NCBI GenBank assembly: GCA_023381015.1
Contig: JAMCTE010000012.1
Location: forward strand, 40,760 to 104,759
Direction of reading: 5' to 3'
Origin: Patescibacteria group bacterium
GTDB lineage: Bacteria > Patescibacteriota > Microgenomatia > UBA1406 > GWC2-37-13
DNA: 64,000 bases
Shown here: positions 1 to 64,000 of the stretch, in pieces
Layout of the letters: every line of letters starts with the position of its first letter
Numbering within the stretch: position 1 is the stretch's first letter
Position numbers and translations under genes: made by a program
Notes under the pieces: generated by a model
What the model was told of the DNA's origin: nothing
The model's input: only the letters and a program-made list of their open reading frames with translations
Database searches by the model: none

Positions 1-164
1 AGATAAACACTACTGCTGCAGTCGTAGTAAAACTCTTCTTTTTGTTTCTAGCACTTCTGGGTAAAAGTAATTTAGCTTTGGCTGTTTTTGCGGATGTTGG
101 AGTAACACTATTGGTTGTTGTGCACAGTCTGCGATTATTCAATTTTGAAGTAAAAACAACATGA
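1..164 (+). CDS. Heavy-metal P1B-type ATPase, C-terminal end (partial)
   Basis: Only the last 53 codons are present, read in the frame starting at base 3 and ending with TGA at 162-164. The tail contains the pattern AVFADVGVTLLVVVHSLRL, which is typical of the last two membrane helices of metal-exporting P-type ATPases (Zn/Cd/Cu type); the catalytic domains lie outside the window. The metal cannot be told from this fragment. The stop overlaps the ATG of the next gene by 4 bp (ATGA), so the two are probably translated together. Confidence 0.7.
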   Translation, partial: INTTAAVVVKLFFLFLALLGKSNLALAVFADVGVTLLVVVHSLRLFNFEVKTT

Positions 165-1372
165 AACAAATAAACTATATTGACATTAAAAAAGACTTTT
201 CTTTACTTGGTAATCCTAATTTGCATTATTTTGATAATGCCTGTCAGACCCTGAGACCACGACAAGTCATAGAAGCGATGACGAAGTACTACGAAGATTA
301 TCCAGCCTGTGGCGGTCGAAGCATGCATCGACTAGCTGCACAGGTAACTAAACAATGTGAAGAAGCTCGTCAGATCATTGCCAGTTTTATTGGGGCCAAG
401 CGAAAAGAGGAAATTGTTTTTACCAGAAACACCACGGAAGGTATTAATTTGGTGGCCAATAGTTTGAATCTAAAGGCAGGAGATGTTGTTTTAACCACAG
501 ACAAAGAACACAATTCCAACCTTATCCCGTGGCAAATGTTTGTAAAAAAACTAGGAATCATCCATGTGATTGTTCCTTCAAAACCGGACAACACTTTTGA
601 CCTTGAAGCCTACACTCAGCTTTTGGAAAAACACTCAGCTAAGCTCGTTTCTATGGCAATGACTTCCAATCTCGATGGTGTGTCTATTCCTGCTGACAAA
701 GTTGTTAAATTGGCCCACCAGCACAAAGCCCTGATGCTTTTGGATGGCGCTCAAGCCGTACCTCATCACAGTGTGAATGTAGGTAAGCTTGATGTCGATT
801 TTCTGGCTTTTTCTGGTCATAAAATGCTGGGACCGTCTGGAATCGGCGTGCTTTATGGAAAATTTCATTTACTAGAAGAATTAAGTCCATTCCTAGTTGG
901 TGGGGATACGGTTTCATCTTCAACCTATACTACCCAAGAATTTTTGCCACCACCAGAAAAGTTCGAGGCAGGTTTGCAAGACTATGCTGGAATTATTGGG
1001 CTTGGTGAAGCTGTAAATTACCTCAATAGAGTGGGATTATCCGCAATTGAAGCTCAGGAGCTTGAGTTAAATACTTATTTGACAGAAGCCATTTCTTCAA
1101 TTGACGGCTTAAAAATTCTAGGGCCAGAAGACCCAAAAACTCGTAGTGGGATTGTCTCTTTTTATATTCCAGGTAAAGACCATCACCAAATTGCTTTAAT
1201 GCTTGATGAAAGTGCAGGCTTTCTTGTTAGATCTGGTCAGCACTGTGTTCATTCTTGGTTTGCTCTAAAACAAATACCCGGCACGGTGAGAGTATCCTTT
1301 TATTTTTATAATACGCTGGAAGAAGCGGAAGCTTTTGTGCATTCGCTCAAAAAAGTTGTGAGTATTTTATAG
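161..1372 (+). CDS. sufS: Cysteine desulfurase, SufS/CsdA-type class V aminotransferase
   Basis: PLP enzyme that takes sulfur from L-cysteine for iron-sulfur cluster or thio-cofactor assembly in the cytoplasm. The PLP lysine is Lys221 in SGHKMLGPSG and the persulfide cysteine is Cys362 in RSGQHCVHSW. The 403-residue length and both positions match the SufS family. Translation is coupled to the upstream metal ATPase by a 4-bp overlap. No sufB, sufC, sufD or sufU gene is visible nearby, so it may serve another acceptor. Family assignment is firm; the exact role is inference. Confidence 0.88.
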   Translation: MKQINYIDIKKDFSLLGNPNLHYFDNACQTLRPRQVIEAMTKYYEDYPACGGRSMHRLAAQVTKQCEEARQIIASFIGAKRKEEIVFTRNTTEGINLVANSLNLKAGDVVLTTDKEHNSNLIPWQMFVKKLGIIHVIVPSKPDNTFDLEAYTQLLEKHSAKLVSMAMTSNLDGVSIPADKVVKLAHQHKALMLLDGAQAVPHHSVNVGKLDVDFLAFSGHKMLGPSGIGVLYGKFHLLEELSPFLVGGDTVSSSTYTTQEFLPPPEKFEAGLQDYAGIIGLGEAVNYLNRVGLSAIEAQELELNTYLTEAISSIDGLKILGPEDPKTRSGIVSFYIPGKDHHQIALMLDESAGFLVRSGQHCVHSWFALKQIPGTVRVSFYFYNTLEEAEAFVHSLKKVVSIL

Positions 1373-1375
1373 CCT

Positions 1376-2308
1376 ATGTTTTGTATTGCGTCATTTATTA
1401 TTTTATCGATTATCGCCATTTTTAATGCGGCTTATCGTGACCTTGCCAGAGAGGCCTACGATTGTGTTTTCCGTAGGATTACCTTCAAGCCGTGTAATAC
1501 CGGATTTAAAGAAAAAATGAAGGCTAAACTTTCCGGTCAACTGTTAAATCGATCTGTGCGAGCGGCAAGATTTTTTAATCATCACTTTGAACTTTTGTCC
1601 TGGATATTCTTCATACTCACCATTGGGAGTATTTTTTGGACTGGCAAGGGATTATTCAATTTTTACATGTATGGTAGTTGCAATGGATTAAATAAATCAG
1701 GTTTTTGCGCCCTTGATCCAAAGGGGGAAAATAATAAAGTTTCTCAGGCTGGAGGAAGTTGCACATCTGGAACTGGAGATGAAAGCAAAGTGACTTTAAA
1801 CGGAGTCAATACAAGTATATTTCCTTCAATCAACATAGGCGCAAAAGACTCGGTAGTGTTAATTGGTTGTTATAGCTGTGACTACACTAGAAAAGCCTAT
1901 CCAACCATTAAAAAATTAATTACAGAAAATAAAGTTAATTATACTTTTGCTCACTATCCAGTTAAGGAAGAGACTTTGTATTTATTGCCTATTGGTTACT
2001 GTGCCTACAAGCAAAACCCCACCGCCTACTGGCAGCTAAATGATCAGTTGTTTGAGAATAGTAAAGAAGATATCGCAAAAAGAGAGTTTGTAGATACATT
2101 ACTCCAGAAAAATGGTTATGACATTGAGGCAATTAATTCCTGCATTAGTTCCCCTGAAGCTCAATCAGCTGTGGTGGAGCGACGAATTGAATTAGAAAAA
2201 ACCAACATATATGGCACACCACTTCTGTTTATCAATAACAAAGGCTTGGTTGGTCCAAAACCCTATCGAGTATACGAACGAATTCTTAAGGGTTTTAAAT
2301 TTTGGTAG
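1376..2308 (+). CDS. Membrane-anchored DsbA-like thioredoxin-fold protein
   Basis: 310 residues. A hydrophobic N-terminus (about 1-20) and a second membrane helix (about 74-98) are followed by a cysteine-containing linker and a thioredoxin-fold domain with a C-Y-S-C active site at Cys165/Cys168. The sequence YGTPLLFINNKG near the C-terminus carries the cis-proline motif (TP) of DsbA-like proteins. It probably works outside the membrane as a thiol oxidase or isomerase, possibly for cysteine-bearing secreted proteins. It starts 3 bp after sufS and is followed by a terminator, so it ends that operon. The substrate is unknown. Confidence 0.7.
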   Translation: MFCIASFIILSIIAIFNAAYRDLAREAYDCVFRRITFKPCNTGFKEKMKAKLSGQLLNRSVRAARFFNHHFELLSWIFFILTIGSIFWTGKGLFNFYMYGSCNGLNKSGFCALDPKGENNKVSQAGGSCTSGTGDESKVTLNGVNTSIFPSINIGAKDSVVLIGCYSCDYTRKAYPTIKKLITENKVNYTFAHYPVKEETLYLLPIGYCAYKQNPTAYWQLNDQLFENSKEDIAKREFVDTLLQKNGYDIEAINSCISSPEAQSAVVERRIELEKTNIYGTPLLFINNKGLVGPKPYRVYERILKGFKFW

Positions 2309-2375
2309 CTGTAGTAGCTATCTTATTGACTTTCCGCCTGGTTAGGATAATAATTCCCTCAAGTTTACAAGAGCT

Positions 2376-2398
2376 GCCCCTCCGATAGGGGCTTTTTT
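2376..2398 (+). terminator. Rho-independent terminator
   Basis: GCCCC (2376-2380), 7-nt loop, GGGGC (2388-2392) and six T. It separates the ATPase/desulfurase/thioredoxin operon from the secretion operon. Confidence 0.85.
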
Positions 2399-2451
2399 GT
2401 AGCTAGTCCTGCCTAAAGTTATAAATTATTGATTTATATGGAGGTCGGACT

Positions 2452-2787
2452 ATGAATAAAAAAATAATTGTTACTTCTTCTCTCGCCATAACGGCACTAA
2501 TGTTTGCGTCACCAGTCATTGCTGCATCAGCAGACGTAACCAAAATAGAAACCTTCATCAAAAGCATTATCCAAATATTAGTTACACTTGCGGGACTCAT
2601 TTCAGCTGGCTTCTTTGTTTGGGGTGGCGTTGGATATATCACAAGCTCAGGTAATCCAGAAACTCTCGACCGTTCCAAAAAAACTATCATGTATTCCGCG
2701 ATAGGTTTAGCCGTAGTACTTGGTGCGTTTGTGTTGACTAATATCATCTCTGATTTAGCGACTGGAGCATTTGGAGCTACACAATAA
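2452..2787 (+). CDS. VirB2/TrbC-like pilin subunit
   Basis: 111 residues: a signal peptide (cleavage likely after about residue 24, SPVIAA) and two membrane helices (about 33-57 and 77-98) separated by a short polar loop with the pattern GYITSSGNPETLDRSKKTI. This is the small two-helix pilin arrangement of type IV secretion-like systems in Patescibacteria. A good Shine-Dalgarno sequence GGAGG (2440-2444) lies 7 nt before the ATG, which suits a highly expressed structural protein. It is the first gene of the secretion operon. The next gene starts with a homologous domain. Confidence 0.75.
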   Translation: MNKKIIVTSSLAITALMFASPVIAASADVTKIETFIKSIIQILVTLAGLISAGFFVWGGVGYITSSGNPETLDRSKKTIMYSAIGLAVVLGAFVLTNIISDLATGAFGATQ

Positions 2788-2814
2788 GTTCCAATCTTTG
2801 GATTATGAACAACT

Positions 2815-4107
2815 ATGAAATTATTGAGTTTGGCACTAACCACCATACTTACGACACTCTTCTTTCCAACTGTTGCTTATGCGGTAAGTAGTGCCCCAAC
2901 AGAAGTAACAACCTTTACGGGTGATGCTCTCACTCTCATAACAATGATATCGGCCGCCTCAGCGGTCTTTTTTTTAATTCGTGGTGGTTATATCTACATT
3001 ACTTCAAGTGGGAAACCTGACGCCCTAGAAGAGGCAAAGAAAACCATTCGTAACTCATTACTTGGGCTTGTTATAGTTCTAGCATCGAGCGGATTAATTT
3101 CACTTTTGTCCGGTGCGCTCGTAGGGGAAACTGGAAGCACCAATGTCACAACCCTGCCTATTACTCAGATAGAAAGTGTGGCACCAAGTGATGGACTGAC
3201 GCAGGTACTCATCGATGCGGTTAATGGATTCATTCAAAACATTGTTGAGAGCTCCACCAAACCAATCGTTGATGGAATTATGACATTCCTCGGATCAACC
3301 CCATCACTTCTAGCTAATGCTTCAATCGTGAAATTCTGGTTAATTATGCTCGGGATTGTGGACAGCTTGTTCGTCCTCGTAGTTGCATTGCTTGGCCTAC
3401 AGTTTATGAGCGCTTCCACCTTTGGTTTTGAGGAAATTGAATTTAAACATCTCTTGCCTAGAATTGGTCTGGCTTTCCTTGGGGCGAACGCGTCCTTGTT
3501 CCTTGCTGACTATGCGATCCAAGCTAGTAACGCACTGGTATCTGGTGTTATCTCGGCAACTGGAGGACTTAATCATGCTTGGATTACAAATGCCATAACC
3601 ATATCTAGTCTGACCAATGGCACTGCTCCATTTATTATTTTGATTTTTCTACTAATTTTCTTGATTGTCTCTATCGTGCTTCTTCTCATGTATATCAGTC
3701 GTTTGATTGTCATAGTTCTTGGCGCTGTTCTTTCACCCTTTATTTTTCTTCTGTGGACTCTTCCTAAAACCGCTGACTTTGCTGAGATGGCAGTAAAAGG
3801 CTACTTTGTCTCTGTATTTACCATCTTCATCCATGTCGTAACGATCCAACTGGCAGGCACATTTTTATCTTTGCCCGAACAAACTAACAACTCACTTATT
3901 TCAATCGCTGTCGCGATTGGGTTACTCTTAACTCTGCTTAAAATTCCCTCATTCATGATGCAACTTATTCTATTTTCAAGAAGTGTGGGGGCAGTTCGTC
4001 ATATGGGGAGTCAAATTACCAACGTGTTAAGTACTGACTCTAGCTCAAACATGTCATACAAAGGCACCAAATCGGCCAAGTTGCCTAGAAGGAGTGCCAA
4101 CCTATGA
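2815..4107 (+). CDS. Pilin-like domain fused to a VirB6/TrbL-like polytopic membrane protein
   Basis: 430 residues. A signal peptide (about 1-23) is followed by a two-helix segment (about 38-112) whose loop, GGYIYITSSGKPDALEEAKK, repeats the pattern of the preceding pilin. From about residue 135 there are several further membrane helices typical of the VirB6/TrbL inner-membrane channel component. It ends with a basic tail. The stop overlaps the next start (ATGA, 4104-4107). The N-terminal half could be a captured pilin or an anchor that nucleates the pilus; which one is inference. Confidence 0.7.
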   Translation: MKLLSLALTTILTTLFFPTVAYAVSSAPTEVTTFTGDALTLITMISAASAVFFLIRGGYIYITSSGKPDALEEAKKTIRNSLLGLVIVLASSGLISLLSGALVGETGSTNVTTLPITQIESVAPSDGLTQVLIDAVNGFIQNIVESSTKPIVDGIMTFLGSTPSLLANASIVKFWLIMLGIVDSLFVLVVALLGLQFMSASTFGFEEIEFKHLLPRIGLAFLGANASLFLADYAIQASNALVSGVISATGGLNHAWITNAITISSLTNGTAPFIILIFLLIFLIVSIVLLLMYISRLIVIVLGAVLSPFIFLLWTLPKTADFAEMAVKGYFVSVFTIFIHVVTIQLAGTFLSLPEQTNNSLISIAVAIGLLLTLLKIPSFMMQLILFSRSVGAVRHMGSQITNVLSTDSSSNMSYKGTKSAKLPRRSANL

Positions 4108-4577
4108 GAACTACGATAATTCCAGCTCAGATTACGACCGTTGAAGATAAAGTGGCTGGCTCACTCAATATGACTCAGGTATTAATCCTGATGACGCCGA
4201 TTCTTTGGACTGCTATTGTCTATATTTTGCTCACACCCAGTATGAAGCTCACTTCGCTTAAGCTTGTGCTCATTATTATCTCCACGACGATCTCGGGGAT
4301 TTTAGCCTTGAGGATTAAAGACAAAATAGTGGCAGAGTGGCTTGGAGTGCTTCTGAAATATCGCCTGAGACCAAAATACTGGCTTTATAACAAAAACGAC
4401 ATAACCAATCGCACTATCGATATTCCCGACATTCCTGATATTGCACTAGTCTCAAGAAAATTATCAAAGAAATTAGCTAGTAAGCATAAGACCGAGATTA
4501 ATATCTCTGATCTAGTCAGATTCGAGCAATTGATCGACTCTGGCAAAGTTGCCGTTCGTTATCAAATGAAGAATTAA
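4104..4577 (+). CDS. PrgI-family membrane protein (VirB3-like)
   Basis: 157 residues with two closely spaced membrane helices (about 27-45 and 50-68), then a cytoplasmic tail containing LLKYRLRPKYWLYN, a typical PrgI pattern. PrgI/VirB3 proteins sit at the inner-membrane base of type IV secretion systems and dock the VirB4 ATPase. The gene lies just upstream of the ATPase genes, as in other PrgI-VirB4 clusters, and overlaps the VirB6-like gene by 4 bp. Confidence 0.75.
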   Translation: MRTTIIPAQITTVEDKVAGSLNMTQVLILMTPILWTAIVYILLTPSMKLTSLKLVLIIISTTISGILALRIKDKIVAEWLGVLLKYRLRPKYWLYNKNDITNRTIDIPDIPDIALVSRKLSKKLASKHKTEINISDLVRFEQLIDSGKVAVRYQMKN

Positions 4578-4581
4578 AACT

Positions 4582-5199
4582 ATGAGTATCTTTAGCAAAT
4601 CAAAAAAGTCTAGCAGTCGAGGGCAAATCCAGATTAGAGAAGTCGTGGATAATATCCTTGTTCTGCCGGGTAACGAATATCGCCAAATCTTGGAAACTTC
4701 GTCAGTAAATTTTGAGCTCAAGAGTGAAGAAGAACAGGATGTGATTATCGATAGCTTTCAAAATTTCTTAAATTCTCTTCCGTGTGAAATTCAAATACTC
4801 GTTCGTGTGCGAGAAGTCGATATTGATCGCTACGTCGAAGATATTGGTAAAACCAAAGATAAAGAAACTATCCTTGCCTACAAAAAACAGATTGAGGGCT
4901 ATTGCTCATTCGTTAAAAAACTAGTCTCTGGTAATAAAATCCTTTCTCGCCGTTTTTATATTGTCATTCCTTACAAACACACTGAGCGTCATCAAGATAT
5001 GAAGCTCATCAAAGAACATTTAAATCTTGAGAAAGACATCATCATCAAAGGCTTGGAACGCATGCAGATGAAAGCGCGAAGTATAACAGGCCTTGAAATT
5101 CTCAATTTATTTTATGGTTTCTACAACCCGGAAAGTCTGAAAACTCAGGCATTAACGAGAGAAACAGTCGAAGCCTTACTGAAAAATAATTATGTTTAA
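4582..5199 (+). CDS. TraC-like / VirB4 N-terminal-type protein
   Basis: 205 residues, soluble, with no signal peptide or membrane helix. The region LPGNEYRQILETSSVNFELKS resembles the small TraC-like domain that precedes VirB4 ATPases in Patescibacteria and Gram-positive conjugation clusters. It overlaps the VirB4 gene by 8 bp. It probably forms the N-terminal module of the VirB4 complex, encoded separately here. Function is inferred from similarity and position. Confidence 0.65.
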   Translation: MSIFSKSKKSSSRGQIQIREVVDNILVLPGNEYRQILETSSVNFELKSEEEQDVIIDSFQNFLNSLPCEIQILVRVREVDIDRYVEDIGKTKDKETILAYKKQIEGYCSFVKKLVSGNKILSRRFYIVIPYKHTERHQDMKLIKEHLNLEKDIIIKGLERMQMKARSITGLEILNLFYGFYNPESLKTQALTRETVEALLKNNYV

Positions 5200-6991
5200 C
5201 TTAAAGAAAAAATTCACTAGCCTAAAACCAATAAAAGCTTGGCAAAAGAAGCGAAAGCTCAAAGCCATGACAAATCAGGCAGTCAAAATAGCCTTTGGTA
5301 CGCAGGATCAAGTGGATTTAATTTCCTACGCAGGCCTCAAAGAGGAATCAAGCTACCTGCAGATTAACGATAGATTCGTTAGAACTTTGTTTGTCTCTGG
5401 CTATCCATATGTCGCTTCAACTGGCTGGCTTAATAACCTCATCAACTTTAATCACGATATCGATATTAGCTATCACATCGAACAAGTTGACCCGCTTACC
5501 GCCTTGCCCAAATTAATCAGAAAGATAACCGAGCTTGAGTCTACGAAGCGCACCATGCTCAAAGAAGGCAAAGTCATAGGGAGCGAAATTACTGATCCCC
5601 TCGAATCCGCTATGGAGCTTAAAGACAAAATCCAGCGAGGCATGGAGAAACTCTTTCAAATCTCTATCTACATGACAATTAGCGCAGAATCGCTTATTGA
5701 GCTTAACAAAGTCACCAAACTACTAGAAACAGTCATGCAGACGAGACTTTTCTACATCAAGCCAGCAACATTCCAGCAGATTGAAGGATTGCAGTCAATC
5801 TTGCCAAGAGCCGAGAATAAACTAGCACAGAAGCGTAATCTTGATAGCTCTAGTGCTGCCTTAACTTTTCCATTTGTCTCGTCCGAGCTGGTACAGGAAT
5901 CAGGCATCCTCTACGGTATCAACAAATCCAACAACTCACTAGTAATCATCGACCGATACTCTTTAAACAATGCCAACTCAATTATTTTTGCGCAGTCTGG
6001 ATCGGGTAAAAGCTATACTGCAAAAGTAGAAATACTCCGCCACCTCATGCAAGGCACCAAAGTCATCATTATTGACCCTGAGCGTGAATATAAACAACTG
6101 GCTGCAAGTGTAGGCGGAACATATATCAAACTCTCAGCCACTTCCAAAGAGAAAATTAATCCGTTTCAGTTCTCTCAACACTCAGTCACACAGGAAAATA
6201 ATCTGTCGGAGCATATCCAAGATTTAACCGAGCTTATCTCTCTCATGGTTGGGTCACTCACCTCAGAGGAGCGGGCATCGGTTGATCGAGCACTGCTTCT
6301 CACCTACAAAGAGTCTAAACTAACTCCTCGCAAAAACGCTAAAAAACAGAAAGAACTTGAATACCCACTCCTCAAGGATTTCTATAAAAATCTCAAAACC
6401 ATGAAGCATAAAGATTTATGCGATAGACTTGAGCGTTTTGTAAAAGGATCATTATCAACCGTCTTTGATTCCCAAACCAATATTAAATTAGATAACCGTC
6501 TGATTGTCTTTGATATCAAAGACTTAAATGAATCCATCAGATCAATCATGATGATGGTGGTAGCTAATTTCGTTAATAACGAAGTCAAACAAAATCCTCA
6601 GAAACGAATGCTCGTTATTGATGAGGGGTGGATACTCCTCCAAGAGCCGGAAAGTGCGAGATTTATCTCAGGACTTGTTCGACGCGCCAGAAAATACTAT
6701 CTAGGTGTCACGATTATTTCCCAACAAGCCAATGACTTCCTCAACCAAGATTATGGCAAGGCGATTGCAAGTCAATCATCTTTGAGAATCCTCATGCGCC
6801 AAGACACGACCACCATTAAAAAAGTGGCTGATGAGTTTCACTTGTCTGCCTACGAACAACACTATCTACTAACCTGTGATCGGGGTGAGGCTTTAATTAT
6901 TGCTGATCAAAACCATGTAGCGGTTAAAATCGTGGCCTCAGAGCAAGAGCATCCACTCCTGACTACTGATCCCCGGGAAGTCTATATCTAG
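5192..6991 (+). CDS. virB4: VirB4-type secretion ATPase
   Basis: 599 residues. Walker A is QSGSGKSYTAK with Lys273, and Walker B is RMLVIDEGWILL with Asp477-Glu478. The segment VTIISQQANDFL and the late TCDRGEALI are also characteristic of VirB4/TraU ATPases. It powers substrate transport or pilus assembly at the inner membrane. No VirD4 coupling protein, VirB11 or relaxase is in the window, so the system is more likely for secretion, pili or DNA uptake than for classical conjugation; that last step is inference. Confidence 0.88.
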   Translation: MFNLKKKFTSLKPIKAWQKKRKLKAMTNQAVKIAFGTQDQVDLISYAGLKEESSYLQINDRFVRTLFVSGYPYVASTGWLNNLINFNHDIDISYHIEQVDPLTALPKLIRKITELESTKRTMLKEGKVIGSEITDPLESAMELKDKIQRGMEKLFQISIYMTISAESLIELNKVTKLLETVMQTRLFYIKPATFQQIEGLQSILPRAENKLAQKRNLDSSSAALTFPFVSSELVQESGILYGINKSNNSLVIIDRYSLNNANSIIFAQSGSGKSYTAKVEILRHLMQGTKVIIIDPEREYKQLAASVGGTYIKLSATSKEKINPFQFSQHSVTQENNLSEHIQDLTELISLMVGSLTSEERASVDRALLLTYKESKLTPRKNAKKQKELEYPLLKDFYKNLKTMKHKDLCDRLERFVKGSLSTVFDSQTNIKLDNRLIVFDIKDLNESIRSIMMMVVANFVNNEVKQNPQKRMLVIDEGWILLQEPESARFISGLVRRARKYYLGVTIISQQANDFLNQDYGKAIASQSSLRILMRQDTTTIKKVADEFHLSAYEQHYLLTCDRGEALIIADQNHVAVKIVASEQEHPLLTTDPREVYI

Positions 6992-6993
6992 CC

Positions 6994-7611
6994 ATGAATC
7001 CAAAGCTAGTACTTACTCTCTGGTCGTTTCGCAAAGAACTTAAATTCGTCCTCCTCGCATTCCTCACTATCCTCATGCTTCCAGTCATTGCGGTCATTCT
7101 GCTAACTCAGGTGGGTATCAATGTCATCTCTGACAAACTGGTTGATCAAAATACTACAACTCAGGCTATTCAGATCAAAGATCCAACAACTGGAGAGGTG
7201 GTAAAGGAGATAAACCCCACCGTTGTGTGGCCAACCAAAGGCGTAATTACTCTGGAATTTGCACAATCGAGCATGTATCAGGTCTTCCATACTGGCATTG
7301 ATATTGCCTCTAAGCTTGATGAGCCAGTGAACCCCGCTATGGACGGCACTGTTATTTACGCGGGAGAGATATTTTGGGGATATGGCAAACACGTCATTAT
7401 TGATCATGGTAATAATGTCGTGACCATCTATGCCCACCTAAACAAGATTTATGTCTTTAAAGGCCAAAAGGTGACCACCAGCGATGTAATTGGTGGCCAA
7501 GGTCAAACTGGCTGGGCAACAGGCGTACATCTCCACTTTCAGGTGAATGTATATGGAGTACCGGTGAATCCGAGAGTCTTTTTGGATAAGGAATATAAAA
7601 ATATTCACTAA
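6994..7611 (+). CDS. M23 (LytM-type) peptidoglycan endopeptidase, membrane-anchored
   Basis: 205 residues. One membrane helix (about 16-42) is followed by an extracytoplasmic M23 domain. The zinc site is visible: His99 and Asp103 in HTGIDIA, His148 in YAHL, and His179-x-His181 in GVHLHFQV. It probably opens the cell wall locally for the secretion apparatus, the role of VirB1-like enzymes. It begins 2 bp after virB4 and ends the operon, overlapping the convergent nucleotidyltransferase gene by 4 bp. Confidence 0.85.
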   Translation: MNPKLVLTLWSFRKELKFVLLAFLTILMLPVIAVILLTQVGINVISDKLVDQNTTTQAIQIKDPTTGEVVKEINPTVVWPTKGVITLEFAQSSMYQVFHTGIDIASKLDEPVNPAMDGTVIYAGEIFWGYGKHVIIDHGNNVVTIYAHLNKIYVFKGQKVTTSDVIGGQGQTGWATGVHLHFQVNVYGVPVNPRVFLDKEYKNIH

Positions 7612-9011
7612 TACCTAGTGTTCACATAATAACCATGCCTTCCGCCACATGGATAACCATATTTATCTTTGTGGGCATTGAGGATTCCATTATTTGAGGA
7701 TCTCGTAAATTTCTTACCACAATAGCTACATTGGTAGACATATTTAGGACCCAATGAATGTCGAGTACCAATTCTTCTAAAACTAGTTCGTGGGCGAAAT
7801 TGTGGTTTATTGGGATCAAAAAGGTAAGGATTTTCTGGAGTTTCTCCTGCTTTCGATAGCTCTATGAGGAATCCCTCTCTCGGAGTGAAGCTATCGTCGG
7901 TATTTTCGATGGACTGAAAATTTTCTGCAACAAAACATCTAATGCCGGGAAGGTGTTGACCTCCAGAACAGTTATACGCATAAAAATACTCGCGTTGTTG
8001 GCCATCCCTTTTCTGTAGATATTTCAAGGAATAAGGCTCAATAACGCGATCTTCACCTTTATACCTCACTCTCAAAAGGGTTTGTGATCGAGCCGCTTTC
8101 ATGATCGGCATGCGCAAATCTTCCCCAAAATAAGCAAAGTCTGTATATCCACTGTCCGTGTAAATACTAAATATACTTTCGAGGTCAGCAAGAAGAGTAT
8201 TTATGGCATCATCAACTCCAAAAATAATACTTTTGGCACATACGAGAGATTTGTCCCAGTACTCACGGAAATAGTCGAATGAGGTTTTTAACAGGATATT
8301 TTTCAAGACTTGAGGGTTCCGTTCAAATATTGTTTTTTTGATTAGTGTTTCAACAACTTCTTTTTTGTTTAGCTGCCCTCCCAGTAACTTTATTGAGTAT
8401 GCATAATCGAATAGATCGGGTGCATGTTGTCTTTGAAGCAAACATTTTAACTTTGTAGCGATAATTTCCTCCAACTTTACACACTTGATATCTACTACAA
8501 GCTCCGAGAAATCAGAATAGGGGTGAATAAGTTTTACGCTTTGAATAGGCAAAAGAACCTTATCAAAGCGGGTTATGTCCATGGATATTTTAATCCTGAA
8601 ATGATCGGTATTGCCGTAAAAATCTCTAAAATATACCCTCGCCTCATAAACCTTCAGTCCTGGAATTGGAACTTCGCTAGCAGAAAATTTTTCTTCCACT
8701 TTATTATCATCTCTAATAAAAGATATCTCGGCTTTTTCTTGGATAAAGTCACATACTTTATTAATTTCGCTTAGTAGAACTTCCTGAGAGATATCTCCTG
8801 GGATACCAAAATCTAGATCATTTGAATATCTGGTATTTTCAAAGTATCCTTTTCGTAAAGCGTTACCACCTTTCAGGAACAAAGTTTCCTTCAGATCACT
8901 AATGGTAAAAAGACCATATAACAACCAGCCGAAGACATAATCTCTTTCCACATTTGCTCGGTGAATTTGAAACTCTAATGATTTTGCATCTATTTCGTCT
9001 TTTTGAATCAT
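7608..9011 (-). CDS. AbiEii-type nucleotidyltransferase fused to WYL-like and zinc-finger domains
   Basis: About 467 residues from ATG at 9011; a TTG 12 bp upstream is possible. The N-terminal half carries the AbiEii/AbiGii nucleotidyltransferase pattern FLKGGNALRKG (about 45-56) and YSNDLDFGIP with the metal-binding Asp65-x-Asp67. Residues about 315-405 look like a WYL ligand-binding domain (VIEPYSLKYL, REYFYAYN, GIRCFVAENFQSI). The C-terminus is a small zinc-binding segment, YQCSYCGKKF, with a later H and C. AbiEii enzymes are toxins of abortive-infection/toxin-antitoxin pairs. The divergent Xre gene would be the candidate partner. The domain combination is unusual. Confidence 0.7.
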   Translation of the reverse strand: MIQKDEIDAKSLEFQIHRANVERDYVFGWLLYGLFTISDLKETLFLKGGNALRKGYFENTRYSNDLDFGIPGDISQEVLLSEINKVCDFIQEKAEISFIRDDNKVEEKFSASEVPIPGLKVYEARVYFRDFYGNTDHFRIKISMDITRFDKVLLPIQSVKLIHPYSDFSELVVDIKCVKLEEIIATKLKCLLQRQHAPDLFDYAYSIKLLGGQLNKKEVVETLIKKTIFERNPQVLKNILLKTSFDYFREYWDKSLVCAKSIIFGVDDAINTLLADLESIFSIYTDSGYTDFAYFGEDLRMPIMKAARSQTLLRVRYKGEDRVIEPYSLKYLQKRDGQQREYFYAYNCSGGQHLPGIRCFVAENFQSIENTDDSFTPREGFLIELSKAGETPENPYLFDPNKPQFRPRTSFRRIGTRHSLGPKYVYQCSYCGKKFTRSSNNGILNAHKDKYGYPCGGRHGYYVNTRY

Positions 9012-9047
9012 ATTTATACACAAACTGGCTTATTTACTACGCAATAG

Positions 9048-9053
9048 TATAAT
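9048..9053 (+). promoter_or_regulatory. TATAAT box of the xre gene (leaderless)
   Basis: TATAAT lies 8 nt before the ATG at 9062, so the message would start at or next to the start codon. The whole intergenic gap to the divergent nucleotidyltransferase gene is only about 50 bp, so one bound Xre protein could control both directions. Confidence 0.55.
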
Positions 9054-9061
9054 ATAAATAT

Positions 9062-9265
9062 ATGAATAGCCAGGATATGGAGAACTTTGGTAAAAGAATT
9101 AAGATTGCCAGAGAAAAGTTGGATCTCACACAAGTAGAAATTGCAAAAAAAGCTGACATGACGGTTAACTACTACGCCATGATAGAGCGTGGTGAGGTAA
9201 ACCCATCGTACGAGAAAATAAAGAGTATTGCCAAAGTCCTCAAACTCAAGATCACTATTTCCTAG
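9062..9265 (+). CDS. Xre-family helix-turn-helix regulator
   Basis: 67 residues, essentially one HTH domain. LTQVEIAKKADMTVNYYAMI covers the two DNA-contacting helices and ERGEVNPSYEKIKSIAKVL follows, both classic for the Cro/C1-Xre fold. It is divergent from the nucleotidyltransferase-WYL gene with about 50 bp between starts, the usual position for an autoregulated antitoxin or regulator. Its 3' end overlaps the next, convergent small gene by 11 bp. Confidence 0.85.
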   Translation: MNSQDMENFGKRIKIAREKLDLTQVEIAKKADMTVNYYAMIERGEVNPSYEKIKSIAKVLKLKITIS

Positions 9266-9506
9266 CATTAAGTGCTAGTTTGGCAGATTCTCTCATCATT
9301 TCGACCAGTTTTTCAGCCTCTTCGAATGTTGCTCTCTTAGGATTTGTTTGTTGTAGGCTCTCCAGAGCAGATTTGAACATCTGATCGTGATTTGCAGTAT
9401 CTATAGCAAATTGCAATGTCTCTTTTGGTACTGCCTCAAATTTTTCCTTGCCGATAGCAGTAATCTCATCCCACGGTAGCGAAGCAATACTGCTATTTTT
9501 ATCCAT
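9255..9506 (-). CDS. Small hypothetical protein, acidic-basic, about 83 aa
   Basis: I do not recognise a family. The start is set at ATG 9506 because a TATAAT box (complement of 9513-9518) lies 6 nt upstream, although the frame is open for 18 bp more with a TTG. The product begins MDKNSSIASLPWDEI and is predicted mostly helical, with no membrane segment or signal peptide. It is convergent with xre. It could be a third component of the toxin-like locus or an unrelated cytoplasmic protein. Confidence 0.55.
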   Translation of the reverse strand: MDKNSSIASLPWDEITAIGKEKFEAVPKETLQFAIDTANHDQMFKSALESLQQTNPKRATFEEAEKLVEMMRESAKLALNARK

Positions 9507-9557
9507 GAGCGTATTATAGTCCAAGAAGCTTGCAGGAGGAAATTACCGATATTTCCG

Positions 9558-9998
9558 CTACATGTATTTTTCGTACCCAATAAAGTTAAATAAATCTACG
9601 GCGAAGCCGCCGTCCTCAAGACGGCGCATAAATTCTCTGCTTTTTGCCTGAGAAAGGATATTTAGGCTACCTTCCCATAGAATATTGCGGTCGATAATGG
9701 CTAGTTTTCGGTGGTGATTGCCTGTGCAAAGCAGTACTTGGATGCCAATATCCTCAAATTCTTGGATTTCCACCTCAGATTGCTCATCGTAGCCATCTAT
9801 GTGTTCTCGTGGGTCTCGAGTGATTATGTAGATTTTAACTCCACGCTCAACCAAACGTCGAAATACTGGCCAAAAAGTCTTCATTCTAGCTATGGTGATG
9901 AATGGACTTTCTATAATTACCTCATTCTGACTATTTTCTAAGTCAGTCAGAAATTTGCAGAAGAAGGTTTTCTCGTCATGTAAAGAGGTTTTAATCAT
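9558..9998 (-). CDS. PLD-like domain protein (single HKD motif)
   Basis: 146 residues with one phospholipase-D-type motif, HHRKLAIIDRNILWEGSLN, containing the H-x-K and the downstream G-S. The preceding strand EVIIESPFIT is the usual first half of the fold. Single-HKD proteins dimerise and are often nucleases. A strong Shine-Dalgarno run GGAGGAGG precedes the ATG, which overlaps the end of a truncated upstream frame (stop at 9991-9993), so it was once the second gene of an operon. It may have worked with a helicase-type partner, which is not provable here. Confidence 0.65.
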   Translation of the reverse strand: MIKTSLHDEKTFFCKFLTDLENSQNEVIIESPFITIARMKTFWPVFRRLVERGVKIYIITRDPREHIDGYDEQSEVEIQEFEDIGIQVLLCTGNHHRKLAIIDRNILWEGSLNILSQAKSREFMRRLEDGGFAVDLFNFIGYEKYM

Positions 9999-10110
9999 GT
10001 AAATCCTCCTCCGACTTCGATTGATACAGTTCCATTAACCTGGTAAAATGCACTAGGTAATTATCGGAGAGCGGTTCAAAATAAGAATCGTCCTCCGCAC
10101 CGATGTCAAA
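9991..10110 (-). pseudogene. Truncated C-terminal tail of an unknown gene
   Basis: An open frame of 39 codons (including FEPLSDNYLVHFTRLMELYQ) ends at TAA 9993-9991, overlapping the PLD start. An in-frame TAG at 10113-10111 closes it upstream, and the divergent inositol-phosphatase gene begins at 10103. The peptide reads like the true C-terminus of a larger protein whose 5' part is missing. The break falls at the point where base texture changes, so this is a recombination scar or an assembly join. Confidence 0.5.
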
Positions 10111-10891
10111 CTATAAAAAAGAACTTGAGTTTGCAAAAACCACCGCCTTGAAAGCGGGCGACATCATCATAAAAAATTTCCTCCATTCCAAAGCTACCGT
10201 CAAAGCCAACATTTCTCCCGTGACCGAGACCGACCTGGCCGTCAGCCGGATGGTCATCGATGAAGTCAAGAAAACCTTTCCTCAGCACCAGGTGATGGAT
10301 GAAGAGCTGCAAAACGACAAACAAGAATCGAATGACTTTCTCTGGGTTTGTGACCCAATCGACGGCACCGTTCCTTTTGCCAACCACATTCCGACCTCGA
10401 TGTTTTCCCTGGCCCTTTGCAAAAATGGCGACCCGGTCGTCGCCGTCATCTTTGACCCTTACATGAAAAGACTGCTTTATAGCGTAAAAGGTGAACCTTC
10501 TTTCGCCAACGACCAGATAACCTCGGTAAGGAAATCCAGACTCCAGGTCGGGGATACTGTTTATGCCTTGCCATACTGGTTCAAGGATTTCGATTCCGCC
10601 AAATTCTTCTCGATTTTTAGACAAAAGAAAATGCTCGTCTCATACGTCGAATCGATCGTCTACCTGGCGATGTTAGTTGCGACAGGCGCGATCCCGGCCT
10701 TTGTCAGCTCGGCCGCCAACCCTTGGGACAGGGCCGCTGCCAAACTGATCGTCGAGGCCGCCGGAGGAAAAATGACCGATGAGAAGGGGAGCGAACTGAC
10801 TGTTTTCGGAAAACACGAACTATTGATCGCCTCAAACGCAATCGTCCACGAAGAAATCCTGGAGATAGTGAAAAGCTGCCGGAAAACTTGA
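10103..10891 (+). CDS. Inositol monophosphatase family phosphatase
   Basis: 262 residues. The metal-dependent phosphatase motifs are present: Glu67-Glu68 in VMDEELQ, Asp84 and Asp87 in CDPIDGT (84-89), and NPWDRAAAKLIVEAAGG near the C-terminus. Family members hydrolyse inositol-1-phosphate, 3'-phosphoadenosine 5'-phosphate, fructose bisphosphate or histidinol phosphate; the sequence does not decide between them. It has a complete N-terminus despite lying at the 10.1-kb junction, and is convergent with the aminotransferase gene. Confidence 0.85.
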   Translation: MSNYKKELEFAKTTALKAGDIIIKNFLHSKATVKANISPVTETDLAVSRMVIDEVKKTFPQHQVMDEELQNDKQESNDFLWVCDPIDGTVPFANHIPTSMFSLALCKNGDPVVAVIFDPYMKRLLYSVKGEPSFANDQITSVRKSRLQVGDTVYALPYWFKDFDSAKFFSIFRQKKMLVSYVESIVYLAMLVATGAIPAFVSSAANPWDRAAAKLIVEAAGGKMTDEKGSELTVFGKHELLIASNAIVHEEILEIVKSCRKT

Positions 10892-10913
10892 CGAAAAAAG
10901 TAAGTAAAAAACT

Positions 10914-12155
10914 TTAAGCAAAAGAGTTCAAGGTATCGACCAATATCTCCAACCCATGATCCAAGGCTTTCCTCTCGATGGTCAAGGGCGGCATCAGTTG
11001 GATGCCGGTTTCGCTCGACTTGCATACGTGTAAGCCTTTTTCGTAAACCGAATCAATAATTTTTTTCGTGGAAATTTTCTTGCCGTCGAGTTTAAGCTGG
11101 ATGCCGATTTCCATGCCTATGCCGTTAATGTCGTCAACTAAAGAATTATTGCTTAAATTATTGCGCAACGTTTCCATTACATAATAACCGTCCTTTTCTG
11201 CCTTTCTCCAGACTTTATCCCTATTATGGATTTCTAGAGTTTTCAAAGCCGCGGCGACCGCTACCGGATTCCAGCCAAAAGTCGATTGGGGCTGGCTTTT
11301 GGCATAGACAGATTCGGCTATTTCTTTCGCTGTCGCCATCGTCCCTATCGGCAAAGCTCCGTTTGACATCCCTTTGGCAAAAGTGACAAAATCCGGAACG
11401 ACATTCTCAAGTTCTAAACCAAACAACTTGCCGCATCTGGAAAAACCCGTACCGACTTCGTCAAGGATCAACAAAGCGTCATATTTTCTAGTCAAATCCC
11501 TGACTGACTTTAGGAATCCGACCGGGGCGACGTCGGTCGTACCCCAACCGGTGACTATACCGGCTTCGCAGACAACCGCAGCCACGTCTTTTTTTTGGAG
11601 CACTTTTTCCAATTCGTTTATAAATTTTTTCAAAACCGACTCTTTATTTTTGTCGTGGCTTTTTACCCCGGGAAACTTTAGTTGAACATAGTCTTGGTAA
11701 GAAAGAAACAGCGATTTCGACAATAAATATTCGGGTTTGTATCCAATCTCCAATACGCTATAAAGCGAGCCGTGGAAAGTATCGGAAAAACCGACGATTT
11801 TTTTCTTCCCCGTGAAAGCCCTGGCGGCTTTTATGGCCATGACGTTGGCATTGACGCCTCCGGTCTCCCGGCTAAAAACATCCAACTTCTTTGGGAGTTT
11901 GCTGGCCAGATAGTCGGCGTACTTTTCTTGAATCGGATCGTGGGTCCACATCGGGACGTAGGTATTCTTTTTAGCCTGAGCGATTATGGCGTCGGTGACT
12001 TCGGGATTGTTCCAACCGAGATTGGTTACATTCCAACCGCTCGTGAAGTCGATCAGTTTTTTGCCTTGATCGTCCCAGATATAAGGTCCTTGAGCTTTTG
12101 ATACTCTGAATCTAAAAGCCGAGTTTAAATTATGAATAATTCTGCCATTGAACAT
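10914..12155 (-). CDS. Class III (omega-type) aminotransferase
   Basis: 413 residues. PLP contacts are Asp232 in LDEVGTGFSR and the Schiff-base Lys261 in TFAKGMSNGALPIG. The family transfers amino groups from omega-amino acids, ornithine, acetylornithine, 4-aminobutyrate or diamines; the substrate cannot be read from the sequence. A TATAAA-like box (complement of 12165-12170) sits 9 nt before the ATG, so it may be transcribed on its own as well as by read-through from the two DNA-repair genes upstream, which end 28 bp away. Confidence 0.85.
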   Translation of the reverse strand: MFNGRIIHNLNSAFRFRVSKAQGPYIWDDQGKKLIDFTSGWNVTNLGWNNPEVTDAIIAQAKKNTYVPMWTHDPIQEKYADYLASKLPKKLDVFSRETGGVNANVMAIKAARAFTGKKKIVGFSDTFHGSLYSVLEIGYKPEYLLSKSLFLSYQDYVQLKFPGVKSHDKNKESVLKKFINELEKVLQKKDVAAVVCEAGIVTGWGTTDVAPVGFLKSVRDLTRKYDALLILDEVGTGFSRCGKLFGLELENVVPDFVTFAKGMSNGALPIGTMATAKEIAESVYAKSQPQSTFGWNPVAVAAALKTLEIHNRDKVWRKAEKDGYYVMETLRNNLSNNSLVDDINGIGMEIGIQLKLDGKKISTKKIIDSVYEKGLHVCKSSETGIQLMPPLTIERKALDHGLEILVDTLNSFA

Positions 12156-12183
12156 TTAGTTGATTTTATAACAGGCCCGGGAT

Positions 12184-12789
12184 TTATTCAACCTCCAAAC
12201 TCTCCCACAAAATTAGCGAAGCGAAAGATTTATAAGGACTCCATTTCTTGATGATTTTCTCGACGGTCCTCCTACTGGGATCTTTTTTTAAACCGTAGAC
12301 TTTCTTGATTCCTTTTTTCAAACCAAGATCGCCGTGGGAAAAAATATCCGGCCGGCCAAGGGTGAAGATGAGGAACATCTCGGCCGTCCAAGGACCGATA
12401 CCTTTTACCCGCAAAAGGTGATCTTTTACTTCATCGTCCGTGAGTTCGTCAAGTCTATCCAAATCAAGTCCGCCGCCTATAATTTCCGTAGCCAAACTCT
12501 TGACATACTTTGCTTTGGCGTTGGACATCCCGACTCCGCGCAAAACCTCGTGCGGCGTTTCGATGACTTTTTTCGGAACGATTTCACCTTTATATAATTT
12601 TTTGAAACGTCCGAAAATCACTTCGGCGACTCTTCCCGATAACTGCTGGCCTATGATCTCCTGGCAAAGTTTGACGAAGTAGTTTTTCGGATTTTCTTTT
12701 TCGATCGTTTTGCTGATTTTCGTCCTCAGGACAAAAGAGTAGAGGAGAGGGTCGTTTTTTTTGAAGTGATTCAAAATTGTACTGTTCAT
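12184..12789 (-). CDS. HhH-GPD DNA glycosylase, AlkA-like (3-methyladenine type)
   Basis: 201 residues. The helix-hairpin-helix is VKGIGPWTAEMFL (128-140) and the catalytic aspartate is Asp154 in SHGDLGLKKG. The family excises alkylated or otherwise damaged bases in base-excision repair. No iron-sulfur cysteines are present, which favours AlkA over MutY/Nth. Its start overlaps the upstream radical SAM gene by 4 bp (12786-12789), so both are translated from the SOS-box promoter at 13.66 kb. Confidence 0.85.
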   Translation of the reverse strand: MNSTILNHFKKNDPLLYSFVLRTKISKTIEKENPKNYFVKLCQEIIGQQLSGRVAEVIFGRFKKLYKGEIVPKKVIETPHEVLRGVGMSNAKAKYVKSLATEIIGGGLDLDRLDELTDDEVKDHLLRVKGIGPWTAEMFLIFTLGRPDIFSHGDLGLKKGIKKVYGLKKDPSRRTVEKIIKKWSPYKSFASLILWESLEVE

Positions 12790-13649
12790 TTTTTGAGTTT
12801 TTGGAAATCCTTATGGAAAATTACCATATCCTTAAGCAAATGCATTTTGTATTTGCCGATCAATCTTTTGACTTTGGCCTCCAACTCCTGCCGGTAATCT
12901 TTTGACTGGGAAGAATAAAATTTCTGCAGGACCGTTTGATCGACGCCTTTCATCTCTTCAAACAACCGGTTGCGGATGTACTTCGCCAAATTCAGGTGTT
13001 CCACGAAAATGTCTTTTGTCCCGGTTTTTGACAAGGCAAAAAATAGTTTCTCCAACTCTTCGCCCTGGGCGACGAAGTGGGGGAGGAGCGGGCCGATGAA
13101 AGCATAGGTTTTTATTTTGTTTTCGTTGAGTTTTTTCAAAGCGCCCAACCGATGACTGACTCCCGGCGCGTTCTTTTCGAAATATCTGGATATCCCGTCG
13201 TCAGTCGACGTCACCGTCATGCCGACGGCCGCGTTCTTGAGTTTTTTGAAAACGTCGACATCGCGTAACACCAGGTCTGATTTGGTAAGGAAGGAAACGA
13301 CGCCTGCGAAACCGTAGTCGGCTAATACTTCCAGACAACGCCGAGTCAGTTTATACTGGCCTTCCGCTCCCTGATAAGGATCGGTGACCGAACTGAAAAA
13401 AATTTCCTTGTCTTTGCCTTTATCTCTCAACTTTTTTATTTCCTTGGCTAACAATTCCGGAGCGTTGATCTTGGCATAGACATAATCGCCCCAATCCTGG
13501 ATGGTTTTCCCGACAAACCTGCCCATGAACGAAGCATAACAATACTTGCAGGCGAACCGGCAGCCGATGTAAGGATTGACGACATAGTCGATCCCGGGAA
13601 TACCGCAACGGGTAAGAATGGTCTTAGCTTTGACTTCCTTAAAATCCAT
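12786..13649 (-). CDS. Radical SAM protein, spore-photoproduct-lyase-like / Rv2578c-type
   Basis: 287 residues. The [4Fe-4S]/SAM motif is C-x3-C-x2-C at Cys30, Cys34 and Cys37, within GCRFACKYCYA. ILTRCGIPGIDYVVNPY at the N-terminus and SSVTDPYQGAE are typical of the SPL-like radical SAM group. Spore photoproduct lyase repairs a UV thymine dimer; most relatives have no assigned reaction. Coupling with a DNA glycosylase and control by a GAAC-N4-GTTC box support a DNA-repair role. The message would be leaderless, because the -10 box ends 7 nt from the ATG. Confidence 0.8.
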   Translation of the reverse strand: MDFKEVKAKTILTRCGIPGIDYVVNPYIGCRFACKYCYASFMGRFVGKTIQDWGDYVYAKINAPELLAKEIKKLRDKGKDKEIFFSSVTDPYQGAEGQYKLTRRCLEVLADYGFAGVVSFLTKSDLVLRDVDVFKKLKNAAVGMTVTSTDDGISRYFEKNAPGVSHRLGALKKLNENKIKTYAFIGPLLPHFVAQGEELEKLFFALSKTGTKDIFVEHLNLAKYIRNRLFEEMKGVDQTVLQKFYSSQSKDYRQELEAKVKRLIGKYKMHLLKDMVIFHKDFQKLKK

Positions 13650-13656
13650 GAATTAA

Positions 13657-13685
13657 ATAATAATTGAACAATTGTTCACTGTCAA
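13657..13685 (-). promoter_or_regulatory. Promoter with SOS (LexA/DinR-type) box
   Basis: On the minus strand: -35 TTGACA (complement of 13680-13685), a 17-nt spacer, and -10 TATTAT (complement of 13657-13662). The 12-bp perfect palindrome GAACAATTGTTC (13666-13677) fills the spacer. It matches the GAAC-N4-GTTC pattern of the Gram-positive LexA operator, placed where a repressor would block RNA polymerase. It drives the radical SAM and glycosylase genes. Confidence 0.7.
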
Positions 13686-13702
13686 TATTTATTTGACTTT
13701 TT

Positions 13703-13742
13703 GTCATTCCGGCCCCGATTTTTATCGGGGTAACTTCGGCCT
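13703..13742. repeat. Hairpin element next to a dispersed repeat
   Basis: CCCCGAT-TTTT-ATCGGGG hairpin flanked by GTCATTCCGG and CTTCGGCC. It looks like a fragment of the same GTCATTCC-type palindromic repeat family as the neighbouring copy. Confidence 0.5.
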
Positions 13743-13743
13743 C

Positions 13744-13819
13744 GTCACTCCGTCGTAGGACGGGGTCCAGTCAATGATACTCATTTATATTTTCCTGATC
13801 CATGCCTCCGCAGGTATAA
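13744..13819 (-). repeat. Dispersed palindromic repeat, diverged copy C
   Basis: 76 bp, the same length and order as the copies at 39503-39578 and 48917-48991 but on the opposite strand. The CTAC-loop hairpin is kept with a compensatory change (CCGTC-CTAC-GACGG instead of CCGGC-CTAC-GCCGG). Confidence 0.6.
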
Positions 13820-13853
13820 CATTTTATTTTAGTTCTACTATATAATTTAGTTT

Positions 13854-14780
13854 ATGAAAATCTATATCGTCGGCAGTGGGGGAGTCGGAGGATACCTCGG
13901 CGGACTCTTGGCGATAGCAGGCAACGACGTTACCTTCCTCGCCCGCGGACAACATTATCAAGCGATCAAAGAAAACGGCTTGCAAATAAATGCGGTAAAA
14001 GGCGATTTTTTAGTAAAGCCTGCCAAAGTCATATCTTCCTCTTCAGAAATCACTAATCCCGATCTGGTCATCTTTACCGTCAAAACATACGATACCGAAA
14101 GCACGGCAATCGAGCTGAGCAAAGTCGTCAACGAAAATACGGCCATTATCACTTTCCAAAACGGCGTCGAAAACGATTTGAAAATCAAACAATTCATAAA
14201 GGTTGGTAAAATTTTCCCCGGCGTCGCATACCTGATATCGACCAAAGTGGGGCCCGGAACGATCGAGCAAATCGGCGGCCCGGGAGGAATCGGGAAGTTT
14301 GTCATCGGCGACAGGAACGGTTCTTTTGGAGATTTGTTGGGAAATATCACCATGGTCATGAAAAACGCCGGAATCGATGCCTCAGTTTCGGAAGATATTA
14401 CCCAAGACGTCTGGAAAAAATTCGTTTTCATTTCTGCTTTTTCGGGAATGACTGCTTTTTACGGGAAGCCTATAGGTGGAATCGTCAACGACGCTCAATT
14501 GAAAGATGAATACGAAAATTGCGTCAAGGAAACCATCGCCGTCGCCAAGTCGTTAAAAGTCAATCTTCCCGAAGACACATTCGAAACGACGATGTCCACG
14601 ACGATCAAAACCAATCCCGCTTCAAAATCTTCCCTGCTCGTCGACGTGGAAAAAGGAGGAAAAAACGAAATTGAAACCCTGAACGGTAAAGTCGTCCGAT
14701 ATGCGAAACAGCAGAACATCCAAGTACCGATCAACGAAAAAATTTATGAGAAAATTAAAAATAAATTAAATGACCTTTAA
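13854..14780 (+). CDS. Ketopantoate reductase family protein (PanE/ApbA)
   Basis: 308 residues. It starts with the NADP-binding motif VGSGGVGGYLGG (6-17), then FLARGQH and the later FKTYD-like VKTYDTES and ITFQNGVEN, all typical of PanE. The reaction would be ketopantoate to pantoate in coenzyme A synthesis, but many paralogues act on other 2-oxo acids and no other pantothenate gene is nearby. TATAAT at 13841-13846 lies 7 nt from the ATG (leaderless). The 3' end overlaps the next gene by 11 bp. Confidence 0.8.
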   Translation: MKIYIVGSGGVGGYLGGLLAIAGNDVTFLARGQHYQAIKENGLQINAVKGDFLVKPAKVISSSSEITNPDLVIFTVKTYDTESTAIELSKVVNENTAIITFQNGVENDLKIKQFIKVGKIFPGVAYLISTKVGPGTIEQIGGPGGIGKFVIGDRNGSFGDLLGNITMVMKNAGIDASVSEDITQDVWKKFVFISAFSGMTAFYGKPIGGIVNDAQLKDEYENCVKETIAVAKSLKVNLPEDTFETTMSTTIKTNPASKSSLLVDVEKGGKNEIETLNGKVVRYAKQQNIQVPINEKIYEKIKNKLNDL

Positions 14781-16399
14781 AAAGATTTTTCTATCTTTAT
14801 TTTTTCTTTGTTTGTTTCCTGTTTCCGTCTTCGCCAAAGACAAACCTCAAGTTCTTTTCATCAACCAGGTTAGGGGAGAGGAGTGCTGCTCCAAAGGAAA
14901 CCTCGCCAACCTGGAAAAGCAAGTCGGTGCTTTCGTCACTGATAAAATCCCTGCCTATTTCGTACTCCGCTACGATGCTTTGACCAACCAGAGTTATGTC
15001 GACTACATCAAGCAACAAATCAGCGCCAACCCTGATCTTATAAGGTTGGGTTTGATGATCGAAATCACGCCCAAATTAGCCGAAGATTCCGGAGTCAAAT
15101 ACCACGACACGGAAAACCATTGGTATGAAGCGCAAAACTGTTTCACGATCGGTTACCAAAAACAAGACAGGAAAAAAATCATCGACAAGCTGTTTTCGGC
15201 GTTTCGCGGCCAATTCGGCTCTTATCCGAGACTCGTTTCCGCCTGGTTGATCGACACCGATTCGCTTAATTACATGCATGATAAATATGGCGTGAATGCG
15301 GACCAGATCACCCGGGAACAGTGGGGGCAGGACAGTTATACTCTTTATGGCGGACCGCCTCACTATCCTTATCCTGCCTCCAGAAACTGGGCGTTTATTC
15401 CGGATTTTACCGAAAAAAATCCCGTCATCATGCTGAGACAGACCGTTACCGATCCTCTTTACAATTATGGGGAAACAAAAAAAGCTTATACGACTCAACC
15501 GAACGACTATGCCATCAGCGGACTTGACTTCGAATACTTCAAAAAATTAACCAATCAGGCTTTGTTCGATCAAAAATCGACCGGCTTCGCCCTGCTCGGT
15601 TTGGAGAATTCCATGGAAGACAAATACCAACAGGACTTCATCGGTCAGGTTGACTATATTAACGAGATAAAAGACCAGGTCAGTTTTCCTGATCTTGACC
15701 AACTAAAAAACTATTGGCAAAAACAAACCGATACTTCATATTCGGGAAAAGATCTGATCAACGGTACAGATAATCGGGCCGAATTCGTCACTACTGCCTA
15801 CTTCAGGCGGAGAATCAGAACCCGGAGCGGAAAAACTTTTACGACCGACTACCGTTATTATGACAAAAAACTGACCGACCCTTATGACGATTATGTCGCC
15901 AAAAAAGCCGGCTACTGGATCGTACCTTACGCACTAGACTATTCCCACGTCTATAATATCGCTTCATCGGTTTTTCCGGAAACGAGGAACGATCTGTCCT
16001 TGGACACACAGCCAAAATTAACGATAAGTAGATTATCAGCCTACTCTTTCAACAACAATCGTATGGAGAATTATCCTTACTATATGCCTGAAGCGATCGC
16101 AAGAAAGATCGATCGGTTCAAAAGCCAAGTCGAAATCATAACCGGAAAAATGACAACGATCAAATTTTTTTGCCAGGGATTCGTTCGGTTACCCGGCAAA
16201 TATCGCCGATCCCGTGACCATGGAAATTTTTCCTCAAAATGATGAAGTCAAAACTACCAATGACTCTTCCCTGTATACTTTTACTTTCCCGAACGATTCA
16301 CAAAACTTACAGGATATCACTCTGTCTTCCGACAAAAAAACCGTTAAGAAAATCCTGCTTTTTCCGCAGCCATTTTCCTTTATTAAACTGGTTTTTTAA
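14770..16399 (+). pseudogene. Secreted protein of unknown function, interrupted by a frameshift
   Basis: Signal peptide about 1-22 (FPVSVFA). The first frame runs 490 codons to 16242. After the seven-T run at 16165-16171 the sense continues in another frame (ARDSFGYPANIADPVTMEIF, then on to TAA at 16397-16399), giving about 540 residues if one T is skipped. The first half alternates strands and helices and has AWLIDTDSLNYM and GYQKQDRKKIIDKLF, vaguely like barrel-type carbohydrate deacetylases, but I cannot name a family. Either a +1 lesion, a sequencing error or programmed shifting. It overlaps panE by 11 bp. Confidence 0.55.
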
Positions 16400-16459
16400 A
16401 CAAAAATTGTCCTTACCTAATTTTAAGCAAAAATTCAGTTACCGCGATATAATTTTTAT

Positions 16460-17002
16460 ATGATCAAGAAATTTTTGGTTTCTTTGGCGATCGTCGCCGT
16501 CTTTGCTTTTTACTCAGACATAAAAGGCAGCGAAAAACAAGAAACCGCAATTTTGCCGAAAAACAATAAATCATCCCTCTCCCAATCGACCCCTTCGTCC
16601 ACTCCGGCTCCGGCCGATACTTCAACGCCAGCTCCGGTTTCAATCGTCAATATCCCCGGACAAAGCGCTTCACCGACTCCCGTACCTAGTACGCCAACGC
16701 CAACTCCAAGTCATCAAGGACAGTACAAAGACGGTACATACACCGGACCTGTTGCCGACGCTTTCTACGGAAACGTCCAGATTCAAGTCAAAATCAGCAA
16801 TGGACTGATCAGCGACGTCCAGTTCCTCCAGTATCCAAACGACAGGAATACCTCGATCATGATAAATTCCCAGGCGATGCCCATGCTCCAACAGGAAGCC
16901 ATCCAATCCCAAACCGGCAACGTCGACATCATCTCGGGGGCAACAGACACCAGTAATGCCTTTATCCAGTCGCTTACCTCTGCCTTAAGTCAAGCCAAAT
17001 AA
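16460..17002 (+). CDS. Exported FMN-binding domain protein (NqrC/RnfG-like)
   Basis: 180 residues. An N-terminal membrane anchor or signal (about 3-18), a long Pro/Ser/Thr-rich linker (about 38-85), and a compact FMN-binding domain (about 88-178) with YKDGTYTG and DIISGATDTS. The threonine of SGAT (Thr162) is where ApbE attaches FMN in this family. It would be an extracytoplasmic flavin electron carrier on a flexible tether. TATAAT (16448-16453) lies 6 nt before the ATG. It is the first of three tightly packed genes, followed 4 bp later by apbE. Confidence 0.82.
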   Translation: MIKKFLVSLAIVAVFAFYSDIKGSEKQETAILPKNNKSSLSQSTPSSTPAPADTSTPAPVSIVNIPGQSASPTPVPSTPTPTPSHQGQYKDGTYTGPVADAFYGNVQIQVKISNGLISDVQFLQYPNDRNTSIMINSQAMPMLQQEAIQSQTGNVDIISGATDTSNAFIQSLTSALSQAK

Positions 17003-17006
17003 TTAT

Positions 17007-17759
17007 ATGAAAAAAACCGAACTCCTCATGGATATGCCTGTTACCGTTGAAATCGCCGATGAAGCCGAAAAACAAGACGTCGAAACCGTCTACGATTATT
17101 TCCGCTACGTCGACGAAACTTTCAGCACCTTTAAAAAAGGTAGCGAGATCAGCAAAATCAATCAAGGCAAGTTGAAAATCTCCGATTCAAGTCAAGACAT
17201 GAAGGAAATCTTCGCCAAAGCCGAAGAAACAAAAAAACTTACCCTAGGTTATTTTGACATCAGAAAAGATACCGGTTACGATCCGTCGGGAATCGTCAAA
17301 GGTTGGGCGATTTTGAACGCCGCAAAAATCCTGAGGAAAAAAGGCTACCGGAATTTTTTTATCGACGCCGGCGGCGACATCCAAATCGACGGCCAATCAA
17401 AAAACAAGAACTGGTCGGTCGGGATCCGCAACCCTTTTAACCGTTTTGAAAACATCAAGATCCTCAACATCAGTAACAGGGGAGTCGCCACCTCAGGCAC
17501 ATACATCCGGGGCCAACACATCTATAACCCGTTTAATAAAGATCTTCCCATCAAAGAAATCGTCAGCTTGACGGTGATCGGTCCCGACGTCTATGAGGCC
17601 GACCGGTTTGCCACGGCCGCTTTCGCAATGGGAAAAAAAGGGATAGAATTTATTGAAAGACTGAAAGATTTCGAAGGGTATATGGTCGACAAAAAAGGCA
17701 TGGCCACCTATACGAGCGGATTTAACAGTTATCTATATAACAATGGCAAAAATAATTGA
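17007..17759 (+). CDS. apbE: FAD:protein FMN transferase (ApbE)
   Basis: 250 residues, shorter than the usual 300-350 because the N-terminal export region is missing. Conserved parts are YDPSGIVKGWA (91-101), FFIDAGGDIQIDG (117-129) and GVATSGTY (159-166). ApbE moves FMN from FAD to a Thr/Ser in an S-G-A-T-type motif, present in the gene just upstream. No signal peptide is visible, so it may modify its target inside the cell before export or be exported in another way. It overlaps the next gene by 17 bp. Confidence 0.88.
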   Translation: MKKTELLMDMPVTVEIADEAEKQDVETVYDYFRYVDETFSTFKKGSEISKINQGKLKISDSSQDMKEIFAKAEETKKLTLGYFDIRKDTGYDPSGIVKGWAILNAAKILRKKGYRNFFIDAGGDIQIDGQSKNKNWSVGIRNPFNRFENIKILNISNRGVATSGTYIRGQHIYNPFNKDLPIKEIVSLTVIGPDVYEADRFATAAFAMGKKGIEFIERLKDFEGYMVDKKGMATYTSGFNSYLYNNGKNN

Positions 17760-19263
17760 CGATTTCCTAAACCAAATTACCATGTATAGATTAATCCTTT
17801 ATTATCTAATCGGTCTAGTATTGGTGTCTGTCATTTACTCGTCTTTTCATCTATTGGCTTTCAATCCGGTCAACATCATCCTTTCATCTTTATTTTTGGT
17901 GTTTTTCAGCGGCTTCGTCAACGATCTGTTGGCCGTCATTTTTGACGCTCCGACCAATAGCGAATCCGTATACATCACGGCGCTGATACTGGCCTTGATT
18001 ATCACTCCTGTAAAAACCATTGCTGATTTTGTCTTTTTGGCTTTTGCCGCCATGCTGGCGATGGCCTCAAAATACATACTGGCGGTCAACAAAAAACACC
18101 TGTTCAATCCGGCGGCCATGGCAGTGGTCTTGACGGCATTCTTCCTCAAACAATCGGCTAGCTGGTGGGTGGGAAGTCTGTCCTTGCTGCCATACGTTGT
18201 CATCGGTGGACTGCTGGTCGCCAGAAAAACCCAAAAAGAAGAAATGATTTTGACGTTCGTTTTATCGGCGGCCGTTACCTTGGCTGGATTTGCAATCATA
18301 AAAGGATCGTCTCCTTTAGGAGCGTTGACGACGATGTTTCTCAACTCTTCGTTGTTTTTCTTCGCTTTCGTCATGCTGACCGAACCTTTAACGATGCCGA
18401 ATACTTTTTGGAGACAGATGATATTTGCAGTCATCGTCGGCTATCTTTTCGTGCCCAACGTCAATCTTTTCGGCGTCTATTCGACTCCAGAGCTGGCGCT
18501 GATTGTCGGCAATTTTTTTGCCTATATCGTCAATCCCAAGACAAAACTGGTCCTTAAACTTCAGTCCAAGATCGCCCTCACTCCCGACACCTATGATTTT
18601 ATTTTCCCGCTACAAAATAAAATAAACTTCGTTCCCGGCCAGTATATGGAGTGGACGCTCGCACATAAAGGCGTCGACGGCCGGGGCAACCGGCGTTATT
18701 TTACCCTGGCTTCATCGCCGACGGAAAATAATTTAAGGATCGGCGTCAAATTCTATCAACCGGCCAGCAGCTATAAAAAACAAATGCTGTCCATGAACGA
18801 GACGACGCCGATCGTCGCTTCGCAAATCGCCGGAGATTTTACTTTACCCGTTGACAAGAACAAAAAAATCGCCTTCATCGCCGGAGGAATCGGCATCACT
18901 CCTTACCGGAGCATGATCAAGTATCTGATCGACAGAGGCGAACGCCGCAACATCATTCTTTTTTATTCAAACAAGGATCGCTCGGAGATAGTTTATCAGG
19001 ATGTTTTTAACGAAGCCCAATCAAAACTTGGCATCAAAACAGTCTACACCCTAACCGATATTAATCAGATACCGGCTGACTGGATAGGAAAAAAGGGCAG
19101 AGTCAATGAAGAAATGATCAGGACGGAAATTCCCGATTTTATGGAAAGGACTTTTTATCTTTCCGGTCCGCGCCGGATGGTGGTCGGTTTCGAGCAGACT
19201 CTCAAGGCCATGAATGTCAAAGACGAAAACATCAAGATAGACTTTTTCCCCGGTTTCGTTTAA
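17743..19263 (+). CDS. RnfD/NqrB-like membrane domain fused to ferredoxin-NAD(P)H reductase domain
   Basis: 506 residues. Residues about 15-265 form roughly ten membrane helices with the RnfD/NqrB hallmarks HLFNPAAMAV and LTEPLTMPNTF. Residues about 272-506 are a flavin reductase: RRYFTLASSP for FAD, IAGGIGITPYRSM for NAD(P)H, and FYLSGPRRMV near the end. The S-G-A-T flavinylation site of classical NqrB/RnfD is not apparent. The fusion could pass electrons from cytosolic NAD(P)H through the membrane to the FMN protein encoded two genes upstream. It overlaps apbE, so the three genes form one operon. Confidence 0.8.
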   Translation: MAKIIDDFLNQITMYRLILYYLIGLVLVSVIYSSFHLLAFNPVNIILSSLFLVFFSGFVNDLLAVIFDAPTNSESVYITALILALIITPVKTIADFVFLAFAAMLAMASKYILAVNKKHLFNPAAMAVVLTAFFLKQSASWWVGSLSLLPYVVIGGLLVARKTQKEEMILTFVLSAAVTLAGFAIIKGSSPLGALTTMFLNSSLFFFAFVMLTEPLTMPNTFWRQMIFAVIVGYLFVPNVNLFGVYSTPELALIVGNFFAYIVNPKTKLVLKLQSKIALTPDTYDFIFPLQNKINFVPGQYMEWTLAHKGVDGRGNRRYFTLASSPTENNLRIGVKFYQPASSYKKQMLSMNETTPIVASQIAGDFTLPVDKNKKIAFIAGGIGITPYRSMIKYLIDRGERRNIILFYSNKDRSEIVYQDVFNEAQSKLGIKTVYTLTDINQIPADWIGKKGRVNEEMIRTEIPDFMERTFYLSGPRRMVVGFEQTLKAMNVKDENIKIDFFPGFV

Positions 19264-20810
19264 TCGAAAACAAAATAAGCCGGTTTGTTGAAATAACGCA
19301 AGGTTTTTACGTTTAGTTTCTTCTGTATTCTTTGCTTGGTGAGAAACGTCAAGCAATACTCGTCGACGATCACTTTGTGCAAGTCTTCGGGATTGACTGG
19401 TTGATTGGCTTCACATCTTTTGAAAGTAAGATTATTGAAATAAAAGATTGACCAATTCCTGTTGAGCATGGCGGAAATCTTTTGCAGATCTTTTTTTGTC
19501 AAATCTGACATGAAAATATAACTCATGAAAGTCGAGTAGGGAAGAGGGGATTCGACCGAATAGTTGCTTTTGTTATTTAACACATAAGTCGCGAGTACCT
19601 TATCTTTTTCCCCGAAAACATCGGCTTGCAAAGCCGGTTTGACGACATAATAATTCCGAAAGAAAATCGCCATCTGCAAAAACAAAACCGTCGATAGGAT
19701 AACGGTCATCAACAACCTCAGATAGGTAAACAGTTTTTTCATGTTATTAAAAACAAAGGATACTCCTTCGGCCATTAAAGCCGACAGTCCCAAAGCCGCC
19801 AAGGCCGAACGGATGGAAAAAGTCAAAGAGTAGACGTTTATGAGGGACGGCAGCAAACCGACCAAAGCAAAACCTATCAGAAAATATTCACCCAATGGTA
19901 TATTTTTCAAGGCAAAAATTCCCAAAAATAAAAATATCAATAAAACGCCATAAAACTGACCAGCCACTCCGTTGTTATACTGGGGCACATAATCGCCGCT
20001 CTTAAAAAGAAAAGAGAGGTCCCACCCTTTCAATATCCTCGACAAGACCATATTAAACAGGTGTCTTCGCCCATATGGTTTGAAGAAGATCAGCTCGCCG
20101 GTTCTTTCCCGCAAATTTCCTTCTATTTTTAAACCAATCAAAGCGAAGACAACAAAAGAAAAAATATAACCGGAAGACGATAAAAGAAATTTTTTGAAGG
20201 TGATCTTCTTCGATAGATAAAAATAAAACTCCAAATAAATCGGTATCGTCAATACCAATGGACGGAAACCCTGATAAGAAAAAAACGTCAAAAAATAAAA
20301 AAAATCGGACCAGGCTGATTTTCTGTTTAACTGCAACAGCATAGCGGCAAGGATTAACGGCAGGGCCAAATTTATTTCCAATCCTAATCGGCTTATATTA
20401 TAAATCCAAGGGCTCAGGCAAAAAATCAAACAAACCAGATAAGACAATTTCTTTTTTTTGGTCAAAAATAAAACAAGTTCAAAAACTAAGATCGGCAGTA
20501 AAGACGCCGGCAAAACAAATGCCAAACGGGCATTGGTGACATTTTTTATCATTCCGATCTTCCACCAGAAGACGTCATAATACATCGCGACGGCAGGCGC
20601 ATTGGGCGAGATTCTTTCAAACTTAAGAGGGTAGTAGTTGCCAAAGAGGTCGTGACCGGTTTTGGCAATCGAATATCCTGTTAAAGCGAGGTCGCGTTCA
20701 TCGGGCAACAAAAAAGTTTGGTCCAAAAAAATCATCCTGACCGCCAGGTAAAAAAAACAAAAAATCAGGATAATTTTTCTTGAGGATAAATATTGAAAAA
20801 AACTCCTCAT
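19260..20810 (-). CDS. GT39-type (ArnT/PMT-like) membrane glycosyltransferase
   Basis: 516 residues with about ten or more membrane helices. The first extracytoplasmic loop carries the acidic pair Asp37-Glu38 in LLPDERDLALTGYS, the catalytic position of GT39/ArnT enzymes that use lipid-linked sugars. A C-terminal soluble part follows. The acceptor (protein or glycan) is unknown. It is convergent with the flavin operon, overlapping by 4 bp, and belongs with two further GT39-type genes at 35-38 kb. Confidence 0.7.
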   Translation of the reverse strand: MRSFFQYLSSRKIILIFCFFYLAVRMIFLDQTFLLPDERDLALTGYSIAKTGHDLFGNYYPLKFERISPNAPAVAMYYDVFWWKIGMIKNVTNARLAFVLPASLLPILVFELVLFLTKKKKLSYLVCLIFCLSPWIYNISRLGLEINLALPLILAAMLLQLNRKSAWSDFFYFLTFFSYQGFRPLVLTIPIYLEFYFYLSKKITFKKFLLSSSGYIFSFVVFALIGLKIEGNLRERTGELIFFKPYGRRHLFNMVLSRILKGWDLSFLFKSGDYVPQYNNGVAGQFYGVLLIFLFLGIFALKNIPLGEYFLIGFALVGLLPSLINVYSLTFSIRSALAALGLSALMAEGVSFVFNNMKKLFTYLRLLMTVILSTVLFLQMAIFFRNYYVVKPALQADVFGEKDKVLATYVLNNKSNYSVESPLPYSTFMSYIFMSDLTKKDLQKISAMLNRNWSIFYFNNLTFKRCEANQPVNPEDLHKVIVDEYCLTFLTKQRIQKKLNVKTLRYFNKPAYFVFD

Positions 20811-20841
20811 ATCCTAATTATTATATTGTAAAATATCTGAT

Positions 20842-21492
20842 ATGAATAACAAAAATGTCTTGGTTTGGATTGGCGGAGTCTTGGCTGCCCTGATTTTGAT
20901 TTTTGCTGCTTATTTGCTCACCAATTCTCCCTCCCAGCCGACTGACTTTTCTTCGATCAATGTCTTGAGAAAACAAGATCACTCCACCTGGTCAAAAGCC
21001 GACAAGAATCTTCTGATAGAGTATAGCGACATCCAATGTCCGGCCTGTAAAGCTTTTCATGATCTTTTCCAGACCTTCGAAGCTTCTTCCAGTCCTGACT
21101 TTGCCATCACCAAAAAAGTCACTCTGGTCTTCAGGCATTTTCCCTTATACCAGATCCATCAAAACGCCTTTAATGCCGCTTACGCCGCCGAAGCCGCTTC
21201 AATTCAAGGAAAGTTTTGGGAATTCACCAACATCCTTTACAACAGGCAAAGCCAATGGTCGGAACTGGCGAACCCATCCGACTATTTCCTTGGCGTTGCA
21301 AAAGAATTGAAACTGAACGTCGACAAGTTCAAGACAGACATGAATTCCCAGTCCGTCAAAGACCGAGTCCAATCCGACCTCGATGAAGGCAATAAACTGG
21401 GAATTAACGCGACTCCGACCTTTTTCCTAAACGGCAAAAAAGTCGACGTCGTCTCAATCGACCAGTTCAAAAGTTTGCTCAAATCTCTATAA
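20842..21492 (+). CDS. DsbA-like thiol oxidoreductase, membrane-anchored
   Basis: 216 residues. N-terminal anchor (about 7-27), then a thioredoxin-fold domain with C-P-A-C at Cys66/Cys69 (IEYSDIQCPACKAFH), a helical insert, and the cis-proline motif NATPTFFLNG. It is expected to oxidise or isomerise disulfides outside the membrane. TAAAAT at 20829-20834 lies 7 nt from the ATG. The next gene (ddl) starts 1 bp after its stop, so both are probably one transcript. Confidence 0.85.
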   Translation: MNNKNVLVWIGGVLAALILIFAAYLLTNSPSQPTDFSSINVLRKQDHSTWSKADKNLLIEYSDIQCPACKAFHDLFQTFEASSSPDFAITKKVTLVFRHFPLYQIHQNAFNAAYAAEAASIQGKFWEFTNILYNRQSQWSELANPSDYFLGVAKELKLNVDKFKTDMNSQSVKDRVQSDLDEGNKLGINATPTFFLNGKKVDVVSIDQFKSLLKSL

Positions 21493-21493
21493 A

Positions 21494-22603
21494 ATGCCCC
21501 GGAAAAAAATCAACATCGGTTTAGTCTTCGGTGGACGAAGCGGGGAGCACGAAGTATCCCTACTCTCCGCGAAATCAATTTTCGAAGCTCTCGATAAAGA
21601 CAAATACAACGTCTTTCTCATCGGCATCGACAAAATGGGCCATTGGTTACTTGGCAACCCGGCCAACTATCTTCTCAATAGCACCAACCCGAAATTGATT
21701 GCCCTAAACAAATCGTCGTCAACCGGCATCGTTCCCGTCAACAAAGCGGAAACGTCGGAGATCATCTCGATTGAGTCGGGTAGGGAACTCGGCAAAATAG
21801 ACGTCTTTTTCCCGATCATCCATGGTACCTTCGGCGAAGACGGCACGATACAGGGAATGTTTGAGATGATTAACGCCGCCTACGTCGGCGCCGGTGTTAC
21901 CGGGTCGGCCCTCGGCATGGACAAGGATTTCCAGAAAAAACTCCTCAGGGAAGCCGGCCTTAGCGTCGCCGATTCGATGACCATAAAAAAGAGCGCTTAC
22001 GGCAAGGACACCATCGGCAAAATCGAAAAAAAATTTTCCTATCCTGTTTTCGTCAAACCGGCCAATCTCGGCTCCTCAGTCGGGATCCACAAAGTCCATG
22101 ACCGGCAAGAACTGGCCGGATCGATCAAAGACGCTTTTCGCTACGATACTAAAATCATGGTAGAAGAATACATCAAAGGTCGGGAAATCGAATGTTCCGT
22201 CCTCGGCAATGACAACCCGATCGCCTCTGTCCCCGGCGAAGTCCAACCACACCACGAATTCTACTCATATGAAGCCAAATACATTGACGAAAATGGCGCC
22301 GGACTGATCATACCGGCCAAACTACCAAAAAATACCATCGAAAAAATCCAGGAAGCCGCCAAAAAAACTTTCGTTTCTTTGGACTGCGCCGGGTTCGCCA
22401 GAGTCGATTTCTTCGTCAGGGACGACAGGGAAATTTTCGTCAACGAAATAAACACTCTTCCTGGATTTACGAAAATCAGCATGTTCCCAAAATTATTTGC
22501 CGCCTCGGGGATCTCCTACCAAGAATTGCTCGACCGCCTGATTAATCTGGCCTTGAAAAAAAAACAGGAAAAAGACAAATTGAAACGCAGTTACTCTCCC
22601 TGA
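21494..22603 (+). CDS. ddl: D-alanine--D-alanine ligase
   Basis: 369 residues. It makes D-Ala-D-Ala for peptidoglycan. Family landmarks are FGGRSGEHEVSLLSAKS at the N-terminus, the ATP-grasp segments PVFVKPANLGSSVGI and MVEEYIKGREIECSVLG, and the metal-binding end RVDFFV with EIFVNEINTLPGFT. It starts 1 bp after the DsbA-like gene and runs convergently into murF, the next enzyme in the pathway, with a 13-bp overlap of the two 3' ends. Confidence 0.93.
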   Translation: MPRKKINIGLVFGGRSGEHEVSLLSAKSIFEALDKDKYNVFLIGIDKMGHWLLGNPANYLLNSTNPKLIALNKSSSTGIVPVNKAETSEIISIESGRELGKIDVFFPIIHGTFGEDGTIQGMFEMINAAYVGAGVTGSALGMDKDFQKKLLREAGLSVADSMTIKKSAYGKDTIGKIEKKFSYPVFVKPANLGSSVGIHKVHDRQELAGSIKDAFRYDTKIMVEEYIKGREIECSVLGNDNPIASVPGEVQPHHEFYSYEAKYIDENGAGLIIPAKLPKNTIEKIQEAAKKTFVSLDCAGFARVDFFVRDDREIFVNEINTLPGFTKISMFPKLFAASGISYQELLDRLINLALKKKQEKDKLKRSYSP

Positions 22604-23934
22604 AAGAACCGCTTTTTCCTTTTTATCCAAAAATCGTTCTGCCGGCAGAGTTTTTTTTGATCAGTTTTATCCTTTAATATTTTTTTCACGGCTTCTTCCA
22701 AAAAAATCTCGTTTTGCGAACCCTTGACCAGGACGATTGATCGGTAGGGTAGAGACTTAAGCAAATAGTCGCCGGCTTCCAAGGCGGTATTAAATCCCCT
22801 GACTTCTTTTATTTCTCCTTTCAATTTTGGAATAATGTATTTTTTAGTATTCGGTCCCAAGCAATATAACCGGTCGGCGCCCAGTGCGATAATTTTTTCG
22901 GCGACCTGCTCGTGTTCGGCCTTGGTTTCCTCTCCAAGCTCCCTCATGTCGCCCAAAACCAAAACCAGCGGCCGTTTTTCTTTCCCGGAGAGACCTTTTG
23001 CCAATTCCAGATAGGTAAAAACCGACGCCTTCGAAGCGTTATACGACGAATCGATCACGATCGACGAATTGATCCCTTTTAAAATGCTGCCTCGTCCAGC
23101 CGGCAGACTAAAGTTTTTTGAGATGCCGGATCTGATCCGGTCGTTTTCCATGGACAAACTTTTCCCGACGGCAATGGCCGCCGCAAAAACCTCCTGATAA
23201 CCCCTTGGTAAAACAAAACCGTTTACGATGATTTCGATTGGGTCGTTTGTCTTCGTCAATAAATACCTGAAAGACGTTTTTTTCAAATCGACTTCATAGC
23301 TTAAAAATTTTATGTCTGTTTTATCGTTCTTTCCGAACTCGACCAATTCCGTTGCCGACCCCTGTGCCGGACGAAACAAAAGCGATTCGTTGATGATCCC
23401 GATTTTTGGTCTCGCCATGGTAATGATTTTTAGCTTTTCTTTGGTGATCCTTTTGATGATAAACTCCAACCTTTTTTCGCCTCCCAAACCAGGGTCAAAC
23501 AGTTGGTCAAACTGCATGGTGTGGACCGGGTGGACATTAAGGACGACGGCGACGTCGGGTTTGACGATCGTCAACAGATAATCCATGTTTTTAGGAGGAA
23601 AAGGGGAGTCGATCCCCATCTCGACGATCAAATAATCGACATTCTTTATATTATTCAACTTAAAGGGTGCCGTCGCCATGATCCTCAACCAATCGGGTAG
23701 GCGATAGTGACCCGGATTTATTCCCAAAATGCCAAGCGGAATCCCCGTCTCGGAATTTCCCTCTTTGATCGCCCTGACCTTGAAGTAATCCTTCATCATG
23801 GTATAGATAGCGTTCCTTGTTGAAGATTTTCCGACCGACCCGGTGATGCCGATCACTTTCGGTTTGTGAATAGACAAGGATAATCTGGCAAAAAAACGCA
23901 GATAATAAAGAACGGCTCTTTTCATCTTCATCAA
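22591..23934 (-). CDS. murF: MurF-like UDP-MurNAc-tripeptide--D-Ala-D-Ala ligase
   Basis: 447 residues. The Mur-ligase P-loop is VIGITGSVGKSSTRNAI (about 28-44), followed by LIVEMGID, VIDSSYNASKASV and LVLGDMRELGEET, the last two characteristic of MurF. The P-loop begins near residue 30, so the roughly 90-residue N-terminal substrate-binding domain of standard MurF is missing and a basic hydrophobic stretch replaces it. A TATAAT lies 2 nt before the first ATG and 8 nt before a second ATG at 23928, which could be the real start. Confidence 0.8.
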   Translation of the reverse strand: MMKMKRAVLYYLRFFARLSLSIHKPKVIGITGSVGKSSTRNAIYTMMKDYFKVRAIKEGNSETGIPLGILGINPGHYRLPDWLRIMATAPFKLNNIKNVDYLIVEMGIDSPFPPKNMDYLLTIVKPDVAVVLNVHPVHTMQFDQLFDPGLGGEKRLEFIIKRITKEKLKIITMARPKIGIINESLLFRPAQGSATELVEFGKNDKTDIKFLSYEVDLKKTSFRYLLTKTNDPIEIIVNGFVLPRGYQEVFAAAIAVGKSLSMENDRIRSGISKNFSLPAGRGSILKGINSSIVIDSSYNASKASVFTYLELAKGLSGKEKRPLVLVLGDMRELGEETKAEHEQVAEKIIALGADRLYCLGPNTKKYIIPKLKGEIKEVRGFNTALEAGDYLLKSLPYRSIVLVKGSQNEIFLEEAVKKILKDKTDQKKLCRQNDFWIKRKKRFFQGE

Positions 23935-23947
23935 TTATACCAACACT

Positions 23948-23975
23948 TTGACAGACTCCTTAAGATTGATATAAT
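23948..23975 (+). promoter_or_regulatory. Promoter of the class I aminotransferase
   Basis: TTGACA (23948-23953), 16-nt spacer, TATAAT (23970-23975). The ATG at 23984 follows 8 nt later, which implies a leaderless message and rules out the upstream TTG at 23975 as start. Confidence 0.7.
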
Positions 23976-23983
23976 TGTCAATA

Positions 23984-25336
23984 ATGGCGGTTTCGAAAAC
24001 TTCCACCATAGTCTGGGGAATCGAACACCTGATGAAAAAGGGCCAAGACCTGCCCGCCAACATCATGAGGAATCTTCAGATCATCCAGGCGATTGCCTCC
24101 GCCGAGAAAAGACTCGGGAAAACCAATTTTTATCATTCCGACATCGGCCAACCGCTCGACCATAATCTGCCCATCCACAAACTGATCGTTCAAGGCAGCG
24201 AGTTCGCCGTCAGCGTGCTGAAAAAAAGCCCTGAATTGAGAGGTTATACGTCGCCGGTTGGACTGCTTGTGCTAAGAGAATCATTTGCGGATTTCTACAA
24301 AAAGTATTGGAGATTTGAAATCGACCCGGAAACCCTTTTGATATCAAACGGCGCCTCTGAGATGTGGAACGCCTTTGTCCACTCCAGCCTTTGGCCGGGA
24401 GACCTGGTTTTGACCTGTGATCCTCACTATAACCCATTTGACGTCGCCTTAGCCGAGACCGGCGCCGGCTGGCTGTCGATCAAAACAAAATCGGAAAACG
24501 GTTACCATTTCACTAAAACAGATTTCGAAAAAACTCTTCTCCGCAAGCCAAAAAAAGGCAGCCTCAAGGCAGTCTATATCAACAGTCCGAGTAACCCGAC
24601 CGGAGTCATCTATTCCAAAAAGGAAATCGACCTTTTCGTCGACTTTGCCCTGAAAAACCAATTGTTCATCGTCATGGACAGCGTCTATGCCTTATATAAC
24701 TACAGCAATAATCCCAACCTGGTTGACTACCTGAAATCGATACCGAAGACGAAACTGGAAAAAATCAATGACCGGCTGATATTTTTGGACAGCATGTCTA
24801 AGCTGGCCCACAACCCGGGCGTCAGAATCGGCATGGGGATGATCCCTAACCCAAAGACTAGAAAGCAGATGTTCAGCGACCTGAGCATCCGGGGCAACGT
24901 CCAAAATCACGGACAGATGAAATCCGCCTTTGTTTTGGATAAAATCGGCCGAAACCCAACCCTGTTAAATGACCAAAAACTTCTTTACCGGAAAAAAATG
25001 GCTATTGCCTATCAAATCGTCAAAAAAAATTTGATGGACAAAAGAATCATCCCGTCGTCTCCGCCTCCGGAAGGCAGCCTGTACCTGACGATAAAGACCG
25101 GCTTTGACAACTTTGACTTCCTCATCTGGTCAATGACGAAATATCAAGGCAAGAACGCCACCAGTTTTGTTCCTTTGACGGTTGGAAAAACCAGCTTCAG
25201 GGCAGTAGACGCCGATGAAGGAAGACGGGAGCTAAGACTTTGTATCGGCAGCGATTTAAAGATAATCGAAGCCGCCATAGATTCTTTTGTTAATCAAGTC
25301 ATCGCCTACAAAAAGTTCATTTCTGAAGCAGGTTGA
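23984..25336 (+). CDS. Class I/II aminotransferase (aspartate-aminotransferase fold)
   Basis: About 450 residues. PLP contacts are INSPSNPTG, VMDSVYALY and the Schiff-base lysine at about 273 in FLDSMSKLAHNPGVRIG, with the arginine (about 281) that holds the substrate carboxylate. The reaction is transfer of an amino group between an amino acid and a 2-oxo acid; the substrate is open. The start is set by the promoter just upstream. The 3' end overlaps the convergent deacetylase gene by 20 bp. Confidence 0.85.
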   Translation: MAVSKTSTIVWGIEHLMKKGQDLPANIMRNLQIIQAIASAEKRLGKTNFYHSDIGQPLDHNLPIHKLIVQGSEFAVSVLKKSPELRGYTSPVGLLVLRESFADFYKKYWRFEIDPETLLISNGASEMWNAFVHSSLWPGDLVLTCDPHYNPFDVALAETGAGWLSIKTKSENGYHFTKTDFEKTLLRKPKKGSLKAVYINSPSNPTGVIYSKKEIDLFVDFALKNQLFIVMDSVYALYNYSNNPNLVDYLKSIPKTKLEKINDRLIFLDSMSKLAHNPGVRIGMGMIPNPKTRKQMFSDLSIRGNVQNHGQMKSAFVLDKIGRNPTLLNDQKLLYRKKMAIAYQIVKKNLMDKRIIPSSPPPEGSLYLTIKTGFDNFDFLIWSMTKYQGKNATSFVPLTVGKTSFRAVDADEGRRELRLCIGSDLKIIEAAIDSFVNQVIAYKKFISEAG

Positions 25337-26201
25337 CCATGTTGCTTCCTTCGAAATAACCGGCCCTGATCCGGGAGAGATAATAAAGATTGTTTTGCGA
25401 CTGGGTTTTCCCGCTGATCACGGAAACCGCATCCCGATAGCCGGCTTGCCTGACTAGATCTTCAACCGACTTGTTGAAGGTACCGTAAGGATAGGCAAAC
25501 GAATCGACGGTGATGCCGAACATTTTTTCGAGCAGAGCTTTGCTGTCGAAAATCTGTTTTTTGGCGAACATTGTCGGCAAAGATTTTAAACTGAGGTGGT
25601 CCAAAGTATGGGAACCTAACTCGACCAATCCGGAAGCGATCACTTCCTTGAGTTCCTTTTCGTTCATGAAGCCGTGCCTGCCGATGAAGTCATAAACGAT
25701 ATATATCGTTCCTTTCAGCTGGTATTTCTTCAAGAGAGGGAATGCGTCGGTGTAAAAATCCTCGTAACCGTCATCAAAAGTCAAAATCGCGCTCCTTGAG
25801 GAAACGACGGTTTTCCCAGCCAATATATCCGGAATATCCTTGACGAAGTAAGTTTGGTAACCGTTATTTTTGAGGGTCGCCAGCTGTTTTTCAAACGAAT
25901 AAGGGGTAACGTCGAGACTTTTCCTGATCGTGTCTTTCGGATCTTTGACGTACTCGACATAGTGATACATGATGATGGGCAGCTTGATCTCGCTTACCTT
26001 CTTTTCGTAGATCGTTATCTCCGGCGGTTTTTTGAAGTCTTCTTCATGATAATAGGCCGGTTCGATCGGGGTGTGGAAAAGTGAATTATCCATGGCGATT
26101 TTTCTGCCCAACAAAAAAAATCCGGTCAGGACGAAAACCACCAAAGCGCCTGCCAAAATGTAAGCTTTAACGTCTATTTTATTTTGTTTTTTGTTTTTCA
26201 T
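25317..26201 (-). CDS. Polysaccharide deacetylase (NodB/CE4 family), membrane-anchored
   Basis: 294 residues. One N-terminal membrane helix (about 12-32), then the NodB domain: PIIMYHYVEY, AILTFDDGYEDFY with the catalytic and metal-binding Asp-Asp, and ELGSHTLDHLSL with the metal H-x3-H. SFAYPYGTFNKS is also typical. It probably removes acetyl groups from cell-wall or surface glycans outside the cell. It lies 12 bp after the ABC permease gene, so it may be co-transcribed with the exporter. Confidence 0.85.
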   Translation of the reverse strand: MKNKKQNKIDVKAYILAGALVVFVLTGFFLLGRKIAMDNSLFHTPIEPAYYHEEDFKKPPEITIYEKKVSEIKLPIIMYHYVEYVKDPKDTIRKSLDVTPYSFEKQLATLKNNGYQTYFVKDIPDILAGKTVVSSRSAILTFDDGYEDFYTDAFPLLKKYQLKGTIYIVYDFIGRHGFMNEKELKEVIASGLVELGSHTLDHLSLKSLPTMFAKKQIFDSKALLEKMFGITVDSFAYPYGTFNKSVEDLVRQAGYRDAVSVISGKTQSQNNLYYLSRIRAGYFEGSNMVNLLQK

Positions 26202-26213
26202 GATCTTTTGAAA

Positions 26214-27002
26214 TCAGCCCTCCAACCTGGCAAACTGACCGAGCTTTTTCGACAAGTCGAACATATAGTTGAAAAAGATTATCGCCAAAAGGAAAAAAAC
26301 CAGATTCAGACTGAGCGCCTTGAGGATATAGGACCATTGGACAGAAGGGTCGGAAATGCTGTTTCGCGCTGCCTCAAAAATATAAGTAGGCGGAAAAATG
26401 TGAGCGACCGCCTGCAACGGTTTTGGCAAGATGTTGACCGGGTAAATGACGGCCATTAACGGCTGGACGATCCCGATCATCGCCCAAGCGAAAGCGCTTA
26501 TCCGGCTGCCGAATCTGAAGATCAATCCTAAGATAATGATTCCGAAAGCAAAAGCGAAGATTGCCAAATTAGCGAAAAACAACAAAAGGTTGACGATTCC
26601 TATATTAAGGATATTAAAGTGAAAAATCCTAAAAGACAGGTATCCCGCCAAACAAAACATGAAAATGGATTTTATAATTCCGGAGATCATGTATGAGACA
26701 AAGTATTCTGCGGTCGAAATCGGGCTAATGAAAATGTTTGTCAAATTCCTCGACCAAACATCCCAAAGGCAGCCAACCGAAATCGAATACTGAGTGATGC
26801 TAATAATTTGCCAAAGCAGTGTCCCGATAAGGACATACGATCCGACCAGCTTGCCGCTGAAACCAAAAAGATAGATGGTCAAAAAACCGAAAATTACGAT
26901 CTGCAGCAGTGGATAGATGACGATGTCGTTTATTACTTCAAACGAGTGTCTCATGACAAACGCTTCGTGCAATAATATCGCCTTGATTCTTTTTATTGAC
27001 AT
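26214..27002 (-). CDS. ABC-2 type exporter permease
   Basis: About 262 residues from ATG 27002. The frame is open further upstream, but that start would lie inside the ATPase gene and add a non-membrane leader, so the internal ATG, 16 bp after the ATPase stop, is preferred. Six membrane helices with the ABC-2 permease pattern, including PLMAVIYPVNILPKPLQ near the fifth. It works with the ATPase encoded just upstream, exporting an unknown substrate, perhaps a polysaccharide given the deacetylase behind it. Confidence 0.8.
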   Translation of the reverse strand: MSIKRIKAILLHEAFVMRHSFEVINDIVIYPLLQIVIFGFLTIYLFGFSGKLVGSYVLIGTLLWQIISITQYSISVGCLWDVWSRNLTNIFISPISTAEYFVSYMISGIIKSIFMFCLAGYLSFRIFHFNILNIGIVNLLLFFANLAIFAFAFGIIILGLIFRFGSRISAFAWAMIGIVQPLMAVIYPVNILPKPLQAVAHIFPPTYIFEAARNSISDPSVQWSYILKALSLNLVFFLLAIIFFNYMFDLSKKLGQFARLEG

Positions 27003-27018
27003 AATATTTATATTTAAC

Positions 27019-27930
27019 TTATTGGGACCTCGATATTTGTAAAAAAACATCCTCTAGGGTCGGCTTTTCAATTTCGATGTCGGTTACCCAAACTCCAAGA
27101 TTCTTTATTCCGAAAATGAGATCGGGAATAATCTTTTCTTTGGTCTTTACGACAATCGTGTCATCTTTGACAAACTCAAACGACTGTTTCTGCTCTGATA
27201 AGTATTTGGCGACGGATTCTTTCCTGCCGTCAAAGACCATTCTTAGAATCGTCATCTCTATCCGTTTGGTCAAATTCAATGGCGTATCTTCGGCCACTAT
27301 TTTACCATGGCTGAGGAAGATTATCCGGTCACAAATCCTTTCTACCTCGCGCATATCGTGGCTCGTGTAAAGGATCGTCACTTTCCTGTCTTTTTTCAGC
27401 TTTTCGATGAAAGACAACGTTTTGTCGGCAACGTCCGGATCGAGCGACGCCGTCGGTTCGTCCATGAGAAGAATCCTTGGATCGTTCAACAGGCTCTTTA
27501 TGATGTTGACTCTTGTCTTTTCGCCGGACGACAGGTCAAAATATCTGGTATGCAAAAGGTCCGCCACTTCAAAGTAAGCCACCAAGCGGAAAATTTTTTC
27601 CCGGTAGTCTTCCACCTGATACAAATTGGCGCTGACGACCAGATTTTCCCAAACCGTCGTCCTACCCTGTAAATTATTGAAGGCCGAAGCGAAATTGATT
27701 TTTGAAAGCGTTTCTTGCTTGCTTTCGAAAAAATTCTTGCCGAAGTAATTGATCTTGCCTTTGTCCGGTATGGTTATTCCTAAAAGCATCTGGATCGTCG
27801 TCGTTTTTCCCGCTCCGTTTGGACCCAATAAACCCAGTATTTCACCCTCCTTAACCGAAAAGGAGATATTATTTACCGCTTTAAACTGGCCGAACTTTTT
27901 CGTCAGGCCTTTGACTGCCAAGACATCCAT
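27019..27930 (-). CDS. ABC transporter ATP-binding protein
   Basis: 303 residues. Walker A GLLGPNGAGKTTTIQMLLG, signature LSSGEKTRVNIIKSLL, Walker B RILLMDEPTASLDPD and the switch histidine in YTSHDMREV are all intact. A C-terminal extension of about 80 residues is like those of drug or polysaccharide exporters (DrrA type). A TATAAT box (complement of 27938-27943) lies 7 nt from the ATG, so this gene starts a leaderless operon with the permease and the deacetylase. Confidence 0.92.
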   Translation of the reverse strand: MDVLAVKGLTKKFGQFKAVNNISFSVKEGEILGLLGPNGAGKTTTIQMLLGITIPDKGKINYFGKNFFESKQETLSKINFASAFNNLQGRTTVWENLVVSANLYQVEDYREKIFRLVAYFEVADLLHTRYFDLSSGEKTRVNIIKSLLNDPRILLMDEPTASLDPDVADKTLSFIEKLKKDRKVTILYTSHDMREVERICDRIIFLSHGKIVAEDTPLNLTKRIEMTILRMVFDGRKESVAKYLSEQKQSFEFVKDDTIVVKTKEKIIPDLIFGIKNLGVWVTDIEIEKPTLEDVFLQISRSQ

Positions 27931-28860
27931 AAAGGCTATTATATCAATATTTCCTCATTCAAACTACTCGCCTATCTGTAAATAAAGTAGGGAAGCGTGA
28001 TACTTTAGATTATTTAAACGGCCTAAAGTTAAAAGACCCGGTCGGGGAGACCCACCCCAAATAGCCCAATAAACCAGGGAGACTTCAAAGAGAATGGAGG
28101 AGGATAATTAGTGATAAATTAAAAGCTCAAAAAATAAAAATTAAGAAATATTTTCGATTTAGATTGTCATTATAATCTACCACTCCTCCTCCGCCAGGCG
28201 TGCTAGACATCGTAAAAGATATAATTTACGACGTTATATGGACTTCATTCCCTTAGCATTCATGCCAATAATTGCCAGCTTTTGGATTTTGCCTTTTTAA
28301 TAAATCTATGCATGGAGGATAACGGGATTCTTTCCCCTCCGAATCGGCTCTAATTGCTTAACGAGTTGCCAAGAATCAAACTGCCTAATTTTTGACTTGA
28401 CCGACCTTATTCAAACCCTTCTCTGGATGCCTAGGAGATCCTTTAATTTTTAGAGCATTTTAACACTCTAAATCATCATTTTTGAGGCTAAAAGTTGCAA
28501 AAAAGCACTAGCGTCTGCCCGGAGAAAAACGCTATTGAGTTTAGACTGCCAGAACTGTCTAATCATTAAATTTCGAGGCTAAATTGTATTAAATACCAAA
28601 TTAATATGAATTAGTCTTTAGAGCATAGTGTCAATCCGCACTTTAAAAACCGAAGCTAAATTTAATAGGTTGTCCACATTCCTCTTTGATACTGGCTGGA
28701 GTATATCAACAATCTAAACTCGCTAAATTAGCTTCAGGAACAACTTATTTTTAGTCCTATAGTTTTTTGTACGACCGTAAATAAATTATACTATAGGATA
28801 TTTATTCACGTCCGTGAACTATACCTCTCCTCTATCCTCTGCCTTGAAGTCGAGCCATTT
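27931..28860. other. 930-bp gene-free region rich in hairpins; possible structured RNA
   Basis: No frame of convincing length in either direction. It contains a long-range inverted repeat (28096-28103 GGAGGAGG with 28185-28192 CCTCCTCC, enclosing TAGATT/AATCTA), a run of stem-loops between about 28449 and 28710, a box similar to GAGGCTAAA repeated four times (28484, 28575, 28652, 28719), and an 8-bp inverted repeat TCCTATAG/CTATAGGA (28755-28762, 28791-28798). I could not match tmRNA, RNase P RNA, SRP RNA or a tRNA. The strand is uncertain. Confidence 0.5.
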
Positions 28861-29676
28861 TTACCAGCTTATAGATAACATGCATATGATAAAAACGAAG
28901 ATCCAAACAAAAACATATTCGCGAATTGTTTCCTTGAATAGTTTCTCGTCGATCTGGTTGTAGATAATCCCCCCCAGGCTATAAAAAGTCGCCGTCAGGA
29001 ACAGCGAGGCAATCGTGGACCGCAAAGGTATAAAGCTGACCAGAACCGCCACCTCAGTTAACAAAACGGCCGTAAGAAAGGCATAGTGAAGAACTTGGCT
29101 TTCCAAATGTCTTTTAAGCCTTATGGTCCAATAAAGATGCAGCGATAAAAGAAATCCCGCTCCTCCAACAACCAGCATATTGACAAAAAAAATTTCTTTA
29201 AACGAAAACAAAATATTGAAGATGAGAAAAGAAACGAAGGTCAAATAAAAAAAATTGATGGAAAAACCGGCCCGATAGAGTTGAAGGTTCTTCTCTACTC
29301 CGACATTAAAGATATTGGAGCAAAGTAACACCGCATAAAAAGAAATTGCATAGACAAAAATCAGCGGCAGTCTGGTCAGCCAGCGGCCGGGAAACAAAAA
29401 ATAGAACATGTAAAAGAATACGGTCAGTGTCACCGGCATGAAAAATAGGCCAAACCAATCCATTTTTTCAATTTCCTCAAGCAAAGAAAAATAACTGAAA
29501 ACAAAGCTCGTTAAAATTAGCACGGGAATCATGATCAAGGCTTTATCAAAATAAAAGAACGTCGACAATAACAACAAAAAACTCATCATCAAAACAGAGA
29601 TGACCAATCTCAGTCTTTTTTCGACCTTGATGGCTTTACGCTCAAACGACTTGAGTAACTTGCCTAGATTGAACAT
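28861..29676 (-). CDS. Polytopic membrane protein of unknown function
   Basis: 271 residues. After a basic N-terminal segment (about 1-22) there are eight or so membrane helices with almost no charged residues between them, and a C-terminus that ends in a last helix. I do not recognise a family. It begins 2 bp after the yebC stop on the same strand, so the two are surely co-transcribed. The 3' end borders the gene-free region. The codon pattern matches its neighbours. Confidence 0.7.
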   Translation of the reverse strand: MFNLGKLLKSFERKAIKVEKRLRLVISVLMMSFLLLLSTFFYFDKALIMIPVLILTSFVFSYFSLLEEIEKMDWFGLFFMPVTLTVFFYMFYFLFPGRWLTRLPLIFVYAISFYAVLLCSNIFNVGVEKNLQLYRAGFSINFFYLTFVSFLIFNILFSFKEIFFVNMLVVGGAGFLLSLHLYWTIRLKRHLESQVLHYAFLTAVLLTEVAVLVSFIPLRSTIASLFLTATFYSLGGIIYNQIDEKLFKETIREYVFVWIFVFIICMLSISW

Positions 29677-29678
29677 AG

Positions 29679-30395
29679 TTAATTAAGGTTAGTAAAGACT
29701 TTTTGGACGTCCTCCAGCTCTTCAAGGGCTTCAACGAGCTGGGCAATTTTTTCAAGTTTTTTTTCGTCCTCAATCATTATTGGAGATTGAGGCTTAAAAT
29801 CAATCTCGGCGGAAACATAATCAATATTCCCTAAAAGTTCTTTTATGTGGCCAAGTTTTTCATAAGGAATATATAAAAAATATTTGGACTCGTCATCGGT
29901 AATATCCAAAGCCTCAAAGTTATCGCTTAGTTCTAAAATCTTATTCTCGCCGACGACGTTTTTATCGAGAACAATTAAGCCACATTTCTGGAACAAGTAA
30001 GCCACCGACCCCATATTGCCTAGTTTGCCTTGGTGCCGTTCCAGAACATTTCTTATTTCTCCCAACGTCCGATTCTGATTGTCGGTGTGTGCCAAAATAA
30101 TCAAAGAGACTCCGTCTGGAGCAAACCCTTCATAGACGATTTCCTTCATCAGGCTTTTATCCGGGCCGCTCCCCTTTTCGATCGCCCTTTTGATATTTTC
30201 TTTTGGCATGTTGGAAGCGTGAGCCTTCTCGACAGCAAGCCTCAGCCTGACATTATTTTCCGGATCAGCTATCCCGCCGCCCTCCAAAACGGCAATCGTA
30301 ATCAAACGGGAAAGTTTGGAAAAAACATTGCCTTTTACCTTGTCGTTGGCCTCTTTTTTTCTCTTGATGTTGGCCCATTTTGAATGTCCTGACAT
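29679..30395 (-). CDS. yebC: YebC/PmpR-family protein
   Basis: About 238 residues, starting at MSGHSKWANIKRKK, the invariant N-terminus of the family; the frame extends 18 bp upstream but that part is not conserved. GGIADPENNVRLRLAVEKA, MPKENIKRAIEKG and the downstream YEGFAPDG are also hallmarks. YebC proteins act in the cytoplasm as translation factors that help ribosomes through difficult stretches, or as transcription regulators, depending on the member. It is followed directly by a membrane protein gene. Confidence 0.93.
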   Translation of the reverse strand: MSGHSKWANIKRKKEANDKVKGNVFSKLSRLITIAVLEGGGIADPENNVRLRLAVEKAHASNMPKENIKRAIEKGSGPDKSLMKEIVYEGFAPDGVSLIILAHTDNQNRTLGEIRNVLERHQGKLGNMGSVAYLFQKCGLIVLDKNVVGENKILELSDNFEALDITDDESKYFLYIPYEKLGHIKELLGNIDYVSAEIDFKPQSPIMIEDEKKLEKIAQLVEALEELEDVQKVFTNLN

Positions 30396-30410
30396 AGGGA
30401 TTAAGTTAAT

Positions 30411-30480
30411 CAAGTTATAAAGTTATAAAGTTTTTCAAGAAAAATAAAGCTTCTTGACAAACTTGTAACTTGACAAAGTC
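30411..30480. repeat. CAAGTTATAAAG-type repeat cluster
   Basis: The 12-mer CAAGTTATAAAG (30411-30422) is followed by an extra TTATAAAG, then inverted AACTTGTAACTTG. The same 12-mer flanks the S23-type gene at 59.4 and 59.8 kb. Confidence 0.5.
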
Positions 30481-30488
30481 AATTATAC

Positions 30489-30516
30489 TTGACAAATAAA
30501 TAATTTAAAATATACT
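30489..30516 (+). promoter_or_regulatory. Promoter of the TPR protein gene
   Basis: TTGACA (30489-30494), 16-nt spacer, TATACT (30511-30516). The ATG at 30536 lies 19 nt further on, so this message has a short leader. Confidence 0.65.
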
Positions 30517-30535
30517 AATCCTTAATCTAGAGATT

Positions 30536-31321
30536 ATGGAAAACGCGCAAACCCTTGAACAAACAGCGATCAACGCGGCGATCAATTCAAAATGGGACGA
30601 AGCCGTCGAGGCCAACGAAAAAATCATCCGTCACGATAAGAAAAATGTCGATGCTTATCAAAGGCTCGGCTTTGCCTATCTGCAAAAAGGTAAAATTAAA
30701 AAAGCCAAAGAGATTTATCGCATAGCAAAAAAACTCCAGCCGGGAAACTATTTGATTGACGATCAATTGGAGCGAATCAAGATCTTGGAATCGAAAAGGA
30801 TCTCAAAACTGGCGCCAACCAATTTAAACCCCTATACGTTCATCGAGGTTCCGGGCAAAACCAAAACAATCAACCTCGTCAACAACGGTCAGAAATCAAT
30901 TTTGGCCAGCCTGTCCATCGGTCAAGAAGTCATATTGGTACCAAAAAAAAGACGGATAGAAATCCGCACCGAGAACAAAGACTATATCGGTTGCCTGCCG
31001 GACGACATTTCCAAAAGGCTGACCATTTTCATGAAAGCAGGCAGCGTATTCAACTGTTTTGTAAAAGAAGCTAATCTGAAAATCGTAACCGTCTTTTTGA
31101 AAGAGGACAAGAAAGGACGGCGGGTCGCCCGTTATGCATCTTTTCCCATCAGCAATCAGGCAAACCTGACCAATATCACTTTGAGCGACGAAGAAGGCAA
31201 GGAAGAAGAAAGCGAGGAAATTTCGGACAATGATTTGGAAAAGTTGGCCGAATCGCTTTCCAACGAAGAAAAAGAATATCTGCCATACGAGTCGGAAGAC
31301 CGTGAAGAAAGCGAAGAGTAA
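30536..31321 (+). CDS. TPR-repeat protein with acidic tail
   Basis: 261 residues. The first 80 residues contain about two tetratricopeptide repeats (AYQRLGFAYLQKGKIKKAKE is a clear one). The middle (about 100-215) is predicted beta-rich with VNNGQKSILASLSIGQEVIL and YIGCLPDDISKRL, similar in feel to HIRAN-like or small barrel domains. The last 40 residues are strongly acidic. Soluble and cytoplasmic, probably a protein-interaction adaptor. The partner is unknown. Confidence 0.7.
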   Translation: MENAQTLEQTAINAAINSKWDEAVEANEKIIRHDKKNVDAYQRLGFAYLQKGKIKKAKEIYRIAKKLQPGNYLIDDQLERIKILESKRISKLAPTNLNPYTFIEVPGKTKTINLVNNGQKSILASLSIGQEVILVPKKRRIEIRTENKDYIGCLPDDISKRLTIFMKAGSVFNCFVKEANLKIVTVFLKEDKKGRRVARYASFPISNQANLTNITLSDEEGKEEESEEISDNDLEKLAESLSNEEKEYLPYESEDREESEE

Positions 31322-31340
31322 CCAAAATAGCAAATAATCT

Positions 31341-31523
31341 TCAGCTGCGTTTATTGGAACGGTAATGCTCAGATCTGCCCTTATTAAAGAAAACGATCGT
31401 CCCTTTTATCCTTTTGCTATCCAAAAGGTACTTTATCTCCTTAGGAATGCCGAAGTCGTGCATGGAATGGATAGCCAAGACCAGCGAAAAAACAAAAATG
31501 GCGATAAACCAAATTAGCAACAT
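31341..31523 (-). CDS. Small membrane protein, 60 aa
   Basis: One N-terminal membrane helix (about 2-19), then an amphipathic basic region containing HDFGIPKEIKYLLDSKRIKG. It lies 28 bp after the LytR_C-like gene on the same strand and is convergent with the TPR gene. Length, hydrophobic start and position support a real gene, but I do not recognise a family. Confidence 0.5.
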   Translation of the reverse strand: MLLIWFIAIFVFSLVLAIHSMHDFGIPKEIKYLLDSKRIKGTIVFFNKGRSEHYRSNKRS

Positions 31524-31551
31524 ATATTCTCTTTAAAAAGCTATTCTATAA

Positions 31552-32412
31552 TTAATGGGCCGCCCAATCTTTCTCTAGATTGCCCAACTTTAAAATTATA
31601 TCAGAAATTGTTGTTTTACCTGTTTTGACAGAGCACCCGAAAAAATCCGCCATCGCTTTACTGATAAAATCAGGGCTTTCCGTGACAATTTGACAGTGAG
31701 GCAAATTCTCGTCCGACTGGCTCATGTCAACCACTCTTATCCCCTCCCCGTCAATCATACTGCTCAAAAGAGACGCCGTCGAATAACTTTGTTTGTACAA
31801 TATTTGCACATTGACTTGTTTATTCCGATAAGATTTCTTGTAAAAGCTACCCTGGAAATCGGCCGTAAACTGTTGTTGGCTCAACGATGAGTCGTTCAAA
31901 GAAATGATCTTGTAGTTGGATTGGTTTTGGTCAAAAAGCTTGACCAATATGAACAACCGGTCGATCATATTGGCGTTTGACTTGGCAAAAAGTATTTCCG
32001 TCATTGACGGAAAAAAATCGGTCGCCGAGCCGCCGTAATAGATCTCCGTCGACCTCGGATAAAAATAAAGGTCGACAAACGACGAAGTCGTCGCCGAAAA
32101 GACTTTTTTTAGCAAGTCGGGTTTTTTTTCCAGCTCAACCAATTTACCCAAACTGCCGATTCTGTAATAACCATAACCTCCCGGAACCAAAACCTCGGTC
32201 TCCGGAGAAAAACTGACCAGGTAGTTGACGTCATTTTTTGAAAAAGAAAAATAGCTGGTGTTTTTTGAATAGAAAAGTACGTTGACTCTATCCAAATCCT
32301 TGATGAAAACTGATGAAAAAACGCTCTTGATAAGAAAGTAAAAGAAAAACACTAAAAGAACCGTTGGCAAAACCAAATTGGAAATTTTAGCTTTTGATTT
32401 AGAGTTTGACAT
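31552..32412 (-). CDS. Membrane-anchored protein with LytR C-terminal-like domain
   Basis: 286 residues. One membrane helix (about 12-32), then an extracytoplasmic region. The C-terminal part (about 200-280) has VNVQILYKQSYSTASLLSSM and FFGCSVKTGKTTISDIILKLG, resembling the LytR_cpsA_psr C-terminal accessory domain (substrate or glycan-binding, not catalytic). The phosphotransferase domain itself is not recognisable. It is co-directional with the Kef-type antiporter 17 bp upstream. Assignment of the domain is tentative. Confidence 0.55.
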   Translation of the reverse strand: MSNSKSKAKISNLVLPTVLLVFFFYFLIKSVFSSVFIKDLDRVNVLFYSKNTSYFSFSKNDVNYLVSFSPETEVLVPGGYGYYRIGSLGKLVELEKKPDLLKKVFSATTSSFVDLYFYPRSTEIYYGGSATDFFPSMTEILFAKSNANMIDRLFILVKLFDQNQSNYKIISLNDSSLSQQQFTADFQGSFYKKSYRNKQVNVQILYKQSYSTASLLSSMIDGEGIRVVDMSQSDENLPHCQIVTESPDFISKAMADFFGCSVKTGKTTISDIILKLGNLEKDWAAH

Positions 32413-32429
32413 TTGCAGTGTTGATTTTT

Positions 32430-34160
32430 TTACCCGGCGCCGTGTTCAATCTTCAATCTCCTTATCTTATTGACGATCTCTCCTTTGTCTATCCGGTGCA
32501 GTAAATATATCTTTTTGATTATGGAGAGGGACGCCTCGAACTCCGGCTGAATCACGACATTGACCCCGAGATCTTTCATCCTGGTTTGGTCGACTTCTCG
32601 ATGGACCCGACTGATAATATAAATGTCTTTGTTGAGTTTTTTGGCGTTGAGGACGATCGCCTCCTGGATATTACGTTCCGGCACCGCCAGAACCAGGATC
32701 ACTGCCTCGTCAACTTGAGCGTAATCGAGAATGTCGATGTCGGACGGGTCGCCGTAAATGATGTTGACGCCTTGCTTTTTGGCTTTCTCCACGGTGTAAA
32801 GATTGTAATCAATCGCGATATAGGGAATATTGGCCATGATCAACGATCTCCCGATATAACTGCCGATCCGGCCGTAACCGCAGATGACGACGTGGTTTTT
32901 GATCTGCAGTTGGTCGATCGGTGACTGATTGGTATCCAACCTGTAAGTGATGAACTTTTCTAAAAAAGGTATGTATTTTTTAGTAAAACTTCTAAGGCGT
33001 TTATAAAGTTTGTCTTTGTTTTTGATAAGGATCGGCGTGATGATCAACGTTATCAAAACGCTCGTGATAACGAATAAATAATCGGAGGGAGTAACCAGTT
33101 TTTTAGCCAAAGCCGTCGACATCAGAATGAAAGCGTCTTCGTCGATCTGAAAGAGATAGAGAGCGAGGTTGAAGCTGGTTCGGGTATGGAACTTGAGGAA
33201 AAGAAAAATCGCCAGGATGATGATCGCTTTTATCACAATGACGATCAGCGTGAATAAGATGATCTGAGGCAGAATATTGAGTTCAAACGTCAATTTTATA
33301 TTCGTCCCGATGTAGACGAAGAATATTACCGCCAAAAGGTCCCTCAACGGCCTGATTTCGGTAAAAATGTGCTGATGCTCCAAAGTCTGGGCAAGAAGAA
33401 TCCCGGCCACGAATATTCCAATTAGAGTCGGGATTTTCAAAAATAGCGAAATCGACGTCACGAAAAAAATAAAAAGAATGATGAAAAGATCGAACAGTTC
33501 CCTTGAAGCTCGGGCAATCCGGTTAAACATGTAGGGAATGATTTTTTGTCCTATATAAAACAAGGTGACGATGATCAGGGTCGATTTGACCAAGCTAACG
33601 ATGATATCCCCGACCAGTTGCAAAGTGCTGGTCTGAGCACCGTTGGTAATAGATGAAAAAATTATTAAAAAAGGAATAAAAGCGATATCCTGGAAAAGAA
33701 GAATACCGATCGTCACCTCGCCGATAAAAGAAGATTCCTCTCCCCTATCCTGGATTATTTTCGCGACCAGAGTCGTACTCGAGGAAGATAGCGCAATACC
33801 GATCAGGAAGGAAGTAAGCAGTGAAAAATGAAAAACAAGAGCGATGAAAAATACCAGCAATATGGAAATAAGGATCTGTAAACTGCCGCCGAGCAGAATG
33901 ATTTTTTTCAGCGACAGGATGCGCGAGAAGTTGGTCTCCAGACCGATGGTGAAAAGCAGCAGCAAAATTCCGAAATAGGCGAAATTCTTGATGGCTTCCT
34001 GGGCCGGGATGCTGCTGACGATATTACCGAAAACCAGGCCACCAATCGTATAACCAACCAATGGCGGCAATTTGACTTTTTTCAGTAAGGCGGCAAAAAG
34101 AAAAGGCAAAGACAAAAAAATAAAAAAATTAAAAACAAGAGATAGTGGAATCTCGCCCAT
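32430..34160 (-). CDS. Kef-type monovalent cation/proton antiporter with TrkA-N domain
   Basis: 576 residues. The first 390 or so form 12-13 membrane helices of the CPA2 family (LPPLVGYTIGGLVFGN, ALSSSSTTLVAKII and GIFVAGILLAQT are characteristic). Residues about 420-545 are a Rossmann TrkA-N domain with HVVICGYGRIGSYIG and a following acidic residue, binding NAD(H) or another nucleotide to gate transport. It exchanges K+ or Na+ for protons across the membrane. First gene of a three-gene unit with the next two small genes. Confidence 0.9.
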   Translation of the reverse strand: MGEIPLSLVFNFFIFLSLPFLFAALLKKVKLPPLVGYTIGGLVFGNIVSSIPAQEAIKNFAYFGILLLLFTIGLETNFSRILSLKKIILLGGSLQILISILLVFFIALVFHFSLLTSFLIGIALSSSSTTLVAKIIQDRGEESSFIGEVTIGILLFQDIAFIPFLIIFSSITNGAQTSTLQLVGDIIVSLVKSTLIIVTLFYIGQKIIPYMFNRIARASRELFDLFIILFIFFVTSISLFLKIPTLIGIFVAGILLAQTLEHQHIFTEIRPLRDLLAVIFFVYIGTNIKLTFELNILPQIILFTLIVIVIKAIIILAIFLFLKFHTRTSFNLALYLFQIDEDAFILMSTALAKKLVTPSDYLFVITSVLITLIITPILIKNKDKLYKRLRSFTKKYIPFLEKFITYRLDTNQSPIDQLQIKNHVVICGYGRIGSYIGRSLIMANIPYIAIDYNLYTVEKAKKQGVNIIYGDPSDIDILDYAQVDEAVILVLAVPERNIQEAIVLNAKKLNKDIYIISRVHREVDQTRMKDLGVNVVIQPEFEASLSIIKKIYLLHRIDKGEIVNKIRRLKIEHGAG

Positions 34161-34214
34161 AGATATGAGTATATCAAGAAGTTCAGCCTGTTTTAAAGTT
34201 TGTTATTATGAGGA

Positions 34215-34580
34215 TTATTTCCTCAATTTTTTTTCGCAGTCGATGTCGTAGGCAGCTTCGGGGATGAGTTTCAGGCGCGCTTGAGGTATCGCCTTCTTGC
34301 AGCGTTCACATACTCCGTATTGTTTCTTCATGATTTTTTTGAGCGCCATATCGATATCCATGACTCTTCTTTCCAGATCTTTTATTTCGGCTTCAATCGT
34401 GTCGTGGCCGACCTGCTCCCTGACGTCGGTATCAACGGCAGCGTTATCGGAAGCGTGGTCCGGATCGGCAAAAGGATCTTCTTTTTTGAGCTCTTCAATC
34501 TGAAGAAGGCTCTTTTCCTTTTCTTTCAGTAGTCTTTCTTTTTGCTCGGAAATGAATTTTTTTGCTAATTTTTTGTCCAT
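34215..34580 (-). CDS. DksA/TraR-family zinc-finger protein
   Basis: 121 residues. An N-terminal coiled-coil (about 5-35 and 58-85) carries acidic residues at the hairpin tip, followed by the zinc region. Cys91, Cys94 and Cys115 are present, but the third ligand of the C-x2-C-x17-C-x2-C site is Asp112. The family binds RNA polymerase in the secondary channel and modulates initiation, often with ppGpp. The first 86 nt overlap the end of the upstream Lgt-like gene in another frame. Confidence 0.85.
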   Translation of the reverse strand: MDKKLAKKFISEQKERLLKEKEKSLLQIEELKKEDPFADPDHASDNAAVDTDVREQVGHDTIEAEIKDLERRVMDIDMALKKIMKKQYGVCERCKKAIPQARLKLIPEAAYDIDCEKKLRK

Positions 34581-35346
34581 AGCTTTTAGTTAAATTTAAA
34601 ATTACGCTCTTAAAATAATAAATAAAGTACCCGCTAATTGTCAATAGGATAATGGATGACAGCACCCAATTAAAACTATATCCCAGAAAGTATAAATGAT
34701 CGGCTTTAATTTTGTCAAATAGAAAATATATAAGAGAAAAATACCACAATGCCGCGTAAAAAAGAAAACCCTTGAAAAACTTCTCTTTCCTTATCTCTAA
34801 AAGGATCCTGTAAGTCAGGAAAGCCGCCAATGCGAAAAATATCGCTTCATAAAAAGGCGTCAGATGCCTTAATCCGTCATAGCCAAAGTATCTCGTTCTC
34901 AAAGGAAAGTTTGTTTTCGTACCTACTTCCGACCCGGAAAAAAAATTGCCCAGCTCGACGAAAGTAGCGCTGACGAAAAAGGGCGTGACAAAATAGTCGG
35001 TCAATTCAAAAAAATTAATTTTCTTCGTCGACGTAAAAAAATAAAAAATGAGCAAAAAACCCAGCAAACCACCCCAAATCGAAAACCCCGGGTAACCATT
35101 TATCAGAATAAATTTAAGAACGCTGAATCCGAACTTGCTCAGGTTCAATAAGACGTAAACCAACCTGCCAAAGAAGATTCCTCCCAGCAGTGATAAGAAT
35201 AAACCGTCAAAGACATCCTCTTCCTTATGGGACGTCAACCTGACGTTCTTCCAAAGCAGAAAACAAGACCAAAAAAAACCCAAGACCAGGAAAACCCCAA
35301 AAGTATAGATTTTGACGAACCTCAAATCCAAAAGGACTGGTAGCAT
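34495..35346 (-). CDS. Lgt-like membrane protein lacking key Lgt residues
   Basis: 283 residues, about seven membrane helices. The layout follows prolipoprotein diacylglyceryl transferase: FFGRLVYVLL, GYPGFSIWGGLLGF, ELGNFFSGSEVGTKTNFP and LTPFYEAI align with Lgt landmarks. However, the histidine of the S-F-H-G-G motif is Trp here and the Arg before the G-N-F motif is Glu, both important in E. coli Lgt. It may therefore have another activity. Its basic C-terminal tail is encoded out of frame within the dksA-like gene. Confidence 0.65.
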   Translation of the reverse strand: MLPVLLDLRFVKIYTFGVFLVLGFFWSCFLLWKNVRLTSHKEEDVFDGLFLSLLGGIFFGRLVYVLLNLSKFGFSVLKFILINGYPGFSIWGGLLGFLLIFYFFTSTKKINFFELTDYFVTPFFVSATFVELGNFFSGSEVGTKTNFPLRTRYFGYDGLRHLTPFYEAIFFALAAFLTYRILLEIRKEKFFKGFLFYAALWYFSLIYFLFDKIKADHLYFLGYSFNWVLSSIILLTISGYFIYYFKSVILNLTKSYGQKISKKIHFRAKRKTTERKGKEPSSD

Positions 35347-35396
35347 GATTAATAATCAAATATTTAATGTCAAATATCAAATATAATTATATCATT

Positions 35397-36941
35397 ATGT
35401 TCAAGAACAAACGTTTTCTTTTGATTCTTGTTCTTGTCGCGGCGGCGGCACTGCGGCTATATGGAATCAACTGGGACCAAGGATTTCATCTCCACCCCGA
35501 CGAACGGATGCTCATCATGGTTACGGAAAAAATCAATCTCTTTGCCAACCTGAACCCTGATTTTTTTAATTACGGCAGCCTTCCGATTTACCTTTTAAGG
35601 ATCATCTCTCCTACCGGAAACTATGACAGCCTGCTTCTTGTGGGAAGAGCTCTGTCGGTCGGGTTTGATCTGTCGACCATAATATTCATTTATAAGATTG
35701 CTCATTTACTATTCAAAGACGAAAAGGTGTCTTTTTTTTCCGCCCTGATCTATGCGTTAACCTTTTTTGCCATCCAAAACTCTCACTTTTTTGTCGTCGA
35801 TGTTTTTCTGACGACGTTCACGACCATCTTGATCTATTTATTGCTTTTGTATTTTAAATCTCCAAGCGTTAAAAAAACTGTCCTTGTAGCTTCGGTGTTT
35901 GCGGCGATGTTGGCAATCAAATTCACAGCTATTATTTTTTATCCAATAATCTTAGTCGTTATTGTCTGGAAACTATTCAAAAATTTTAGACAGTTGATTG
36001 TCTCCTTATTCATTTTTCATGTTTCATTTGTAATTTGCCATTTCTTATTTATGCCTTACGCTTACATCGATTACCAAAAATTTTTTTCCGACGTCCAACA
36101 GCAACTACAGATGAACTCGAATCCCTATATATTCCCTTATACTCTCCAATACGTCTATACGACTCCATACCTTTACTATCTGAAAAATATCTTTTTGTGG
36201 GGACTCGGGCCAGTTATTGCGTTCCTGTCCGTAATCGGTCTATTTCGGATGTTAAGGACCAAATGCCAAGACTGCATTCCTAAATTTTTGTTTTTAATTT
36301 TCTATTTTTTTTATTTTTTGATCGTCGGCCACTCCAGCGTCAAGTTCATGCGATATATGTTGCCCCTCTATCCGTTTCTCGCCATCTTGGCGGGTTTTGC
36401 CATCGCTAGATTACATAAATTTAACAAAATCCTGTCTGCCGCGGTTTTAATCGGAGTCGTATTTTGGACCGGTATTTTCATGAATATCTATGCCCAACCC
36501 AATACCAGGGTTTCCGCAACGAACTGGATTTTGAAAAATATTCCCGCCGGGTCAACCTTGGCAATAGAACATTGGGACGACCGCCTGCCGATATTTGGAG
36601 GAGAAAACTATCAATACCAGGAAATGACCTTATACGACCAACCTGACGACGACAGCAAGTGGGCCGTCCTCAACGACAAATTGAAAAAAACCGACTATAT
36701 CATCATCGCGTCAAACCGGTTATACGTGCCTTTGCAAAAATTGGCCGATTGCAAACGATACAAAGTCTGCTATCCGAAAACCGCCGAGTATTACCGCAGA
36801 TTATTCGACGGCCAGCTCGGTTTCAAGAAAGTGGCCGAATTTTTGGTGACGCCTCTTTTTATTAACGACCAATCGGCGGATGAGTCATTCACCGTTTACG
36901 ACCACCCGAAAATAATGATCTTCAAAAATTCGGCTCGATGA
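35397..36941 (+). CDS. GT39-type membrane glycosyltransferase
   Basis: About 514 residues from ATG 35397. The frame is open from 35367, but TATAAT at 35382-35387 lies inside that extension, so the message would be leaderless from 35397. Ten or more helices. The catalytic-type acidic pair is Asp35-Glu36 in FHLHPDERM in the first outer loop. The C-terminal 130 residues form a soluble outer domain. Probably transfers a sugar from a polyprenyl carrier to a protein or glycan outside the cell. Convergent with the next GT39 gene (20-bp overlap). Confidence 0.75.
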   Translation: MFKNKRFLLILVLVAAAALRLYGINWDQGFHLHPDERMLIMVTEKINLFANLNPDFFNYGSLPIYLLRIISPTGNYDSLLLVGRALSVGFDLSTIIFIYKIAHLLFKDEKVSFFSALIYALTFFAIQNSHFFVVDVFLTTFTTILIYLLLLYFKSPSVKKTVLVASVFAAMLAIKFTAIIFYPIILVVIVWKLFKNFRQLIVSLFIFHVSFVICHFLFMPYAYIDYQKFFSDVQQQLQMNSNPYIFPYTLQYVYTTPYLYYLKNIFLWGLGPVIAFLSVIGLFRMLRTKCQDCIPKFLFLIFYFFYFLIVGHSSVKFMRYMLPLYPFLAILAGFAIARLHKFNKILSAAVLIGVVFWTGIFMNIYAQPNTRVSATNWILKNIPAGSTLAIEHWDDRLPIFGGENYQYQEMTLYDQPDDDSKWAVLNDKLKKTDYIIIASNRLYVPLQKLADCKRYKVCYPKTAEYYRRLFDGQLGFKKVAEFLVTPLFINDQSADESFTVYDHPKIMIFKNSAR

Positions 36942-38439
36942 TGTAAAAAGCGCCCTTTCCATCAGGATAGTAGATTATTTTCTTGATCCTGTAGGAAAAT
37001 TTAATATTTTTTGTCTCCTCTACTCTCAAGGCGAACAGTTGCTTTTTTTTGGCGTCGTACCTGTCGATGCCGCCGATGAAACAGTTCTTGCAGAGGTGGT
37101 TTGGGTCATAAAATTTTAAGAAAATTTCCGGGGCGTTGAAATAACCGGTCATGTAAAGACCGTCGTAATTTTTCGTTTTGGTTCTGAAGTAATCGACGAT
37201 TTCCTTGGGTCCATACTGCCAACCCCAAAAATCAGCCGAATAATCAGGATAAACCCTGTCTAATTTCAGGAAGTTAAAAAACGAAGCTGCCGCTACCGTC
37301 AAAAAAACCAAAACAATCAAAAGCTTAAGTTTTTTGCCCTTAACCCAAAAGACAAGTTGACCCAAACCATAGGCGCTGACGATCTGAAAAGGAATGACGC
37401 CGATAATCGACCTGGTCGCCTGAGGTTTGATGTCGGTAAAAACCGTCCCGAGGGGGTAAAAAAGAAGAAAAAACAACAGCAAAAAAAACTCCCGGTATTT
37501 TTTTCTTATGACCAGGAATGACAGACCTAATACTATCAACGGCAATTCAAAAACGTAAAGTTCACCCAAACCTTTGACCGAGTGCCGGGTGACAAACTGG
37601 CCCGGAAAACCAATGTCGCCGGTCTTGAATAAAAAATCCCAGGAAAAATGGTTCCAGTAACCGACCAAAAAAGAACCAAACGTCAAAGAACTGTTTTTCA
37701 CCTCCATCCATCTTGACAAAAAGCTATTATTCTTTAAATATGGAAGCATCAAGACGACGAAAACGACCGCGATTGCGACATTGGTCAACCAGAATCTTTT
37801 ACTCTTCAGCCAATGTTTGGTTTTGCTGAAAAAAATAAAAAACGTTGCCAACAACAACAAAGGCCAAATTATTTTTATTGGATAATAGGTAAAAAAAGTC
37901 ACCGACGAGGAAAGAATAGTCAAAAAGTAATATTTTTTAAAATTTTTCAACGATTTTAAAAACAAAAATAGGCTGAATGGTAACCAGAAAGTCGCAGAAA
38001 TCAGTTCAAAACCAATCCGGCTGAAGTGGATGTGCCAAGGAGAAATCGCCAACAACAATGCTGCCAAAAGACCGATCTTCAGATTAAATAATTCGCCACT
38101 CAGCAGAAATATCGCCAAAACCGCCAACGTTCCATAAAAAACCGAAGCCAACCGGACCGAAAATTCGCTCAAACCGAATAATTTGATTAATGGAATGTCC
38201 GAATAGATGTAGACCGGGTCGGTATACTGCCCGAATGCTTTAAACAACAAGGGTAACTTTGTCCCCCATTCGTCCCTGCCTGTCGTCAAAACAGAATAAG
38301 CGTTATAGCCGATCGATGCCTCATCGCAAAAAAATCCGGCCGGGTTATTGCTGACATTCCATATCCTAACGATAAAAGCGAAACCAAGAATAAAAAATAA
38401 AATTAAATAAGCAAGTTTGTTTTTGAAACTTTTGTCCAT
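36922..38439 (-). CDS. GT39-type membrane glycosyltransferase
   Basis: 505 residues, about ten helices. The first outer loop holds Asp39-Glu40 in GFFCDEASIGYNAYS, followed by TTGRDEWG, the usual signature of PMT/ArnT-like enzymes in Patescibacteria. It starts 4 bp after the epimerase gene, which could provide or modify the sugar nucleotide, so the two are likely functionally linked. The acceptor is unknown. Confidence 0.78.
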   Translation of the reverse strand: MDKSFKNKLAYLILFFILGFAFIVRIWNVSNNPAGFFCDEASIGYNAYSVLTTGRDEWGTKLPLLFKAFGQYTDPVYIYSDIPLIKLFGLSEFSVRLASVFYGTLAVLAIFLLSGELFNLKIGLLAALLLAISPWHIHFSRIGFELISATFWLPFSLFLFLKSLKNFKKYYFLTILSSSVTFFTYYPIKIIWPLLLLATFFIFFSKTKHWLKSKRFWLTNVAIAVVFVVLMLPYLKNNSFLSRWMEVKNSSLTFGSFLVGYWNHFSWDFLFKTGDIGFPGQFVTRHSVKGLGELYVFELPLIVLGLSFLVIRKKYREFFLLLFFLLFYPLGTVFTDIKPQATRSIIGVIPFQIVSAYGLGQLVFWVKGKKLKLLIVLVFLTVAAASFFNFLKLDRVYPDYSADFWGWQYGPKEIVDYFRTKTKNYDGLYMTGYFNAPEIFLKFYDPNHLCKNCFIGGIDRYDAKKKQLFALRVEETKNIKFSYRIKKIIYYPDGKGAFYIIEPNF

Positions 38440-38443
38440 CTCT

Positions 38444-39490
38444 TTACATGATTTTTTTGATTAAACCCAGGATTCCTTGTTTCCATCCGACGGTATGGGT
38501 GACTCCGCTTCCCCGGCTTTTTATGTCGAGATAGTTTTTTTGGTACCAGCGGTAAGCTTTGATCAAGGCATCGGAATTGGAATAGCGAGGGTGCCAACGC
38601 AGTGTTTTCGTCAACTTTTTAATAGAGACGAAAGAATCTTTGTCCGCGGTATCGTAAACCCACTGGTATAAAGGGGACAGTTTAAGTTTTTCGAATAACC
38701 AGAGGGCGTTTTTCACTAGAAAAGCAGGTGTCGGAAAAATTTTCGACTTCGATTTCGTCGCCGCGAAAAATTCCTTGAAGTCGCCCTTAACGGTGGCGAA
38801 TTTTTCCGCTCCGATGTTGAAGACGGAATTAAAATCGGAGGAATTTCCTTTTGTAAACAAAAATGTCGCCGAAACCAAATCGTCAACGTCAAGGAGCTGA
38901 TACCGGTTGTTGCCGTCTCCGACGACCGGTATCTTTTTGCCGTCATGAATCCAGTCGAAAAGAATTTCAAACACCCCTAACCGATAGGTCCCCAAAAAAG
39001 TTTTCGGCCTGATGATGGTAACGTCCAATCCGTTTTTCATGTAACTGAAACAGAGGTCTTCCGCGTCAATTTTCGATTGGCCGTAAGGTCCGACCCCGAC
39101 CCGCTGGTCTTCCTCGACGATCGGGTGTTTTTCCGGAACGCCGTAGACGGCAGTCGAAGATATATAGACAACCCTCTTGACTTTATTTTTGCGAGATGCC
39201 TCGAGGATGTTTTTCGTCCCTCCGACATTGGTTGAGAAAATATCGCTTGCTTTCCACAAAGGTAAAGCCGCCGCCGCATGAATTACATAGTCAAATCGGC
39301 TGGCTTTGAATATCTTGTTGATGAGTGAAGAATCACGGACATCCCCGGTCATGAACCGGCACGACTTTGGATATTCTTCCTTGGCGAAAGGCGCGACATC
39401 CAAAAGATAGACTTCCGCTTTTTTTTTCGAGAAGTACTTTGCCAGGTGAAGTCCTAAAAAACCGGCTCCACCGGTAACTAAAACTTTCAT
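38444..39490 (-). CDS. NAD-dependent sugar epimerase/dehydratase (extended SDR)
   Basis: 348 residues. Rossmann motif VTGGAGFLGLHLA (5-17), SSTAVYG and the catalytic Tyr-x3-Lys in GPYGQSKIDAE, then RPKTFLG. All fit the extended short-chain dehydrogenase group that acts on UDP- or GDP-sugars or on sterol-like substrates. The exact reaction cannot be deduced. It forms an operon with the GT39 gene downstream, pointing to surface glycan synthesis. Confidence 0.88.
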   Translation of the reverse strand: MKVLVTGGAGFLGLHLAKYFSKKKAEVYLLDVAPFAKEEYPKSCRFMTGDVRDSSLINKIFKASRFDYVIHAAAALPLWKASDIFSTNVGGTKNILEASRKNKVKRVVYISSTAVYGVPEKHPIVEEDQRVGVGPYGQSKIDAEDLCFSYMKNGLDVTIIRPKTFLGTYRLGVFEILFDWIHDGKKIPVVGDGNNRYQLLDVDDLVSATFLFTKGNSSDFNSVFNIGAEKFATVKGDFKEFFAATKSKSKIFPTPAFLVKNALWLFEKLKLSPLYQWVYDTADKDSFVSIKKLTKTLRWHPRYSNSDALIKAYRWYQKNYLDIKSRGSGVTHTVGWKQGILGLIKKIM

Positions 39491-39502
39491 ATATTTAAAT
39501 TT

Positions 39503-39578
39503 GTCATCCCTGAGAAATCAGTGATCCAGATTCTAGATCGAACGTTTAAGACTGGATTCCGGCCTACGCCGGAATGAC
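39503..39578 (+). repeat. Dispersed palindromic repeat, copy A
   Basis: 76 bp bounded by GTCATCCCTG and GGAATGAC, with the hairpin TTCCGGC-CTAC-GCCGGAA on the right and ATCCAG/CTGGAT pairing the two halves. Same element as 48917-48991; the last 30 nt or so are identical. Confidence 0.75.
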
Positions 39579-39609
39579 AATAAAAGATAATGTATAATTA
39601 TACAAATTT

Positions 39610-40182
39610 ATGAAAACTTTAAAAGTCGGTTTTGACCTGGACGGCGTCATTCTTTATAATCCGGTCCGGGTATTCAGAGTCGCTGCCAAAACAATTCTTA
39701 AACCGATCAAAGCTACCCTCCTTCATCAAGAAAAAGCTTCTTTTTACCTTCCCTCTTCAAACTTTGAAAAGTTGCTTTGGAGGATTATCCATATGACAAG
39801 CTTTAAAATCAATAACGGCTATGACGATCTAAAAAAACTTTCCGACAATAAGAATATTGAACTTTATCTCATTACGGGGCGTTATAATTTCTTAAAAGAC
39901 GGCTATCTGTCTTGGCTAAAGAGAATCGACGCTAAAAAAGTTTTCCAATCTTGCTACTATAATGAAAAAAACCTCCAACCTAACCAGTTCAAGGAAAACA
40001 TGATAAAAAAACTAGGCCTTGACGTTTATGTCGAAGACAATTTTGACATCATCGAGAAACTGAACCACCATACCAAAGCCCGGATCCTTTGGCTTAACAA
40101 TATAGTCGACAGAAATATTCCCTACCAATTTAGCTACTCTTCTTTGCAAGAAATCTGCCGATACCTGAAGACACTTGTTTGA
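39610..40182 (+). CDS. HAD-superfamily hydrolase-like protein
   Basis: 190 residues. HAD motif I is GFDLDGVI with Asp9 and Asp11, motif II is LYLITGR, and the acidic motif IV is VYVEDNFD. Cytoplasmic; probably a phosphatase for a small molecule, similar to 5'-nucleotidase-like or sugar-phosphate members. A TATAAT box (39593-39598) lies 11 nt upstream. Its 3' end overlaps the convergent CBS gene by 53 bp, the longest convergent overlap in the window. Confidence 0.78.
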   Translation: MKTLKVGFDLDGVILYNPVRVFRVAAKTILKPIKATLLHQEKASFYLPSSNFEKLLWRIIHMTSFKINNGYDDLKKLSDNKNIELYLITGRYNFLKDGYLSWLKRIDAKKVFQSCYYNEKNLQPNQFKENMIKKLGLDVYVEDNFDIIEKLNHHTKARILWLNNIVDRNIPYQFSYSSLQEICRYLKTLV

Positions 40183-40996
40183 ATATTCCGCCCCTCTCCT
40201 GTTTGATGAAAAATTGGAGCAAGTCTCGGCTGGTGACGATGCCAATCGGGTGCCTTTCGCTGTCGATGATGACGACGCTGCCGATTTTTTTGTTGATGAT
40301 CGTCTCGGCGACGTCGGCAAGAGTTTTTGCCGGATTCATCGTCAGGACATAACTCTTGGCGAAAGTCTTGACGTGCAAGTTATAGAAGCTTCCCTTGTTT
40401 CCGACCCGTTCGCCCCTCCCCTCTTTTGATTTCGGACCGATGATGAAGTTGATCAAATCGTAATAACTCAAAACTCCCTTCAACTTTCCTTCAAAATCGA
40501 CCACCACCAGCTTGGAAATTTTTTCCGTTTTGAAAAGATGGAGTGCCTCGTTGATAGAGGTATTCTGCTTGATCGTGACCAGTTTCCTCCAACGAGTCTT
40601 GAGGACGGACTCGATTTTTTCCTTGAATATGGGCAGGCTCTTGAAATGGGAAAGGACTCGCCTGACGGAAACGATTCCTAAAAATTTTTCGTCCTGGCTG
40701 AAAACCGGCAGATAATGAATCTTTGACTGGATAAACAATTCGCAAACTTTATCGATCGGATAGTTGAGATAAATCCTTGGCGGATGGGTCAGGCAGTGAA
40801 CGACTTTGGTATTGCCGGGATGCGATGACTTGACTGCCGAATAATAAGGATTGATCACTCCCAAAAATTTATTTTCTTCGTCGAAAACAAATCCGGCGTC
40901 GTGGGAAGTCGAAAGCTTGCTTAAAACCGAAGACAGGGAACTTTCCGGAGAAACCCTGATGATGTTGGTGTCTTTGAGGATATTCAGCAACCTCAT
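40130..40996 (-). CDS. Protein with four CBS domains
   Basis: 288 residues made of four consecutive CBS repeats (about 5-60, 68-125, 133-190 and 213-275); the strand-helix signatures DAGFVFDEENKFLGVINPY, KIHYLPVFSQDEKFLGIVS and SVVIIDSERHPIGIVTSRDL show them. CBS pairs bind adenine nucleotides and act as sensors, but there is no attached enzyme domain here. It begins 7 bp after the M29 peptidase gene and is the last gene of the long minus-strand run. Confidence 0.85.
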   Translation of the reverse strand: MRLLNILKDTNIIRVSPESSLSSVLSKLSTSHDAGFVFDEENKFLGVINPYYSAVKSSHPGNTKVVHCLTHPPRIYLNYPIDKVCELFIQSKIHYLPVFSQDEKFLGIVSVRRVLSHFKSLPIFKEKIESVLKTRWRKLVTIKQNTSINEALHLFKTEKISKLVVVDFEGKLKGVLSYYDLINFIIGPKSKEGRGERVGNKGSFYNLHVKTFAKSYVLTMNPAKTLADVAETIINKKIGSVVIIDSERHPIGIVTSRDLLQFFIKQERGGIFKQVSSGIGRFLAKKSS

Positions 40997-41003
40997 GATT
41001 TAT

Positions 41004-42203
41004 TTATATCACAAAAATTCCGTCTTTGTAGATGATTTTTTTGCTGCCGTCTTTCATGATCGCCTCGACGGCTTTCGGATTGGTGTTGATGATATCGCAG
41101 TGTTCGATCGATTCGTTGAAACCGAGCCTGTCCCAATCTTTTGCCGAAGCCGTCCGAACGTCTCCGGTATAAGCCTCATGGTACGACGTTCCTACCGCCA
41201 GATGGGAGTTGCCGTAATTGCCGCCGAAGTTTTCGTCGTACAAAGTATTGGCCATGAATCTGGAAATCTTTGAAAATCTTTTGTCGGTCAGGGAAAATTC
41301 TCCGATCTTGTCGGCGTTTTTCTGGGCGATCATTTCCCTCAGGAGCTTTTCGTTCTTGGCGGCTGAAGCCTTGATCACCCGGCCGTCTTTGAATTCCAAA
41401 TGGATATCCTTGATGATGTTTCCATACCGGTAAAGCGGAAAATTATAGAAAATCTTGCCGTTTATCCCCCGCCAGTCCGGCGAAGTGAAGATCTCAAAGG
41501 ATGGGATGTTGGCGCCGCGTCCTCCCAAAAACTGCCTTTTTTCTCCATAAGAAATATAAAGGTCCGTGTCCTTGGAAACCATGTGAAACCGGTCGATCGG
41601 AAGGGAGTTGAGCTTACCGAGGAGGTCATTGATTTGGCCGAAGGTTTTTTCCCAAACGGCAATCGGATTTTTTTGATCCAAAAAACAGGCGTTGACGATC
41701 TCCTGCCAAAAATCACCAATCGTCAGACCCGCTTCCCTGGCCATCCCCTCCGTCCCGTATAAGCAAAGCGACCAAGTCAACTTTCCTTTATCTTCTTTTT
41801 CAAAAAGCCATTTGCGAAGAGCTTGACGCTGGCTGTTGGCCAAAATGATCTTTTTCGGGTCAACGGTTTTGAGAAGGAAAGGGTCGGTCGGCGCAATCAA
41901 ATAGAGCCGGTGGTCGATCGTATCGATGAGCGATTTGGTGTACTGTTTCGGAAAAAATTTGAGCTGGTCGTCGCTGGCGGTCTCGAACATCGTTTTCTCG
42001 AACGACTCGTCACTGCTCTTGACGATCGGATGCCCGCCTTTTTGGAGAATCCTCTTGAAAACGGCAAGGGCCAAAGGTTTGGCTTCCAGGTCATAGACTA
42101 AGTAGACGACGTCTCCCTTTTTGATCCCCTTCCCTTTCCCCAAGGCGAAGTCGACCATGACGCGGGCGTAGTTTTCAAGAATTTTTTTGTCGGGAGTGAA
42201 CAT
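41004..42203 (-). CDS. M29-family metallo-aminopeptidase
   Basis: About 399 residues from ATG 42203 (MFTPDKKILENYARVMVDF aligns with the family start; an ATG 27 bp upstream is possible). The metal site is visible in GRGANIPSFEIFTSPD (Glu) and LYDENFGGNYGNSHLAVG (Glu and His), with the Tyr/His in SYHEAY. The family removes N-terminal residues from peptides in the cytoplasm using two metal ions. It is in line with the pyrimidine cluster but has no evident link to it. Confidence 0.88.
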   Translation of the reverse strand: MFTPDKKILENYARVMVDFALGKGKGIKKGDVVYLVYDLEAKPLALAVFKRILQKGGHPIVKSSDESFEKTMFETASDDQLKFFPKQYTKSLIDTIDHRLYLIAPTDPFLLKTVDPKKIILANSQRQALRKWLFEKEDKGKLTWSLCLYGTEGMAREAGLTIGDFWQEIVNACFLDQKNPIAVWEKTFGQINDLLGKLNSLPIDRFHMVSKDTDLYISYGEKRQFLGGRGANIPSFEIFTSPDWRGINGKIFYNFPLYRYGNIIKDIHLEFKDGRVIKASAAKNEKLLREMIAQKNADKIGEFSLTDKRFSKISRFMANTLYDENFGGNYGNSHLAVGTSYHEAYTGDVRTASAKDWDRLGFNESIEHCDIINTNPKAVEAIMKDGSKKIIYKDGIFVI

Positions 42204-42243
42204 AGACAAAAATGGTAACAGAAACTTCATCAGAAAACAATCT

Positions 42244-42942
42244 CTACCCAGTCGCTACCGGAATGGCAAGGTTACCATCCATCTCGATCAAAATTTTTTC
42301 CAGCGTTTTTCTTGATCGTTTAATATCTCTGGCGCTCTTGATTTCTAGATGATGAGGAATATGATACAGGGCCGGGTCCACAGGCGTCGAGAATGCGATT
42401 TGATCTTGAATCAACAAGATCGACTCGTTTATATTATCTACATGCAAACGGACCAAAACAGTCTCTTTGAGATTCTCAACAGTGACCGTTTGTTTGCCTT
42501 TTGAGCTTTTTCTTTTAGCGCCCGCAAGAATAGTAGATGCTATTTCTTCGTCCAGATCGAGTAAGGCACCATCTTTCCCCAGAATCTTCATCGCATAATC
42601 CTCTCTTAAACTAATACCCCGATTTAAAACAATCGATCCGGATTTTCTTCGTATGTCGTCGCCGACATTGATTTTTGAGAGTATGTTCGCCTCATCGACG
42701 TCGATTCGAGAGTCAAAAGCAAAGTCTAACCCGCTGTTTTCCCTGACCTCACCGGGATTGTTAGCTACATAGGAAAATGCCAAAGCCAATCCGGCTAAAC
42801 CAAGACTCCGGAAGTTTCTTGCCGACCAATCGACGACTTCCCCAGCACTGGAGCACATTCGTATCGCTTTGGCTATTTTGGCTCCGTTGCCTTTTGTCAA
42901 CTGTTCCGGCCATTGGCTGGGTAGTTCCGGTCTTGCCAACAT
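42244..42942 (-). CDS. Hypothetical protein, 232 aa
   Basis: I do not recognise this protein. The N-terminal third is mildly hydrophobic (FRSLGLAGLALAFSYVANN), the middle is charged and likely beta-rich (GSIVLNRGISLREDYAMKI, then ETVLVRLHVDNINESILLI), and the end has a basic helix (SARDIKRSRKTLEKI). No signal peptide or metal motif. It lies between the PRTase-like gene and the peptidase gene on the same strand with gaps of about 36-40 bp. The codon pattern matches its neighbours, so it is probably real. Confidence 0.6.
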   Translation of the reverse strand: MLARPELPSQWPEQLTKGNGAKIAKAIRMCSSAGEVVDWSARNFRSLGLAGLALAFSYVANNPGEVRENSGLDFAFDSRIDVDEANILSKINVGDDIRRKSGSIVLNRGISLREDYAMKILGKDGALLDLDEEIASTILAGAKRKSSKGKQTVTVENLKETVLVRLHVDNINESILLIQDQIAFSTPVDPALYHIPHHLEIKSARDIKRSRKTLEKILIEMDGNLAIPVATG

Positions 42943-42978
42943 GTCATTTATTCTAGCACAAAATATTGGTATGGCGGC

Positions 42979-44157
42979 CTAATTGATGATTTCCTTAGGG
43001 ACATCTTTGAGCAGAACTCCATAGTTGAATTCTTTGGTCCAACGTCTTTTGGCGGAAAAGACGATTTCCGACAATTCTTTTTCGCCGTCCGGGTTGTTGA
43101 AGTAATTGTAATAAGCTCTCATCAGGTAGCCGCCGTTGGTCAAATACAAAAGATGTTGCCCGACTTTGTCGTTAAATTTTGGCAGTCTATCGATATCTTG
43201 ACCTCCCTGACCATGGCTGTCAACTCTATATTGCTCCCATTTGGCAACTTTCGCGAAAGTGGGTATCCTTTTGGCGAATTCGCCCATGTCGCCAACGACA
43301 TAATTATATTTCCTCAATTCGTTTAATTCTCCTACCCTGTCTGGAAAAAGTGTCGTCAATTCGTCGACCAACTCTTCAGGATACGTAATGTAGTTGGCTC
43401 CGTCATAGCCGACTGGCGCCTTTTCGCCGTCCGAAAGCCCGAAAGCCACATAACCGAGGTTCAATTCCAATTTGATGTTATTATCCTCGGCGAATTTTTT
43501 CAGAAGCAAAATGCCTTGGGTTGAGGCAACGGCGACGTCGATCGTGATCGTCCCCAGGTTGCTCAGCTTTGTTTTCTCCGCCAAAGTTTTGATGACCCCG
43601 ATGATCGTGTCGCCGGAGGCCAGACAATCCTCGACGATCCGCAGCGGCGAATTGGAGGGAGCCTTGACGACCGGATTGATGATCGTCGACAACCGGTTCT
43701 GGTATTGGAGCCTGTTATTTTCGTTATTGGGGTCTTGTGCGGCCAGCTTTGATATGCTCAAGGCTTCTTTGTTGGTTGAGCCGTGAAAAACATTAAGAGT
43801 AAGATTTTTCGTTTTACTGAAAAAAGCTAGGCTGCCGAATTTGCCCAAATAACTGCCGAGCAGTTTTTCTTTCCAACCGTTGAATTTAGGCTTTCCCTCC
43901 AAACTTTCGACAAATTGATCGGGGCTCAAATAGCTGCCTTTCATATTCTCAACCAGTTGGTCGTTCAACTCGACGAAATAGTCGCCTTCTCCGGTTTCTT
44001 CTTTGCCTTTGGAATAATAATGGACAGTTAACGGCTGTTCGCCTCGCTCTGTGAATTTTAGACTGTTATCGTGAATACGAAGAGGAACGGATTGAAGAGT
44101 TGCCAAAAACCTTTCTCCTCTTGCTTTTGCCTCTGAAGACATAGTTATTTTTGCCAT
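42979..44157 (-). CDS. Phosphoribosyltransferase-fold protein of unknown type
   Basis: About 392 residues from ATG 44157; a TTG at 44184 overlapping pyrF is possible. A PRPP-loop-like segment, RIVEDCLASGDTIIG (173-187, acidic pair Glu176-Asp177), is followed by TITIDVAVASTQGI (204-216), which parallels the strand after the PRPP loop in uracil PRTase (A-A-P-E-G-I). The remaining 250 residues match nothing I know. It follows pyrF by 23 bp, so a pyrimidine salvage or regulatory role is plausible but unproven. Confidence 0.6.
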   Translation of the reverse strand: MAKITMSSEAKARGERFLATLQSVPLRIHDNSLKFTERGEQPLTVHYYSKGKEETGEGDYFVELNDQLVENMKGSYLSPDQFVESLEGKPKFNGWKEKLLGSYLGKFGSLAFFSKTKNLTLNVFHGSTNKEALSISKLAAQDPNNENNRLQYQNRLSTIINPVVKAPSNSPLRIVEDCLASGDTIIGVIKTLAEKTKLSNLGTITIDVAVASTQGILLLKKFAEDNNIKLELNLGYVAFGLSDGEKAPVGYDGANYITYPEELVDELTTLFPDRVGELNELRKYNYVVGDMGEFAKRIPTFAKVAKWEQYRVDSHGQGGQDIDRLPKFNDKVGQHLLYLTNGGYLMRAYYNYFNNPDGEKELSEIVFSAKRRWTKEFNYGVLLKDVPKEIIN

Positions 44158-44180
44158 TTTATAAGATTTGTCTTTTCGTG

Positions 44181-44984
44181 TCAACCTATTCTGTATTTAT
44201 TGATTTCCTCTTTTAATTTATTCGCTTCTCTTCTCGGATTGTCGGAAAAAATTATGCTTCGCGACGAGTTGACAATCAATCCTTGGCCCTTTCTATTCAA
44301 TCCTGCCTTCATTGTCGCCTCGACGTCTCCTCCCTGGGCACCGATGCCGGGAACAAGAAACCACATGCCTTGACCGGTTATTTTTCTTACTTGCCTAAGT
44401 TCGTCGGGATATGTAGCCCCAACTACCAAAAGACAGTTGTCGTTTCTGTTCCACTTTTTGGCAACGTTTTCGGCGACAATTTTGTACAATTCTCTACCCT
44501 TGACCTTCAAATCCTGAAATTCTCCGGCTCCTGAATTGGAAGTCCGGCAAAGGATAATGATTCCTTTGTCCTTCATCTCTAGGAATGGGCCTATAGCCTC
44601 TGACCCTAAGTAAGGATGTAGGGTGACGGCATCGGCACCGAGGTATGTGAAAACAAATTGAACATATCCTTTGTTCGTATTGCCGATATCAGCCCTTTTG
44701 GCATCGATGATGATCGGAATTTCCGGATATTTCTTTTTCAGATAGTCACAGGTGTCTTTAAGAGCCTTTACTCCTTCATATCCTATAGATTCGTAGAAGG
44801 CAACGTTCAACTTATATGAACAAACCAAGTCGTGGGTAGCTTCAATGATGGATTTATTGAACGAAAACTGCTTCGACTCGCCGTAGCCCATTTGGCGAAG
44901 GCGGTTTGAATCACTATCCAATCCAACACAAAGTAGCGAATTATTCTTTCTCACAATCTTCTCAAGCTTTTCCTGGAATCTCAT
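44181..44984 (-). CDS. pyrF: Orotidine 5'-phosphate decarboxylase, type 2
   Basis: About 267 residues from ATG 44984 (MRFQEKLEKI); the upstream extension would overlap the SGNH gene and is not conserved. The catalytic charged cluster is IIDAKRADIGNT with Asp94, Lys96 and Asp99, in the type-2 form. LCVGLDSD and WFLVPGIGAQGGD are the phosphate and ring-binding parts. It converts OMP to UMP, the last step of the pathway encoded around it. Confidence 0.93.
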   Translation of the reverse strand: MRFQEKLEKIVRKNNSLLCVGLDSDSNRLRQMGYGESKQFSFNKSIIEATHDLVCSYKLNVAFYESIGYEGVKALKDTCDYLKKKYPEIPIIIDAKRADIGNTNKGYVQFVFTYLGADAVTLHPYLGSEAIGPFLEMKDKGIIILCRTSNSGAGEFQDLKVKGRELYKIVAENVAKKWNRNDNCLLVVGATYPDELRQVRKITGQGMWFLVPGIGAQGGDVEATMKAGLNRKGQGLIVNSSRSIIFSDNPRREANKLKEEINKYRIG

Positions 44985-45015
44985 ATTTATTTTCACTTTA
45001 ATTAAATAAAGTGGG

Positions 45016-45645
45016 TCAAATGATAAATTTGTCAATAAAAGGCTTTATCAAATCAAACATTTTTTCATGACCCAATGAGTTTGGATGAAGGCCGTCGTAG
45101 ATATATCTCAAGAAGTCCTTTGTCTCAAAAACTTCGAATAACCTGACAAAAGGAACTTTCCTCTCATCACAGACTGATCTGACAATGTCATCAAATTTCT
45201 TGATCCTTTTGTTCAAAAACGCCTCTTTGCCCCATGGATTGGTCCTTTTTTCGTCAACCGGAGTATAGCCGACAAACGAAACCTTGTTAGAATATTTTTT
45301 GGTAATTTCGCAGATCTTTTCCACGTTTTTCCTAAACTGAGCCTCAGAAGTAAACGGTTTTTTGTCAGAAAACCTTAGTCTTGAATCATTAGTCCCTGCA
45401 CTGACCAAGATGACAGTTTCCGGATAAAATAGCCTGGCTTTGATCTCGGGTTCGATTCTTTTTAGAAGATCGCTCGTCATATCTCCGGGAATGCCCAAGT
45501 TAAAAACATGGCCATGAAGTTCGCTCTGGTTTGCTAGAATTTTTTTGATGACGTGAAGCCTAAGTCTATTTGCCCAACCGCCCAATACGTCCCAGTTGCC
45601 ATGGGTGGTGCTGGCGCCAAATATAAGGATTTGGAACTTCTTCAT
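45016..45645 (-). CDS. SGNH/GDSL-type hydrolase
   Basis: 209 residues. The four SGNH blocks are visible: Ser12 in IFGASTTHGNW, Gly in NLGIPGD, Asn in AGTNDSR and the Asp/His pair in YDGLHPNSLGHE. No signal peptide, so it is cytoplasmic. The family cleaves esters (lipid, acyl or acetyl groups). It sits between a pyrE-like gene (7 bp) and pyrF inside the pyrimidine run, without an obvious biochemical reason. Confidence 0.88.
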   Translation of the reverse strand: MKKFQILIFGASTTHGNWDVLGGWANRLRLHVIKKILANQSELHGHVFNLGIPGDMTSDLLKRIEPEIKARLFYPETVILVSAGTNDSRLRFSDKKPFTSEAQFRKNVEKICEITKKYSNKVSFVGYTPVDEKRTNPWGKEAFLNKRIKKFDDIVRSVCDERKVPFVRLFEVFETKDFLRYIYDGLHPNSLGHEKMFDLIKPFIDKFII

Positions 45646-45652
45646 TAATTAA

Positions 45653-46267
45653 TTATATATAAGAAGCAATTCTTTTACTTTCAAAATATTTTTTTGCGAC
45701 GTTAAGCTGAATCGGTGAGATTTTCCCGGTTTCAAACAGTCTGACGAATATATCATTTAAAGAGATCAAAGCTTCACAATTGAAGCCTCTTTTACGGATC
45801 TCCTCTATTCTCCCCGCTACCCTATCGACCAAAACATATAGTCCAACGACCGTTAATCCGCTACCTTCCAATCTTCCTAAAAGTTGCAAACTATCTATCG
45901 GATCTCTCACTTCTTCGTCGACAACGATTACTTTTTGACCGGGTAAATAACTTCCTTCGATCAATTTCTCCATTCCATATTTTTTTCTTTCTCCTCTTAT
46001 AAAAATCATCGGCCAGTTATATTTTAAAGAAATTGTCGTTGCTAAAGGAATATCCGTATATGGACCGGCGATCAGATCAAAAGTTTCCTTTTTTATTGAA
46101 GACCAAAGCAGCTTGGCTGTATATTGGAGAATTTTTGGCTGGGAAGTAAGATATTGCAACTTGATGGCATAAGGCATCCTGTTTTCATTTTTACCTTTTG
46201 GAAGATCAATCGCTCCCGATTGATAAAGTAAATCGATTAGCTTTTGTTTTGATCTTATGTCTATCAT
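45653..46267 (-). CDS. Divergent PyrE paralogue with altered PRPP and catalytic loops
   Basis: 204 residues, clearly homologous to the two pyrE genes upstream (PLATTISLKYNWPMIFIRGE, then KKYGMEKLIEGSYLPGQ). The PRPP motif is VIVVDEEVRDPIDS instead of VVVIDDVISDGAS, so the second acidic residue is Glu and the small Gly/Ser end is lost. The catalytic R-K-E has become R-G-E. Likely inactive in orotate transfer, or specific for another base, or a regulatory or structural partner of the other two. It lies 2 bp after the second pyrE. Confidence 0.75.
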   Translation of the reverse strand: MIDIRSKQKLIDLLYQSGAIDLPKGKNENRMPYAIKLQYLTSQPKILQYTAKLLWSSIKKETFDLIAGPYTDIPLATTISLKYNWPMIFIRGERKKYGMEKLIEGSYLPGQKVIVVDEEVRDPIDSLQLLGRLEGSGLTVVGLYVLVDRVAGRIEEIRKRGFNCEALISLNDIFVRLFETGKISPIQLNVAKKYFESKRIASYI

Positions 46268-46269
46268 AT

Positions 46270-46932
46270 TTATTTACTGGCAATTTTCTGCTTTTGTGAA
46301 TTTTTACTTTCAACATTTGATGATGTCTTGATTATGAACTTTTGGCACTCTGTAAGCTGTTCATAACTTATTCTTCCGTGTCTATATAAAACTTCCAAAA
46401 CTTCTTCCATATTGGTAATCGCAATGCAGTGATAACCTTTTTTCTGTACTGCCTGTACTCCGCCCTGTCCCCGATCCAAAAGCACGACGACTTGACTGAC
46501 CACGAGCCCGACATCCTCAATCGGTTTAATCGTCTCAAATTTTGAAGCCCCATCTGAAATAACGTCGTCGATGACCACGACATATTGTCCTTTGTGATAG
46601 ACCCCCTCTATTAGTTTCTTTTTTCCATAGTCTTTAGCTTCTTTTCTCATAAAAATGAGCGGCCTGTTATATCGCAAAGAAATCGCCGTTGAAATAGGCA
46701 ATGCCGCATAAGGAACGCCGGCAATAAGATCAAACGGTTTTAGCCTTATTTTTTCCCACAGCACGTCGCTGACTAACTCCAAAAGGTGAGGGAAAGTAAC
46801 CAACATACGAAGATCAATATAGTAAGGACTCATTATTCCGGATTTAAGCTTGAATTGGCCAAAATCAATTATACGTACTTCATGAAGATCAAGAATCATC
46901 TTTTCTTTCATCTTAGAGTCAAAGATGTTCAT
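46270..46932 (-). CDS. pyrE: Orotate phosphoribosyltransferase, copy 2
   Basis: 220 residues. KSGIMSPYYIDLRMLV and GVPYAALPISTAIS bind orotate and phosphate, FMRKEAKDYGKKKLIEG is the flexible catalytic loop and VVVIDDVISDGASK the PRPP loop, all intact. The pattern resembles the OPRT half of eukaryotic UMP synthase. It joins orotate to PRPP to give OMP for PyrF. A 20-residue polar C-terminal tail is not shared with its neighbours. Confidence 0.88.
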   Translation of the reverse strand: MNIFDSKMKEKMILDLHEVRIIDFGQFKLKSGIMSPYYIDLRMLVTFPHLLELVSDVLWEKIRLKPFDLIAGVPYAALPISTAISLRYNRPLIFMRKEAKDYGKKKLIEGVYHKGQYVVVIDDVISDGASKFETIKPIEDVGLVVSQVVVLLDRGQGGVQAVQKKGYHCIAITNMEEVLEVLYRHGRISYEQLTECQKFIIKTSSNVESKNSQKQKIASK

Positions 46933-46984
46933 ATATTTTGGATTAGCGTATTTTAACAGTATTTTTTTGTTTTTTCAAGGTCTT

Positions 46985-47608
46985 TTATACGTGACCTGTT
47001 TTCATAAACTTTACAGTTTCTTCGACTTGTTTTTTGGAAATCAATCCATGGCTTGACAGTATCTTCGTCACCTCTGACATATTGTATATTGAAGTCAAGC
47101 GACAACCATATACTTCATTTCTCATGTCGGTTTGTTTCCGCCTGTCAAGAAGCACTAAAACATCTGTCACCTTTAGTCCGTTATTGTTTAAAACCCCTAA
47201 AGTTTCTTCTTTGCTTTTACCGTCGGAAATAACATCATCAAGTAAAACTGCCGTCTGACCTGACCGAAAAACACCTTCGATTTCTTTCTTTTTTCCGTAA
47301 GACTTTTGTTCTTTGCGGACAAACACCATCGGTCGATTATATTTATAAGAAATAATTGTCGCCAAAGGAATGGCTGCATACGGAACACCAACCAAGACGT
47401 CAAACTGCATCAACCGAAGCTCTTCCCAAAAAACATCGGCAACGACTTCCAAAAGATAAGGATAAGAAACCAAAAGCCTTAAATCCAAATAATAAGGGGA
47501 GATTATTCCGGATTTTAATTTGAAACGGCCAAATTCAATGGCTTTGATCCGAAAAAGTTCCAAGACCAAGCGTTCTTTTGATGGCAAATCTTTATATATG
47601 CTTTTCAT
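46985..47608 (-). CDS. pyrE: Orotate phosphoribosyltransferase, copy 1
   Basis: 207 residues. KSGIISPYYLDLRLLV, GVPYAAIPLATIIS, FVRKEQKSYGKKKEIEG and AVLLDDVISDGKSK are all intact, so this is a complete OPRT. It differs from copy 2 throughout, which suggests an old duplication rather than a recent one. It follows the aspartase gene by 5 bp and is 52 bp upstream of copy 2. It may form a heteromer with copy 2 or with the degenerate third copy. Confidence 0.88.
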   Translation of the reverse strand: MKSIYKDLPSKERLVLELFRIKAIEFGRFKLKSGIISPYYLDLRLLVSYPYLLEVVADVFWEELRLMQFDVLVGVPYAAIPLATIISYKYNRPMVFVRKEQKSYGKKKEIEGVFRSGQTAVLLDDVISDGKSKEETLGVLNNNGLKVTDVLVLLDRRKQTDMRNEVYGCRLTSIYNMSEVTKILSSHGLISKKQVEETVKFMKTGHV

Positions 47609-47613
47609 AAAAA

Positions 47614-48900
47614 TTAAATTAATAACTTATTGAATTCTTTCTCTGTCAGCAACTTCTTTTCCAAAACAACCTGCCTTAGTGTTTTTCCTGTCGCAACGGC
47701 TTCTTTGACGATCTTGGATACCGTATCGTAACCCAATTTAGGCGATAGCAAAGTCGCATAGGCGGTCGACTTCTCCAACAACTCAAGACATCTTTTTTCG
47801 TTGACGACGATTTTTTTGATGCCGCGGTCGGCAAATAACCTAAGGCCTGAATCGACGATTTTCAACATGGTAATCAACGAGTCGGCAATCGCCGGAAGCA
47901 TCACCCCGAGCTCTAGGTGGGAATTTTCGGCGGCGTGATGGATCGTCGTATTCCTGCCGTCGACCTGGAAATAGATCTGGTTCATCGTCTCGCAGATAAC
48001 CGGATTGACTTTGCCCGGCATGATTGAGGACCCTTGCTGCATTTCCTGAAAGGAAATCTCCCCTATTCCTCCCTTTGGTCCGCTGCTCATGAATCTCAAG
48101 TCGGCCGCCATCTTGCTGATATCGAGACACAAAAGGTTGACCGAAGAGGAAAGCTGGCAAAAATCCGTGTCTGAAGACGTACCTGACATGAGATTTTTTA
48201 ACGGTTTCAATTCTTTTATCCCGGCGATTTTTTTCAATTCCGCATAAACCGTCTCCAAGTAAACTTTTGGAGCATTAATCGAATTCCCGACCGCCGTCCC
48301 TCCCAAATTCAATTCGTAGAAATATTTCAAAGAATCCTCGATTCTTTTTTTATCCCTTTTTAGAATGTCGGCATAAGATTGGAATTCCGCTCCCAGGGTC
48401 GTCGGAACGGCATCCTGCATGTGCGTCCTGCCGAGCTTCTTGACGCTTTTGCACTCCTTCGCCCGTGCCTCGATCACTTTAATTAAATAAAGTAGGTTTT
48501 GCAAAAGCCTCTTCGTCAATTTGATGCCGGCGATCTTTAGCGCCGACGGATTGACGTCGTTCGTTGACTGGCTGGCGTTGACCTGGTCGTTCGGATGAAC
48601 TCCGGCAAGATTGGCGACCACTTCGTTGACGTTCATGTTGACTGATGTCCCGGCTCCTCCGTGAAGACCTTTGACGACAAACTGACCGTTGTATTTTCCG
48701 GACAAGATATCGTCGCAGGCTTTGATTATTTTCCTGGATTGTTCCGGGGAAATTTTTCCGGCTTTGAAGTTGGCGACAGCCGCGGCTTTCTTGATCAAGA
48801 CAACAGCCTGATAAAACTCCAGATGAGCCAAAGGATAATCAAACGGGAAGTTCTCAATCGCAGCTTTGGTTTGCGGGCCGTATAAAATCCTGTTTTGCAT
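47614..48900 (-). CDS. aspA: Aspartate ammonia-lyase (aspartase/fumarase superfamily)
   Basis: 428 residues, about 40 shorter than E. coli AspA, mostly at the N-terminus. ENFPFD, GGAGTSVNMNVNEVVAN, NASQSTNDVNPSA, GRTHMQDAVPTTLGAEF and the catalytic loop GSSIMPGKVNPVICE fit aspartase better than class II fumarase (Q-S-T-N-D). It would convert aspartate to fumarate and ammonia. Inside a pyrimidine cluster this could feed ammonia towards carbamoyl phosphate and fumarate to the FrdAB-like pair. Fumarase or another superfamily activity cannot be excluded. Confidence 0.75.
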   Translation of the reverse strand: MQNRILYGPQTKAAIENFPFDYPLAHLEFYQAVVLIKKAAAVANFKAGKISPEQSRKIIKACDDILSGKYNGQFVVKGLHGGAGTSVNMNVNEVVANLAGVHPNDQVNASQSTNDVNPSALKIAGIKLTKRLLQNLLYLIKVIEARAKECKSVKKLGRTHMQDAVPTTLGAEFQSYADILKRDKKRIEDSLKYFYELNLGGTAVGNSINAPKVYLETVYAELKKIAGIKELKPLKNLMSGTSSDTDFCQLSSSVNLLCLDISKMAADLRFMSSGPKGGIGEISFQEMQQGSSIMPGKVNPVICETMNQIYFQVDGRNTTIHHAAENSHLELGVMLPAIADSLITMLKIVDSGLRLFADRGIKKIVVNEKRCLELLEKSTAYATLLSPKLGYDTVSKIVKEAVATGKTLRQVVLEKKLLTEKEFNKLLI

Positions 48901-48916
48901 TCTATTTAATATTTAT

Positions 48917-48991
48917 GTCATCCCTGCGGAGGCAGGGATCCAGACTCAAAAAAGACATTTTAGACTGGATTCCGGCCTACGCCGGAATGAC
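48917..48991 (+). repeat. Dispersed palindromic repeat, copy B
   Basis: 75 bp from GTCATCCCTG to GGAATGAC. The left hairpin CCCTGC-GGAG-GCAGGG is perfect here and the right hairpin is TTCCGGC-CTAC-GCCGGAA. It fills the gap between pyrC and aspA and may act as a transcript end or stability element. Confidence 0.75.
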
Positions 48992-49001
48992 AACAAAATT
49001 A

Positions 49002-50366
49002 TTAATGGTTAATCCATTTACCATTTGCCCTACTAACTATTTTTCCATTATTATAGACTAATTCTCCCCTGACAAATGTCATGATTGGTCTGCCCAATAA
49101 TTTCATTCCCTCGAAAGCCGACCAACCGCATTTGGAAAACAAGTCTTCCTTTTTTACAGTCCAGTGATTTTTAGTATCGATGATCGAAAAATCAGCATCA
49201 TTCCCGACCCTTATTTCACCTTTTCCTTTTAAATTAAAGATTTCTGCTGGTCTCTTTGAGGAATGAATGGCAATTCTTCTTAATCCTTCTTCTAAAGTAT
49301 TTTTTCCGAATTTTTTTAGCCAGCCGGTGATCGCCGCCGGCATGGCTTCCTGGATATCAGGAGTGCCGGACTGGGCTTTCCACACATCTGGCTGGCTCTT
49401 TGTTTCCCTCGGATGAGGAGTGTGCTCCGAACACAAAACATCTATCCTTCCGTCGTGAAAAAGCTGCCAGACCGCCTGTTGATTTTCCGGCGATCGGACA
49501 GCCGGCGCCACTTTGATCTTGTTGCCGTATTTTTTATAGTCGTCGGTATTAAAAGACAGCTGATAACCGACTAATTCCCCATAAACGGTTTGCCCCCTGG
49601 TTTTTGCGGCGGCGACCAACGCAAATTCCTCCGGAGTTGACATGTGAAGGATATAAAGGCGGAAACCCTTGTATCCCGACGCTAGAGCGATAGCCCGGGC
49701 GGCGGCCGAAGCGACAACCGTTGTCGGGCGGATTTCACTCCACAAAGCCGCATCGCTCCTGCCGGTTTTTTTGAACTCCCGGTTATAATAATTGATTAAC
49801 CACTGGTCTTCGGCGTGGACGGCGAGAAGGATCTTCCTTTTTGAACAAATGTCCATTACTTTATTTAAAGTTAAATCATCAGGAATGGTAGTCGGCACCG
49901 TTTCATGACCGGCCATAAAGACTTTCACTCCGACAATATCTTTGGCGCTGACTTTTTTTAACTCGTCTAATTTGTCGGATGAAACTCCCATGAAAAATGC
50001 ATAGTCGATGAAGCTTCTTTTCGGATAAATCTTGTTTATTTTATCCTTTAATAAGGAGACTGTGACCGTCGGCGGCTTGGTATTGGGCATGTCAAGAATA
50101 GACGTAAATCCGCCCGCTGCGGCCGCCGACGTACCGTGCGGCACGTCTTCGCGGTCTTCAAAACCGGGTTCCCTCAAATGTCCGTGAACCTCGACCAGTC
50201 CCGGCATAAGATATCGGCCTTTAGCATCGATGACTTCGCCTTTAAAGCCAGCGGCTTTCTCCTGAGTTATTTTTTCAATCTTTCCTTTTTCATCTATGAC
50301 AACGTTTCCCAAAAATACTTTTTCCGGCGTCACGATTCTTGCATTTTTGACGAGTCGTTTCTTCAT
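49002..50366 (-). CDS. pyrC: Dihydroorotase, class I
   Basis: 454 residues. Metal-binding EVHGHLREPG has His61 and His63, then GVKVF (bridging lysine), AVHAEDQ, ILHMSTPEE and CSEHTPHPRE. The last differs from the usual T-D-H-A-P-H in having Glu for the catalytic aspartate. It closes carbamoyl-aspartate to dihydroorotate in the cytoplasm. It begins 5 bp after the iron-sulfur gene, so FrdB-like and PyrC production are coupled. Hydantoinase or allantoinase relatives are possible, but context favours PyrC. Confidence 0.85.
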   Translation of the reverse strand: MKKRLVKNARIVTPEKVFLGNVVIDEKGKIEKITQEKAAGFKGEVIDAKGRYLMPGLVEVHGHLREPGFEDREDVPHGTSAAAAGGFTSILDMPNTKPPTVTVSLLKDKINKIYPKRSFIDYAFFMGVSSDKLDELKKVSAKDIVGVKVFMAGHETVPTTIPDDLTLNKVMDICSKRKILLAVHAEDQWLINYYNREFKKTGRSDAALWSEIRPTTVVASAAARAIALASGYKGFRLYILHMSTPEEFALVAAAKTRGQTVYGELVGYQLSFNTDDYKKYGNKIKVAPAVRSPENQQAVWQLFHDGRIDVLCSEHTPHPRETKSQPDVWKAQSGTPDIQEAMPAAITGWLKKFGKNTLEEGLRRIAIHSSKRPAEIFNLKGKGEIRVGNDADFSIIDTKNHWTVKKEDLFSKCGWSAFEGMKLLGRPIMTFVRGELVYNNGKIVSRANGKWINH

Positions 50367-50371
50367 ATGGA

Positions 50372-51030
50372 CTAGGCTTTAACAATATAGATTGCTTTAT
50401 CGATGGGAATTCCCCGCGGACAGATTTTTGACAGTCTTTCCCCCAGTTCGACCGTGTAACCTTTTACTTTGCTTTTGACGGAAACGGTTTTTCTTTTCAG
50501 GCCGTCGCGCGGATCGGTGACGAATCTGGCGATTTTAACCAGAGACATCGGATCCAGATGATCGCCTTTTTCCATGATTTCCGGCGCACCGGCGATGCAG
50601 CAACCGCATTCGATGCACTTCCTGAAAGGCTTGGACTCGTTGGCCTTCGCTCTTGTCACCCGGACGTTGTGAATCTTACTCAGGAACGGCTTGATCTTCA
50701 GATATCGATCGAGGACCGGTTCGAGATTAACGATCAAATCTTTTTCGATGGGAAAATTGGCTAGAGGCTCTATGACCTGTTTTTTTCAGACTGCCGTCGA
50801 TCTATCGAACATGACAGCACCGGCCTGCCGTTCAGCATCACTCCGCAAGTGCCGCAGATCCCCTGACGGCATTCGTAACGGAAAGCCAGCGTTGCGTCAA
50901 GTTCATTGTGAATATAGTTGACTACGTCCAATACGGTCATTCCTTTTAGGAACGGAACCGAATACTCCTGGTATTTGGGTTTGAGTTTCTTTTTGGAATT
51001 ATATCTAAGGACGGCAAATTTGATATTCAT
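50372..51030 (-). CDS. Fumarate reductase/succinate dehydrogenase-like iron-sulfur subunit, split by a -1 frameshift
   Basis: ATG 51030 opens an 86-codon frame with the [2Fe-2S] cysteines Cys54, Cys59, Cys62 and Cys74 (YECRQGICGTCGVML, then GRPVLSC). It would stop at 50770. A -1 shift at A-AAA-AAC (50785-50779) joins it to QVIEPLANFPIEKDLIVNLE, normal SdhB sequence, giving about 219 residues to 50372. The C-terminal half has C-x2-C-x-C-C and one more Cys (KICPRGI), fewer than standard FrdB. It is next to the flavoprotein gene. Either programmed shifting, a mutation, or an assembly error in the seven-A run. Confidence 0.7.
50779..50785 (-). other. Candidate -1 ribosomal slippery heptamer
   Basis: A-AAA-AAC in the zero frame of the iron-sulfur gene, followed three codons later (AGG TCA TAG) by the zero-frame stop at 50770-50772. 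It fits the X-XXY-YYZ rule for simultaneous slippage of two tRNAs. Only a weak inverted repeat (TAGAG-C-CTCTA) follows. Confidence 0.45.
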
Positions 51031-51032
51031 GA

Positions 51033-52709
51033 TTATCTCTCTACCTCCAATAAACTGGTAACTATCCTGCCTTTTTCTTTGGAAACGGCGATGTTTTTCT
51101 CCCATTCCGGAAGCATCTTGGGATAATCTGTCCGGCTGTGGGCTCCCCGGCTTTCCTTGCGGATCAGCCCGGCTTCGATGACGGCTTGGGCCGTCTCAAG
51201 CATGTTGCAGATTTCCAGGCAATCCTGGAGGTCGCGATTCCTTTCGGTAATCACTGTTCTCGTTTTCATTTTTCCGGCGTCTTTCATTAACTTTTCCACT
51301 TTATTTTTAGCCTGAAGCATGCTTTTTTCATCCTTAAAAATGCCAACGTTATCCCACATGGTTTTTTTCAAGGCTTTTTCGATCTTTTGTGGCTCTATAC
51401 CGGTTTTTCTTATCAAAAAGGAATTGACTCTTTTTATCTCGTTCCTGATTTCTTTTTCATCGAGGTGAGTAGACTTGACGGTTTTCGAATAACGGATCGC
51501 ACCGATCCCGGCCCTCCGGCCGAAAACCTGTCCTTCGGCGATCGAATTGCCGCCCAAGCGGTTGGCGCCGTGGACGCCTCCCGCGACCTCTCCGGGGCAA
51601 AGCTGATCGACATGGTTGGAACGGCCCCACTCGTCGATTTTGACGCCGCCCATCATGTGGTGCATCGACGGATAGATCTTCATCGGCTCCTTCGAGATGT
51701 CGACGCCGACGTTTTTGTACTGCTCGTAAACGTCAGGTATCACCTCGAGGATTTTTTCCTTGGGCCAATGGTTGACTTCGAGATAGACACAGTTGCCGTC
51801 AACGCCGTTGCCGGCTGCGACTTCAAGATAGATGGCGCGGCTTACCTCGTCACGTTTCGCCAACTCCATCTCTTTCGGATAGTACTTACTCATGAACCTT
51901 TCCCCTTTTTTGTTTTTGAGTAGTCCGCCGTGGGCTCTGGTTTTTTCCGTCACCAAGACTCCCCGGCTCGACGGAGTCTGCGCCATCCCGGTCGGATGGA
52001 ACTGGACCATCTCCATGTCGATCAGCTTTGCCCCGGCACCAAGCGCCATCGCGTAGCCGTCTCCGGTATTGGACGCCGCGTTGGTCGTCACTTCATACAT
52101 TCGCCCGGCGCCTCCGGTAGCTAAAATGACAGCTTTTGCCTGAAAAACGACGAACTCATCGGTCTTCAGGTTTATTCCGATCGCCCCGCAGACTTTTTCC
52201 TTGTCTTTCAGCAGTTTGCTGATGAAAAACTCGTCGGTATATTTGATTCCCAGTTTTCTGGCTTGATCGACCAATCCCTGCATCATCTCCCGTCCGGTAT
52301 AGTCGCCGACACAGACGTTCAAGGGATACTTTTGTTTTGGCCCGGCCCAGACATAAAAATCTCCGCTGTCCAACCGGTCGTAAATGACCCCGTAGTCTTC
52401 CAAGTCGTAGATTCTCGCCGGCATCTCCTCGCCGAAAATCCGGCACAGTTTATAGTTGCTGATATTGTAGCCGCCTTCGATCGTTATTCTGGCGTGAAAC
52501 TCCCCCGTCGCCGGAGCGACCATGGCGGCGTTCATCCCGCCCATCGCCATACCGGTGTGGGCACAACCAAGGACTTCCTTGCCGAGAAGATAGACGTCAG
52601 CGCCTCTTTTTTTGACTTCGATCGCCGCTCTTAGCCCTGCTCCACCGGCGCCGATAACAAGAATGTCTGTCTTGATGGTTTTATAAGAAGAAGAAACCGT
52701 AGATTTCAT
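51033..52709 (-). CDS. Fumarate reductase/succinate dehydrogenase-like flavoprotein
   Basis: 558 residues. FAD motif DILVIGAGGAGLRAA (15-29), covalent-FAD histidine His51 in CAHTGMAMGG, substrate His238 in QFHPTG, proton-path Glu255 and Arg258 in VTEKTRAHGG, His350/351 in SMHHMMGG and Arg384 in HGANRLGGNS. All core Frd/Sdh catalytic positions are kept, although R-G-E-G-G reads R-A-H-G-G. No membrane anchor subunits follow. It lies between carB and pyrC, where a pyrD would be expected, so a role in dihydroorotate oxidation linked to fumarate is a reasonable hypothesis. Confidence 0.82.
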   Translation of the reverse strand: MKSTVSSSYKTIKTDILVIGAGGAGLRAAIEVKKRGADVYLLGKEVLGCAHTGMAMGGMNAAMVAPATGEFHARITIEGGYNISNYKLCRIFGEEMPARIYDLEDYGVIYDRLDSGDFYVWAGPKQKYPLNVCVGDYTGREMMQGLVDQARKLGIKYTDEFFISKLLKDKEKVCGAIGINLKTDEFVVFQAKAVILATGGAGRMYEVTTNAASNTGDGYAMALGAGAKLIDMEMVQFHPTGMAQTPSSRGVLVTEKTRAHGGLLKNKKGERFMSKYYPKEMELAKRDEVSRAIYLEVAAGNGVDGNCVYLEVNHWPKEKILEVIPDVYEQYKNVGVDISKEPMKIYPSMHHMMGGVKIDEWGRSNHVDQLCPGEVAGGVHGANRLGGNSIAEGQVFGRRAGIGAIRYSKTVKSTHLDEKEIRNEIKRVNSFLIRKTGIEPQKIEKALKKTMWDNVGIFKDEKSMLQAKNKVEKLMKDAGKMKTRTVITERNRDLQDCLEICNMLETAQAVIEAGLIRKESRGAHSRTDYPKMLPEWEKNIAVSKEKGRIVTSLLEVER

Positions 52710-52770
52710 TATGGGTAATAATATCGAAAAAGTTTTTGTTTAGCAAGAGATATTTTATTCAAAAAAAATA

Positions 52771-53838
52771 TTATTTTCTAATTATGTATGAAAAATAACC
52801 CAATTTATCATAACCTTGTTCGCGATGAAATCTAGCAGCAGTTTCGTAAGCTGTGACTTCCTCTGCTTTTTCTGGATTGGCCTTTAATGAAAATGTTTCC
52901 TCTGTGATTTGCATTGGGTTCGGTTGCTCCTTTTTCCCGTTAAAACCCCTCCATAGAGCCTCACCTTCTAATAAAGAAACATCTAAAATACCACCAAACT
53001 TACTGACTAGCTTTTCAAGTTCTCTTTTCATTTCAATTTCTCCCTCAGGAGTAATTCTTGAATATCCAATACCAATTATTACATCTCCATGCACTGATTT
53101 CTCAAGAGCTTGTCCGGCAAATGACAAAGTTAACGCTAAACCGTTTTCTCCTCCATCCCTCATAACAGCCATGCTAGCGCCCTTTGCTTTTAAGGCAAAT
53201 GGAGGATTGGCAATATATAAAGTATTTCCAGGCGAATCTGAGTCTGGAATACCATCTTTTGTTATATCACGAAGCTCAACCGATACTCTAGGATTTTTTT
53301 CTAGAGGACTAAATTTTTGTATATCGTTTATTTCAAGATTTGCTTTTGCTAAATTAACTGCCCTTGGATTGATATCGGATAACGATGCTTTTTCCGCAAA
53401 TTCATTAGCGATCATTGGTATACCTGAGTGACCGCCGCCACAAAATGGGTCGATGGCTAAACTAAATTTATTTTCACGCCTTTCTACTTCACCAGAAACT
53501 AACCTTGATAAAGTTAATGCTTCGTCAAAATAAGGATAAACCTCCATCTCTCCTTCAGCAAGTGGTGGTTTTTCAGGATCTGTAAGGTAAATAAAATTTC
53601 CTCTTTTTTGAATTTCGTATTTTGTTGAATCAAAATCATTTTCTCTCTCATTAAGTTTATATTTGGAAATAAAAAAATGCAGCAAATCATATGGGTAGAG
53701 ACGTTCTGAAGGCTTTTTATACCATTCTTTCTGAAAAAGCGGGCTGTTAAAAATCAAGCTCTGAGCTTTAAATATTTTTGCTTTGCTTTCTGTAAGTATC
53801 ACAGCAGGTATTATATCATGGCTATAGGACAATTTCAA
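52771..53838 (-). CDS. SAM-dependent methyltransferase with N-P-P-F motif
   Basis: 355 residues. SAM motif I is AIDPFCGGGHSGIPM (128-142) and the catalytic motif IV is IANPPFALKAKG (209-220), the pattern of N-methyltransferases acting on amino groups of bases or glutamine. The N-terminal 100 residues are unlike known families. It separates carB from the Frd-like genes. Its base composition is richer in A and T than the surrounding pyr genes, suggesting a later insertion. The target is unknown. Confidence 0.75.
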   Translation of the reverse strand: MKLSYSHDIIPAVILTESKAKIFKAQSLIFNSPLFQKEWYKKPSERLYPYDLLHFFISKYKLNERENDFDSTKYEIQKRGNFIYLTDPEKPPLAEGEMEVYPYFDEALTLSRLVSGEVERRENKFSLAIDPFCGGGHSGIPMIANEFAEKASLSDINPRAVNLAKANLEINDIQKFSPLEKNPRVSVELRDITKDGIPDSDSPGNTLYIANPPFALKAKGASMAVMRDGGENGLALTLSFAGQALEKSVHGDVIIGIGYSRITPEGEIEMKRELEKLVSKFGGILDVSLLEGEALWRGFNGKKEQPNPMQITEETFSLKANPEKAEEVTAYETAARFHREQGYDKLGYFSYIIRK

Positions 53839-53860
53839 TTAAAAGACACTATTTGAAAGG

Positions 53861-56800
53861 TTATTCTAAATACTCTTCCCAACTCTTTATTTTCAAGTCC
53901 TTTATTCTATATTTTTCCAAGGCGTTGACAAAAAGGCGGGATGAGTTCAAGTCGGTAAACAGGCTGATGTTGTGGTCGATCGCCGCCCGGCGGATCAGAT
54001 AACCGTCGGTCTTGAACTCGGACGCCACCGGATTGCCGTCGCCTTTTTCGCTCAAATTAATGACCAGTGATACTTTTTTTTGTTCAATGATATCGATAAC
54101 GTTAGGTCTTCGCCTCTCATAAACTTTACTCACTAATTTTGTCCTTACTCCTTTTGAGTTTAAAAACTTATGGGTATGGTTGGTGGCATAAAGTTCAAAT
54201 CCTAGATTTTTCAGCTTCCAGATCGATTCGGCAAAACGGAGCTTGTTTTCCTCCCCTCCGATCGTCACCAAGGCTGATTTCTTGTCCAGAGACAAACCGG
54301 TTGAGATCAACGATTTCAGATAGGCTTCCTCGGCAGTGTCGCCGAAACAAGCGACTTCCCCGGTCGAAGACATCTCCACCCGCAAAACCGGGTCGGCCCC
54401 CTCCAGCCTGGCGAAGGAAAACTGCGGCGCCTTGACCGCGACGTAGGCCGGATAATCGATTTGGTACTCCTTCGCTTTCCCGAAAAAAGCGTCGACCGTC
54501 ACGGCGGCGAAATTGACTCCGGTCACTTTAGAAATGAAGGGGAAAGTCCTGGAAGCTCTTAAATTTAACTCGATCACGTATACCTTATTGTCTTTGACCA
54601 TATATTGAATATTAAAAGGACCGTTTATGCTCAAAGCTTTGGTTAAATTTTGTGCTATCTCCACCATCTTGACGCCGCTATAGTATCTGACCCGCTCGGC
54701 CGGATAGACGATGGTGGCGTCTCCCGAATGGACGCCGGCGTGCTCGACATGGTTAGATAAAGCATAGACTTTTAGTTTACCGCCTTGGGCAACGCCGTCC
54801 AGTTCGACTTCCCTGGCATTGGTCATGTATTTTGAAATTGTCACCGGATGCTTTTTGTTGATTTCAACCGCCCTTTTTACGAAAGATTTTAACTCCGCCT
54901 CATCATAACAAAGATTCATCGCTAGGCCAGACAAAACATACGAAGGCCTGATAAGAACCGGGTAACCGACCTCTTTGGCGAATTTGAGTGCCGATCCCAT
55001 ATCGGTAAAGTTCTTCCACAACGGTTGAAGGATGCCGAGTCGGTCGAGCAGGTCGGAAAATTTATTCCGGTTTTCCGCCAAATCGATATTTCCCGCCTTG
55101 GTTCCCAGTATTTTCACTCCATAATTGTTGAGCCTCGTACTCAAATTGTTGGGCGTCTGCCCGCCGACGGAAAGGATTATCGACGACGCTTTTTCAAACT
55201 CGTAGATGTCGCTCACCCGCTCGAAAGTCAATTCCTCAAAGTATAGCCGGTCGCTCATGTCGTAGTCTGTCGAAACGGTTTCCGGATTACAGTTGACGAC
55301 GATCGACTGCTTTTTGTACCTTTTCAAGTTTTGGGCGACGTTGACGCTGCTCCAGTCAAATTCGACCGAAGAGCCGATCCGGTAAGGCCCGCTTCCCAAA
55401 ACCATTATCCCCCCCTGGCCGATTGGTTTAACGTCATGGTGGCTCCCCCAATAAGTTGTATATAAATAGTTGGTCTTGGCGGGAAACTCGCCTGCCAAAG
55501 TATCGATGGCAAAAACCGAAGGAGTGATTTTATTCTTGATTCTGAAACTGCGGACTTCCAATTCTGTTTTTCCCAAGGCTTCTCCGATCCGCCTATCGGA
55601 AAAACCTAGGCGTTTTAAATTCAACAATTGGTCACGTTGCAGGGAACGGTCGCGGCCGTTACCCACGGATGAAACCATTTCCTTTTCCGCATCGACAATG
55701 TTTTTCAGCCGATACAAAAACCATTTATCGACTCCCGTCTCCTGGTAAATCTTGTCGATGGAAAAACCTTTTTTTATGCCCGCGGTGATGGCGAATAGCC
55801 TCCGTGGCGTCGCCGACTTTATGTAGTGCCAGATTTCTTTTTCGTTGGCGAACCGGTTTTCGATGACGCCGTGGACGCCGATATCAAGCATCCTGGTTGC
55901 CTTTTGGATCGCCTCCTCGAACGTCCTGCCGATCGCCATCACCTCACCGACAGACTTCATCGAACTGCCGATGACCTCTTCGGCTCCGCGGAACTTCTCG
56001 ATGTCCCAACGGGGAATTTTGACGACCAAATAGTCAAGGGCCGGTTCGAATGCCGCCTGGGTGACCCTGGTGATTTGGTTGATTATTCTCGTCAACGGTT
56101 TGCCCAAGATTAGTTTTGCAGCAACGTAAGCCAACGGGTAACCGGTCGCCTTGGAAGCCAGCGCCGAAGAACGCGACAGTCGGGCGTTAACCTCAATAAC
56201 GTAATAATCAATGGCGGGTGTCGAGGGAAAAGAACCCGATATAGGCCCCGTCGATTCCGGATGGGGGTTCAGAGCGAACTGGACATTACATTCACCAACT
56301 ATTCCCAGGCTCCTGACGATCTCGATCGACTTCTGCCTCAAAAAGTGGTACTCATAATTGGTCAGGGTCTGGCTCGGGGCAACGACGATCGATTCGCCGG
56401 TATGGATCCCTAAGGGATCGAAGTTTTCCATGTTGCAGACGGTGACGCAGTTGTCGAAATTATCCCTGACAACCTCATATTCTATCTCTTTATAATGGTG
56501 TAAGTATTTCTCGACCAGAATTTGCGGGGAAAACGCCAGGGCGGCTTCGGCAATCGTCATGAATTCCTTTTCGGTATGAGCGACGCCGGACTTTTGTCCA
56601 CCCAAGGCAAACCCGGCCCGGATCATGACCGGAAGTTTAAGCTTCCTGGCGATTTTTAGTCCTTCTTTGGTCGAATTGACGGCGTGGCTGGCAGGAGTGG
56701 AAACGTTGATTTTTTTGAGATGGTCGGCAAATAACTGTCTATCCTCCGAGGTCACGATGGCGGAAACCGGCGTGCCTAGAACTTGGACGTGATACTTTTT

Positions 56801-57109
56801 GAAAACGCCTTTTTTGTAAAGGTCCATGCCGCAGTTTAATGCCGTCTGCCCTCCGAAAGACAAGGCAATGGCGTCCGGATTCTCTTTGATAATCACCTGT
56901 TCTATGAATTCGGGATTGATCGGCAGGAAATAAACTTTGTCCGCCATCGCTTTTGAAGTCTGAATCGTGGCGATATTGGGATTGACAAGGATCGTCTTTA
57001 TCCCCTCTTCCCTGAAGGCTTTAATCGCTTGGGATCCTGAATAGTCAAACTCGCCGGCTTGACCGATTTTCAGCGCTCCAGAGCCTAGGAGCAAAATCTT
57101 TTTTATCAT
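53861..57109 (-). CDS. carB: Carbamoyl-phosphate synthase large subunit
   Basis: About 1082 residues from ATG 57109 (MIKKILLLGSG), which overlaps the carA stop by 4 bp (ATGA); an upstream start would lie inside carA. Two ATP-grasp halves begin at GQAGEFDYSGSQA and GPYRIGSSVEFDWSSVN, with VIEVNARLSRSSALASKATG and IELNLRASRTFPFISKVTG as paired metal-binding segments. The C-terminal methylglyoxal-synthase-like regulatory domain (about 940-1082) is present. Makes carbamoyl phosphate from bicarbonate, ATP and ammonia delivered by CarA. Confidence 0.95.
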   Translation of the reverse strand: MIKKILLLGSGALKIGQAGEFDYSGSQAIKAFREEGIKTILVNPNIATIQTSKAMADKVYFLPINPEFIEQVIIKENPDAIALSFGGQTALNCGMDLYKKGVFKKYHVQVLGTPVSAIVTSEDRQLFADHLKKINVSTPASHAVNSTKEGLKIARKLKLPVMIRAGFALGGQKSGVAHTEKEFMTIAEAALAFSPQILVEKYLHHYKEIEYEVVRDNFDNCVTVCNMENFDPLGIHTGESIVVAPSQTLTNYEYHFLRQKSIEIVRSLGIVGECNVQFALNPHPESTGPISGSFPSTPAIDYYVIEVNARLSRSSALASKATGYPLAYVAAKLILGKPLTRIINQITRVTQAAFEPALDYLVVKIPRWDIEKFRGAEEVIGSSMKSVGEVMAIGRTFEEAIQKATRMLDIGVHGVIENRFANEKEIWHYIKSATPRRLFAITAGIKKGFSIDKIYQETGVDKWFLYRLKNIVDAEKEMVSSVGNGRDRSLQRDQLLNLKRLGFSDRRIGEALGKTELEVRSFRIKNKITPSVFAIDTLAGEFPAKTNYLYTTYWGSHHDVKPIGQGGIMVLGSGPYRIGSSVEFDWSSVNVAQNLKRYKKQSIVVNCNPETVSTDYDMSDRLYFEELTFERVSDIYEFEKASSIILSVGGQTPNNLSTRLNNYGVKILGTKAGNIDLAENRNKFSDLLDRLGILQPLWKNFTDMGSALKFAKEVGYPVLIRPSYVLSGLAMNLCYDEAELKSFVKRAVEINKKHPVTISKYMTNAREVELDGVAQGGKLKVYALSNHVEHAGVHSGDATIVYPAERVRYYSGVKMVEIAQNLTKALSINGPFNIQYMVKDNKVYVIELNLRASRTFPFISKVTGVNFAAVTVDAFFGKAKEYQIDYPAYVAVKAPQFSFARLEGADPVLRVEMSSTGEVACFGDTAEEAYLKSLISTGLSLDKKSALVTIGGEENKLRFAESIWKLKNLGFELYATNHTHKFLNSKGVRTKLVSKVYERRRPNVIDIIEQKKVSLVINLSEKGDGNPVASEFKTDGYLIRRAAIDHNISLFTDLNSSRLFVNALEKYRIKDLKIKSWEEYLE

Positions 57110-58155
57110 AAAGTCTGTAAAAATTTGTCGAATATCCATTCGGTATCCATCGGGCCGGGACAGGCTTCGGGATGGAATTGGACCGACATAAATGGCAAAT
57201 TATTATGGATGATTCCTTCGTTGGTCTTGTCGTTGGCATTGACAAACCAGGGTTTGAAGCCGGGAGGAATTTTTCCGATGGCAAAACCATGGTTTTGCGT
57301 CGTCACGTAACAGCGGTTGTTGGTTTGATCGATACAGGGTTGGTTCTGGCCGCGGTGTCCAAACTTCAATTTATAAGTCTCTCCTCCTGTGGCTAAAGCC
57401 AGGATTTGACTTCCAAGACAGATTCCCAAAATTGGGATTTTTTTTGCTACGGCTTGCTTCACGGTTTCGATGGTTGCCCGGCACATTTTAGGATCACCTG
57501 GACCATTGGAAATAATTATACCGTCAAACCCCTCTTTTAAACTGAAAATGTCGAAATCCCAAGGAACGACAATTACCTGGGCACCTCTATTAACCAAGTT
57601 TCTAATAATGTTTTCCTTAACTCCACAATCAATTAATACTATAGACATTTTTTTATATTGCTCTATCGCTCTTAATCCCACCTTACGGGTGGTCTTGACC
57701 GACACTTTTTCCATCAAATTAACAAGGTTTGGATCGAAAAATTCAATGTTTTTTTTGAAGACTATTTTCGCCAATTGAGCGCCTTGATCCCTGATCTTTT
57801 GCGTCAAAAACCTTGTGTCATCAATAATCAGTCCGGGGATTTTTTCCTCTTTCAACCAAGAGGATAAGGTTTTTTTGCTTTGGAAGTGGGACGGCGTATC
57901 GACGTATTGGGAGACAATCAAACCTGAGATATGGATCCGGGAAGATTCCCAGTATTTTTTTTCCGGGACGCCGTAGTTACCGATAATCGGATATGTAGTC
58001 ACCAGTATCTGCCCTTCGTATGAGGGATCGGTCAACGATTCAGGATACCCGGTCATGCCGGTTGAAAAGACAAGCTCCCCGGCGACCGATTCCTCATGCC
58101 CAAAACTTCTTCCCTTTATTTTTGTTCCATCCTTGAGAATTAGATTTCCAAGCAT
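57106..58155 (-). CDS. carA: Carbamoyl-phosphate synthase small (glutaminase) subunit
   Basis: 349 residues. The N-terminal CarA domain (GHEESVAGELVFSTGMTGYP) is followed by a class I glutamine amidotransferase: nucleophile Cys246 in LGICLGSQIL and the His/Glu pair in VQFHPEACPGPMDTE. It frees ammonia from glutamine and passes it to CarB. It ends with TGA overlapping the carB start, evidence that TGA is a normal stop here. Confidence 0.95.
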   Translation of the reverse strand: MLGNLILKDGTKIKGRSFGHEESVAGELVFSTGMTGYPESLTDPSYEGQILVTTYPIIGNYGVPEKKYWESSRIHISGLIVSQYVDTPSHFQSKKTLSSWLKEEKIPGLIIDDTRFLTQKIRDQGAQLAKIVFKKNIEFFDPNLVNLMEKVSVKTTRKVGLRAIEQYKKMSIVLIDCGVKENIIRNLVNRGAQVIVVPWDFDIFSLKEGFDGIIISNGPGDPKMCRATIETVKQAVAKKIPILGICLGSQILALATGGETYKLKFGHRGQNQPCIDQTNNRCYVTTQNHGFAIGKIPPGFKPWFVNANDKTNEGIIHNNLPFMSVQFHPEACPGPMDTEWIFDKFLQTL

Positions 58156-58246
58156 AAAAAAATATCAAATAAAAATATCAAATTTTTAATCAATAAAAAA
58201 TAAATAAATATTTAATATTTGTTATTTGATATTGAATTTTTATTTC
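58156..58246. other. A/T-rich spacer with inverted repeat between pyrB and carA
   Basis: About 90 bp of almost pure A and T with AAATATCAAAT-like units on one side and TTATTTGATATTGAA on the other, able to fold into an imperfect stem. No promoter or terminator that I could place with confidence. Confidence 0.4.
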
Positions 58247-59260
58247 TTATTTATTATTTAAAATCAATTTAAAAAGTGTCATCCTCACATACATGCCGTT
58301 TTTTGGCTCGGTCGTCAGATAAACCGCCCTTTTGTCAGCATCAACGGCCGTTTCTATCTCACCGACTCTAGGCAATGGATGCATCAGCAGCGTATTTTTT
58401 CCGGCTTTTCCATTCACCAATTTTTTCGTAAGGATGAAACTTAACTTCAATCTTTCGTAAACTCTCTTGTCGCTGAATCTTTCCTTTTGCACCCTGGTCC
58501 AGTACCAAAAATTGCAGTCAGGCGGAATATCTTTTGTCGATTCTATTTCTATCAATTTTATGCCTCTTTCCGAATAAAGCTTGAATTCTTCCCTGGATAG
58601 CCTCAACTCTTTCGGTGACAGTAAATATATGGTATTTCCGGGAAAAATCGACAATCCCCTGATGACCGAGTGGACGGTCCTTCCGTTTAGCATGTCGCCT
58701 GCCATCAGACCTTTGAGCCCATTCAGTTTTTTGAATTTTTCCCAGATCGTAAACATGTCGAGGAGGGCCTGAGTCGGATGCTCACCGATGCCGTCACCGG
58801 CGTTGATGACAGGAATCTCGACGGCTTCGGCAACCTTTTCCAAGGTTCCCTTGATTGGATGACGCATCACGATGACGTCACAGTACTGTTCGAGCATTTT
58901 GGCCATATCTTCAATCGATTCCCCTTTAACGGCCGAAGACGTAACTAAGGGATTCTGATGCTCGATTGTCTGACCGCCTAATCTCTTGAATGCTGCCGTA
59001 TTTGAAGAAAAAGTCCTGGTTGACGGTTCGAAAAAAACTAGCGCCGCGACCTTGCCTTTTAATATCTCCAACAATTCTTTTGGGTTACTTTTTTTTAGTT
59101 CTTCGGTTTCCTTAAACAATCTTATTATTGAGGTTTTATCGAATTGGTCTAAAGAAATCACATCTTTGCCCTCAAAAGGATTTGAAAAATTTCTAAAAAT
59201 ATCCTTAATCAATCGATAAAGTTGGCTGTAGGAAGTAATGCTTTTTATCGGTTTTAACAT
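58247..59260 (-). CDS. pyrB: Aspartate carbamoyltransferase catalytic subunit
   Basis: 337 residues. Carbamoyl-phosphate loop FFEPSTRT (76-83), the mobile-loop Ser/Lys around SSAVKGES (Lys112), HPTQALLDM (161-169) and HPLPRVGE. It joins carbamoyl phosphate to aspartate. The N-terminus is about 30 residues longer than E. coli PyrB. No pyrI regulatory chain is visible, so it is probably not allosteric in the E. coli way. Expression seems to be set by the terminator located 14 nt before the ATG. Confidence 0.93.
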   Translation of the reverse strand: MLKPIKSITSYSQLYRLIKDIFRNFSNPFEGKDVISLDQFDKTSIIRLFKETEELKKSNPKELLEILKGKVAALVFFEPSTRTFSSNTAAFKRLGGQTIEHQNPLVTSSAVKGESIEDMAKMLEQYCDVIVMRHPIKGTLEKVAEAVEIPVINAGDGIGEHPTQALLDMFTIWEKFKKLNGLKGLMAGDMLNGRTVHSVIRGLSIFPGNTIYLLSPKELRLSREEFKLYSERGIKLIEIESTKDIPPDCNFWYWTRVQKERFSDKRVYERLKLSFILTKKLVNGKAGKNTLLMHPLPRVGEIETAVDADKRAVYLTTEPKNGMYVRMTLFKLILNNK

Positions 59261-59274
59261 GAATATGTCTACTT

Positions 59275-59301
59275 AAAAAAAATCCCCGCTCTTTGGCGGG
59301 G
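59275..59301 (-). terminator. Intrinsic terminator in the pyrB leader (attenuator)
   Basis: On the minus strand CCCCGC-6 nt-GCGGGG (59301-59284) is followed by eight U (59282-59275), and pyrB begins 14 nt later. Because a promoter lies only about 50 nt upstream of the hairpin, this is a leader terminator rather than just the end of the previous gene. Confidence 0.75.
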
Positions 59302-59304
59302 TTG

Positions 59305-59337
59305 TTAATAACTCAAAATATTGTCGAGAATAGTCAT
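59305..59337 (-). CDS. Putative pyrB leader peptide, 10 aa
   Basis: ATG at 59337 opens MTILDNILSY and stops with TAA at 59307-59305, 3 nt before the terminator stem. The start lies 12 nt from the -10 box, so the leader message is nearly leaderless. A ribosome reaching the stop would cover the base of the hairpin and prevent termination, the logic of pyrBI-type attenuation. The region is rich in U, as expected for a UTP-sensitive pause. Translation is not proven. Confidence 0.45.
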   Translation of the reverse strand: MTILDNILSY

Positions 59338-59349
59338 TTCTGGAGTAAA

Positions 59350-59378
59350 ATTAAACAAAATTTTTTCCTAAAAGTCAA
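59350..59378 (-). promoter_or_regulatory. pyrB promoter
   Basis: Minus strand: -35 TTGACT (complement of 59373-59378), 17-nt spacer, -10 TTTAAT (complement of 59350-59355). Predicted start near 59343, giving a leader of about 80 nt that contains the small frame and the terminator. Confidence 0.6.
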
Positions 59379-59395
59379 GGGCAAAAAAAGTTTGT

Positions 59396-59407
59396 CAAGT
59401 TATAAAG
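59396..59407. repeat. Left inverted repeat flanking the S23-type gene
   Basis: CAAGTTATAAAG, the exact complement of 59781-59792. A second partial copy follows at 59412-59421. Confidence 0.6.
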
Positions 59408-59415
59408 TCCTCAAG

Positions 59416-59760
59416 TTATAAAATTTTTATTAATCCTGAGATTGTTTTAGATAGCTCTATAACTTTTGTATTTAAAGTATTAAATTTTTGTTTATTAATA
59501 TAACCAAGTTTTAACGCTAGATAAAACATTGATCTAACTTCTCCTGAAGAACCTTTTGCTATGGATAAGAAATTCTTAAACTCTTTATTACCCAATCTTT
59601 CATAACCCTCTGCAATGTTATTCATTATCGAAACACCCGCTCTTTGCACCTGATTTTTAAAGCCGTAATCATTACAGTCTCTGAAGTATTCATAAATCAA
59701 ATAAGCTAATTCTCCGGCTTTTTTCCAAGCAATTATTTCCTCAAATTTAACAAATTTCAT
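59416..59760 (-). CDS. Four-helix-bundle protein, S23/intervening-sequence type
   Basis: 114 residues, all helical. KFEEIIAWKKAGELAYLIY, GFKNQVQRAGVSIMNNIAEGY and the later GEVRSMFYLALKLGYI are the family signature. Homologues are often encoded within insertions of 23S rRNA or stand alone in Patescibacteria, and the fold is shared with the accessory proteins of diversity-generating retroelements. Here it stands alone between pyrB and tRNA-Leu, bounded by a perfect 12-bp inverted repeat. No reverse transcriptase is present. Function unknown. Confidence 0.85.
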   Translation of the reverse strand: MKFVKFEEIIAWKKAGELAYLIYEYFRDCNDYGFKNQVQRAGVSIMNNIAEGYERLGNKEFKNFLSIAKGSSGEVRSMFYLALKLGYINKQKFNTLNTKVIELSKTISGLIKIL

Positions 59761-59780
59761 ATATAGATATACTTTATAAA

Positions 59781-59792
59781 CTTTATAACTTG
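59781..59792. repeat. Right inverted repeat flanking the S23-type gene
   Basis: CTTTATAACTTG, complementary to 59396-59407 and to the 12-mer at 30411-30422. Confidence 0.6.
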
Positions 59793-59879
59793 AAACTATT
59801 TTAGTCGAGGGACTATATACTACAAAAGAGGTCTTTTAGGTGGTAGAATAGACTTTAAATTAGGAATATGGGTTTTTCT

Positions 59880-59965
59880 GGGTGAGTGCTGGAATGGCAT
59901 ACAGGTTAGTCTCAAAAACTAATGGTCGCAAGGCCGTGAGGGTTCGACTCCCTCCTCACCCACCA
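59880..59965 (+). tRNA. tRNA-Leu (anticodon CAA), CCA encoded
   Basis: Acceptor GGGTGAG (59880-59886) pairs with CTCACCC (59955-59961). A D arm is CTGG..CAG-like, the anticodon stem is TTAGT/ACTAA with loop CTCAAAA and anticodon CAA, there is a long variable arm (TGGTCGCAAGGCCG), and the T arm is GAGGGTTCGACTCCCTC. Discriminator A and CCA are encoded. It reads UUG codons. A possible promoter TTGAAA (59790-59795), 18 nt, TATATA lies upstream. Confidence 0.93.
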
Positions 59966-60011
59966 GGTACCATCCGGTACCTGGTTGGAAGGTGCAGTAT
60001 TGTACCTTCCA
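59963..60011 (+). other. Two perfect hairpins directly after tRNA-Leu
   Basis: CCAGGTACC-ATCC-GGTACCTGG (59963-59984) begins with the CCA of the tRNA. It is followed at once by TGGAAGGT-10 nt-ACCTTCCA (59986-60011). Neither is followed by a run of T. They may mark the 3' end for processing or ending of the tRNA transcript. Confidence 0.6.
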
Positions 60012-60019
60012 CTTGAACT

Positions 60020-60316
60020 ATGGTTGAACCTGGAGGAAAACGGATTTATCATCTAGGAGTATCCGCACCCGTCCAAACGGTTGAGATCTCCAAAAAATCT
60101 TTCCTGGCGGTATTTTCGCATCCTAATACCGGCTGCCTGGCACCCGACGTTCCGGAAAAAATCAGGAGTAAAAATATGGCGAGATATGAGGAAATATCCA
60201 TAAATACTTCAGGAAAGGACGGCGAAGAAGCTGAAAAAAATGCCAAATCAAAAAAACGCTTCTGCCAAAATTGTCAAACGGAGCTTGAATTTTCTTACCT
60301 AGTTGATCTTAAATGA
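60020..60316 (+). CDS. Possible small protein with C-terminal C-x2-C
   Basis: 98 codons from ATG 60020, or about 46 from an ATG near 60177. The first half shows no conserved feature. The second half is charged and ends with KKRFCQNCQTELEFSYLVDL, a potential zinc knuckle half-site. It is convergent with guaA, ending 4 bp from its stop. No family is recognised and coding is uncertain. Confidence 0.3.
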   Translation: MVEPGGKRIYHLGVSAPVQTVEISKKSFLAVFSHPNTGCLAPDVPEKIRSKNMARYEEISINTSGKDGEEAEKNAKSKKRFCQNCQTELEFSYLVDLK

Positions 60317-60320
60317 TCCA

Positions 60321-61880
60321 TTACTCCCACTCCATCGTCCCCGGAGGCTTGGTGGTGATGTCATAAACAACCCTGACAACCTCAAATACCTCGGTAGTGA
60401 TCCTCTCGGAGATTCTCTGCAAGACCTCATAAGGCAACCTCGACCAATCGGCTGTCATCGTGTCTTTAGATTCGATGGCGCGGATGGCGATGGTTTCTCC
60501 ATACTTCCTTTCGTCTCCGACGACGCCCGTAGTCTTTATTCCGGTAAAAATCGCAAAAGCCATCCAGGTTTTCTCGTATAGGCCGGCCTTTTTTATCTCT
60601 TCAACGACAATCGTGTCGGATCTTTTCAAAATATCCAACTTTTTTTCCGTTACCTCGCCGATGACGCGGACAGCCAAACCAGGACCCGGAAAAACATGGC
60701 GGTAAATAATCTCTTCTGGGAACTTCAACTGCTTGGCTATTTCCCTCACTTCGTCCTTATACAACGTCCTCAAGGGCTCGATTATTTTGAAACCGTGTTT
60801 TTCCGGCAAGCCTCCGACGTTGTGATGGGTTTTGATTTTGTGTGAATGTTTCGTCCCCTGGCTTTCGATAACATCCGGATAGATTGTTCCTTGAATTAAA
60901 ATTTTTTGTTTACCCTGAGTTCTTCGACTACGCTCAGGATAAACGAATCGAAGGGCTTCCCTTTCGAAAACCCTGATGAAAGTTTCTCCTATCCTTTTCC
61001 TTTTTTCTTCGGGATCAATTACACCTTTCAGCGCCTTTAAAAAATCTTTTTTGGCGTCGACAACCGAGAGTGGCAACTTCAATTTATTTTTAAGATTATT
61101 CCTAACCTCCTCGGTCTCACCTTTTCTCATCAACCCGGTGTCAACATAGAAACAAGACAGATTCTTGCCGATCACTTCATGAGTCAGATAAGCCGCCAGG
61201 GTCGAATCAATTCCGCCAGATAAGGCACAAACGGCTTTTTTTGTGCCGATGTTGATTTGAAGATAGTCTTTTATTTCAGCGATCTTCTCTTGACCGACCT
61301 TCTGGTTTTCCCGGCAGATCTTAAAAAGGAAGTTTCGTAAAATATCTAAGCCATATTGAGTGTGATAGACTTCGGGATGAAACATGACGGCATAAATTTT
61401 TTTGGTTTCGTCGGCGAAAGCGGCGTGTTTGACCGTATCTGTTGAGCCGACGTTCATCATGCCTTTGGGCAGAACTACCACCTGGTCAAAATGACTCATC
61501 CAGACGGTGAAACGATTTTTATTTTTCTCCCAACCGGAAAACAGCAAACAATCCTTTTTTAAAGTAAAGTTGGTCCGGCCGTACTCTTTTCTTTTTCCCG
61601 AGGATACTTGGCCACCCAACACTTGACCGATTACCTCCAAACCATAGCAGATGCCAAGAACCGGTATTCCCAAGCCAAAAACTCTTTTGTCGACTAATAG
61701 CGCCTTCCTGCCGTAGACCGAGGCCGGTCCGCCAGACAAGATGATCCCTTTCGGCCGGCTTTTTTTTATCGCGGCTAGGGCATGTTGCGGCAGGACGATT
61801 TCTATGCCGACACCCAAATCCCTGATGCGACGGCCGATCAAATGGGTCGTTTGTGAACCAAAATCTATAATGGTTATCAT
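60321..61880 (-). CDS. guaA: GMP synthase (glutamine-hydrolysing)
   Basis: 519 residues. Glutaminase domain with Cys78 in LGICYGLEV and the His/Glu in MFHPEVYH, ATP-pyrophosphatase loop ALSGGIDSTLAAYL, and the C-terminal dimerisation domain with EIIYRHVFPGPGLAVRV. Converts XMP to GMP. Around residues 313-325 it contains an extra piece, VYPERSRRTQG, coded by a palindromic repeat and absent from other GuaA proteins that I know. Its start overlaps the PRTase gene by 4 bp. Confidence 0.93.
   Translation of the reverse strand: MITIIDFGSQTTHLIGRRIRDLGVGIEIVLPQHALAAIKKSRPKGIILSGGPASVYGRKALLVDKRVFGLGIPVLGICYGLEVIGQVLGGQVSSGKRKEYGRTNFTLKKDCLLFSGWEKNKNRFTVWMSHFDQVVVLPKGMMNVGSTDTVKHAAFADETKKIYAVMFHPEVYHTQYGLDILRNFLFKICRENQKVGQEKIAEIKDYLQINIGTKKAVCALSGGIDSTLAAYLTHEVIGKNLSCFYVDTGLMRKGETEEVRNNLKNKLKLPLSVVDAKKDFLKALKGVIDPEEKRKRIGETFIRVFEREALRFVYPERSRRTQGKQKILIQGTIYPDVIESQGTKHSHKIKTHHNVGGLPEKHGFKIIEPLRTLYKDEVREIAKQLKFPEEIIYRHVFPGPGLAVRVIGEVTEKKLDILKRSDTIVVEEIKKAGLYEKTWMAFAIFTGIKTTGVVGDERKYGETIAIRAIESKDTMTADWSRLPYEVLQRISERITTEVFEVVRVVYDITTKPPGTMEWE
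60914..60938. repeat. Palindromic repeat inserted in frame within guaA
   Basis: CCTGAG-13 nt-CTCAGG, including CTGAGCGTAGTCGAAG on the minus strand, a short dispersed element known from many bacterial genomes that translates as P-E-R-S-R-R. It lies in guaA just before the conserved Q-G-T-I-Y-P-D. Confidence 0.7.
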
Positions 61881-62530
61881 CGCAAATTTTCTACTTTAAA
61901 AAATAAATCTACCTCTTTTTCTGGCAATCCGATTTTTTTTAAACGGAGTCTGGCGTCACTGGCGGTCATGCCGTTATTCAGCCACTTTTTTGCCAAACCG
62001 ACAATCCCTTCTCTTCTCTCGTGGGGAAAGATGATCCATGACGGCGTCTCAAAACCATAAAAATCCGGCACGAATTTGGAGTGGGGTTTGTGGAAAAGGG
62101 TCGCCGTTTTGACGCTTTTTACGTTATAAAAATCAAGATATTTGAGCGACCAGATCAAACTTTGTCCGGTGTCGTCGACGTCGTCGAAAAACAGGACTCT
62201 TTTTTTATCAAGAGCGACCGTCAAGGGCAGCTCGAGTCGCGGCTTTGACAAAATTTTTCCCGGCTCGACGTCGTCGTATAAAGAAAGCTTAAAACTGTGA
62301 ATTTCATCGATATTCAAGATGTCCGCCATCGTTCTTGACCAAGTCCAACCGCCTTTGGCCAAGGTAATCAGGCAGTCAAACTTCAAATCGCTTTCCAGAA
62401 TCTCGGCGCCCAAATTAAGATATAACTCGCCCATCTCCTCCCAAGTCGGAGCAATATAGCTCCAAGTCTCGTCCTTGAACTTGGTGACTTTGAAATCTAT
62501 TTTGAACGGCTTATATGAAATATTGGTCAT
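61877..62530 (-). CDS. Purine phosphoribosyltransferase, Gpt/HprT-like
   Basis: 217 residues. The PRPP loop is VLFFDDVDDTGQSL (112-125), preceded by LITLAKGGWTWSRTMAD, the pyrophosphate loop of xanthine/hypoxanthine-guanine PRTases. The C-terminal 40 residues form an extra helical segment (GMTASDARLRLKKIG). It would salvage xanthine, hypoxanthine or guanine to nucleotides. Placed between guaB and guaA and translated together with guaA, it makes a salvage-plus-conversion unit for GMP. Confidence 0.85.
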   Translation of the reverse strand: MTNISYKPFKIDFKVTKFKDETWSYIAPTWEEMGELYLNLGAEILESDLKFDCLITLAKGGWTWSRTMADILNIDEIHSFKLSLYDDVEPGKILSKPRLELPLTVALDKKRVLFFDDVDDTGQSLIWSLKYLDFYNVKSVKTATLFHKPHSKFVPDFYGFETPSWIIFPHERREGIVGLAKKWLNNGMTASDARLRLKKIGLPEKEVDLFFKVENLR

Positions 62531-62574
62531 AATAAAAAAATTGTCCCAAAATTTTTGGTCTTGTCAAATGGTTT

Positions 62575-64000
62575 TTACAACTCGGCGACGTTATGGCTTT
62601 TACTTTCCCTGAAACCCGCTTCGGTGATTTTGACGAAGACGGCGTTTTTCCAAAGCTGGGGAATCGTTTTGGCATTACAGTAGCTCATCCCGCTTTTTAA
62701 TGCCCCGGTCAGTTGATAAACGACGTCGGAAACGTGGCCTTTGTAAGGCACCATTGCCTCGACGCCTTCGGGAACGATGGTATTCAACTGTTGCTCGGTG
62801 GTATTTTCCAGCTCGATCTTCCGGTCGGCTGTCGCCAAAAACGATGCGCTGCCGCGGTGTACCTTGAATTTCATTCCCTTTCTCATGATGATCCCGCCCG
62901 GCGACTCATCGGTACCGGCAAACCAACCGGCCAACATGCAGGTCGAAGCACCGGCTGCCAAAGCTTTAGTCATATCTCCCGGATAGTTGGTTCCTCCGTC
63001 GGCGATGACGGGGACGCCTTTCTTCTTCGCGACAACAGCACATTCCGATACCGCGGTAAACTGCGGGACGCCGACTCCGGCGACGATTCTCGTCGTACAC
63101 AAACCGCCGGGACCGATACCGACTTTGACGGCATCAACTCCCATGGCAATCAAATCCTTGACGCCCTCGGCTGTCGCCACGTTACCTCCGATCAAATCGA
63201 CGTTCTTAAATTTTTGACGGAGGCTTTTTATGGCTCTCAAAGCGACGTCGTTGTGACCGTGGGCAACGTCGACGACGATGACATCGCAGCCAGCGGCAAT
63301 TAAAGCTTCTGCTCGTTCGATATAGTCTTTGACGACGCCGACAGCCGCTCCAACCAGATAACGGCCATGGTTGTCTTTGGTTGAATATGGGAATTTTTCA
63401 TAGTTATGGATTGCCCTAGCAGTGATTAAACCTTTCAAATTCCCTTCCCGATCGATCAAAGGCAGTTTTTCGACCTTTTTATCGCTGAATATTTTTTTGG
63501 CGTCGCTTATCTTTATGCCGATTTTCGCCGTAATCAAACTTTTCAAAGGCGTCATCATCTCCCCCACCTGGGAATCCATATTTTCCTCAAACGAATAGTC
63601 CCTTCTGCTTAAGATACCCAAAAGCTTGTTTTTGACGTCGACTACCAAAAATCCGTCAACGCCGTTTTTCTTGGCTTTGTTGACAACCTTTTTTAGAGGA
63701 GTCTCGGGAGTAATGGTATAAGGGTTGCCCAAAATAAAGCCTTCGTTCCTCTTGACTTTCTTGACCTGTTCGACCTCCTCTTCGATAGTCATGAAACGAT
63801 GGATGATGCCGATACCGCCTTCCCTAGCCAAGGCGATCGCCATGTCCGCCTCGGTCACCGTATCCATATTGGCCGATATGAAAGGAATGTTGATGGAAAT
63901 GTGGCGCGTCAACTTGGTCTTCGTCGACACGTCGGCCCGGTGATCGACATAAGATCTTTGCGGAACTAGTAAAACATCGTCATAAGTCAAACCCTCATTT
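62575..64000 (-). CDS. guaB: IMP dehydrogenase (5' end beyond the window)
   Basis: At least 474 residues; the frame stays open to the window edge (N-E-G-L-T-Y-D-D-V), so the true start is outside, and the TTG at 63990 is not needed. Catalytic Cys in VGIGPGGLCTTRIVAG (usually G-S-I-C), phosphate site IADGGTNYPGDMTKAL and the flap ending near EGVEAMVPYKG. Two CBS domains lie at about 90-205 (counted from the TTG). Oxidises IMP to XMP with NAD, the substrate for GuaA downstream. Confidence 0.93.
   Translation of the reverse strand, partial: NEGLTYDDVLLVPQRSYVDHRADVSTKTKLTRHISINIPFISANMDTVTEADMAIALAREGGIGIIHRFMTIEEEVEQVKKVKRNEGFILGNPYTITPETPLKKVVNKAKKNGVDGFLVVDVKNKLLGILSRRDYSFEENMDSQVGEMMTPLKSLITAKIGIKISDAKKIFSDKKVEKLPLIDREGNLKGLITARAIHNYEKFPYSTKDNHGRYLVGAAVGVVKDYIERAEALIAAGCDVIVVDVAHGHNDVALRAIKSLRQKFKNVDLIGGNVATAEGVKDLIAMGVDAVKVGIGPGGLCTTRIVAGVGVPQFTAVSECAVVAKKKGVPVIADGGTNYPGDMTKALAAGASTCMLAGWFAGTDESPGGIIMRKGMKFKVHRGSASFLATADRKIELENTTEQQLNTIVPEGVEAMVPYKGHVSDVVYQLTGALKSGMSYCNAKTIPQLWKNAVFVKITEAGFRESKSHNVAEL

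Follow-up and report, generated by a model that had tools for sequence, protein, structure and literature searches.

A fumarate reductase-like flavoprotein as predicted dihydroorotate dehydrogenase in a pyrimidine gene cluster of Patescibacteria

The PyrD protein has the fold of an FMN-containing TIM barrel. L-Aspartate oxidase (NadB) is a single-subunit FrdA-type enzyme which acts on an aspartate moiety and is reoxidised by fumarate or oxygen. To our knowledge, every dihydroorotate dehydrogenase described so far is a flavoprotein of the PyrD type. The scheme of classes 1A, 1B and 2, the first of which uses fumarate, as set out in PMC8520639, fits this view. No report of an Frd-type dihydroorotate dehydrogenase was found in the open-access full-text literature, among the matches listed. 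Here we propose from sequence comparison that an FrdA protein encoded in a pyrimidine gene cluster, in this case paired with a small FrdB, is most likely (probability about 0.8) the dihydroorotate dehydrogenase of the cell, occupying the position of pyrD. The proposal is based on the linkage to pyrC, the lack of a credible PyrD in seven of 12 carrier genomes, an exchange with PyrD within one genus, the catalytic residues and their clade-specific surround, and an FrdB devoid of the 3Fe-4S motif.

The window, a stretch of 64 000 nucleotides, belongs to a Roizmanbacteria-like assembly (Patescibacteria) which is 84% complete. Its cluster consists of pyrB, carA, carB, frdA, frdB, pyrC, an aspartase-like gene, three pyrE-like genes and pyrF, all on the minus strand. 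Domain and family profiles confirmed pyrB, carA, carB, the Frd/Sdh-type flavoprotein and pyrC as named in the first-pass annotation. The genes for aspartate carbamoyltransferase (pyrB, 58247-59260; TIGR00670 280 bits, cut-off 237) and for the small (carA, 57106-58155; TIGR01368 448 bits, cut-off 307) and large chains of carbamoyl-phosphate synthase (carB, 53861-57139; PF02786 and partners) are followed by frdA (51033-52709), which encodes a flavoprotein of the Frd/Sdh/NadB family, a predicted dihydroorotate dehydrogenase on the basis of PF00890, PF02910 and the pyrC linkage. The dihydroorotase gene pyrC (49002-50366) matches dihydroorotase models (TIGR00857 272 bits, cut-off 279) and has the long form which accompanies frdA of the FrdA clade described below; relatives of this form scoring above 400 bits occur in eight of 373 genomes, every one an FrdA-clade genome.

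Orotate phosphoribosyltransferase (pyrE, 46985-47608; TIGR00336 132 bits, cut-off 107), a second pyrE paralogue (46270-46932; 141 bits with the same model and cut-off), a third pyrE-like paralogue with a degenerate PRPP motif in the alignment (45653-46267) and orotidine-5'-phosphate decarboxylase (pyrF, 44181-45035; TIGR02127 241 bits, cut-off 111) complete the cluster. Both pyrE and pyrF had been assigned to it before and do exist, outside the range 49002-59260 then given. Two genes had not been mentioned: a methyltransferase-like ORF between carB and frdA (52771-53838), with weak matches to NCBIfam methyltransferase models, and an aspartase-like lyase (fumarate/aspartate) at 47614-48900 (PF00206; best NCBIfam model NF008909, aspartate ammonia-lyase, 469 bits, cut-off 510). 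The methyltransferase-like ORF is missing between carB and frdA in G025 (locus L135).

The iron-sulphur partner, previously described as complete, proved to be cut by a frameshift. Its gene lies in two reading frames, an N-terminal part with the 2Fe-2S domain at 50770-51030 (PF13085 in the ORF 50770-51105, ATG at 51030) and a C-terminal part at 50372-50737, which corresponds to the C-terminal part of NCBIfam dhsB and carries the 4Fe-4S ligands without the 3Fe-4S motif. An intact FrdB of 219 residues (P0162), which may come from the same population, is identical to the window FrdB over the first 75 and the last 121 residues (121/121). Either a private mutation or a fault in the assembly probably accounts for the frameshift. 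In the window FrdA, residues 366-373 deviate from those of P0003, a relative with 94% identity.

A Pfam scan places the window FrdA in the complex II flavoprotein superfamily (PF00890 270 bits, PF02910 81 bits) and gave no match to PF01180, the PyrD domain. The protein belongs to a monophyletic clade of 131 sequences (support 1.0). The statement that the Frd catalytic residues are intact holds for the whole clade: H238, T254, R258, R286, H350 and R384 of the complex II family are present in 131/131 sequences and E255 in 130/131. They are set in a surround of the clade's own. M56, W121, L130, N131, C133 and K256 have a rounded frequency of 1.0 in the clade against 0.0 in an outgroup of 78 sequences, and K125 and E288 are found in at most 5% of the same outgroup. 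The counterpart of SdhA F119 is W121 in one alignment and G123 in another. As regards FrdB, the cysteines for the 2Fe-2S and 4Fe-4S clusters are kept in 96/96 clade sequences. The 3Fe-4S motif (C..C..C...C) of quinone-linked enzymes was found in none of the 96, and in all three outgroup sequences used; the alignment shows no 3Fe-4S ligands in the iron-sulphur subunit of the kind that characterise quinone-linked SQR/QFR.

Twelve genomes carry a member of the FrdA clade, ten of the 373 genomes of the class as well as two from the order (G067 and G021). When 210 genomes from across the phylum were scanned, the genome of the window alone yielded a clade member, and the remaining matches had 24-47% identity and at most 268.5 bits. 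Gene context is known for the 12 genomes, and most of the 131 clade sequences, including those from Ktedonobacteria, are known as proteins alone.

The observation that the cluster lacks PyrD and PyrK could be extended to the assembly. PF01180 had no match in the whole assembly of the window (84% complete) and was positive in 14/14 control genomes, so that pyrD was not found elsewhere in the same genome either; PF10418 (PyrK), a short model positive in just 6/14 controls, was likewise unmatched. A match to PF01180 better than E=2.9e-4 is missing in seven of the 12 carriers: six have no match at all (G000, G007, G261, G152, G170, G100), and the sole match in G407 is at E=2.9e-4.

Survey of the neighbourhoods showed that frdA adjoins pyrC in 11 of the 12 carriers, with nothing or frdB alone in between; the twelfth locus is cut by a contig end. 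Six genomes have frdB between the two genes, and no gene, anchor-like or otherwise, was seen between frdB and pyrC in them. FrdB does not appear essential to a replacement of PyrD, since five genomes (G007, G012, G100, G170, G407) have frdA next to pyrC without frdB in between. In G100 (98% complete), which has no PF01180 match, a single locus comprises carA, carB, pyrB, pyrC, FrdA, pyrF and pyrE; two of these genes, pyrC and frdA, run opposite to the others. G261 (96% complete) has carB, pyrB, FrdA, FrdB, pyrC, pyrF and a pyrE-like gene, also without PF01180. Within one genus PyrD and FrdA are exchanged in place: the gene order is pyrC-PyrD-PyrK-like in G028, pyrC-divergent PyrD-aspartase in G020, G026 and G027, and FrdA-FrdB-pyrC-aspartase in G000 and G025. 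Identity matrices of up to 11 genomes did not reveal a tighter co-travel of FrdA with PyrC (r=0.45) than with PyrB (r=0.49).

The linkage, the lack of PyrD and the exchange in place support the core of the earlier suggestion, that an FrdAB-like complex stands in for PyrD. Against it, FrdAB together with a normal pyrD, the pattern named as contradicting the idea, occurs in two of the 12 carriers. These two assemblies (G067 and G137) contain a class-1 PyrD as well as the FrdA-clade gene, which is located on a small contig in both. The FrdA contig of G067 has a GC content of 0.389, compared with 0.305-0.352 in five readable contigs of ten sampled. Misbinning of the FrdA contigs is plausible.

As all Frd catalytic residues are kept, FrdA could also simply reduce fumarate or oxidise succinate. 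FrdAB might then be a soluble succinate dehydrogenase or fumarate reductase that works with the aspartase-like neighbour to turn C4 acids into aspartate for PyrB, and dihydroorotate would be oxidised by some other protein. The conservation of every dicarboxylate-binding residue agrees with this, as does an aspartase downstream of pyrC in G000, G025 and G067. We consider it unlikely, however. Dihydroorotate oxidation would be left without a known enzyme in seven of the 12 genomes, and the aspartase does not track FrdA: the five frdB-less genomes have no close aspartase relatives, just lyases of 19-50 bits, and in G020, G026 and G027 the aspartase accompanies PyrD.

It is less probable still that the step is performed by a PyrD which escaped detection or by a VKOR-PyrD fusion, with FrdA as an auxiliary redox partner. 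Such a fusion, which literature titles do not name among the matches listed, could be a dihydroorotate dehydrogenase; it is the only strong PF01180 match in G025, G012 and G021, where it lies away from the pyr locus. The assemblies are also incomplete to varying degrees. However, six of the seven PyrD-less carriers (G007, G100, G152, G170, G261, G407) are 94-98% complete, and in none of them does a PF01180 match surpass E=2.9e-4. Among 87 genomes with carA and pyrC, the same search detects PyrD at E<=1e-10 in 75 of the 77 without FrdA vs three of the ten with FrdA (Fisher p=6.9e-7, a nominal value since the genomes are related); the two exceptions without FrdA, G211 and G376, are 85 and 88% complete. 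Nor does the fusion seem tied to the pathway, as carA and pyrC are both missing from 22 of the 39 genomes which, among the matches listed, have a PyrD of fusion length (frames of 499-581 residues, of which a small number were read and one was checked for VKOR). That FrdA is an L-aspartate oxidase lying in the pyr cluster by chance is very improbable in view of the pyrC linkage and of scores (window 322.7 bits, G007 373 bits) below the cut-off of 452.75 of the NadB equivalog TIGR00551.

If FrdA is the dihydroorotate dehydrogenase, its chemistry may be pictured as follows. Dihydroorotate is cyclised N-carbamoyl-aspartate, and in orotate the C6 carboxylate and the C4 carbonyl are trans across C5=C6, like the carboxylates of fumarate; a fit to an Frd/NadB-like site would therefore be expected. 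Orotate would form by transfer of a hydride from C6 to FAD, which is likely covalent, and by loss of the proton at C5 to an Arg relay (R286-E255-R258). Where FrdB is present, electrons would leave via the 2Fe-2S and 4Fe-4S clusters to a soluble carrier. In its absence, the flavin may pass its electrons straight to oxygen or to fumarate, the acceptor also used by L-aspartate oxidase and by class 1A PyrD. The fumarate could come from the aspartase-like neighbour where there is one, or from purine synthesis.

With this clade, the three known classes of dihydroorotate dehydrogenase would probably be joined by a fourth, which is not homologous to them and has the complex II flavoprotein fold as its scaffold. 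Dihydroorotate would be oxidised by FrdA, with or without FrdB; in the simplest case the enzyme would be a dihydroorotate:fumarate oxidoreductase whose fumarate comes from aspartase or purine synthesis. It would have displaced PyrD in several lineages of Microgenomatia and may work in free-living Ktedonobacteria as well. The carriers are tiny uncultured bacteria, in which a near-universal step would then take a new, unrelated route. If a complex II relative has displaced PyrD, a pathway found almost everywhere would gain a new class of enzyme, an annotation gap where pyrD seems missing would be filled, and the case would illustrate how the Frd/NadB scaffold adopts another substrate. A direct test could become possible through clade members from named Ktedonobacteria: Thermosporothrix hazakensis has one (P0116), which shares 75% identity with a protein of Ktedonosporobacter rubrisoli.

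In comparison with known enzymes, FrdA shares with PyrD of classes 1A, 1B and 2 (PF01180) the position in pathway and operon, but has the complex II flavoprotein fold instead of the TIM barrel and no PF01180 domain. From FrdA/SdhA proteins (e.g. 1kf6, 7d6v) the clade is set apart by its active-site surround and the linkage to pyrC, and its FrdB differs from the Frd/Sdh subunit in lacking the 3Fe-4S motif; in the six genomes with frdB, no anchor-like gene was seen between it and pyrC. Thiol:fumarate reductase TfrA (CoM/CoB) is the best NCBIfam model for the window FrdA and the database name of some members, yet the window protein (561.5 bits) and that of G007 (571.5 bits) fall below the cut-off of 718 of the equivalog NF004900, and the TfrB model has 488 positions vs about 220 residues in clade FrdB. 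NadB differs in gene neighbourhood and in the sub-cut-off score of the clade; as a single-subunit enzyme of the FrdA type, it is a model for the frdB-less form.

The pyrimidine cluster lies on contig C12 of an assembly of 1.06 Mb in 38 contigs (84.5% complete). All its genes are on the minus strand: pyrB (58247–59260), carA (57106–58155), carB (53861–57139), a methyltransferase-like ORF (52771–53838), frdA (51033–52709), frdB in two frames (50770–51030 and 50372–50737), pyrC (49002–50366), an aspartase-like lyase gene (47614–48900), three tandem pyrE-like genes (45653–47608) and pyrF (44181–45035). The nearest relatives of the flavoprotein FrdA among named sources belong to Roizmanbacteria and Gottesmanbacteria. 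Unlike the window, genome G025 has no methyltransferase-like ORF at the carB/frdA junction. The three pyrE-like genes also occur in G025, G028 and G006; in all four genomes the PRPP motif of the third copy is degenerate (VDEEVRDP or close), and its product may be a non-catalytic partner.

The first-pass annotation described the iron–sulfur partner FrdB as complete. This has to be corrected, as the window's frdB is disturbed at 50738–50805. An intact FrdB in the database, P0162 (219 residues), is identical to that of the window over the first 75 and last 121 residues. In place of a source, P0162 carries ‘-’, the sign used for the window's own proteins, and it may derive from the same population. 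An apparent frame disturbance in frdA (51591–51614) accompanies a deviation of FrdA residues 366–373 from P0003, which is 94% identical. Intact relatives are in the database. Both disturbances suggest that the assembly is locally wrong or that private mutations have occurred, and not that the lineage has lost the gene.

The PyrD domain (PF01180) had no match in the window's assembly, while the same search was positive in 14 of 14 control genomes; PyrK (PF10418), a short model positive in just 6 of the 14, was not found there either. The lack of a recognizable dihydroorotate dehydrogenase, noticed earlier for the cluster, thus extends to the whole assembly. As this assembly is incomplete, the question must be decided by its relatives. 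Members of the FrdA clade (at least 490 bits) were found in 10 of 373 genomes of the class, the gene of G407 being split across two contigs, and in two more genomes of the order, G067 and G021 (83 scanned). PF01180 was not found in six of these 12: the window's own genome G000 (84% complete), G007 (94%), G261 (96%), G152 (96%), G170 (95%) and G100 (98%). In G407 (96% complete) PF01180 reaches no better than E = 2.9e-4. Strong matches in G025, G012 and G021 are confined to a fusion protein of about 520 residues encoded away from the pyr locus; weak partial matches are also present in G012 (2.8e-4) and in G021 (3.0e-5, inside a guaB-like ORF). Ordinary class-1 PyrD is present in G067 and G137. 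G006 (79% complete), outside the 12 genomes counted, retains 50 residues of the FrdA end where a contig breaks off, followed by frdB, a 268-residue ORF and pyrC; PF01180 was not found in this genome.

The fusion is common in Microgenomatia. It couples PyrD, outside the pyrimidine pathway, to a domain of the membrane thiol oxidase type. That of G025 (L022:4565–6136) consists of VKOR (PF07884) and PF01180 according to Pfam, and the same layout was recognized by reading in loci L023, L024, L027, L031, L032 and L033. Among the matches listed, 39 genomes have a PyrD frame of fusion length (judged by length only), and 22 of these have neither carA nor pyrC. The FrdA clade itself extends to Ktedonobacteria (P0116, P0235 and others), where members are named thiol-driven fumarate reductase or L-aspartate oxidase in the database.

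In 11 of the 12 genomes frdA adjoins pyrC directly or with frdB alone intervening; in the twelfth, G137, the contig stops within frdA. frdB occupies the intermediate position in G000, G025, G067, G021, G261 and G152, and was not found at that position in G007, G012, G170, G100 and G407. The long form of pyrC exceeds 400 bits in eight of the 373 genomes, every one of which carries clade FrdA. A single locus of G100 comprises carA, carB, pyrB, pyrC, FrdA, pyrF and pyrE, with pyrC and frdA oriented against the other genes. One contig of G261 holds carB, pyrB, FrdA, FrdB, pyrC and pyrF together with a pyrE-like gene that does not reach the pyrE cut-offs, carA being on another contig; PF01180 was not found in either assembly. 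Within the window's own genus the content of the pyrD slot varies. In G028 it is filled by a class-1 PyrD, which scores 320 bits with TIGR01037 against a cut-off of 270, and a PyrK-like gene that narrowly misses the cut-off of PF10418 at 22.8 bits. In G020, G026 and G027 a divergent PyrD of about 360 residues lies between pyrC and the same aspartase-like gene (L163:4900–5973, also L156 and L162); the L163 protein reaches 69 bits with PF01180 and falls short of the cut-off of each of the 13 NCBIfam models matched. G000 and G025 have FrdA–FrdB, the long pyrC and the aspartase-like gene.

For co-occurrence we took carA as present from about 160 bits upwards (n = 101) and pyrC on any match (n = 99); 87 genomes, listed by hand, have both. 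PyrD was counted as present if PF01180 matched anywhere, fusions included, at E ≤ 1e-10. PF01180 was present in 75 of 77 FrdA-free genomes (exceptions G211 and G376) and in three of 10 with FrdA (G025, G012 and G137); Fisher's p = 6.9e-7 is nominal because the genomes are related. The linkage to pyrC that the first-pass annotation proposed to look for was recovered, and PF01180 was not found in half of the 12 genomes; G067 and G137 stand against a replacement of PyrD by FrdA. The FrdA contig of G067 may be misbinned, its GC content being 0.389 as compared with 0.305–0.352 in the five readable of ten sampled contigs and 0.32 in the PyrD contig. G137 encodes a full pyr operon including PyrD on the 291-kb contig C1 and FrdA on a contig of 8.2 kb, the carA copies being 53% and 72% identical, respectively, to that of the window.

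Of 109 FrdB matches, 101 were close (P0123–P0223) and 96 of at least 200 residues were kept, those left out being fragments or outgroup-like. All 96 retain the four 2Fe–2S and four 4Fe–4S cysteines, and none has the C..C..C...C motif that supplies a 3Fe–4S ligand; this motif is present in the three outgroup sequences used and in eight of eight aligned archaeal and bacterial FrdB proteins. Since the 3Fe–4S cluster of complex II faces the quinone, a soluble, quinone-free role is likely for the clade FrdB. The natural FrdA–FrdB fusions P0070 and P0073 have lost the motif as well and show that the two proteins belong together.

We consider it quite probable (about 80%) that FrdA(B) is a dihydroorotate dehydrogenase. 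Among the open-access papers listed, none was found to report a Frd-type enzyme with this activity; should the activity be shown, a known fold would have given rise to a new class of dihydroorotate dehydrogenase. Chemically, dihydroorotate is aspartate in the form of a cyclic ureide; once it is oxidized, the C4 carbonyl and C6 carboxylate stand trans across C5=C6. Orotate thus includes a unit that resembles fumarate and should be accommodated by a Frd/NadB-type site. The proposed oxidation would parallel that of succinate, FAD receiving a hydride from C6 and the Arg relay a proton from C5.

The reduced flavin could pass its electrons to FrdB, or fumarate or oxygen could reoxidize it directly. 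Fumarate is used by class 1A PyrD (PMC8520639). The aspartase-like gene, common to FrdA- and PyrD-type pyr loci of the window's genus, could provide aspartate for PyrB or fumarate for an oxidoreductase. Among 20 genomes, close aspartase relatives (>300 bits) occur in G000, G025, G067, G020, G026 and G027; G137 has a relative at 38%, and FrdA genomes without frdB at the locus have distant lyases only. Fumarate supply by aspartase would accordingly be an option in one lineage rather than a general feature. L-Aspartate oxidase is reoxidized directly by fumarate or oxygen, and FrdA, if reoxidized directly as proposed, would resemble this enzyme.
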